28,017 nt of DNA, taken from the IMG/VR virus record IMGVR_UViG_3300027659_000167, positions 1 through 28,017 of that record, one strand, 5' to 3'. Source of the stretch: a virus. Position numbers and translations under genes: made by a program. Positions 1 through 28,017 of this stretch are shown here, piece after piece; positions within the stretch are counted from its first letter, which is position 1, and each line of letters starts with the position of its first letter. The notes beneath the pieces are model-generated. The model saw only the letters and a program-made list of their open reading frames with translations. It was not told where the DNA came from and searched no databases.

Positions 1-184
1 GTTTGGTAACATAAGTCTCATGGGGTTCAACAATGAAACCCAACTTAGTTTTTGACTCAATCACAGCCTTGATGTAGGCTCTAGTGACAGGGGCAAATTC
101 TTCTTTAGTGACAAGACGCTTACCGCCTTTAACACGTTTGTCAGATTTGTACAGTTCCAATGTGTATTCAACTAGTGCAGACAT
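1..184 (-). CDS. Partial phage protein, N-terminal 61 residues
   Basis: The frame opens with ATG at 184 and runs off the low end of the window, so only the N-terminal part is visible. It begins MSALVEYTLELYKSDKRVK and is rich in lysine, arginine and glutamate. I do not recognise a family. A strong ribosome binding site (AAAGGAG) sits about 4 bases before the ATG, and a perfect consensus sigma70 promoter lies 30-58 bases upstream, so this is a real and probably strongly expressed early gene. It is the last of four small genes that each carry their own near-identical promoter and leader. Confidence 0.8.
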   Translation of the reverse strand, partial: MSALVEYTLELYKSDKRVKGGKRLVTKEEFAPVTRAYIKAVIESKTKLGFIVEPHETYVTK

Positions 185-213
185 TTCAGCTCCTTTAATC
201 AATCAATACAAGT

Positions 214-242
214 ATTATATACCCAAATCTATTTATTGTCAA
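214..242 (-). promoter_or_regulatory. Consensus sigma70 early promoter
   Basis: On the minus strand, TTGACA (237-242) and TATAAT (214-219) are separated by exactly 17 bp, a perfect match to the bacterial housekeeping consensus. The downstream leader contains ATTGATTGATTAAAGGAGCT, shared with the promoter at 947-975. It drives the partial gene at 1-184. Confidence 0.92.
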
Positions 243-244
243 CC

Positions 245-622
245 TCAGGCCACTTGCTTGAAGTAGCTATAGGGCAAGCCTAGTTCATGGGAAAGATATT
301 CCCAGTCGCCATTAGCATTGCTAGCATCCATAATCCACTTAAGCGCGGTCTCACGATTGCGAGCACCCATGCAAATGGTGTTCATAACATGCTGTTCAAA
401 CTTAGCAATAGCCTCTGCTTCGGAGGCTTTGCGATGGGCTTCCTCTTGTTCAATAATTCCACCCAGGTAATCAAACTCCGCTTGGAACTCAGCAAGAGTC
501 CAGCCCGAGGTATCTACATGTCGGGGACGAAACCCATGAGCATCCTTGTACATATCCCAGAAGGTCTCACGGGCTTGTTCCAGCTCAGACATTTCTTCCC
601 AAGATTTAAATTCGTTTGACAT
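245..622 (-). CDS. Conserved phage hypothetical protein, 125 aa
   Basis: This is a soluble, acidic, helical protein with no membrane segment. The N-terminal part contains WDMYKDAHGFRPRH, a stretch of a type (aromatic, HGxRPR) that recurs in small phage proteins of unknown function. The middle is a Glu/Ala-rich likely helix (about residues 58-78), followed by a segment with MGARNRETALKWIMDA. The start is ATG at 622, with AAAGGAAACGAA just before it. A dedicated consensus promoter (655-683) lies directly upstream, and the stop (245) is immediately followed by the -35 box of the next promoter. Function is unknown. Placement among individually promoted early genes suggests a host-takeover role, which is inference only. 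Confidence 0.85.
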   Translation of the reverse strand: MSNEFKSWEEMSELEQARETFWDMYKDAHGFRPRHVDTSGWTLAEFQAEFDYLGGIIEQEEAHRKASEAEAIAKFEQHVMNTICMGARNRETALKWIMDASNANGDWEYLSHELGLPYSYFKQVA

Positions 623-654
623 TTCGTTTCCTTTTCTTTACTGTCTAAGAGTCT

Positions 655-683
655 ATTATATACCCTAATCCATTTATTGTCAA
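655..683 (-). promoter_or_regulatory. Consensus sigma70 early promoter
   Basis: TTGACA (678-683) and TATAAT (655-660) on the minus strand are spaced by 17 bp. The -35 box overlaps the TGA stop codon of the gene at 680-916. It drives the gene at 245-622. Its leader differs from those of the promoters at 214-242 and 947-975, ending in AAAGGAAACGAA. Confidence 0.92.
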
Positions 684-916
684 GTTTTGGGCTTCTCAGC
701 ACCAACGATTTCCCAATGACTTCCGTCACATTTGACAAAAATCTTACGACCAAAAACTGTCACAAAACCATACTCACCGTCTTGATAGACGTTGACCGGA
801 TCAGGGATAATAGTCACATTGCGGGGTGTTTCACAGTAATCCCAACGCCTAGTAGGAAGTTTGTTTTTGAAATACATGTAATTCTGACTACCTGTAACAA
901 AAAGTTTTACCTTCAT
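680..916 (-). CDS. Hypothetical phage protein, 78 aa
   Basis: This small protein has a predicted beta-rich pattern (MKVKLFVTGSQNYMYFKNK near the start, then GEYGFVTVFGRKIFVKCDG) and a charged tail. I see no known motif, signal peptide or membrane segment. The ATG at 916 has a strong AAAGGAG binding site 7 bases upstream and a consensus promoter at 947-975. Its stop codon TGA is embedded in the -35 hexamer of the following promoter, so gene end and promoter are fused. Function unknown. Confidence 0.82.
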   Translation of the reverse strand: MKVKLFVTGSQNYMYFKNKLPTRRWDYCETPRNVTIIPDPVNVYQDGEYGFVTVFGRKIFVKCDGSHWEIVGAEKPKT

Positions 917-946
917 AACTAGCTCCTTTAATCAATCAATACAAGT

Positions 947-975
947 ATTATATACCCAAACCGATTTATTGTCAA
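947..975 (-). promoter_or_regulatory. Consensus sigma70 early promoter
   Basis: TTGACA (970-975) and TATAAT (947-952) are spaced by 17 bp on the minus strand. Promoter, spacer and leader are nearly identical to those at 214-242, including the ATTGATTGATTAAAGGAGCT leader. A short upstream CCCAAAAC element is shared with the promoters at 655-683 and 1303-1331. It drives the gene at 680-916. Confidence 0.92.
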
Positions 976-999
976 GTTTTGGGTATGTAACATTAAGTA

Positions 1000-1272
1000 T
1001 TACCTTTTGTCACAGTATTCAAAGAGGATCCACTTAGCACGATTCAGTGCTTGGCGAACATCTTCGATAACCATGAAATCATACGATCCGCCGTTGTCAT
1101 GTGCAATCATTTCCTGACAATCACTCATCAGGCTAGCTGCCATCATAGCAGGACCACTATGACGAAAAGTAATACTTTGTTCTACAGCCTCTTTCATCTC
1201 GGCTTCGGTCACGCCATACATGCGAATGTCACGTTTTTGGCTTTCGCTCAGTGCATCATAAACTTGAGTCAT
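1000..1272 (-). CDS. Hypothetical phage protein, 90 aa
   Basis: The protein is mostly helical and acidic in the first half (ESQKRDIRMYGVTEAEMKEA), with a methionine/alanine-rich centre and a C-terminal stretch VRQALNRAKWILFEYCDK. No catalytic motif is visible. ATG at 1272 follows AAAGGAGCTATCA. A dedicated promoter lies at 1303-1331 and a terminator just beyond it insulates the gene from the transcript of 1387-1647. It belongs to the set of individually promoted early genes. Function unknown. Confidence 0.82.
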   Translation of the reverse strand: MTQVYDALSESQKRDIRMYGVTEAEMKEAVEQSITFRHSGPAMMAASLMSDCQEMIAHDNGGSYDFMVIEDVRQALNRAKWILFEYCDKR

Positions 1273-1302
1273 TGATAGCTCCTTTAATTAATCAATACAC
1301 GT

Positions 1303-1331
1303 AGTATAGCAGAGTATCCATTTATTGTCAA
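1303..1331 (-). promoter_or_regulatory. Sigma70 early promoter
   Basis: TTGACA (1326-1331) and TATACT (1303-1308) are spaced by 17 bp on the minus strand. It carries the same leader type (ATTGATTAATTAAAGGAGCT) as the promoters at 214 and 947, with one -10 mismatch. It drives the gene at 1000-1272. Confidence 0.9.
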
Positions 1332-1340
1332 ATTTTGGGC

Positions 1341-1370
1341 AAAAAAAAAGCCCCGACTAGCGGAGCTTTT
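1341..1370 (-). terminator. Rho-independent terminator
   Basis: On the minus strand the stem AGCTCCG/CGGGGCT with loop CTAGT is followed by a run of nine T. It lies just after the gene at 1387-1647 and just before the promoter of the next gene, so it ends the 1387-1647 transcript. The A-run on the other side makes it potentially bidirectional. Confidence 0.9.
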
Positions 1371-1386
1371 TATGTAACTAAAAGTA

Positions 1387-1647
1387 TTACTTTTTAGTTG
1401 ATGTGCCTTGATTTACAAAACTGTACATCTTTTCTGCTGTTTCAAGAACCTTTTCAAGTCCTGGAAATTCTGGCATTTTAATTGTGCTAACAATTTGATT
1501 GGTCTTTTGGTCACGTTCAGCAGTCATTTCCCAACCTTGGAATTTAGCGTGAAATTCCTCACTAACTAAACCTTTAGCCATGTCTAAGATATCTGTACGA
1601 ATCTCGTAGCCGTTTTTGTTGAATTTTACTTCTGGTAAATTTGACAT
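1387..1647 (-). CDS. Small conserved phage protein, 86 aa
   Basis: The protein has an N-terminal section with GYEIRTDILDMAKG and a C-terminal helix (LEKVLETAEKMYSFVNQ) and ends in a short Ser/Thr/Lys tail. I do not recognise a family with confidence; the GYEIR-type opening resembles small proteins in other T4-like phages. AAAGGAGAAG precedes the ATG at 1647. The gene has its own promoter (1703-1731), a hairpin at the predicted 5' end of its mRNA (1680-1696) and a strong terminator (1341-1370), so it is a compact monocistronic unit probably expressed at high level. Confidence 0.85.
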   Translation of the reverse strand: MSNLPEVKFNKNGYEIRTDILDMAKGLVSEEFHAKFQGWEMTAERDQKTNQIVSTIKMPEFPGLEKVLETAEKMYSFVNQGTSTKK

Positions 1648-1679
1648 AATCTTCTCCTTTAATGTGTGTATGTCTGTTT

Positions 1680-1696
1680 GTGTTCCTTGTGAACAC
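1680..1696 (-). promoter_or_regulatory. 5'-leader hairpin
   Basis: The minus strand reads GTGTTC ACAAG GAACAC, a 6-bp perfect stem with a 5-base loop. It starts about 7 bases after the -10 box at 1703-1708, so it would sit at the very 5' end of the mRNA of the 1387-1647 gene. Such 5' hairpins can stabilise mRNA; that role here is inference. Confidence 0.5.
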
Positions 1697-1702
1697 GATT
1701 GA

Positions 1703-1731
1703 AGTATAACATTGTTATGCTATACAATCAA
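1703..1731 (-). promoter_or_regulatory. Sigma70 promoter
   Basis: TTGATT (1726-1731) and TATACT (1703-1708) are spaced by 17 bp on the minus strand, upstream of the gene at 1387-1647. The -35 lies just after the stop codon of the tiny gene at 1744-1836. Confidence 0.75.
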
Positions 1732-1743
1732 TTCTTTTGGGTA

Positions 1744-1836
1744 TTAATAATATTTTGACTTATTTAATTTACGGTATTCGTGAATTATTTCTACCCATAT
1801 AATTAAAAACTCATAGAATTTGCATAAGGATTTCAT
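1744..1836 (-). CDS. Tiny phage protein, 30 aa
   Basis: The frame translates to 30 residues beginning MKSLCKFYEFLIIWVEIIHEY and ending in YRKLNKSKYY: a hydrophobic/aromatic first half and a basic tyrosine-rich tail. Its ATG overlaps the TGA of the gene at 1833-1991 as ATGA, the same coupling used by most genes in this genome, which is the main reason for believing it. It could be a short amphipathic or membrane-associated peptide. No family is recognised. Confidence 0.55.
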   Translation of the reverse strand: MKSLCKFYEFLIIWVEIIHEYRKLNKSKYY

Positions 1837-1991
1837 AGGATAGAACCCTTTCTATTGTGATATTCTATTGTGTAACGTTCTACATCCCCGCAATTTTGTG
1901 GACAACGGTTAGTAATATATTTTTCTAGGTCAGACCCATAGGTTGATTTTTTAAAGAGGTTTCTGATAACCTCTATTAGGGAGGGCATCAT
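1833..1991 (-). CDS. Small phage protein, 52 aa
   Basis: This fills most of what would otherwise be a 346-bp gap. The translation starts MMPSLIEVIRNLFKKSTYGS and continues with DLEKYITNRCPQNCGDVERY. The LEKYI..R.PQN..DVERY pattern resembles short proteins in phages and proteobacteria in which a charged helix is followed by a DVERL/DVERY-type motif. ATG at 1991 lies two bases after the stop of the phasin-like gene (1994-2290), with AAAAGG upstream as a weak binding site. The next tiny gene overlaps its stop as ATGA. A second in-frame ATG at 1988 is an alternative start. Confidence 0.65.
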   Translation of the reverse strand: MMPSLIEVIRNLFKKSTYGSDLEKYITNRCPQNCGDVERYTIEYHNRKGSIL

Positions 1992-1993
1992 AG

Positions 1994-2290
1994 TTACTTA
2001 GCCTTTTTACTTGCAGATTTAGCAGGTGCAGTCGGCATAGCGGGTACAAATTTATCAAAGCCATATGATGAGATAAGGTCCTTAACAAAGTCTTTCTTTG
2101 TAATAAGTGTACCGAAATTCAACATTGTATCAATGTTTGTATCTAATACTGATTTGGTGTATTCTGTTTGGGCTTCAACAAATTTAGTCATTGTTTCTGC
2201 TAGACCTTCGTGTTTAACGAAAGCTGAAACAAATTGTAGTTTACCCGTTTGTACCGCGTCAACGGCATCATGTGTGAAAGATTGAATCAT
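1994..2290 (-). CDS. Phasin-like protein, 98 aa
   Basis: The protein is almost entirely helical: VDAVQTGKLQFVSAFVKHEG, then TMTKFVEAQTEYTKSVLDT, then a shorter helix with TKKDFVKDLISSYG, and a low-complexity tail of Pro, Ala, Ser and Lys ending KSASKKAK. The FVEAQTEYTKSV pattern and the Ala/Lys tail resemble phasins, small proteins that coat polyhydroxyalkanoate granules in many proteobacteria. Most phasins are longer, so the match is by pattern only. ACAGGAGAAAATT precedes ATG at 2290. A hairpin and a late-like box lie upstream. Alternatives are a virion-associated or generic coiled-coil protein. Confidence 0.6.
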   Translation of the reverse strand: MIQSFTHDAVDAVQTGKLQFVSAFVKHEGLAETMTKFVEAQTEYTKSVLDTNIDTMLNFGTLITKKDFVKDLISSYGFDKFVPAMPTAPAKSASKKAK

Positions 2291-2315
2291 AATTTTCTCC
2301 TGTGTTAGTGTGTTT

Positions 2316-2340
2316 AAAAAGGGTTTTTATGCAGAACCCA
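2316..2340 (-). terminator. Candidate terminator or leader hairpin
   Basis: On the minus strand GGGTT and AACCC pair around a 9-base loop and are followed by TTTTT. It lies after the open frame ending at 2356 and before the phasin-like gene. The stem is only 5 bp, so it may be a weak terminator or a hairpin in the leader of the 1994-2290 mRNA. Confidence 0.4.
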
Positions 2341-2352
2341 TAACTGCATTAA

Positions 2353-2360
2353 TATTTATG
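2353..2360 (-). promoter_or_regulatory. Possible T4-type late promoter (7/8 match)
   Basis: CATAAATA on the minus strand differs by one base from the T4 late box TATAAATA and lies 63 bases upstream of the phasin-like start. It overlaps the stop codon of the open frame 2356-2619. One mismatch in an AT-rich genome makes this uncertain. Confidence 0.3.
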
Positions 2361-2619
2361 CCTGACTACGTTTTTCTCTAAACTTTTTCATTGCTAAATT
2401 CCTAGCAAGAAACAACCTAAATTTTACATGATCCGATAAGTTATCAGTATCAGACTCATGGTTAATAATCTTTGGACGACTATAACCACGATGCGCTACT
2501 ATGTCTGGACTAGATGATTCGTCATCATCCTCGTCCTCAGCATCACTTAGCTGGTTTACTGGGACTTTTGGTGGCGTCCTTTTTAACCTTTTTATCTTTG
2601 CTATGGTCTTTCTTTTTAG
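2356..2619 (-). pseudogene. Conserved open frame without a usual start codon, 87 codons
   Basis: From the codon after a TAG (2620-2622) to TAA (2356-2358) the frame is open for 87 codons but holds no ATG, GTG or TTG that could start the domain; the only in-frame ATG is 12 codons from the end. The content looks like a real protein: an acidic run after VPVNQLSD, then HRGYSRPKIINHES, then NLSDHVKFRLFLARNLAMKK. The LSDHVKFRLFLAR segment resembles the C-terminus of a small protein in other T4-like phages. It overlaps the secreted-protein gene (2543-2743) by about 77 bases in the +1 frame. It may be a decayed gene, a gene with a non-standard start, a +1 frameshift product, or the result of an indel. 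Confidence 0.55.
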
Positions 2620-2743
2620 CTAATTTCATTTTACTGTTTTTAGCAGGTGCTTGTGTGGTAGTACCTGAAGGTGCAGTTGATGGTTCTGCGGCAAATGCTG
2701 TTAATGCAAATGTGGTCATGATAATTACGATGAGTTGTTTCAT
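2543..2743 (-). CDS. Secreted lysine-rich small protein, 66 aa
   Basis: The protein starts MKQLIVIIMTTFALTAFAAE, a clear Sec signal peptide: Lys near the start, a hydrophobic core and an AFA-AE cleavage site near residue 18. The mature part of about 48 residues is low complexity, first Ser/Thr/Pro/Ala and then strongly basic (KKKDHSKDKKVKKD). It should be exported to the periplasm. ATG at 2743 was chosen because AAAGGAAAC lies just upstream and the signal peptide starts exactly there; the frame continues 20 codons further upstream but across the late promoter. It follows a perfect late box (2764-2771), so it is probably made late. Its role is unknown; an effect on the envelope at lysis is inference. 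Confidence 0.8.
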   Translation of the reverse strand: MKQLIVIIMTTFALTAFAAEPSTAPSGTTTQAPAKNSKMKLAKKKDHSKDKKVKKDATKSPSKPAK

Positions 2744-2763
2744 TTTAGTTTCCTTTGTTAAAT

Positions 2764-2771
2764 TATTTATA
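2764..2771 (-). promoter_or_regulatory. T4-type late promoter
   Basis: TATAAATA on the minus strand is an exact match to the T4 late promoter box, which is recognised by the gp55 sigma factor with help from the sliding clamp. It lies 21 bases upstream of the ATG at 2743 and leaves a leader of about 14 bases with the AAAGGA binding site. The window also encodes gp45 and a DsbA-like protein, both parts of late transcription in T4. Confidence 0.7.
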
Positions 2772-2802
2772 TATAACGCCTTAGGCATTGATTCCGTTGA
2801 CA

Positions 2803-2979
2803 CTATCCACCACGACCTGTCCGTCTTATTACACTTGCACCACCAAAACCTTTTGTATTAAATTTTGGTCCTTGTTTCTTTGGTGCTTTGCCCAATCCAG
2901 GGTGAAGTTCATTATTGTTCTTTTTGGCTTCATTAGCCAAATTCACAAATGGGTTCTTACTTTTCTTTTCTTCTGTCAT
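2803..2979 (-). CDS. Small basic conserved phage protein, 58 aa
   Basis: The translation begins MTEEKKSKNPFVNLANEA, has a Lys/Pro-rich centre and ends GFGGASVIRRTGRGG. This glycine/arginine ending (FGG/FSG..V.RRTGRG) resembles a small conserved protein of T4-like marine phages, whose function is unknown. ATG at 2979 overlaps the TGA of the upstream gene as ATGA, and the stop is TAG at 2803-2805. The net charge is strongly positive with no membrane segment, so nucleic-acid binding is possible but unproven. It is the last gene of the operon that starts with RNase H. Confidence 0.8.
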   Translation of the reverse strand: MTEEKKSKNPFVNLANEAKKNNNELHPGLGKAPKKQGPKFNTKGFGGASVIRRTGRGG

Positions 2980-3374
2980 TTTCGTATCCTCACTGATTTT
3001 AAATAACTGTCCAAGTTCCCATATAAGCTAATCATCATAGCAATCTTGCTATCATATAATCTTATGTATGGTTTACTTTTCTTTCCTTCAACTTTATTTA
3101 CACCTAAAAAATAGGGGCATCGTATTTTCTTCCCCAAGTCACTCATGTACCGATAATAACTATCTTCAGTTTTGGGTGTAAAATCATATTGATAAAATTC
3201 AATTTGTGCTATGCGAAAATTCACATCACCGGTTTCGCTTAATCTTAATACGTCACTACTCTGACCAGTAAACCACCATGTCTTTAATGCATCTTCTTTC
3301 AAGACCTCAAATCCTGTTGGCAATTGATTTACAACTGCCTCGGTAATAATTTCTTTATATGAGGGTTTAGTCAT
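2976..3374 (-). CDS. Conserved T4-like phage protein, 132 aa
   Basis: Recognisable conserved stretches are LKTWWFTGQSSDVLRLSETG in the N-terminal half and GKKIRCPYFLGVNKVEGKK followed by KPYIRLYDSKIAMMISLYG in the C-terminal half. These match a widespread hypothetical protein of T4-like phages of marine and freshwater bacteria. No catalytic motif is obvious, and no membrane segment is present. The start ATG (3374) overlaps the end of the previous gene by 8 bases, and the next gene starts inside its stop. It sits in the cluster downstream of RNase H and is probably made with it. Function unknown. Confidence 0.88.
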   Translation of the reverse strand: MTKPSYKEIITEAVVNQLPTGFEVLKEDALKTWWFTGQSSDVLRLSETGDVNFRIAQIEFYQYDFTPKTEDSYYRYMSDLGKKIRCPYFLGVNKVEGKKSKPYIRLYDSKIAMMISLYGNLDSYLKSVRIRK

Positions 3375-3660
3375 CAGGATAAACTTTAGTACCGTTGTTC
3401 ATAAACACGACACTGAATTTATCTGATTTAAATTGTGCGTTTAATTTACGACACAGGTTTCTTGCATGACCGGGATTACTGAAACTGGTCTTTTTATACT
3501 TTGGGACACTCTCACTATCGTAGGCATGTTGTGCTTTTAAGTTAATTGGTTGCCCGTCATAAAACACAGCCCATATACCTGCAGCTTCTACAATTTGGTC
3601 ACATTTGTATGTTACTTTATCTGTTATTTCTAATATAACTTTGGGTTGTGTTCTGCTCAT
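3367..3660 (-). CDS. Conserved T4-like phage protein, 97 aa
   Basis: The protein carries AAGIWAVFYDGQPINLK, then YKKTSFSNPGHARNLCRKLN and a C-terminal beta-like segment KFSVVFMNNGTK. The WAVFYDG and KYKKTSFSNPGHA blocks are characteristic of a conserved hypothetical family in T4-like phages. It is soluble and basic. The start is ATG at 3660, four bases after the stop of 3665-3853. It overlaps the next gene by 8 bases, which suggests translational coupling. Function unknown. Confidence 0.87.
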   Translation of the reverse strand: MSRTQPKVILEITDKVTYKCDQIVEAAGIWAVFYDGQPINLKAQHAYDSESVPKYKKTSFSNPGHARNLCRKLNAQFKSDKFSVVFMNNGTKVYPDD

Positions 3661-3664
3661 TAAT

Positions 3665-3853
3665 TTACCATTTACCGCCCTGCATCACTACTTTAATAGT
3701 TTCGGGTTCTTTATTGTACTCACGATTATCCAATAGAATTTTCATAATTTCATCACGTAATTCTTTGGCATCATTGAGTGTAAGTACAACTTCCCGTGCT
3801 TGACGTCCTTCTATGACCGTTATTTTATCAATAAATTTTTTTATTTGATTCAT
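3665..3853 (-). CDS. Conserved small phage protein, 62 aa
   Basis: This short soluble protein begins MNQIKKFIDKITVIEGRQAR and continues with EVVLTLNDAKELRDEIMKIL, a likely amphipathic helix, and a short C-terminal strand (TIKVVMQGGKW). The layout (basic helix, strand, DAKELRDEI helix) recurs in small proteins of T4-like phages next to the same neighbours. ATG at 3853 overlaps the TGA of the upstream gene (ATGA). Function unknown. Confidence 0.83.
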   Translation of the reverse strand: MNQIKKFIDKITVIEGRQAREVVLTLNDAKELRDEIMKILLDNREYNKEPETIKVVMQGGKW

Positions 3854-4311
3854 AGAGTATTTATGCTACTATTTGCTTCGACCTCAGAGTTAAACGGTCC
3901 TTTGTAATTATACCGTTGAACAAATATGTATTTAGGACAAAAAGTAGCAACATACTCAGCACCGGTCTTGATAGCAAACCAACCAGCAACATAGTAACAC
4001 TTGCTTTTTGGGGTAGTAGTGTACAAATGTAACTTACGCTTGACATCTAATATGCTGTTATAGATTTTATTCCTACTTGTTGGGAAGACTGCAAAGGGCG
4101 GGCTAGTGTCCTTGGGTTTGACCTTTGCAAGTTTCTCAAATTCTATATGCTTAAGTTTTTCAATAGCCTTGGTGCTATCATAGAGTTCAGTTTTGTTGTT
4201 GAGTTTAACTTTGTATTCACTACCCTCTTGAATAACATTACCGACTTTTTTGTCACCATCAGTGACTACCCAATATTGATTTTTAATAATTGGTTTAGCT
4301 ATTAGATTCAT
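3850..4311 (-). CDS. Conserved T4-like phage protein, 153 aa
   Basis: The first half is beta-rich (NQYWVVTDGDKKVGNVIQEG, YKVKLNNKTELYDS). The second half has VKRKLHLYTTTPKSKCYYVA, GWFAIKTG and FCPKYIFVQRYNYKGPF. The RKLHLYT..KSKCYY.AGW and CPKYIF.QRY blocks belong to a conserved family of T4-like phages with unknown role. Cys residues in the SKCYY and FCPKY segments could bind metal, but no full zinc motif is present. It starts with ATG at 4311 inside the end of the previous gene. Confidence 0.86.
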   Translation of the reverse strand: MNLIAKPIIKNQYWVVTDGDKKVGNVIQEGSEYKVKLNNKTELYDSTKAIEKLKHIEFEKLAKVKPKDTSPPFAVFPTSRNKIYNSILDVKRKLHLYTTTPKSKCYYVAGWFAIKTGAEYVATFCPKYIFVQRYNYKGPFNSEVEANSSINTL

Positions 4312-4777
4312 TTTTAGTATCCTTGGTTAATTCTGCTACAAACAAGAAATGTTCATAGGCTTTTCTAACTGCTGGCACAGCTAGTAGTTTTTCTGCTTCC
4401 TCTTGCATTGCCTTGACTGCTTCCTCACAGGCTTCCCTAGCACTGGGCCATTGTAATGCGTGGTTATCTTCACCAAACGCTTTGCTTAGTTCATTCCAGC
4501 AACGTATTTGTTCTTCTGTTAATTTTGTTTCTTTACTAGCAGGACGCATGTCAGTGGCTTTTCTAATTACCTCACTAATCTTATCCTCTGCTACACGACC
4601 AGCCGCAATCATTGGTGCATGTGCAGGGTTTATATTGTAACGTGTTAATTTTCCACCTGGATAAACCTGTATTAGATGAGTACCTTTTGGTAATGCATCA
4701 CTAAGTTTTTGGTCGTACTCATACACGGCCCTGTATCTACGACCCACTTTTTTATAATAAGTTATTTTCTCATTCAT
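4295..4777 (-). CDS. Conserved T4-like phage protein, 160 aa
   Basis: The protein opens MNEKITYYKKVGRRYRAVYE and contains LPKGTHLIQVYPGGKLTRYN, PMIAAGRVAEDKISEVIRKA, QWPSAREACEEAVKAMQEEA and KAYEHFLFVAELTKDT. These blocks mark a well-conserved hypothetical protein of marine and freshwater T4-like phages. The C-terminal two thirds is predicted helical. ATG at 4777 overlaps the preceding TGA (ATGA). The fixed position beside the FEN-type nuclease suggests a replication-associated or early role; this is inferred from context only. Confidence 0.87.
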   Translation of the reverse strand: MNEKITYYKKVGRRYRAVYEYDQKLSDALPKGTHLIQVYPGGKLTRYNINPAHAPMIAAGRVAEDKISEVIRKATDMRPASKETKLTEEQIRCWNELSKAFGEDNHALQWPSAREACEEAVKAMQEEAEKLLAVPAVRKAYEHFLFVAELTKDTKNESNS

Positions 4778-4977
4778 TGTAATCTAAATTTTTTCAAGTA
4801 ATCTTTTACAACATCCAAGTTCTCTGCATCATACTCGGGTTTGTCTGGTTCGTCAAGTAAAATATCTAATCCATATTTTTCTTGATATAGTTCAACAAGC
4901 CCGTCAATCAACATACCCAATGTTTGTTCGTCAAGTTCATCAATGCCGGCTAAATTAATTCTAATTTTCTTATCCAT
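4774..4977 (-). CDS. Small acidic phage protein, 67 aa
   Basis: The protein starts MDKKIRINLAGIDELDEQTL and continues with an acidic helix (LIDGLVELYQEKYG) and a charged tail ending LKKFRLQ. The ATG at 4977 was chosen because it overlaps the TAA of the RNase H gene by 8 bases and has AGGTG upstream; a longer reading to 5034 would run deep into RNase H. It is probably co-translated with RNase H. No family is recognised with confidence. Confidence 0.75.
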   Translation of the reverse strand: MDKKIRINLAGIDELDEQTLGMLIDGLVELYQEKYGLDILLDEPDKPEYDAENLDVVKDYLKKFRLQ

Positions 4978-5977
4978 TGAGTACACCTGTATAGGGATTG
5001 TTAAGCCACCGTGAATATGTTTCTGATTGTTCACTGAGCTTAGTCAATTCGTATTTGTTACAAAATTTCATAAAGTGTATACCAACTTGAGATGTTGTAG
5101 TTGTACGAACACCATTGCGAATTGATTCATCAACCAATTGTTTAATCTCGTCAGGTTGTGCAGTTAAGTCAATCAGCATACGATTACGTTCATAGTCATC
5201 TTTAACCCGATGCTCGACATTTTCGTGGTCCAGCCAGCGTTGCAACATTAGATTGTTCCACGAAAAACCTTGCTTCATTCTATCTTCGTATGCTTCAATC
5301 AAACCAACCTTATTCTTAGAACCTTTTTCACGCACACCCGGATACGCACTGAATACGTTGTCGGAACTGTCTCCCCTCATACATTTTTTAAAAAGTAAGT
5401 ACTGTGGATCCTCTAACAATTTAGGCTGTTTAGTTTTCTTATCTAGTATCGGCTTACCCGTATCTTTAAGATATCCGGAGAGTGTGATGAGTTCATTTGC
5501 GACTCCATTGTACTGGAACACTTTATCAGTAATAAGCTGAACATAATCGGAATCAGTGCTAATAATATAATGCGTGTCATTTGGATGTAGATGGATAAAA
5601 CGGGCAATCAAATCATCAGCCTCAGCCCGTTCGTGCCTGAGTACACTGACGTTAGTTTTCTCTCGTATGTATGTGGTAAACTTTTCGTAAGTATCCCAAA
5701 ACATAGCCGATTCTTCTTTTTCTTCCTCAGTGACTGACATTGCATCAACCACACGATTTTTTTTGTAAGGACCGTATACTGCCTTCCTCCACGATTTCCC
5801 CTCCAAGCAAAATACAACATGGTCAATTCCATAGCGTCTTACTGCTTGATTAACACTAGCAAGTGTCAAGTGTAGGGCCATGCCGATTTTTTCTTCTAAT
5901 GTAGAGTTGCGACTAGCAACGTGTCTAGCACGGAAGAAGGTATTTGCCGTATCGATGAGTGCGTAACGTTTTGTCAT
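4970..5977 (-). CDS. rnh: RNase H / flap 5'-3' exonuclease, T4 Rnh type, 335 aa
   Basis: This belongs to the FEN/5'-3' exonuclease family; T4 RNase H removes RNA primers and trims adjacent DNA on the lagging strand. Metal-binding acidic motifs are visible: YALIDTANT (D9), RAEADDLIARF (E119, D121, D122), STDSDYVQL (D142, D144) and MRGDSSDN (D203, D206) followed by a helix-hairpin-helix-like YPGVREKGSKNK. Length is close to the 305-residue T4 protein. ATG at 5977 was chosen because it matches the family N-terminus. There is no ribosome binding site: the ATG lies only 6 bases after a perfect TATAAT, so the mRNA is probably leaderless. It heads an operon of seven small conserved genes. Confidence 0.9.
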   Translation of the reverse strand: MTKRYALIDTANTFFRARHVASRNSTLEEKIGMALHLTLASVNQAVRRYGIDHVVFCLEGKSWRKAVYGPYKKNRVVDAMSVTEEEKEESAMFWDTYEKFTTYIREKTNVSVLRHERAEADDLIARFIHLHPNDTHYIISTDSDYVQLITDKVFQYNGVANELITLSGYLKDTGKPILDKKTKQPKLLEDPQYLLFKKCMRGDSSDNVFSAYPGVREKGSKNKVGLIEAYEDRMKQGFSWNNLMLQRWLDHENVEHRVKDDYERNRMLIDLTAQPDEIKQLVDESIRNGVRTTTTSQVGIHFMKFCNKYELTKLSEQSETYSRWLNNPYTGVLNG

Positions 5978-5983
5978 GTGTGT

Positions 5984-6012
5984 ATTATATACGTATATTT
6001 AAATATTGTCAA
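5984..6012 (-). promoter_or_regulatory. Consensus sigma70 promoter giving a near-leaderless mRNA
   Basis: TTGACA (6007-6012) and TATAAT (5984-5989) are spaced by 17 bp on the minus strand. Only 6 bases (ACACAC) separate the -10 box from the ATG at 5977, which is where transcription would normally begin. The -35 box starts one base after the stop codon of the gene at 6014-7234. Confidence 0.92.
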
Positions 6013-6013
6013 G

Positions 6014-7234
6014 TCACAAGGAGTTAATTTTTACAGCATGTATTGTATTTGGTAATTGCATAAGTGCATCAACAACATTAATTGTAATATTTTTAGAATT
6101 TACGTATGCATAACCACCTCTAGCACCGGTGATTTTACACGAACCCAATAGATAGTCTTTGTAAATTATTTCTACCATTGCTAACAATGCATTATCTTTC
6201 CCTGAAGGTTGCCAATTATCATTTGATAAGGCTGACAATTTGGTCATTGCTTTTGTAACAGCAGATTTAGCTTTGTCTAGTGAACCAAATACATTTTCAA
6301 TAATGTAATGGTAATCATTCATCTGACTTTTTGAAATTCCGGGTAAGTGGTCAAAGATATTACCGTAAAAACCAAACATACCTGATTTTCGTGAATCTTG
6401 AGGCCAGTGATTATAATTTTCTTGTAAAATATATTTCAGTCTAGTAATATTTTTGTTGCTGACGATTGCACCAATATGAGTAATTGCTTCTTTAATCTGA
6501 GCATTTTTATGCTTATAGTGAAGTGGAACGCTATGCCCTTCGTTTAAGCATGCCGAAACCTGCTCAAGTGCTAGTATATCTTCTGGTTTAGCATATTTAG
6601 GGAAAAGTCGTGCAATAGCACTATTGCATCGCAAATGTTCAATCTCACCCCATATCAATTGGGTTCCGCCATTAATTTCACATGCAATACGCAGAGGGAA
6701 ACTTGCATCATCATTTTCCCATAGCATAGTAGGTATAGGGAAATCTCTCCAATCTTCTGGATCCCAACCCTTAATATTACCTGCTCGGATATTAACATAA
6801 AGAGCTAACAAATGATGAAAGCCATCTACTGTAATTAAATAGTTAAGCCAAGGATGTTTAACAGCATAAACAGTAGTGAAGGAACTAAATCTGAAATTTT
6901 GTACAATTTTTAACAAATTTCGAAAATCAACAAGCCTCTGAATCATCTCAAGCCAATGATGGTCACCCAATTTAGTCTCACAGGCTTTACCCATATTTTT
7001 TGGATCATAGTTGGGATCAGTACCAGCAACATCATTTGCTTTATTAGTTGTTAAAGCATTTTTTAACTTTTGAATTTTCAATAAATCATCGCCCACATCA
7101 GATATACTATATTTGACAAATTCGTGAATTTCTTTAATAAAAACATTATCAATTTTACTAAATGTAGATTTACCCTTACGTGGAGTAAATGTGCGTTTTT
7201 TCTGTGTCATTGGAGTTCCTGTTTGATTAGTCAT
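6014..7234 (-). CDS. DGQHR/ParB-like domain protein, 406 aa
   Basis: The N-terminus is basic (KKRTFTPRKGK). In the middle, YLITVDGFHHLLALYVNIRA (DGFHH at 137-141) is followed by DFPIPTMLW and CEINGGTQL (about 185-193). This order (DGxH, hydrophobic helix, IP-strand, then an iN block) matches the DGQHR/ParB-like fold found in DndB-type proteins and ParB-like nucleases, with the usual Arg after DGQH replaced by His. The C-terminal 180 residues are helical and unrecognised. ATG at 7234 has GAGG upstream; ATG at 7210 (AGGA upstream) is an alternative. It follows the PD-(D/E)xK-like gene by 3 bases. It is not a T4 core gene and looks like an accessory insertion; function is unproven. Confidence 0.7.
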   Translation of the reverse strand: MTNQTGTPMTQKKRTFTPRKGKSTFSKIDNVFIKEIHEFVKYSISDVGDDLLKIQKLKNALTTNKANDVAGTDPNYDPKNMGKACETKLGDHHWLEMIQRLVDFRNLLKIVQNFRFSSFTTVYAVKHPWLNYLITVDGFHHLLALYVNIRAGNIKGWDPEDWRDFPIPTMLWENDDASFPLRIACEINGGTQLIWGEIEHLRCNSAIARLFPKYAKPEDILALEQVSACLNEGHSVPLHYKHKNAQIKEAITHIGAIVSNKNITRLKYILQENYNHWPQDSRKSGMFGFYGNIFDHLPGISKSQMNDYHYIIENVFGSLDKAKSAVTKAMTKLSALSNDNWQPSGKDNALLAMVEIIYKDYLLGSCKITGARGGYAYVNSKNITINVVDALMQLPNTIHAVKINSL

Positions 7235-7237
7235 AAA

Positions 7238-7855
7238 TTATACCTCAAGTTTAGTTCTACGATTGAAATTTTGTCTTGCTTTGTCAATTAGTGTTTTTTG
7301 AAAATTCTTTACCATTTCATTAATATCAATTTTTTGAGTTACCGTTGATAAGTTTTTCGGTCCTGAAATTTCAATGATATGTTTTGATCCAATGACGATA
7401 TCAATTTGATTGCCTTTTTGTATAGTATTATGAATAGCAACGTGTTTGGGAATTATGAATGAACCGTCTTTCATAATAACTAAAATTATATCACAAATTT
7501 CATTTGGTTTTATTTTACGTTTAGAACGCAGGCTACATAATTTAATTGCAAAATTATCCTTTAATTTTCCTCGTCTGTCGTACATTGTATTGTTTAACAA
7601 TGACTTACATTCAAGTGATATACCAAAACGATGCCATTCAAAATCTTTGTGATTTTCACCCACAAATTCAAGTTCATCATCTTGTTCAGCAATAACATCT
7701 TCAATCAATCCACCTCGTAAAAAGTTGTATTGATTGCCTCTAATGTTATTAACGTGGTTCAAGGCAAAATCAATGATAAAATCCCATTCAAAAGACTTTA
7801 ACTTTGAAAGCACCTCAACATCAGTTTGTTGATTTACAGACATTCTACCCCGCAT
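7238..7855 (-). CDS. Putative PD-(D/E)xK nuclease-like protein, 205 aa
   Basis: A candidate active site is seen in FEWHRFGISLECKSLLNN, where ECK (82-84) ends a beta strand as in PD-(D/E)xK nucleases. Upstream acidic residues (E52, D53, D71) could supply the rest. A strand-rich section follows (CDIILVIMKDG, IDIVIGSKHIIEI) and then a basic helix (FQKTLIDKARQNFNRRTK). The size fits type II restriction-like enzymes. The start is ATG at 7855 or 7843; the latter has GGGGT just upstream. It has its own promoter (7873-7901) and is followed by the DGQHR-like gene. A role as a nuclease or inactive DNA-binding partner is inferred from pattern only. Confidence 0.65.
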   Translation of the reverse strand: MRGRMSVNQQTDVEVLSKLKSFEWDFIIDFALNHVNNIRGNQYNFLRGGLIEDVIAEQDDELEFVGENHKDFEWHRFGISLECKSLLNNTMYDRRGKLKDNFAIKLCSLRSKRKIKPNEICDIILVIMKDGSFIIPKHVAIHNTIQKGNQIDIVIGSKHIIEISGPKNLSTVTQKIDINEMVKNFQKTLIDKARQNFNRRTKLEV

Positions 7856-7872
7856 GAATTAATACAATCATT

Positions 7873-7901
7873 AATGTAACACAGTATGGATATGTAGTCA
7901 A
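7873..7901 (-). promoter_or_regulatory. Sigma70-like promoter
   Basis: TTGACT (7896-7901) and TACATT (7873-7878) are spaced by 17 bp on the minus strand, directly upstream of the two-gene cassette at 6014-7855. It has one mismatch in -35 and two in -10, so it is weaker than the early promoters. Confidence 0.55.
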
Positions 7902-7947
7902 CCGAAAAATGTAATACTGTTGTTTTATTTCAACATTAACAAGTTGA

Positions 7948-8373
7948 TTAACTTACTTCTGTTCGCCCATTTCCAATATCTTTTGAGTTCATCTTACGCA
8001 AATCTCTATGCTCAGGTTCGCCCGCAATTGATTGTTCATATACAGCTAAAACTGTATTCCTACAAATTTCGACCCACCAACGATCTAGTATATCATAATC
8101 AGTATCGTCATCACGCATCTTGTATCCTGCACGAATCAGATTCAAAATGAATTTGTCATTATAGTCAAGGTCAAAAGAACCTGCATTGATGTTCTCAGGA
8201 TCAACATCCATACTTAAAATCTGAACGTAAGGTTCACCTGCCGCGGTTGCTTTTTCCTTCTCGGTTAATTCCTTGATGGGTTCTTTTACTTTGGGAGTGC
8301 GAGGTTTCTTTTCCTTAACAGGTGCTACGACCTGTTCTACTGGCTTCTTTTTAAATATATCAAATAGTCCCAT
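7948..8373 (-). CDS. Conserved T4-like phage protein, 141 aa
   Basis: The protein begins MGLFDIFKKKP, then has a Lys/Pro/Glu-rich linker to about residue 40. A conserved domain follows: GEPYVQILSMDVDPENINAG, SFDLDYNDKFILNLIRAGY, and DILDRWWVEICRNTVLAVYE. This architecture (MGLFD-F-KKK, charged linker, GEPYV..VDPENP..G.F.LDWN) is a widespread hypothetical protein of T4-like marine phages, often near replication or structural genes. It is soluble, and function is unknown. ATG at 8373 overlaps the end of uvsE by 14 bases, and the two are probably co-translated. Confidence 0.88.
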   Translation of the reverse strand: MGLFDIFKKKPVEQVVAPVKEKKPRTPKVKEPIKELTEKEKATAAGEPYVQILSMDVDPENINAGSFDLDYNDKFILNLIRAGYKMRDDDTDYDILDRWWVEICRNTVLAVYEQSIAGEPEHRDLRKMNSKDIGNGRTEVS

Positions 8374-9379
8374 TTTGTTTTGCTCTTTCGTATAATTTAA
8401 AGCTGGCTAAATTCTTTGCCTTTGACTCGCACATGATATCAAAGTTGTCATTGAATGTCAATGCCCAGTCGTTAACAGCCTCGTTCCAATAGTAGATACT
8501 ATGGGCACGTAGTTTTTGTTTGTTATGTCCGGCAGCGATTAGCGTACCATGATCGGGTGCGATATGTCTGTCATGGTCAACAAGTACATCTTCCCGAGAT
8601 ACGGAATAGTGCATAGTAGGCCTACGGTCACGCCAACTATCAATAACCTTTTTAACCAAGTCGCTATCGTGTTCAATATATTCTCCAGTTTTAATCCAAT
8701 GATGATGAATGTCTAATACAATGGGTAGTAAGTCTGCCAACTCTAAGCAGTCATCTAGCCCCCAGCTAATTTCTTCGTTTTCGATAGTAATACAATTACG
8801 TGCTTCCGGTGAGAGTTTGGTATAGGTTTTACGTATACCTTCAGGACCTTGTCGTCCACTGATATGCACATTGATTTTGAAATCTTGAAATGTTTTGCCA
8901 TAGCCCATAAATCTAACCATGTCTGCATGATACTCAAACTCCCGAATACTGTTAGTTACAACTTCTTCCCTGTCACTTGCTAGAACAACAAACTGATCGG
9001 GGTGCATACTAAGACGAACATTGTTAGCACGTGCAGTCTCACCTAAGGGTGCAAACATGTCACTGAGAAATTTCTGATTGTCACTTGATTTCCAAAAGTC
9101 AAGAAATTCAGGATGAGTATAGAAACTAAGCATGTCGCTAGTTATACGTAGCATACGCAAACTTGGATCAAGAGTACTAACCTTTTTAATTAGATTATGG
9201 GTATTAGTGATATTGCGGTGTGCAACTTCTAGTATCTTATCTTCTGCTACAGGCCGAGTTTGGCGACGTGCCCATGCAAGTGTAGTACCACCAGTGTTTA
9301 GTCCCTCAACACTTACGATTTCACCCTTGTGGTTAATCTCGGCAAATTTGCAAGCAAAACCAATGCGTTTAATAGTCAT
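8360..9379 (-). CDS. uvsE: UV-damage endonuclease UvdE/UvsE, 339 aa
   Basis: UvdE-type endonucleases are metal-dependent TIM-barrel enzymes that nick DNA 5' to UV photoproducts and start excision repair. Family blocks are in order: KRIGFACKFAEIN at the start, NLIKKVSTLDPSLRMLRITS, RLSMHPDQFVVL, INVHISG, CITIENEE, LPIVLDIHHHW and PTMHYSVSRED. The His, Glu and Asp residues in these blocks are the expected metal ligands. Length fits the family (about 300-340). ATG at 9379 was chosen because the family N-terminus begins there and a perfect promoter lies 30-58 bases upstream; an upstream start at 9418 would overlap that promoter. There is no clear ribosome binding site. Its presence suggests a sunlit-water habitat. 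Confidence 0.92.
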   Translation of the reverse strand: MTIKRIGFACKFAEINHKGEIVSVEGLNTGGTTLAWARRQTRPVAEDKILEVAHRNITNTHNLIKKVSTLDPSLRMLRITSDMLSFYTHPEFLDFWKSSDNQKFLSDMFAPLGETARANNVRLSMHPDQFVVLASDREEVVTNSIREFEYHADMVRFMGYGKTFQDFKINVHISGRQGPEGIRKTYTKLSPEARNCITIENEEISWGLDDCLELADLLPIVLDIHHHWIKTGEYIEHDSDLVKKVIDSWRDRRPTMHYSVSREDVLVDHDRHIAPDHGTLIAAGHNKQKLRAHSIYYWNEAVNDWALTFNDNFDIMCESKAKNLASFKLYERAKQNGTI

Positions 9380-9408
9380 ATATATTATGTAAAGTATGTG
9401 AAGTCTTG

Positions 9409-9437
9409 AGTATATCACTATGCATATTTAGTGTCAA
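9409..9437 (-). promoter_or_regulatory. Sigma70 promoter for uvsE
   Basis: TTGACA (9432-9437) and TATACT (9409-9414) are spaced by 17 bp on the minus strand. The -35 and most of the spacer lie inside the last codons of the epimerase gene. It gives uvsE its own transcription. Confidence 0.88.
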
Positions 9438-10251
9438 CCGTCAATAATTCCGCTATTGTATAGAGTTTTTTCATATATTTTGAAGGATTTGCTAAAACAG
9501 ATACTTCTATGTCACCTTTACGCCTAGGACCGTATAAAGTGAAGAATTTCACGTTATTTATGATTTCAAAGATTTGAACCATTTCCCCAACACTATGTCC
9601 GACACCATGACCCAAATTCTCTAAACTGTTGCTAGGTTCTTCTATTGCCAACTTAAGGGCATGACAAATCTCATTCACATGAACATAGTCTCGTATGCAA
9701 GTTCCATCTAATGTGTTATAGTCTTTACCGAATATAGTGAAGTCTCCCTTTATCGGGGCTTGCATTAGATTATACATCAGACCATCAGGGTTAGTGGGTT
9801 TGAATCCATCACTACCTATAACGTTGTAGAATCTAAAAGTTGTGTGTGGAACTTTGTTTACTTGACAAAATTCTCGTATACAATCTTCTGTTGCCCGTTT
9901 ACTTACACCATAAGCACTTTCACACTTTTCGGCTGCACCTGTACTCGCAAAGATAAAGTTCTTTGTCTTAATATTTTGTAATATGTTTAGTGTACCAAAC
10001 AGATTAGTCATGTAATAATCTGTGGGTTCTAGTTCACTCTCACCTACATTAACTAATGCGGCCAAATGAATGATAGCATCAAACTCTTCCTTGACCTTTA
10101 GTTGACTTTTGATATCAAGATTATAATGTTTCTTAATTTTGAATTGAGGACCTACTATATCTAATCCATAGACTTCATATTCGTCATTTAACATCTTACT
10201 TAGATGACTACCAATGTAGCCTGAATTACCCGTGATTAAAACTTTTTTCAT
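9418..10251 (-). CDS. NAD-dependent sugar epimerase/dehydratase (GalE-like), 277 aa
   Basis: This is an extended short-chain dehydrogenase. It has the nucleotide-binding motif ITGNSGYIGSHL (G8, G11, G14), a D31-containing strand (GLDIVG), IIHLAALVNVG, the catalytic FASTGAAEK and YGVSK (Y114, K118), FRFYNVIGSDG and DGTCIRDYVHVNE. The C-terminal GHGVGHSVGEMVQIF and GPRRKGDIEVS blocks are typical of UDP-glucose 4-epimerases. At 277 residues it is shorter than GalE (about 340). It overlaps the glycosyltransferase stop (ATGA), so the two probably act together on a nucleotide sugar. Exact substrate unknown. Confidence 0.88.
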   Translation of the reverse strand: MKKVLITGNSGYIGSHLSKMLNDEYEVYGLDIVGPQFKIKKHYNLDIKSQLKVKEEFDAIIHLAALVNVGESELEPTDYYMTNLFGTLNILQNIKTKNFIFASTGAAEKCESAYGVSKRATEDCIREFCQVNKVPHTTFRFYNVIGSDGFKPTNPDGLMYNLMQAPIKGDFTIFGKDYNTLDGTCIRDYVHVNEICHALKLAIEEPSNSLENLGHGVGHSVGEMVQIFEIINNVKFFTLYGPRRKGDIEVSVLANPSKYMKKLYTIAELLTVDTKYA

Positions 10252-11594
10252 GTAAAACTAAATAGGTCAAAACCTATTTCCTCCTCTGTTGGTTTGAATG
10301 TTGGAACTTTTGAAAGATATGTGTTCTTGTCTGTATAAACTACATGTAAAAATTTATGTCTATTACCCAACACACTTTCAAAATCTTCCCTTGCTAAATG
10401 ACTACGATCCAATTCTTTGATGTAGTCACTGTACTTAATTGTTTCGTATGAGTTAATCTTTGCGGCATTTGTATTGCTCTTTTTGGTTACAAAGTTATCT
10501 AAGAACTTAATCCAACTCTCCGCTACTAATTCATCAAGTTGATTTACATATTTTAACCCAACTACAGATTCTGGTTCATTGTATAGTCTATTCAGTACTT
10601 CGGGTACTTCATCTTGCTTACACTTATAAAAAAGATTTTCGTTGAAGTTATCAGACCAATCTTGTTTGTCTAGTACTACACATGGCATATGACCTAGACA
10701 TTCTAAAAATGCAAATGGATAATTTTCACGCAAGCTAGGCATGAAAAATACTTTACAACCTTTAATGAAGTCTACTTTTTCTTGACCAGTAATTCCAGCT
10801 TTGATTTCGTAGTCAGTTATACCGGCTTCTTCAAATGCTTTGATAAATTTCTTTTCGCCATTTGAGTTAGTCATAACTTTACATGGAAGTTTGGCTTCCT
10901 TCATTGCTTTGATATATGATTCAGGGTTTTTACCTTCTTCCCATCGTCCAATGAATAGTACACCTTTACGATTAGTATTTGTATTAGGTTCTAACAACCC
11001 ACGCTCACTCATTGGCATAGGTAATTTAACACAGTTAGTTGCACCATACTTATTTAATTCATCAATATTCTTTTGACTTTGCGTACCGATAACAATATCA
11101 GTGAACTCCATATGCTTGTTAAAAAAATTGTGATAGCTACTTAGAAATACATCACTACCCTGACTCTCGCGGAAAATCATACTATGTAAATGTGTATAAA
11201 ATACAACCGGAATATATGCATTGATTGTCATTGCATATGCCGCAGTCATTGCTTCTTGTGTGTTGCACACAACCATGTCATAGATATTTGTTTCGAATGC
11301 TTTCAATAATGCTTTACGGAAATTTATAATCTTTTCAAAATTTATTGTGTCACTAAATGCAAAGGTAGCAGTATGGTCGCTATATCGTAATGCTTCTTCT
11401 GGGTATACAATATTTGCATTGTCAATCACTTTATCAAATGTACCAGTAGGTGCTTTATCTAATATAATATCAACCTTCCAGTTGATACGGTCGCACATCT
11501 CAGTAAAACTTTTACAAAAAGAACCAATACCCCCATGGGGTATAAAGTGCTGGTCACTAATCATAAAAGCAATTCGTTTATTATATGTCCGCAT
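10248..11594 (-). CDS. Glycosyltransferase, GT-B fold (GT4-like), 448 aa
   Basis: The N-terminal domain opens with IAFMISDQHFIPHGGIGSFC, a glycine-rich sugar-acceptor loop. The C-terminal domain has GVLFIGRWEEGKNPESYIKA, KVMTNSNGEKKF, KVFFMPSLRENYPFAFLECL and a following MPCVVL strand. ENYPFAFLE is an EX7E motif, which binds the sugar nucleotide in retaining GT4 enzymes. ATG at 11594 was chosen because GAGG lies just upstream; another ATG at 11606 has no binding site. It overlaps the preceding gene by 14 bases and is followed by the epimerase. The acceptor is unknown: DNA base, virion protein or host glycan are possible. Confidence 0.85.
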   Translation of the reverse strand: MRTYNKRIAFMISDQHFIPHGGIGSFCKSFTEMCDRINWKVDIILDKAPTGTFDKVIDNANIVYPEEALRYSDHTATFAFSDTINFEKIINFRKALLKAFETNIYDMVVCNTQEAMTAAYAMTINAYIPVVFYTHLHSMIFRESQGSDVFLSSYHNFFNKHMEFTDIVIGTQSQKNIDELNKYGATNCVKLPMPMSERGLLEPNTNTNRKGVLFIGRWEEGKNPESYIKAMKEAKLPCKVMTNSNGEKKFIKAFEEAGITDYEIKAGITGQEKVDFIKGCKVFFMPSLRENYPFAFLECLGHMPCVVLDKQDWSDNFNENLFYKCKQDEVPEVLNRLYNEPESVVGLKYVNQLDELVAESWIKFLDNFVTKKSNTNAAKINSYETIKYSDYIKELDRSHLAREDFESVLGNRHKFLHVVYTDKNTYLSKVPTFKPTEEEIGFDLFSFT

Positions 11595-11769
11595 TCCATA
11601 CCTCATCTACTGTGGGTACTGTAACCCAATCTGTCATTTCTGTGGTCTTAACAAAATGACCATTACTATCTTTTCTGCTATAATCAATTATATCAGCTTT
11701 TTGTCTATATTGCAATACTTGTTCGGGACCGTCCCACGTAGCTTGTATTAACCAGCGCATTTCAATCAT
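11581..11769 (-). CDS. Small phage protein, 62 aa
   Basis: The protein begins MIEMRWLIQATWDGPEQVLQ and continues YRQKADIIDYS, ending WVTVPTVDEVWNADI. Tryptophan- and valine-rich strands suggest a small beta fold. ATG at 11769 overlaps the TGA of the previous gene (ATGA), with GGGAAC upstream, so that start is preferred over one at 11784. The Q.R.. and TVPTVDEVW patterns are shared by small proteins of T4-like phages. Function unknown. Confidence 0.78.
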   Translation of the reverse strand: MIEMRWLIQATWDGPEQVLQYRQKADIIDYSRKDSNGHFVKTTEMTDWVTVPTVDEVWNADI

Positions 11770-12035
11770 TTTTGTAGTTCCCAAATAATGTGTTCGTCAT
11801 AACGATGCCAGTGATATTCATATACCACATGAACACTCTGCCCATAATACCTAGCAATGCCTTGATAGGCAAATTGCAACCAAATAATTTTTTTAGTAAG
11901 CATACAACGATGTGGCAACCATGCAAACTCTTTTGTCCATATTGCTGTTTTGTGAAATACCCAATCAGCTTCAGTTGATGATTTAGGATTATATCCTAAC
12001 TTCATTCTATAGTCATTGTAATTACTACCGAACAT
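11766..12035 (-). CDS. Small aromatic-rich phage protein, 89 aa
   Basis: The sequence is rich in Trp, Tyr and His: NYNDYRMKLGYNPKSS, HKTAIWTKEFAWLPHRCMLT, then IWLQFAYQGIARYYG and VVYEYHWHRYDEHIIWEL. The pattern WTKEFAWLPHRC resembles small conserved phage proteins of unknown role. It lacks a membrane segment. ATG at 12035 overlaps the TAA of the DUF2061 gene (TAATG). It is co-translated within the queD-queE operon. Confidence 0.8.
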   Translation of the reverse strand: MFGSNYNDYRMKLGYNPKSSTEADWVFHKTAIWTKEFAWLPHRCMLTKKIIWLQFAYQGIARYYGQSVHVVYEYHWHRYDEHIIWELQK

Positions 12036-12238
12036 TACTCTGTTCTACCCCATTTAATTTTAAGCCAAATACGTTCGTGAATATAATAGTCTATACTGAG
12101 AAGAATATGTAATGCGGTGGCAAATCCGGTAGCACTGGCAATGTCGCCGGTGAATAACCATGTCCAAAAGATCGTAAATAGCCACGCAGTTAAACGATAG
12201 GTAAGCATCCTTACTAATGTGCGTTTTTTAGTTTCCAT
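12035..12238 (-). CDS. DUF2061 family membrane protein, 67 aa
   Basis: The sequence METKKRTLVRMLTYRLTAWL, LFTIFWTWLFTGD, ASATGFATALHILLSIDYYI and HERIWLKIKWGRTE fits the DUF2061 family: an N-terminal basic TYR/SWR element, two hydrophobic segments around a GDI turn, and the YYxHERxW..I.WGR ending. It should sit in the inner membrane with two spans. Function is unknown. ATG at 12238 was preferred because it overlaps the TAA of queE (TAATG); another ATG lies at 12250. Confidence 0.87.
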   Translation of the reverse strand: METKKRTLVRMLTYRLTAWLFTIFWTWLFTGDIASATGFATALHILLSIDYYIHERIWLKIKWGRTE

Positions 12239-13080
12239 TAAGTTCCCCATTCGTTTTTAAAGAGTGGCACTTGTAGTCTATCACTATAACGCCAGCCTTT
12301 TTGTATTGCAAGTTCAGCAACAGTTCTGTTGTTCATGCTATAAACACTTTCAACACCACCACATGGCATAAGATATACAGGACCTTTAAAGCCTCGTTTA
12401 CGATATTCGTTTACTGCTTGCTCTGCTTCTTCTGCATCTTCTTTAGAAGCCACAACAAACTTTAAATACGTAAAACCAGTATTATAATATTGTTTAACAA
12501 TATCAGCACAGATTGCATCTTCCCAATTCTCACCACTGATGCTTAGTTTAGGACTAACACTAAATGTTAGACAATGTAAGAAACGATGTTTCTTCCATTC
12601 ATTTAAGAAAGTAACTAGTTCTGGTTCCAACAATTGTGTACCATTAGTTTCAAATGTTATTTCTTGTAAGCCACGCATATTGTCATGTGACAACAAGTCT
12701 ATATAAGCACGTTGCCAGCCTAGTAGTGGTTCACCACCCGTGATAACCAAATGCTCATCTTTCCAACGACCATGAGGAAGTAAATTGGTAATAGTATCAA
12801 CAATAGTATTGGTGTCGAGAACAGGACTGAGATGTTTGAAGCGCGGATCCCAACTCGCATAGCTATCGCATCCAGTAGATACAAGTGGTAGTGATTTATA
12901 AGATTTAAACTTTTCTCCGTCCACCTTAAAACGTTCAACACTTTTTTCTCCTTTAGTCATTCCAAAGCCATCACATTTAAAATTACACCCAAACGTGCGT
13001 AAGAACACGCTCGGGACACCCATGTAACGACCTTCACCTTGTATACTGTAAAACAGTTCTGATATTTTAAGTTTGCTCAT
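12238..13080 (-). CDS. queE: 7-carboxy-7-deazaguanine synthase QueE, 280 aa
   Basis: QueE is a radical SAM enzyme that converts 6-carboxytetrahydropterin to 7-carboxy-7-deazaguanine (CDG). Family blocks are ISELFYSIQGEGRYMGVPSV, FLRTFGCNFKC, HLVITGGEPLL, ITFETNGTQLL, LTFSVSPKLSISGE and FKFVVASKEDAEE-type sequence. The 4Fe-4S cysteines are C32 and C36, with the third apparently C71 in LVSTGCDSYASW, so about 34 residues are inserted between the second and third cysteines instead of the usual short spacing. GGEP binds SAM. It lies between queD and a DUF2061 gene in one overlapping operon, and works with FolE and QueD. Confidence 0.93.
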   Translation of the reverse strand: MSKLKISELFYSIQGEGRYMGVPSVFLRTFGCNFKCDGFGMTKGEKSVERFKVDGEKFKSYKSLPLVSTGCDSYASWDPRFKHLSPVLDTNTIVDTITNLLPHGRWKDEHLVITGGEPLLGWQRAYIDLLSHDNMRGLQEITFETNGTQLLEPELVTFLNEWKKHRFLHCLTFSVSPKLSISGENWEDAICADIVKQYYNTGFTYLKFVVASKEDAEEAEQAVNEYRKRGFKGPVYLMPCGGVESVYSMNNRTVAELAIQKGWRYSDRLQVPLFKNEWGT

Positions 13081-13087
13081 TTTATAT

Positions 13088-13246
13088 TTACCAATGTCTT
13101 ATTATGCCTGCAATAATAAAAAAATTTGTGATAACATATATTAACACAATGCAGGTACGTATACAAGCAATACGGTTAGCTTCACTATCCGTATTACCTG
13201 CTTTCTCTCCTAAACTTTTAGCCCAAAGTCTCCACATTCTTTTCAT
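13088..13246 (-). CDS. Small phage membrane protein, 52 aa
   Basis: The translation begins MKRMWRLWAKSLGEKAGNTD and continues with IRTCIVLIYVITNFFIIAGI, a single hydrophobic membrane span, ending IRHW. The MWRLWAKALGEK-type start followed by one membrane segment resembles small proteins in T4-like phages. ATG at 13246 has AGGT upstream; a second ATG at 13237 is an alternative. It overlaps the gene at 13218-13436 by 29 bases and ends 7 bases before queE. It should insert in the inner membrane; role unknown. Confidence 0.8.
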   Translation of the reverse strand: MKRMWRLWAKSLGEKAGNTDSEANRIACIRTCIVLIYVITNFFIIAGIIRHW

Positions 13247-13436
13247 TTTTTACCTGTGGATAATAATATGTACAATCACTACGGCGTATGTCCCAACTGC
13301 TAGCTAGACCGCCTAGATGTTGTAGTGTCCATCTAGCACGGTCATGCGCTTGCGGCACTGCCATAGGCCAGGGAGTATTGTTGCGGCACTGAATGTACTG
13401 CTTGAGATAAACATAACTTTGTTCACGTGCCCACAT
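13218..13436 (-). CDS. Small phage protein, 72 aa
   Basis: The protein starts MWAREQSYVYLKQYIQCRNN, then PWPMAVPQAHDRARWTLQHL and WDIRRSDCTYYYPQ, ending with a charged KNEKNVETLG tail. ATG at 13436 follows AAGGTTAAAA. It lies 8 bases after queD and overlaps the 52-residue gene by 29 bases. There are two Cys residues but no clear metal motif. Unknown function; position between queD and the membrane gene says only that it is co-expressed. Confidence 0.75.
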   Translation of the reverse strand: MWAREQSYVYLKQYIQCRNNTPWPMAVPQAHDRARWTLQHLGGLASSWDIRRSDCTYYYPQVKNEKNVETLG

Positions 13437-13444
13437 TTTTAACC

Positions 13445-13984
13445 TTATGCGAATAAATCTTCATTCCATTCACGATGACCTTCACGGAATGCCATGTTAG
13501 CTTGTGTCTCACGTACTTCAACCCGATAGCACCATAAACGTTCTGCTTCACCGTTACCCCACATATCTGGAATATACACTCCATTGACATATTTGTAAAG
13601 CATATCGGCTAAACTCTCACAACCAATTCTTGGTAGAATGGTTAACTTAGCCAATTTCTTTTCTTGTAGCATTTTGAATGTATCAAGTTCTGGGTCATCT
13701 TGTGCTACTAACAATGTGTGGTCAAATTGATCCTCAAGAATCTTTTTCAATTCTTTTAGTCCACCATAGTCAGCCGCCCAGTTACGAACATCTAAACTAT
13801 CAGTACCGAAATAGAATCGCATACTGAAACTATATCCATGAATCATATTGCAATGACTATCTGCCCGCCATTGACGATATGCACACGGAAATGCATCGTG
13901 ATATTCTTTAGTACTTGTGAATTTATATTGTCTTGCTGAATTCCAACGATGTGTTTGAGATTCGTTTTCGTTTAAGTTTGCCAT
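13445..13984 (-). CDS. queD: 6-carboxytetrahydropterin synthase QueD-like, 179 aa
   Basis: QueD/PTPS enzymes (T-fold) convert dihydroneopterin triphosphate to 6-carboxytetrahydropterin in preQ0 synthesis. Seen here: SHCNMIHGYSFSMRFYF with catalytic C45 and H49, WAADYGGLKELKKIL, QFDHTLLVAQDDPELD (D88, H89), CESLADMLYKYV (E123) and VEVRETQANMA (E159). The usual HGH is HGY (Y51), and the AAH zinc histidine near residue 36 looks like Tyr. At 179 residues it is longer than E. coli QueD (about 120). A similar HGY variant occurs in other phage QueD-like proteins. Good ribosome binding site (AGGAG) and an extended -10 promoter precede it; it heads the queE operon. Confidence 0.88.
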   Translation of the reverse strand: MANLNENESQTHRWNSARQYKFTSTKEYHDAFPCAYRQWRADSHCNMIHGYSFSMRFYFGTDSLDVRNWAADYGGLKELKKILEDQFDHTLLVAQDDPELDTFKMLQEKKLAKLTILPRIGCESLADMLYKYVNGVYIPDMWGNGEAERLWCYRVEVRETQANMAFREGHREWNEDLFA

Positions 13985-14001
13985 GATTTTCTCCTATGTT
14001 A

Positions 14002-14030
14002 ATTATAGCATAGGACGCAGAATTTGTATA
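14002..14030 (-). promoter_or_regulatory. Extended -10 promoter for the queD-queE operon
   Basis: TATAAT (14002-14007) is preceded by TGC, an extended -10 element (TGnTATAAT). At 17 bp upstream lies TATACA (14025-14030), a partial -35. It sits between the cytidylyltransferase-like gene and queD. Confidence 0.7.
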
Positions 14031-14059
14031 CCGGGATGAGCCCATAAGGCCGGTTATCT

Positions 14060-14524
14060 TTATTTACTTTTTTTCTGCTCTGCTTCCAAAATTCTTTTTC
14101 GCAAACTACTGCTACTAAAACTATGGTCACGCCCGTTATAGATAATCTTAATATTTCTTCTTTCACAGATTTCCTTACCACTGAAATCTTTGTCTGCATA
14201 TTCAATACCCAGAATACGCACATCAATAGGTAGTGTTAGTAGAATGTCTGCTAAATCCTTCTCTGTATTATAGATAACAATTTCATCTACTGTGCGTACC
14301 GCACTTAAACTGATTTGTCGTTCTACAATACTTTGAATTGGTTCATTCTTTTCTGGTCTATCCCACTGTGCATTGTTTTGCAAGCCAGCAATCAAATAAT
14401 CACAATGATTCTTTGCTTCACTTAGCATTGCAATATGACCGGCGTGTAATAAGTCAAATTGACTAAAGGTAATACCAATAATCAATCCACGTTCTTTTAG
14501 TTCTTTAATCTTATTGAATATCAT
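14060..14524 (-). CDS. Cytidylyltransferase-like nucleotidyltransferase, 154 aa
   Basis: The motif GITFSQFDLLHAGHIAML (H27 and H30, HxGH) is the nucleotide-binding signature of the cytidylyltransferase superfamily (glycerol-3-phosphate cytidylyltransferase/RfaE C-terminal type). A later ICERRNIKIIYNGRDHSFSS and SSSLRKRI block resembles the ISTT-type second motif (STTxxxxRI). Length fits these enzymes. ATG at 14524 overlaps the preceding TGA. It could activate a sugar or alditol phosphate for the nearby glycosyltransferases; substrate not known. Confidence 0.85.
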   Translation of the reverse strand: MIFNKIKELKERGLIIGITFSQFDLLHAGHIAMLSEAKNHCDYLIAGLQNNAQWDRPEKNEPIQSIVERQISLSAVRTVDEIVIYNTEKDLADILLTLPIDVRILGIEYADKDFSGKEICERRNIKIIYNGRDHSFSSSSLRKRILEAEQKKSK

Positions 14525-14787
14525 TCTAACTCCGTCAATTCTTCTACTATTGGATCGGGTTCACCCAAATCACTGAATCCATATGTAACTTCATATTCTT
14601 TACCAATGTGACGATAGACATTAGTAAATGTTCGTTGATTGTTACTTGATTCAGTTGGACCAATCAATGCAAAAATCAATAACATGTGTTCACGTTCAAC
14701 ACCTTCAATAACCCTGCGTTTTTTAGTGCCTATCTTTTTAAGAAAGGCAAGTGCTTCTTCTTGGTTTCTGAAAGGTGAACGATTCAT
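14521..14787 (-). CDS. Small phage protein, 88 aa
   Basis: The protein begins MNRSPFRNQEEALAFLKKIG, then KKRRVIEGVEREHMLLIFAL, GPTESSNNQRTFTNVYRHIG and an acidic C-terminus (DPIVEELTELE). It is soluble, with a basic first third. No family is recognised. ATG at 14787 overlaps the previous TGA (ATGA), and the same overlap leads to the cytidylyltransferase gene. Confidence 0.75.
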   Translation of the reverse strand: MNRSPFRNQEEALAFLKKIGTKKRRVIEGVEREHMLLIFALIGPTESSNNQRTFTNVYRHIGKEYEVTYGFSDLGEPDPIVEELTELE

Positions 14788-14984
14788 TTTGTAAATCTTG
14801 GCATGCCAGCACCTGAGCCAGCGTAATGAAAACTATCTAGCATAGGTAATAAACCCGCTAAATCATCAGCAGGATGTCGTTGTATTAGGGGATGACGATC
14901 CCCGTCAGTCAGCATGAAGTATAGCTTCTCTGTGCCTTCTTCAATTTGATTTTGAAAAATAAATTCTAAATCTTCTATTGTCAT
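14784..14984 (-). CDS. Small phage protein, 66 aa
   Basis: The protein starts MTIEDLEFIFQNQIEEGTEK and continues YFMLTDGDRHPLIQRH, then LAGLLPMLDSFHYAGSGAGM. It is acidic and soluble, with no family recognised. ATG at 14984 is preferred because it overlaps the TGA of the upstream gene (ATGA) and lies 10 bases after GGAGG. An upstream in-frame TTG at 15002 is a possible alternative start. Confidence 0.72.
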   Translation of the reverse strand: MTIEDLEFIFQNQIEEGTEKLYFMLTDGDRHPLIQRHPADDLAGLLPMLDSFHYAGSGAGMPRFTK

Positions 14985-15292
14985 CGCTTTAGTGCCTCCC
15001 AAGTTTTTAGTTTTTCTCGTTCATAAACTTCGTGCAGGGCCATGAGCCAATGATACACATAGAATATGACAACTGATGCTACAAGACCCCATATGATCGT
15101 TACGGCTGTGTCTGTACGGTCAATGTAAGGTATCAACAGAAATCCCACAGGTACAATATACAATAAGATTCCACAAATAAGTGTAAACATTATGCTCAGG
15201 AAAGTTTCCTCTAGTATTAAACGGCGATAGCCCCGTACCCAATCTGATTGGCTGTTTTTAACTCGTCTAAAAATCCATGTTATAAAGTTCAT
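14981..15292 (-). CDS. Small membrane protein, two spans, 103 aa
   Basis: Two hydrophobic segments are clear: FLSIMFTLICGILLYIVPVG (about 31-50) and IIWGLVASVVIFYVYHWLMA (about 66-85). A basic N-terminus (RRVKNSQSDWVRGYRR) and a charged C-terminus flank them, so both ends should face the cytoplasm. It resembles small inner-membrane proteins of T4-like phages, but no named family is recognised. ATG at 15292 overlaps the preceding TGA. Role unknown. Confidence 0.8.
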   Translation of the reverse strand: MNFITWIFRRVKNSQSDWVRGYRRLILEETFLSIMFTLICGILLYIVPVGFLLIPYIDRTDTAVTIIWGLVASVVIFYVYHWLMALHEVYEREKLKTWEALKR

Positions 15293-15486
15293 TCTTTAAC
15301 TCCAAAATGTTGTTTAATCAAATCTGAAGAAAGGAATGGTTCCGCAGTGTCAGCAATCTCGGCACACTTAAGCACAATTAACTCAGCAAACTTTGCCGCA
15401 TCAAAATGTAAATGACCATCTACTAATACTCCGTTAACACGATGGCTCCAGCATCGTTGTTCTAATGCTTTAATCTTTTCATTCAT
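15289..15486 (-). CDS. Small conserved phage protein, 65 aa
   Basis: The protein begins MNEKIKALEQRC, contains HLHFDAAKFAELIVLKCAEI and ends LSSDLIKQHFGVKE. The F..KFAELIV..CAEI...  ..IK.HFGV pattern is common in short phage proteins of unknown function. ATG at 15486 overlaps the folE stop by 4 bases. It is soluble and helical. Confidence 0.83.
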   Translation of the reverse strand: MNEKIKALEQRCWSHRVNGVLVDGHLHFDAAKFAELIVLKCAEIADTAEPFLSSDLIKQHFGVKE

Positions 15487-16160
15487 TTCTGTCTCGCAAT
15501 TTGATAGAACTCTGCACGTGCCGCCGGGTCAGATTTAAACCCACCACCTAAGCGTGTGGTTACTGTACTACTACCAGTATCCTCAACTCCCCTGGCCGCA
15601 ACACAATAGTGTTTTGCGTCAATCATAACTGCAACATCTTCTGTGTTCAAAATGTATTGTAGTGTGTGAAAGATTTGTTCAGTTAATCGTTCTTGTATTT
15701 GTGGTCGCTTAGAAAAATATTCTACAATACGATTGATTTTACTTAAGCCAAGTACTCTGTCTTTGGGAACATATGCAACAGTAGCAAGCCCATCAATAAC
15801 AACAAAGTGATGTTCACAATTGCTTTGCACGTTAACGTTACGTTCACATACCATTTCATTGTATTTCATTTTATTGTCAACAGTAGTACATTTAGGGAAT
15901 GCTTCATAATCAAGTCCCCAAAAGATTTCATTGACATACATCTTGGCAACACGCTTGGGTGTGTCCATTAAGCTATCATCACTTAGGTCTAAACCTAATG
16001 TTTCCATGATACCTTTGAAATGACTTTCAATCAATTCAATCTTGCCTACACGGGACATATGACCTGTATAAGTGGTTGGCGTTTCAACACCCATTTTAAC
16101 TAGATGTTCGTGTACTTGTAATCCTAATTCAGGATCAGTTTTTGTCTTATTATAACTCAT
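15483..16160 (-). CDS. folE: GTP cyclohydrolase I FolE, 225 aa
   Basis: FolE converts GTP to dihydroneopterin triphosphate, the first step towards folate and 7-deazaguanines. Zinc ligands are in place: SNCEHHFVVIDG (C115, H118) and HYCVAARGVED (C186). Other family blocks are DTPKRVAKMYVNEIFWGLDY, YVPKDRVLGLSKINRIVEYF, RPQIQERLTEQI and TTRLGGGF. Length matches bacterial FolE. ATG at 16160 has GGAGGG 9 bases upstream. With QueD, QueE and the DpdA-like protein of this window it forms a route to a 7-deazaguanine base. Confidence 0.95.
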   Translation of the reverse strand: MSYNKTKTDPELGLQVHEHLVKMGVETPTTYTGHMSRVGKIELIESHFKGIMETLGLDLSDDSLMDTPKRVAKMYVNEIFWGLDYEAFPKCTTVDNKMKYNEMVCERNVNVQSNCEHHFVVIDGLATVAYVPKDRVLGLSKINRIVEYFSKRPQIQERLTEQIFHTLQYILNTEDVAVMIDAKHYCVAARGVEDTGSSTVTTRLGGGFKSDPAARAEFYQIARQK

Positions 16161-16221
16161 TTGATAACCCTCCGTTGTGAGTGTTTTGTTTTGACGTTGT
16201 GCGACCTTTGTGTCTCACAAG

Positions 16222-16229
16222 TATTTATC
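16222..16229 (-). promoter_or_regulatory. Possible late-like box upstream of folE (7/8 match)
   Basis: GATAAATA on the minus strand differs from the T4 late box by one base and lies in the 75-bp gap before folE. There is no sigma70 promoter in that gap. Weak evidence. Confidence 0.25.
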
Positions 16230-16235
16230 ACAGCA

Positions 16236-16424
16236 TTAAGCCTTAGCTTCTTTTCTTGCAGTTTTCTCGGCAGTAATTTCGCTGCGGCGTGCTTTAACTG
16301 CTTTAGCCATTTCTGCTAATGCTTTGCGGGCACGTGTGCCTGCTGATGCATTACCTTTGTCAAACTTTTCGTTCTCCATCAAGTAGTCATCAAAGTGTGT
16401 TTTAATATCGTTATGTGCATTCAT
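16236..16424 (-). CDS. Histone-like basic protein, 62 aa
   Basis: The N-terminal part is acidic (DDYLMENEKFD), and the C-terminal part is strongly basic and Ala-rich: GNASAGTRARKALAEMAKAV followed by KARRSEITAEKTARKEAKA. The GNASAGTRARKAL..L.K..K.RR.EI pattern resembles small histone H1/Hc1-like proteins of phages and bacteria, which bind DNA. The start ATG (16424) follows AAAGGAAATAAA. It lies just after two very acidic proteins, so the three may work together; this is inference. Confidence 0.78.
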   Translation of the reverse strand: MNAHNDIKTHFDDYLMENEKFDKGNASAGTRARKALAEMAKAVKARRSEITAEKTARKEAKA

Positions 16425-16444
16425 TTTATTTCCTTTATGTTAAA

Positions 16445-16624
16445 TTATTCTGCTACAGTTTCAGTGGCGTTTTCATACCCACGCTCGTAGTCCTCAGCGT
16501 CTGCTTCTGCATTTTCTAAATCAGCATATGGATTAAAAAATTCTTCATTTGCCAATCCTGATGCATAGCCCTGCATATATGGTGCTTCTGCGTATAGTTC
16601 TATTTTTACTTTTTTCTTAGCCAT
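16445..16624 (-). CDS. Small acidic phage protein, 59 aa
   Basis: The translation begins MAKKKVKIELYAEAPYMQGY and continues ASGLANEEFFNPYADLENAE, then an acidic stretch ending RGYENATETVAE. Apart from the basic first residues it is strongly acidic, with several aromatic residues in G.A..L..E.F.NPY. ATG at 16624 overlaps the TAA of the large acidic protein (TAATG), and it ends 20 bases before the basic histone-like gene. No family is recognised; the G/Y pattern may repeat in phage small proteins. Confidence 0.75.
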   Translation of the reverse strand: MAKKKVKIELYAEAPYMQGYASGLANEEFFNPYADLENAEADAEDYERGYENATETVAE

Positions 16625-17232
16625 TATTTTTCCTCTTTAGTTTTTGTTTCGAAGGGCCATTTAGCAGTTTCTACAAAATTACTATTTGGAGAGGGCCATG
16701 TTGTTGGGTCAACTTCAACATAATCAATTGGTTCGTCACCAAAAGGCCATGCCGCTGTTGGATTAAGTGTTTTGAGTGTAACTGATTCTGTTACTTCTGG
16801 TTTTGTGATTTCATCACCATTGAATTCTTCACCGGTATCTTCATTAGTCAATACTAATGGACCTTGAAATTCAAACTCAGTATCATCATTACTCCAACCC
16901 AATTCTTCTACACCCTCATTGTAATTTTCTTCCCAGGCTTCTTCAAATGCTTCTAAATCTTCTTCGGTACAATTTCTACCTGCTGTTGAATCAGCCCAAC
17001 ATCCATCATCTAAACTATCTAGTTCCCAACACTCATCATTGTCAAGACAACCAAGTTCATATCCATGTTCATTAATCAATTCTGCATCAGTAAGAGGACG
17101 CTCATCGGATTGAACATAGAATGTTCCCCAACGATAACCTTCTTCACGGATGATTACCTTATCATCCTTAACCCAAATTTGTCGTTCAATTGCACTTTTC
17201 TTATAGTATGTTGATAATTTCCAAGTTGCCAT
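16624..17232 (-). CDS. Highly acidic conserved phage protein, 202 aa
   Basis: The first 60 residues form a beta-rich domain (WKLSTYYKKSAIERQIWVKD, RWGTFYVQSDERPLTDAEL). The middle is extremely acidic with conserved tryptophans (CWELDSLDDGCWADS, EEDLEAFEEAWEENYNEGVE, LGWSNDDTEFEF). The C-terminus contains several WPF/TWP units (TAAWPFGDEP, DPTTWPSP, TAKWPFE). Similar acidic proteins occur in other T4-like phages with unknown role. Extreme acidity and a beta-rich start make a DNA-mimic role conceivable, but that is inference. ATG at 17232 has AAGGAG upstream. Confidence 0.82.
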   Translation of the reverse strand: MATWKLSTYYKKSAIERQIWVKDDKVIIREEGYRWGTFYVQSDERPLTDAELINEHGYELGCLDNDECWELDSLDDGCWADSTAGRNCTEEDLEAFEEAWEENYNEGVEELGWSNDDTEFEFQGPLVLTNEDTGEEFNGDEITKPEVTESVTLKTLNPTAAWPFGDEPIDYVEVDPTTWPSPNSNFVETAKWPFETKTKEEK

Positions 17233-17234
17233 GT

Positions 17235-17351
17235 TTACTCCTTGTGTTGGCTTTTTGATTTTGATAATTTACTGATTGCGGCATATATCAACATAACAAT
17301 AACAAATGATATTGTTGTATACCCTAATGCAATTAATATTTCAATAATCAT
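17235..17351 (-). CDS. Small single-span membrane protein, 38 aa
   Basis: The translation begins MIIEILIALGYTTISFVIVM and continues LIYAAISKLS, a single long hydrophobic span, with a short basic/polar tail (KSKSQHKE). ATG at 17351 lies one base after the stop of the glycosyltransferase, and the stop TAA at 17235-17237 is two bases from the next ATG, whose ribosome binding site is inside the end of this gene. No strong binding site of its own is seen. Tight packing supports it; function unknown. Confidence 0.65.
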   Translation of the reverse strand: MIIEILIALGYTTISFVIVMLIYAAISKLSKSKSQHKE

Positions 17352-17352
17352 C

Positions 17353-18528
17353 TTAATATTTACTTTCTCTTGTGTGCTTGCGATAGTCAGTACTCATACG
17401 CAACCATTGCTCACCATTGCCCTCCATGATATCACAGATACGGTCAATAGTACCATCATTCCAATCACTAATCATACCTTGCTTTTTATGCGGTGTATGT
17501 AGCATATTGAATAACTTGATTGCGGCATCTTCTACACTCCATGGAGTATACAGCCTTGTATAATCATTTGCAAAGGTTTCGGGGAAACTGCGATAAGCAG
17601 GATAAAGTACATTGCAACCAAGAGTATCTGCTTCACTGACCGTATTGCTGACCCAATCTTGGAGGGCGCAGTTGAACAAAACTCTTGAGTCATTAAGGAG
17701 ACTATAGTAGTCATTTTTTTCTAAATCTTCATATACTTTGAGTTTACCATCTCTACGCATTTGATGTGTGCGTTCCATGTAACTACTATTGTTACTACGT
17801 AGTGGTGCACCACTTAATACCGCAAACTCTGCACTTCTATTACCGTATCTATTATTGAATTCTTCAATAACATCCATGAAGAAATCAGGTTGCTTTTCTT
17901 GATCCCAACGTGCGGTAAATACAATACGAGGTGTACGCTCATTAAATGGCTTTAGTTCGCCAACACGCCCGCGTACTTCTTCTTTACCAAATGCAAGACC
18001 TGATATATTATAAATTGGGGCTTCCCAGCCTGCAATCTTCATGTTCATTACCATTTCTTCATTCGTTGCAAGCATACCATCTACGAATGAGTCAACCATC
18101 TTTTCATAGTGACCCATAAACTTAGCCATACCCCATACATGAACAAAATCATCAGGATCAATGGACTGAGCAAGACAGCGAACATAAATCCGAGGCCTGT
18201 TAACTGTGTCGATTTGTTTAAGAATATAGGGTAAAGATTCAATGCCAGGCTGAAACATATCTTCAAAGTAGATAACATCTTCATTGTTTAGTTCACCGGC
18301 TTTCATCATACGAATCAAATTCATTAGTTGCGACATACCAAAGTATGTGCGACCATGTGCATCTAATACTTGACCAGTAACAATCGCTTGGTCGTTACTT
18401 AGTGTTTCGCCCGGGACAATAACATAATCAATGCCCCGTTTATCAAAGACAGCACGATTCCACTCTTGTAATTGCAGAGTATATCGTGCTTTATAGGGCT
18501 CAAGGCCCATATAATATAGTCTACGCAT
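17353..18528 (-). CDS. Glycosyltransferase, GT4-like, 391 aa
   Basis: The N-terminal half binds the acceptor (LYYMGLEPYKARYTLQLQEW, YVIVPGETL). The C-terminal half is GT-B: RIVFTARWDQEKQPDFFMDV, EFAVLSGAPL, KVYEDLEKNDYYSLLNDSRV, then DWVSNTVSEADTLGCNVLYP. DWVSNTVSE takes the place of the EX7E motif, with Asp in the first position. Related proteins occur in other T4-like phages. It overlaps the previous gene by 8 bases. Its presence in the dpdA-folE segment is intriguing, but the sugar and acceptor are unknown. Confidence 0.85.
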   Translation of the reverse strand: MRRLYYMGLEPYKARYTLQLQEWNRAVFDKRGIDYVIVPGETLSNDQAIVTGQVLDAHGRTYFGMSQLMNLIRMMKAGELNNEDVIYFEDMFQPGIESLPYILKQIDTVNRPRIYVRCLAQSIDPDDFVHVWGMAKFMGHYEKMVDSFVDGMLATNEEMVMNMKIAGWEAPIYNISGLAFGKEEVRGRVGELKPFNERTPRIVFTARWDQEKQPDFFMDVIEEFNNRYGNRSAEFAVLSGAPLRSNNSSYMERTHQMRRDGKLKVYEDLEKNDYYSLLNDSRVLFNCALQDWVSNTVSEADTLGCNVLYPAYRSFPETFANDYTRLYTPWSVEDAAIKLFNMLHTPHKKQGMISDWNDGTIDRICDIMEGNGEQWLRMSTDYRKHTRESKY

Positions 18529-18733
18529 TATGCCTACGGTCTTCTGCCCAACTGTCTTTAGGCCACTTGTTTGTCAGTTGTTTTTGATGTTGACGGTACA
18601 CATAGCTACGCATATCGTACAAACTTGCCTCATCATACTTATAGCCAAAGTCAACACAGAATTCTAAATACTTTTCCAAGTCTTCAAAGATTTGATGAAC
18701 TTTAGGATTAGGTTGAAAAGTTGGTTTTGCCAT
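18521..18733 (-). CDS. Conserved small phage protein, 70 aa
   Basis: The protein begins MAKPTFQPNPKVHQIFEDLE, continues KYLEFCVDFGYKYDEASLYD and ends QLTNKWPKDSWAEDRRHNA. The F..LEKYL.FCV.FGYKY.E..LY pattern followed by a W-rich charged tail is a conserved small protein of T4-like phages. ATG at 18733 has AGAGGTAA upstream. It overlaps the glycosyltransferase by 8 bases. Function unknown. Confidence 0.85.
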   Translation of the reverse strand: MAKPTFQPNPKVHQIFEDLEKYLEFCVDFGYKYDEASLYDMRSYVYRQHQKQLTNKWPKDSWAEDRRHNA

Positions 18734-18744
18734 TATATTACCTC

Positions 18745-19194
18745 TTAAATTACGACTGTCAAATGTGGTCGTTTTGTGTTATAGTTAATTGAACATCCGT
18801 TCTCTCCATCTTCTGAGACTTCGATTTGAATGTCACGGTCTGGGTAGCGAGTTGCAATGACTTCATAGAGGTCATCACTAATCATTTCACAGCTTTTGTT
18901 ATTCAACTCAAGTATGCCTTGAAATAAACTTTCAAGCCAACGTTTGAATTGAATGAACTCTATGTCCCGATCGTTGTGCGTTACTTGAATGCCAACTCGG
19001 AAATGAAATATATGACGATGTGGTGTACTTAAAAAGCTAACATCATATTCGTCACCTGTTGCTAATGCAGGATCATGACCTGCTTGTGGATAGCAATGAA
19101 TACCTTCACGTTGAAAAGTAACCCAGATAAATCTGTTTGCTATTGTACGAATACGTTCACGTTGTTCTATTAATGCTTGTTCTCTTTGTTCCAT
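18745..19194 (-). CDS. Conserved phage protein with T-fold (QueD/PTPS)-like pattern, 149 aa
   Basis: After an N-terminal coiled helix (EQREQALIEQRERIRT), the sequence has VTFQREGIHCYP, then TPHRHIFHFRVGIQV (H59, H61, F63), RDIEFIQFKRWLESL, SCEMISDDLYEVIATRYP (E103) and IQIEVSEDGENGC (E128). The protein is a known conserved hypothetical of T4-like phages. The order HxHxF-strand, (D/E)F..(F/L)K helix, xxE helix, strand-E(T/D)...GC parallels QueD/PTPS (HGHSF, DFxxLK, PTSE, ETxxxGC). That would make it a divergent T-fold protein, possibly inactive. It lies 3 genes from queD-type partners, 2 genes after dpdA. The fold call is inference. Confidence 0.82.
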   Translation of the reverse strand: MEQREQALIEQRERIRTIANRFIWVTFQREGIHCYPQAGHDPALATGDEYDVSFLSTPHRHIFHFRVGIQVTHNDRDIEFIQFKRWLESLFQGILELNNKSCEMISDDLYEVIATRYPDRDIQIEVSEDGENGCSINYNTKRPHLTVVI

Positions 19195-19195
19195 T

Positions 19196-19426
19196 TTAAA
19201 AATTCCTTGTTAATGTTGCCCATGTAAGCCATTGATGAAATGTTTTGTAAACTGTTTCTGCTTCATGTTCATCTTGATGAACTTTTACACCGCGAACATA
19301 AAAGCCATCAGGTGTAATTTTTAACATTTCATCATTCGTAGACCCGTTGAATATAATTGTATCTTTCATAGAAAGATGTGTGCCACCACTCTCATCATTA
19401 TTTTGTTGAACTAGATAATCATTCAT
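19196..19426 (-). CDS. Conserved small phage protein, 76 aa
   Basis: The protein opens MNDYLVQQNNDESGGTHLSM and contains TNDEMLKITPDGFYVRGVKV followed by EAETVYKTFHQWLTWA. The MLKITPDGFYVRGV.V and AE.VY..F..WL blocks are common in small proteins of T4-like phages. ATG at 19426 overlaps the TAA of the dpdA-like gene (TAATG). Function unknown. Confidence 0.83.
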   Translation of the reverse strand: MNDYLVQQNNDESGGTHLSMKDTIIFNGSTNDEMLKITPDGFYVRGVKVHQDEHEAETVYKTFHQWLTWATLTRNF

Positions 19427-20907
19427 TATACAAACTCAAACAATTCGTTAAATTTAGTTAATGAATTAACAGTTTTCTTACCACTCATACCTTGACTACC
19501 ACTTTGCATTTGTTTCCATAGATTACTATGTGCATCAATAACATCATGGCTAGCTTGTCTAGTATTTTGTGCAAATACATCATCAATAACTTGTTTGAAT
19601 GTTAGTCCGGACAAGTTATGCTTAAGCATTGCAGGAATAACACCTGTTTCATATTTGCGATTTGCTTCCTGAACTGCCAACATATGTTGATAGACATTAT
19701 GACTTTGTAACAACGTATAACTCAAAGTATCCCAACTTGTTTTAGTTTCTTTACCATGTTGACCAATGAAGCCTTGACCTCGATAACACAAGTCCTTCAT
19801 TAGTAGTTTATCAGTAATTGGACTATCTGTAAAGACTTTATGGATGCCATCAGCCAAAACTCCGTCACTAAACTTACGGGTATCTGTGGCATAGTTTTTG
19901 TTCTCAGCAGTTTTCTCCATACTGTATGACCATTTCTTTTCATGTTCAATGTTATTATTGAAATAAGCCAGACCTTTAGCCGCAGAGAAGAATGGGCTTG
20001 CACAATCAAATGTGATTTGTAGTTTGGGGTTGTGATTCTTACGAATAGCTTTCTGAATATCAGTAAACAATACAGCGTACTCAAGTATTGATACACCCAA
20101 ACAGTGAATCAAGTCATGTTTACCTTCTTGTAACAATCCATCATATATGATATCGACCATTCTACGCAACATTAGATGGACATCTATCTTTGTTTGTCCA
20201 CCAAATGCCCAACCATTGAAATGATTATCTGGGTAGATGTTTGGGTCGCAGTATTTCTTCATCTCATCATACCATGTATCGCTATCAGTATGAGTACGAC
20301 CTTGCAATACGTTTAGAAACTTACAACTACCATTACGATTCTTAATAAAGTATTCATTGTTGATATGAGTAGCAACAATAGCATCATCAACATTCCTAAT
20401 GCCATGCAAACTGTTGCCATTCTTATCTTGAAGACCAAATGTAGTTTCAGATTGACTAGGAATATCTAAACACATACCATAGTCCATGTATGTGTCCATC
20501 CAATTCAATACTGCTTTGCGCTTAATCATTGCTTTAGGACAATTAGGATCCTTCCAGTCTGCTGGCCATTGACCTTTAAGGATCTGAAAACCACCAGAGT
20601 CACCTAATATGAATGTATCTTCTTCACGTTTGCGAATGATGCTTTCATTATGATCAACTTTGTTCGTATCTAAGTTAGCATGACCAGCAGAATACAATCC
20701 CCATTTGTAATAATAAAGACCTTCTTTACTGTTTAAGAAGTTGAGTTTCTCTACATCACCATTAAAGGCCGCAGGGATTCGTGCTAAGTCAAAGTAAGGC
20801 TCACCCTCACGTTGCTTGCCTAAGCCAGAGATATAAAAGCTACTGACTGCGGGTAAGAACAATGCCCATTCAGGGCTATGACTATCTGATAAATTAACTT
20901 GATCCAT
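19426..20907 (-). CDS. dpdA: DpdA-like DNA 7-deazaguanine transglycosylase (TGT family), 493 aa
   Basis: DpdA proteins are tRNA-guanine transglycosylase homologues that swap guanine in DNA for a 7-deazaguanine. TGT landmarks are present: ILGDSGGFQILKG (D103), MCLDIPS (D148), NVLQGRT (201-205), WAFGGQ (FGG 235-237), HCLGVS (268-273) and ITFDCASPF, where D301 matches the nucleophile of TGT FDCVxPT. The TGT zinc motif is not seen. It is longer than bacterial TGT (about 370). ATG at 20907 was chosen because it overlaps the previous gene by 14 bases; a longer start at 20991 lies deep in that gene without a ribosome binding site. Partners FolE, QueD and QueE are in this window. Confidence 0.87.
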   Translation of the reverse strand: MDQVNLSDSHSPEWALFLPAVSSFYISGLGKQREGEPYFDLARIPAAFNGDVEKLNFLNSKEGLYYYKWGLYSAGHANLDTNKVDHNESIIRKREEDTFILGDSGGFQILKGQWPADWKDPNCPKAMIKRKAVLNWMDTYMDYGMCLDIPSQSETTFGLQDKNGNSLHGIRNVDDAIVATHINNEYFIKNRNGSCKFLNVLQGRTHTDSDTWYDEMKKYCDPNIYPDNHFNGWAFGGQTKIDVHLMLRRMVDIIYDGLLQEGKHDLIHCLGVSILEYAVLFTDIQKAIRKNHNPKLQITFDCASPFFSAAKGLAYFNNNIEHEKKWSYSMEKTAENKNYATDTRKFSDGVLADGIHKVFTDSPITDKLLMKDLCYRGQGFIGQHGKETKTSWDTLSYTLLQSHNVYQHMLAVQEANRKYETGVIPAMLKHNLSGLTFKQVIDDVFAQNTRQASHDVIDAHSNLWKQMQSGSQGMSGKKTVNSLTKFNELFEFV

Positions 20908-21295
20908 AAGGTGCTTGCGCCCAATTAATTGATTGTTCTGATTCTTTTTTAGTGAGAATATGAACCATTTTGATTTGATCCTTCTTCTCATTAATTTGAT
21001 TTACTAAGTCTTGTATAGCAACATTTTCTTTTGCAAGTTGCTCTAGTTTGTATTCTTCACGCATCTTAGTCTTAGCCCAATCAAGTATTTGTTCAGCATC
21101 AGGATTTAATCCAACATTGTATTGACCCATGATAAGTGGTTGCCAGTTAGTACCGTTATATAGTTCTAATTGCTGATTGTTAGTATTATATCGTAATTCC
21201 CCAACACTCATGTAACCAGAGTTGTTGACATAGTTACTACCAGGGCCGCCGGTAACTGCAATATACTTACCAGTTTGACTGATATTACCTATCAT
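20894..21295 (-). CDS. Small phage protein with fibre-like N-terminus, 133 aa
   Basis: The N-terminal 55 residues contain YIAVTGGPGSNYVNNSGY and VGELRYNTNNQQLELYNGTN followed by WQPL, a pattern like short repeats of phage tail-fibre or baseplate proteins (GxlRYNT..q.lE.YnGt.W). The C-terminal half is a coiled-coil (YKLEQLAKENVAIQDLVNQI, NEKKDQIKMVHILTKK). It could be a minor structural or adaptor protein. ATG at 21295 overlaps the gp45 stop, and the gene overlaps dpdA by 14 bases. Function uncertain. Confidence 0.78.
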   Translation of the reverse strand: MIGNISQTGKYIAVTGGPGSNYVNNSGYMSVGELRYNTNNQQLELYNGTNWQPLIMGQYNVGLNPDAEQILDWAKTKMREEYKLEQLAKENVAIQDLVNQINEKKDQIKMVHILTKKESEQSINWAQAPYGSS

Positions 21296-22023
21296 TTTGT
21301 TTTCGCTGGCAATAGATATTGATAAACTGCAAGACCACTGTCAACAATGATTTCAGTTGCACCTTTATCACTGATACGATATTTCTTGTCACCAGGCAAA
21401 CTAAGAATACTGATAACAGCTTGTACAGGCCATAACCATTTGCTAGTCAATGAGCCACCTACGTTGCTTTGAAAAACAAAATTACCGCTGTGTGTGCTAG
21501 GGTCACCAAAATAAATCTTCAAGTCAGTGCCATCAACTTTAGTCATAAAGTTTGGTTCTTCACTGTTTGCACTTGCTTGTTTCTTTAAACGTAAAATATT
21601 TGCAACTGCTGGTTCAAACTCTACGTTCCAAGTTGTACCTTTAAATGAAACATTTCCAACTTTGTCTTCAGTCACTGTACGTGGCATCAAACGATAATCA
21701 TTAATGAATGATTTGTCCAATGTCTCAAAGTGAATACTATCCGGAGTATCAACACCGTCACGCATTACACGTGTCATTGAAATTTTTGATGTATCATCAT
21801 ATTCATCAAAACCCAAAATAGTTTTAAGTTTACCTAGATTAGGCATACCAAACACACCGATGAATTCGGGATGGGGTATTTTGAATGTACCAGTAATGAT
21901 AACTGTCTTATCTTCTGCCACTGCATTGATAACAGTTGATGTATCAGTGCCTGTCACTTTGATTAGGTCAATGTTTCCTAATGCTGAAGTGTGTTGAATA
22001 ATGTCTAGTAATGTATCTTTCAT
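21292..22023 (-). CDS. 45: Sliding clamp, T4 gp45-like, 243 aa
   Basis: T4 gp45 is the trimeric clamp that holds the polymerase on DNA and activates late promoters. Length (243) is close to T4 gp45 (228). The pattern fits: IDLIKVTGTDTSTVINAVAE, then IPHPEFIGVFGMPNLGKLKT, ILGFDEYDDTSKISM, an inter-domain segment, then the second domain (WNVEFEPAVANILRLKK, GTDLKIYFGDPS, GNFVFQSN) and a C-terminal strand ending. Its place beside the polymerase gene supports the call. ATG at 22023 follows AAAGGAC. It has its own consensus promoter. Confidence 0.82.
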   Translation of the reverse strand: MKDTLLDIIQHTSALGNIDLIKVTGTDTSTVINAVAEDKTVIITGTFKIPHPEFIGVFGMPNLGKLKTILGFDEYDDTSKISMTRVMRDGVDTPDSIHFETLDKSFINDYRLMPRTVTEDKVGNVSFKGTTWNVEFEPAVANILRLKKQASANSEEPNFMTKVDGTDLKIYFGDPSTHSGNFVFQSNVGGSLTSKWLWPVQAVISILSLPGDKKYRISDKGATEIIVDSGLAVYQYLLPAKTK

Positions 22024-22061
22024 TTTATGTCCTTTAAGTTATTTAGGAAGATTATCTGTGT

Positions 22062-22090
22062 ATTATAGTGGAATATTTTACGAATGTCAA
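22062..22090 (-). promoter_or_regulatory. Consensus sigma70 promoter for gp45 operon
   Basis: TTGACA (22085-22090) and TATAAT (22062-22067) are spaced by 17 bp on the minus strand, between the polymerase stop and the gp45 start. It is a perfect consensus and would drive gp45, the dpdA-like gene and probably the genes to folE. Confidence 0.92.
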
Positions 22091-22098
22091 ACATTAGT

Positions 22099-24816
22099 TT
22101 AACCGAAAGTAAATAAATCACTAAATGTTGAATCAGTATCAATGTTGGTTTTGATATCCCAACTTAATACTCCGAGTAAGTTGTCAATCTTTTCATCAAC
22201 AAGTGTTTGTTCCATTGCCTTATCATCAAATGGCAATTCTGTAAACCATTTAGGTAGTCGCAGTTCGTCTGTTGGGTAAGCAATGCTTGTAAAGTTCAAT
22301 GGATTAGATTTCATTTTGCAAACTACTACCTTCATACCATCAACAATTTTTTGACTGTATTGGTCACCATTGACTCTACGTAGATAGTTGTAATTCAATG
22401 CCGCACGTACATGACCGGGCATGTTCTCACGACCTTTACTACTGTTTGCTTCTTTCTCACCATACATTGTTAACTTGTTCACTGATTTAGGTGAACCTTT
22501 TGTCCAACTATCTTGCTCGGATAATGTTCGCTTGAAGTCTTTGATAGTTTCAATGACTTCATCACGACCTTTACCTTGTTGAATGACCATACTGAGAACA
22601 CTCATTAAGAATTCTTGTACGTATTTAGGAGTATCAGCACGTTTCAAGTCAAGACCCATAGCTTTGATATCACCTAGTTTACCATCTTTATCTTTACGCT
22701 TGCCCTCTTTATCAAAGATATTGATAGCATAGCGTTTCTTTGTAATAAAGATAGCACGATCACCAATCAATTCACGACCTGCTTTAATGATTTCCCCATT
22801 CTTGCGTGGTGAGTGAAATGCTTTCTCCATAAATGCAGGGAATGATTCGTTTGCTTGGTCAGCAATACTATCATACAATCCAATACAAGTTTCCTTATTC
22901 CAAACTAGTTCACCATTTGCTATTTGCGAATTGAGAATAGGATATGCAGTAAAATAACATGAGTCAGTATCACCATATACGATAGCTTCACCGTCGTGTG
23001 CATATTCACCTGCGATTGTTTCATTGATAGTACTCATCATGTGTTTAACAATCTGACGACCACACAATGTAACACTTTGCCCAATGCGTTTATCATAGAA
23101 ACGACAATGCTCATTCAACAATGCGCCATATGCAGAGTTCAATAAAATCTTACGTACTAACTGACGCTTGTCCCAATAATCACGGTCTTCATCAGTAGTT
23201 GATTCTTTTAGTTTCTTCTGCATTGCTTTACGATCCGAGTACCAGCGAGACAATAGTCCTGGAACTACGCCCTCTTTCTCGTATGTAAAGATTGTACCAT
23301 TTGCACTAAGCATCCAAGGCTTGTGACTGTCAAAGACCATCTTCCATATCTCTGCCGCAGACATTTCTTCACAGCGACCATCTTCATAGTCAACAGTAAG
23401 CATAGTGCCACGCTCTTGGTTCATAATAGCAGTATACTCTAACGCACCAAACAAACCTTCCCATAGAATAGCACCACCCACATCATCGTCACCTTCTTTA
23501 TAACGTTTCTTTTCTTGTGCTAATCTAAGACCCTTGTCTTTCATGTACTGATCGGTTAAAGTTTGTCTGACTTGGGCAACAATAGTCTCGCCCGCCATGT
23601 TAACTGCTCGGATGACCGAAGGATAGAGTGAGTTAATATCGACTGCCCCGACGTATTCGTGCATACCTCTTTTCGGCGTAGCAACAAAGGCACCTGCGGC
23701 TTGCTGTGTTTCATCTGCATTTATATTTCTCCGTTTTTTATCTGGTACAACTAATCCACGCTCATGCGCCTCATTATAGATAGCCATTTCAATCATTGCC
23801 ACTGAACCCATAACTGTTGGTAACAGTACTGTGTTTTCATGTGCCAATGCATTAGCCAAATCTAAGAATTTAAGTTTGTTGTGAATCTTAACCAACAACA
23901 TAGTATCTTGTCTGTTATACTCTAAGAACTTTTGCCAGTCCTTGTTATACAATTGGTCAAGAGTACCTTCGTATTGTGTTTTGTTTTCACCAACTTCCAT
24001 TTCACCAATAGCATCTAGTTTATAGCTATGGCGACTTTCGTAGTTGTATTTCTTGTAGAGTTGCAAATAGTCCATGTGAATACGACCGATTAAATCATAA
24101 GTCTGTTCTGACTTACCAAATCGTTCATACTCTCTTGGCTTGGGTAGTTGACCCATTAAACAGAATTTACGTGTATCGTCTTTACTCATTACACGTGTGA
24201 CACGATTAACCATATATGGTATGTCGTATCCTTCTGAGTTCCAGCCAGTCAACACATCTGCATCTTCAATCAATTGAAAGAATGTCTCAAACATTTCCGT
24301 TTCATTTTTGAAAAGCAATGTATTCTCAAACTTACGTGTAATTTCCCATGCTGTTTCATTACTCATGTGCTTTGGTGCAATACACAATGTTATCAATGTG
24401 TCTTGCCAATCCAAATACAATGAAATAGCTGTTACGGGATTGAATGGGTCAGTAGTAGGACTGAAACCTTTTTCTGGATCAAAGTCTACTTCAATGTCAA
24501 AGAAACAAGTGTGTAGTTTGGGAGGATCTATACCCAAATAGTTTTCACTTAGACAACGAAACACTACGTTAATGTCACTCTCAAAGAGTTCCTTACCACC
24601 GTGTATCCTGCGTTCCTTCTCAAACTCTGTACGCTTGCGAGTACTGAATCTACTTACTGGTTTGCCATAAATGCTACGATGCTTACCCTTGTTATCTGGA
24701 TAGTAGAAAACATAATTGGCAGGGAACTCTTTGTAATGACGCTTACCGTCAGTACCTCGTTCTACTACATAAATTCTATCTTCATCCCGTGAATGGATGG
24801 CATCTACATAACTCAA
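22099..24816 (-). CDS. 43: Family B DNA polymerase, T4 gp43-like, 905 aa
   Basis: This is the replicative polymerase with proofreading. Exonuclease motifs: TCFFDIEVDFD (D107, E109), GWNSEGYDIPY (D198) and EYNRQDTMLL (D304). Polymerase motifs: VDINSLYPSVI (D393), KILLNSAYGAL and VYGDTDSCYF (DTDS at 616-619), then ITKKRYAINIF. The length (905) matches T4 gp43 (898). The start is TTG at 24816, within TTGA that also holds the stop of the upstream dsbA-like gene. The N-terminus (SYVDAIHSRDEDRIYVVERG) aligns with gp43 from residue 2, so the TTG start is needed; there is no suitable ATG or strong binding site. Translation is probably coupled to dsbA. Confidence 0.95.
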   Translation of the reverse strand: MSYVDAIHSRDEDRIYVVERGTDGKRHYKEFPANYVFYYPDNKGKHRSIYGKPVSRFSTRKRTEFEKERRIHGGKELFESDINVVFRCLSENYLGIDPPKLHTCFFDIEVDFDPEKGFSPTTDPFNPVTAISLYLDWQDTLITLCIAPKHMSNETAWEITRKFENTLLFKNETEMFETFFQLIEDADVLTGWNSEGYDIPYMVNRVTRVMSKDDTRKFCLMGQLPKPREYERFGKSEQTYDLIGRIHMDYLQLYKKYNYESRHSYKLDAIGEMEVGENKTQYEGTLDQLYNKDWQKFLEYNRQDTMLLVKIHNKLKFLDLANALAHENTVLLPTVMGSVAMIEMAIYNEAHERGLVVPDKKRRNINADETQQAAGAFVATPKRGMHEYVGAVDINSLYPSVIRAVNMAGETIVAQVRQTLTDQYMKDKGLRLAQEKKRYKEGDDDVGGAILWEGLFGALEYTAIMNQERGTMLTVDYEDGRCEEMSAAEIWKMVFDSHKPWMLSANGTIFTYEKEGVVPGLLSRWYSDRKAMQKKLKESTTDEDRDYWDKRQLVRKILLNSAYGALLNEHCRFYDKRIGQSVTLCGRQIVKHMMSTINETIAGEYAHDGEAIVYGDTDSCYFTAYPILNSQIANGELVWNKETCIGLYDSIADQANESFPAFMEKAFHSPRKNGEIIKAGRELIGDRAIFITKKRYAINIFDKEGKRKDKDGKLGDIKAMGLDLKRADTPKYVQEFLMSVLSMVIQQGKGRDEVIETIKDFKRTLSEQDSWTKGSPKSVNKLTMYGEKEANSSKGRENMPGHVRAALNYNYLRRVNGDQYSQKIVDGMKVVVCKMKSNPLNFTSIAYPTDELRLPKWFTELPFDDKAMEQTLVDEKIDNLLGVLSWDIKTNIDTDSTFSDLFTFG

Positions 24817-25076
24817 AGTGTTTTGCCCACAGTTTCCAAAATAGTGTTGAGTTGTTCGTGTTCTTGATTTGATTGTGTTAAACTTGCTTTATGGGCAATT
24901 CGTATTGCCTTTTTAAGTACACTAGGTTTAACTTCTAGTTCTTCTGCTATTGCTTTTACTGTATCGGTGAGTCCACCGTTTAATGTATCAATTTCATTCA
25001 TAACTAGCATACCCTCATTAATGAGTTGTGTTAGTTTGATTTTTTGATCGCCGTTGAATGTTTTAACATCGTTCAT
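24813..25076 (-). CDS. dsbA: DsbA-like late transcription protein, 87 aa
   Basis: T4 DsbA (89 aa) is a double-stranded DNA-binding protein that stimulates late transcription. This helical 87-residue protein matches it in size and layout: KIKLTQLINEGMLVMNEIDT, TVKAIAEELEVKPSVLKKAI, then a charged helix (EHEQLNTILETV) ending KTL. The helix-turn-helix-like AIAEELEVKPSVLKKAIRIA region corresponds to the T4 part with KDELGVDGKMFNRLL. ATG at 25076 has AAGGAG upstream, and a promoter lies at 25100-25127. The start of the polymerase lies in its stop. The match is by pattern. Confidence 0.7.
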   Translation of the reverse strand: MNDVKTFNGDQKIKLTQLINEGMLVMNEIDTLNGGLTDTVKAIAEELEVKPSVLKKAIRIAHKASLTQSNQEHEQLNTILETVGKTL

Positions 25077-25099
25077 GTTTACTCCTTAGTGAAGTAGTT

Positions 25100-25127
25100 A
25101 TTATACACTAATTCGCTAAGAAGTCAA
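25100..25127 (-). promoter_or_regulatory. Sigma70 promoter for dsbA and polymerase
   Basis: TTGACT (25122-25127) and TATAAT (25100-25105) are spaced by 16 bp on the minus strand, in the only gap between the metallopeptidase fusion gene and dsbA. It would drive dsbA and gene 43. Confidence 0.85.
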
Positions 25128-25151
25128 ACAGTTTACGTAATTGCGGTAACC

Positions 25152-26372
25152 TTATTGAAAGATTTCTGGGTGATCTTTGCCGTAAATCTTAATGTATTTA
25201 CCCGCAAGCATATCAGCCATTGCTTCAACAGGGCTACCTGGATAGCTATCGTCGGGTCCAATCATATTCAATTGATCCTGTCTGTGATGTACTAATTCAT
25301 GGAAGATTGTTCTAAAGATATCTACCATATTACGATTCTCAACATATACCCAAATCTTACCATCACTGGTATGACGACCGGTATGATGACCTTCTTGTGC
25401 TTCTTCTGAATTCTTACTGTAAGTGATTACTGGGTATGGTTTTTTAATATGTAGGGTTTTAATACACCATTCAACAAAATTATTAACCTGTTGCATATCT
25501 TCATTTGATTCAATACCTTCACTTAATCTATTCTTAATTTTCTTTATCCAAGTATCAGGTGTATGACCATACTTACTAACAAACATGTCATGTAATTTAT
25601 CACCACTAATTTTATAACGAACACTGATACGTTTCATTAGATTATCAATAGTGCTGTAATCATATTTCTTTAATGAAGGTAATTTATCAGCCAAATCACT
25701 TACTGCTGATTCAGCCATTGTTTTCTTCTTCAATGCTTTTACTGGTGACTTACGTACTTTAGGTGCATGTGCTACATTCAATCGTTGTTGTGCAGTATTC
25801 ATCAATGACAATACTTCTTCATCACTTAATGCATCAGGCATATCTCTACGCCATATTGCAAATTTTTGTTCTTCACTTGCTTGAGGATTCAATAGAATCT
25901 CACGCATCGGTGTTGCTCTTGGTCCTTCAATCTTTTGTGCTGGATCGTTAACTTGTTGTCTTGCTATGATTTTTAAACTGTTCAATCCATAATTTTTATA
26001 AGGGGACACACCTGACTTATCTGGATTCAATAACCATTGAAATGAGGGTACTTCGGTCTCACCTAAAACTAAAACAACGTTTTTATATTGTTTACCTACA
26101 TCACTCAATACTTGCCCAAGTGTTTGTCCAAAATTAAATATACCTGCTTGTTTAGGAAATACTTTTTTGTATATTGATAATTTTTCTTCTGGTGTTAATG
26201 GATCTTCTTTGCCCATTGTCGCTGAGACAAAAAAGAATGGTGTTGCATTCATTTGTTCTGCTTGCATGATAACTGCTCTTGCCAACAACATATGCCCTTT
26301 GTGACCCATACCACGACCCCAACCGACTACGGCTGTGTTTTGTGTTGATTCGTAAAATTCTATGTATCTCAT
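25152..26372 (-). CDS. Nucleotidyltransferase-zinc metallopeptidase fusion, 406 aa
   Basis: The N-terminal domain (about 1-165) has VVGWGRGMGHKGHMLLARAV with GHKGH (23-27), the HxGH signature of the cytidylyltransferase/NMNAT superfamily, and VVLVLGETEVPSF. A central part (LMKRISVRYKISGDKLHDMF, VSKYGHTPDTWIKKI) is shared by T4-like phage proteins. The C-terminal domain has TIFHELVHHRQDQ (HELVH 358-362) and SPVEAMADML with E383, the third ligand of a gluzincin-like zinc site (HExxH...E). ATG at 26372 overlaps the previous TGA. A two-function protein is seen; its substrates are unknown. Roles in virion maturation or host modification are both possible. Confidence 0.85.
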   Translation of the reverse strand: MRYIEFYESTQNTAVVGWGRGMGHKGHMLLARAVIMQAEQMNATPFFFVSATMGKEDPLTPEEKLSIYKKVFPKQAGIFNFGQTLGQVLSDVGKQYKNVVLVLGETEVPSFQWLLNPDKSGVSPYKNYGLNSLKIIARQQVNDPAQKIEGPRATPMREILLNPQASEEQKFAIWRRDMPDALSDEEVLSLMNTAQQRLNVAHAPKVRKSPVKALKKKTMAESAVSDLADKLPSLKKYDYSTIDNLMKRISVRYKISGDKLHDMFVSKYGHTPDTWIKKIKNRLSEGIESNEDMQQVNNFVEWCIKTLHIKKPYPVITYSKNSEEAQEGHHTGRHTSDGKIWVYVENRNMVDIFRTIFHELVHHRQDQLNMIGPDDSYPGSPVEAMADMLAGKYIKIYGKDHPEIFQ

Positions 26373-27544
26373 ATCTTCTTTGGTGCCCAGTTTTGTTGGT
26401 CAATTAACTTTAAGAACTGGCCGGGTAATGGATTATCAAAATTAACTTCAGGATGTGCTTGCACATATCCTTCTGGATTAGTTTGCATTATACCACCGTG
26501 TAATCCTAAACTCAATGACTTAATTAATTGCATCTTAGCTCTACTTAGTCCTTCAACTGCACCAAGTACAGTCTGATAACCTTTTTTGTCTGCTAACATG
26601 CCTTGTGCTTGACCTTCACTTAGATTAGCTTGTGTCCATTGTGGGAAGTCTCTTACTAATCCATCACCTCTTAGATGATTGTTAAGATATGTATAAAGTA
26701 TGCCGCTTGGTCTAGATAGACCTTTCTTAGGTGATAGATACGTATCAATAATCTGTGCGTTACCACTAATGAACTGAATCATCTTATCAATATAACTTGT
26801 ATCAACCCCTGGCATTTCTTCTACGTATGTAGTGCCTTGTACAATAACATCTTTTGTAGATAAACTTTCTGCGTTTGGATAACGTTGTTCATCACTGCTA
26901 CCTAATGTAGCGTACCATCCAGTGGCTGCTACCATTAACTTTGCATTTAATTGTTCTGGTCTACCTATTCTTTTACCTAATTCACTACTTATTGGAATGT
27001 GAAATTTAGTTATGTTTGGCTGAAAATCAAATGTTTGTGTTTTCTTATTAAACACTGGCATTGCACTTTGTCCATCAGGTTTAGTGCCTGGATAGAATAA
27101 TAACCCGCCTTCTAAAAATCCTTTTTGTGGACTAATCTTTTCAAAATAAGGCCACATCTTTGCAAATTGTGTTGCAAACTGAACTCGTTTCTCGTCATTA
27201 GGATCAGCATTACCTGTACCCATTACAAAAGCATAAACATCTTTATAGCTATTCATCACCGTCGGTGCACCGCTACTTGTTTGTGTCTTGCCAGATTTTA
27301 AATACGCCCATGCATTCTTTGGTATCATTCTAAAGATACCTTTTTCATCACGACCCCAGTATACAACTGGCATGCCGTCCCATTTCAATTCAATAGAATC
27401 ATAGTTATCAACCATATGCTTCATACGTTCAGCCGCATGTAGTCCACCACCACTTCCGTTAGTGACTACAAGGTCTTCAATATGTTGGTACTTACGACCA
27501 ACAGCAGGACCTGCGGCTTCAAGTAATAAATCAGATACTCTCAT
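26369..27544 (-). CDS. KxDG ligase-like protein of T4-like phages (DUF6267-like), 391 aa
   Basis: Conserved blocks are HIEDLVVTNGSGGGLHAAER, SIELKWDGMPVVYWGRDEKG (K54, D56, G57), then AWAYLKSGKTQTSSGAP and KGFLEGGLLFYPG (E145). KWDG matches motif I (KxDG) of covalent nucleotidyltransferases such as DNA and RNA ligases, and FLEGGLLF fits a motif III. The layout matches proteins annotated as DUF6267 in T4-like phages. A terminal domain of a helical type follows (LVRDFPQWTQANLSEGQAQG). ATG at 27544 overlaps the upstream gene by 14 bases and couples to the fusion gene. Ligase activity is inferred only. Confidence 0.75.
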   Translation of the reverse strand: MRVSDLLLEAAGPAVGRKYQHIEDLVVTNGSGGGLHAAERMKHMVDNYDSIELKWDGMPVVYWGRDEKGIFRMIPKNAWAYLKSGKTQTSSGAPTVMNSYKDVYAFVMGTGNADPNDEKRVQFATQFAKMWPYFEKISPQKGFLEGGLLFYPGTKPDGQSAMPVFNKKTQTFDFQPNITKFHIPISSELGKRIGRPEQLNAKLMVAATGWYATLGSSDEQRYPNAESLSTKDVIVQGTTYVEEMPGVDTSYIDKMIQFISGNAQIIDTYLSPKKGLSRPSGILYTYLNNHLRGDGLVRDFPQWTQANLSEGQAQGMLADKKGYQTVLGAVEGLSRAKMQLIKSLSLGLHGGIMQTNPEGYVQAHPEVNFDNPLPGQFLKLIDQQNWAPKKI

Positions 27545-28013
27545 TTTTTTTCTTGTTTACAAATTGTTCAGCAAGCATTACTAATTCTTGTAATTCTTCT
27601 ATACTCTCGCAATTCCATCTACGTAGTGCCAATGCTTTGGGAGTAGGTTTACCATTAGGTTTTTTCATGGGACCTTTGTTACCGCCCATTCTAGCACAGA
27701 AACTTTTACGACGGTTGGCAGCTTTGCTGCCTTTCTTTAATTTACTTGGCTTAGTTGTTACAGCAGTTTTTAACTTACTACCTGGATTTTCTCTACGATA
27801 AGCATTCACCGCCTTTTGACTCATTCCAGAAGTCTTGTCTTTCTTGTTGACTTTATTCCAGTCTTCCGCCACACCTTGATTCACTTTGTTCCAGTTGTCA
27901 TCAAACCCATATGTTTTTTTCTGCCATTCGTTGGGTGGCTGTCTAGGTTCTAGAATTGCCCTTATTTGGTCTGCTCTGTCATTGAGTTGTTTAATTCGTG
28001 CTTTAGCCTGCAT
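27531..28013 (-). CDS. Basic phage protein (DUF6321-like C-terminus), 160 aa or longer
   Basis: The C-terminal half has DKTSGMSQKAVNAYRRENPG, KLKKGSKAANRRKSFCARMG, GNKGPMKKPNGKPTPKALAL and RRWNC, a strongly conserved basic block of T4-like phages (DUF6321-like: SG.S.K....YRRENPGSKL..AVT, RR.SFCARM, GKPT.KALALRRWNC). The N-terminal part has a repeated WNKVN unit (DDNWNKVNQGVAEDWNKVNK). The first ATG at 28013 is only a few bases from the window end, no ribosome binding site can be checked, and the frame is open to the edge, so the gene may begin outside. Function unknown; nucleic-acid or head binding is possible. Confidence 0.8.
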   Translation of the reverse strand: MQAKARIKQLNDRADQIRAILEPRQPPNEWQKKTYGFDDNWNKVNQGVAEDWNKVNKKDKTSGMSQKAVNAYRRENPGSKLKTAVTTKPSKLKKGSKAANRRKSFCARMGGNKGPMKKPNGKPTPKALALRRWNCESIEELQELVMLAEQFVNKKKNESI

Positions 28014-28017
28014 TTTT

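Follow-up and report, generated by a model that had tools for sequence, protein, structure and literature searches.

Type IV restriction enzymes of the GmrSD kind (DUF262 + DUF1524) join a ParB/sulfiredoxin (ParB/Srx) DGQQR domain with a nuclease domain, and the two parts, GmrS and GmrD, may be encoded separately (PMC4619093). Three motifs are recognised in DGQHR domains, namely QR, a DGQHR-like stretch and FxxxN (PMC4619093). Phage homing endonuclease genes are known from positions next to essential genes and from the borders of exchanged regions, and the free-standing ones (T4 seg/mob, ICP1 T5orf172) are small nuclease genes with occupied and empty alleles (PMC10448857). According to PMC11620839, a homing nuclease of a jumbo phage mediates interference between co-infecting phages. 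The two-gene cassette described here is like GmrSD-type restriction in its architecture and like homing endonucleases in its genomic behaviour, and it belongs to neither described family. It shares with GmrSD a ParB/Srx subunit bearing QR, DGQxx and FxxxN next to a nuclease subunit, but it differs in having a PD-(D/E)xK or GIY-YIG nuclease instead of an HNH one, in its DGQHT-type ParB/Srx protein and in its location in a phage exchange slot; no DUF262 or DUF1524 (HNH) match was found by Pfam for the cassette proteins. With the free-standing homing genes it has in common the neighbourhood of an essential-type gene, the occupied and empty alleles and the exchange boundary; in contrast to them, it consists of two obligately paired genes, with recognition and cutting apparently on separate proteins, and its homing is putative.

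The cassette lies in a fragment of 28 kb from an IMG/VR virus record, called the window here. As an earlier note on this DNA had proposed, two open reading frames follow each other with a spacing of 3 bp; P0002 and P0001 are both on the minus strand (Table 1). The same note had placed them between rnh and uvsE. The rnh gene, which codes for a T4 Rnh-like exonuclease, does adjoin the pair, downstream of it, and forms the fixed right flank of the slot, but the 141-aa gene that forms the left flank separates the pair from uvsE; both flanking genes are context and lie outside the cassette. The AT-richness noticed by eye was borne out by the computed GC content, which was 30.3% for P0002 (the lowest of 32 window genes checked) and 33.7% for P0001 (the third lowest) against 36.9% for the window. 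Values of dN/dS between 0.02 and 0.14, with the nuclease more constrained in every compared pair, indicated strong purifying selection on both genes and therefore that they are real genes. For a promoter of the pair's own, this sequence by itself gave weak support: the 9/12 score of the putative cassette promoter was reached by 58% of shuffles and so did not stand out from chance, but TTGAC elements recurred at the same position at the start of other cassettes, making such a promoter plausible. The rnh promoter at the other boundary was kept downstream of most cassettes.

Table 1. Coordinates of the cassette, its flanks and the motifs of its two proteins in the window.
Feature	Positions	Strand	Description
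P0002	7238-7855	(-)	205 aa; predicted PD-(D/E)xK nuclease subunit
P0001	6014-7234	(-)	406 aa; predicted DGQHR-like ParB/sulfiredoxin-fold subunit
rnh	4970-5977	(-)	T4 Rnh-like 5'-3' exonuclease; Pfam 5_3_exonuc_N 1.4e-17, PHROG 107 5.8e-37
141-aa structural-type gene	7948-8373	(-)	PHROG 13349 1.6e-6; conserved left flank
uvsE	8360-9418		UvdE 2.8e-40; next gene on the upstream side of the 141-aa gene
5' slot boundary and putative cassette promoter	7856-7947	(-)	TTGACT-N17-TACATT; 9/12 matches
3' slot boundary, rnh sigma-70 promoter	5978-6013	(-)	TTGACA-N17-TATAAT; 12/12 match, directly past the P0001 stop codon
P0002 E52, predicted active-site glutamate	7700-7702	(-)	invariant; core helix 41-56 in model
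P0002 D71, 'PD' aspartate	7643-7645	(-)	invariant; strand 70-74 in model
P0002 E82-C83-K84, (D/E)xK motif	7604-7612	(-)	invariant E and K with C or L between them; strand 79-86 in model
P0001 Q99-R100, 'QR' motif of DGQHR domains	6935-6940	(-)	75/75 distinct homologues
P0001 D137-G-F-H-H141, DGQHR/DGQHT variant	6812-6826	(-)	family consensus DGQHT
P0001 N188, FxxxN asparagine	6671-6673	(-)	A replaces F here; N 75/75

Other genes of the window were also noted. A QueE-like radical SAM gene (12238-13080; PHROG 2076, 1.9e-52) is a possible sign of 7-deazaguanine metabolism, and the related isolate Pseudomonas phage PA5oct likewise has a QueE-like gene near its exonuclease. In the regions 9418-11606 and 17353-18528 there are a gene for a nucleotide-sugar epimerase and two genes resembling glycosyltransferases, the latter of these two weakly. 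The nearby QueE gene had prompted us to consider a DpdB-like role in 7-deazaguanine modification, which was set aside because it is the nuclease and the slot that the P0001 family follows.

Scans of P0001 and P0002 taken singly against Pfam, PHROG, NCBIfam and PADLOC gave nothing of note, PADLOC showing no anti-phage defence match for either protein, and searches of PDB sequences with the single proteins and with profiles were negative. Since P0001 alone fell below every family cut-off, its assignment rests on its family, which was gathered more widely via the exchange slot and provided 75 distinct full-length homologues for the motif counts. The family consensus (...IQR...H...I...FD...DGQHT...FLxxN) matched the ParB-like PHROG 1033 at 5.5e-7 over residues 61-195, although no ParB match appeared in a Pfam scan of the same consensus. 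Within the DGxH motif, D was found in 68/75, G in 66/75 and the fourth-place H in 74/75 members; P0001 itself is divergent, with DGFHH and AxxxN. Judged at the family level and from sequence, P0001 is thus a divergent DGQHR-type ParB/sulfiredoxin-fold protein, in agreement with the DGQHR/ParB-like protein that had been suggested from its DGFHH stretch.

The AlphaFold2 (AF2) model of P0001 was poor (pLDDT 44), because its alignment contained just 7 sequences and predated the wider family. Foldseek ranked ParB, KorB, Noc and PadC at the top for this weak model, followed by sulfiredoxin, with a best E of 0.03. The P0001 family has the same three sequence motifs as DndB and the DGQHR domain (PF14072, TIGR03187), but it differs from them in its nuclease partner; nothing in the window scored above the curated cut-off of either model, only two P0001 relatives matched DndB (best E 0.18), and no dnd genes were recognised in the 28 kb. 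Members of the family also matched the DUF6551 / PHROG 1033 ParB-like phage proteins weakly (0.0025 and 0.0002), whose family descriptions include no obligate nuclease partner, unlike the P0001 family.

The canonical PD-(D/E)xK arrangement comprises an acidic residue in a core helix, an aspartate on the second strand and a (D/E)xK motif on the next strand (PMC11347163). All of these elements were found in P0002, where E52, D71, E82 and K84 are invariant in 10 homologues, and in its AF2 model (pLDDT 74) E52 lies in the first core helix whereas D71 and E82-x-K84 lie on successive strands. The top Foldseek matches of this model were NhoI (E 4.3e-4) and DpnI (E 9e-4), both with a probability of 1.00, and several small uncharacterised phage proteins were also among the matches. 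The PD-(D/E)xK nuclease that had been read from the GISLECKS strand therefore gained its full signature, a check of its active-site residues and a predicted nuclease core, and we conclude from the conserved residues and the model that P0002 is a member of this superfamily, predicted to cleave DNA. The likeness to NhoI and DpnI is remote, as shown by TM values of 0.38-0.40 on a model of pLDDT 74.

Neither a winged helix nor any other significant Pfam match was found in P0002, and past the core its model showed only strands and one long C-terminal helix. The absence of a winged helix, which in DpnI enzymes senses the modification and accompanies the catalytic domain, places P0002, by its modelled architecture, outside the DpnI family. 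It thus shares with the DpnI and BisI/NhoI endonucleases the predicted fold and the helix-E / D / ExK active site, but differs from them in having no detectable sequence homology, no winged-helix domain and a ParB-like partner beside it. Weak partial PDC-S05 matches (0.001-0.009) were given by PADLOC for two P0002 relatives, and an AbrB/MazE-like match at the C-terminus (0.014, one relative) was dismissed as partial.

To the earlier proposal, two observations can be added: exchange is concentrated at this slot, and a GIY-YIG enzyme can take the place of the nuclease partner. In the set anchored on the exonuclease (80 of 349 loci listed), a P0001-family gene was present in 42 contigs (30 distinct sequences), and all 41 loci of these with enough contig had a coupled nuclease. 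At 14 loci the partner was a PD-(D/E)xK gene directly upstream of the P0001 relative (gaps of -4 to +20 bp); at 27 it was a GIY-YIG gene of about 140 aa directly downstream, overlapping by 1-23 bp; and both types together were found in no case. The three exceptions end at contig ends (L003, with no partner; L040 and L068, with GIY-YIG but no P0001). The GIY-YIG partner was recognised by matches to MUG113 (1.9e-5 with a member and 7e-6 with the consensus), T5orf172 (7.4e-6 with the consensus) and the GIY-YIG profile, and by the conservation of Y, G, R and E. A further search started from the GIY-YIG clade, and its results overlapped the first set in part; it yielded 90 P0001-family loci, with a downstream GIY-YIG gene in 90/90 and an exonuclease within 4 kb, usually adjacent, in 86/90.

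The P0001 proteins linked to PD-(D/E)xK formed one clade with a support of 100/100, which fits one partner exchange that also altered the gene order and that, given the weak deep forks of the tree, may have gone in either direction. The earlier note had named two outcomes that would speak against it, namely predicted structures with neither a nuclease core nor a DGQHR fold, and a failure of the two genes to co-occur elsewhere. We found instead a nuclease core, a DGQHR-type family and a nuclease beside P0001 in every testable relative.

Relatives of neither protein were found by tblastn against annotated phages, and the family consensus detected one remote P0001 relative, in Sinorhizobium phage Phosso (L107:3857-5636), where it is followed by a 268-aa gene that matched neither the PD-(D/E)xK nor the GIY-YIG profile and is perhaps a third partner type. 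A match on a Methylorubrum plasmid proved to be a weak ParB-like relative only. No relative was found in a seed search of 84,980 bacterial and archaeal species genomes, in which distant relatives could be missed because the seeds were drawn from the closest members.

The interval that begins after the 141-aa gene and ends at the rnh promoter, delimited in the exonuclease search, is a fixed exchange site beside a replication gene; the giant phages that share it form a large group, mostly from fresh water. Among the 80 of 349 loci listed, this slot was empty in 12 contigs (53-70 bp) and otherwise held 0.3-3.6 kb of variable sequence. Its right edge was sharp, the last cassette gene usually ending just before the strong sigma-70-type exonuclease promoter, and in PA5oct the structural gene directly abuts the exonuclease. 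The occupants were mostly of nuclease type (HNH, NUMOD3-HNH, ResIII-helicase-HNH fusions and GIY-YIG), together with several unknown families; NUMOD3-HNH proteins are typical homing endonucleases.

Several occupants may be described individually. A ResIII/DEAD helicase-HNH fusion of 602-628 aa was found at L036:3155-4966 and in relatives, with stand-alone HNH relatives also in the slot. An uncharacterised 263-aa family (L029:2962-3753 and relatives) recurred, often beside an HNH gene, and proteins of about 195 aa (L029:2336-2911 and relatives) had a KIGxS...R stretch resembling T5orf172/GIY-YIG by eye, with no Pfam match. Upstream of P0002/P0001 at L004:2054-3644, and likewise in L005, there is a putative restriction-modification (methyltransferase-nuclease) pair, consisting of a 194-aa protein and a 338-aa N6/N4 methyltransferase (Pfam 3.9e-7).

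Comparison of the window with close relatives revealed recent exchange. Contigs L026-L028 were 99.0-99.5% identical to it as far as base 6014, where the stop codon of P0001 ends; past this base they carry the GIY-YIG version, with only remote P0001 homology, and then a left flank about 80% identical. Near-identical phages thus differ in the pair that they bear, and the break coincides exactly with the stop codon. The cassette of contig L002 is nearly the same, but the rnh gene there has diverged over its first ~750 bp, amid sequence mostly 90-100% identical. Cassettes were also found beside other genes in L153, L184 and L185. Taken together, the break, L002 and these loci outside the slot indicate that each pair is exchanged as a whole and that pairs now and then change location. 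The rnh allele was not tied to the cassette, L002 sharing the cassette and not the 5' part of rnh and L026 sharing rnh and not the cassette, which argues against a simple target within rnh. Positions 5200-5974 of the window (5' part of rnh) are only 58-87% identical to L002, a local allele replacement beside the cassette, and the ParB/Srx + GIY-YIG cassettes away from the rnh slot were located at L153:1905-3634 and L185:4914-6618.

We propose, with about an even chance of being right, that P0001 and P0002 are a two-subunit nuclease, carried as a mobile cassette, for competition between phages by homing or exclusion. The two proteins would form a complex in which P0001, through its ParB/Srx fold and possibly in a nucleotide-bound form, recognises a DNA site or DNA state and gates the activity, while P0002 would supply the PD-(D/E)xK cutting centre. 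During co-infection with a rival phage whose slot is empty or different, the enzyme would cleave the rival's DNA, and repair from the carrier genome would then copy the cassette into the rival (homing); alternatively, the rival would be disabled (exclusion). To our knowledge, no modular ParB-guided DNA cutter for phage-phage conflict has been described, and we know of no split two-gene homing endonucleases of such kind. Few known homing enzymes have the PD-(D/E)xK fold. PMC6083498 places this fold among the homing families. A homing gene is expected to have a precise site that is filled in some genomes and empty in others, and both states were found here (12 empty slots, and an exact edge at the P0001 stop). 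A more specific version, in which the ParB/Srx protein would act as a nucleotide-gated clamp or site reader that delivers interchangeable nuclease subunits (PD-(D/E)xK, GIY-YIG) for homing or exclusion, is put forward tentatively and is rather doubtful.

The main rival to a two-subunit conflict nuclease is a phage-borne, type IV-like modification-dependent restriction system, owing to the parallel with the architecture of GmrSD: P0001 would correspond to GmrS and P0002 to DpnI/NhoI, and DNA bearing modifications, from competing phages or other elements, would be cut with no homing. We consider this explanation unlikely, although it deserves serious attention, because both of the best structural matches of P0002 are modification-dependent nucleases and a putative methyltransferase-nuclease pair occupies the same slot in L004/L005. 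A useful restriction system, too, would be expected to show a low dN/dS. However, no modification-reading domain (winged helix, SRA or EVE) was recognised, the GIY-YIG partner has no modification link, the pair hardly occurs outside a single slot in a single phage lineage, and the negative outcomes of PADLOC for both proteins and of the prokaryotic genome search with closest-member seeds point the same way.

A toxin-antitoxin or regulatory pair, in which P0001 would restrain P0002 or control DNA partition like ParB, appears improbable. In its favour are the ParB-like fold of P0001 and the C-terminus of P0002, which matches an antitoxin PHROG weakly (0.001-0.009), but this match overlaps the late strands and the C-terminal helix of the model, which are continuous with the nuclease core, and neither parA nor parS was seen; one P0001 family with two unrelated nucleases in reversed gene order better fits shared recognition or gating. 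Host attack was the weakest of the three options offered originally, the others being exclusion and homing. A nuclease serving host takeover, by degrading host DNA or releasing nucleotides next to the replication genes, would agree with the nuclease fold, with the adjoining rnh and with the nearby uvsE, but it is very improbable given that the pair is dispensable (the 12 empty slots among the 80 of 349 loci listed), that unrelated nucleases replace it in close relatives and that a dedicated ParB-like partner is required.

If the proposal of a two-subunit conflict nuclease is true, phages possess a mobile weapon at a defined slot of the genome, built on a ParB-type platform into which different nucleases can be plugged and paralleling GmrSD restriction. 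Two unrelated nuclease folds on one conserved partner constitute a natural experiment on what the ParB/Srx (DGQHR) protein contributes, which bears on DndB, DpdB, GmrS and many unnamed phage proteins. Because the slot occurs both empty and filled, and with many types of nuclease, it allows a direct test of homing against exclusion.
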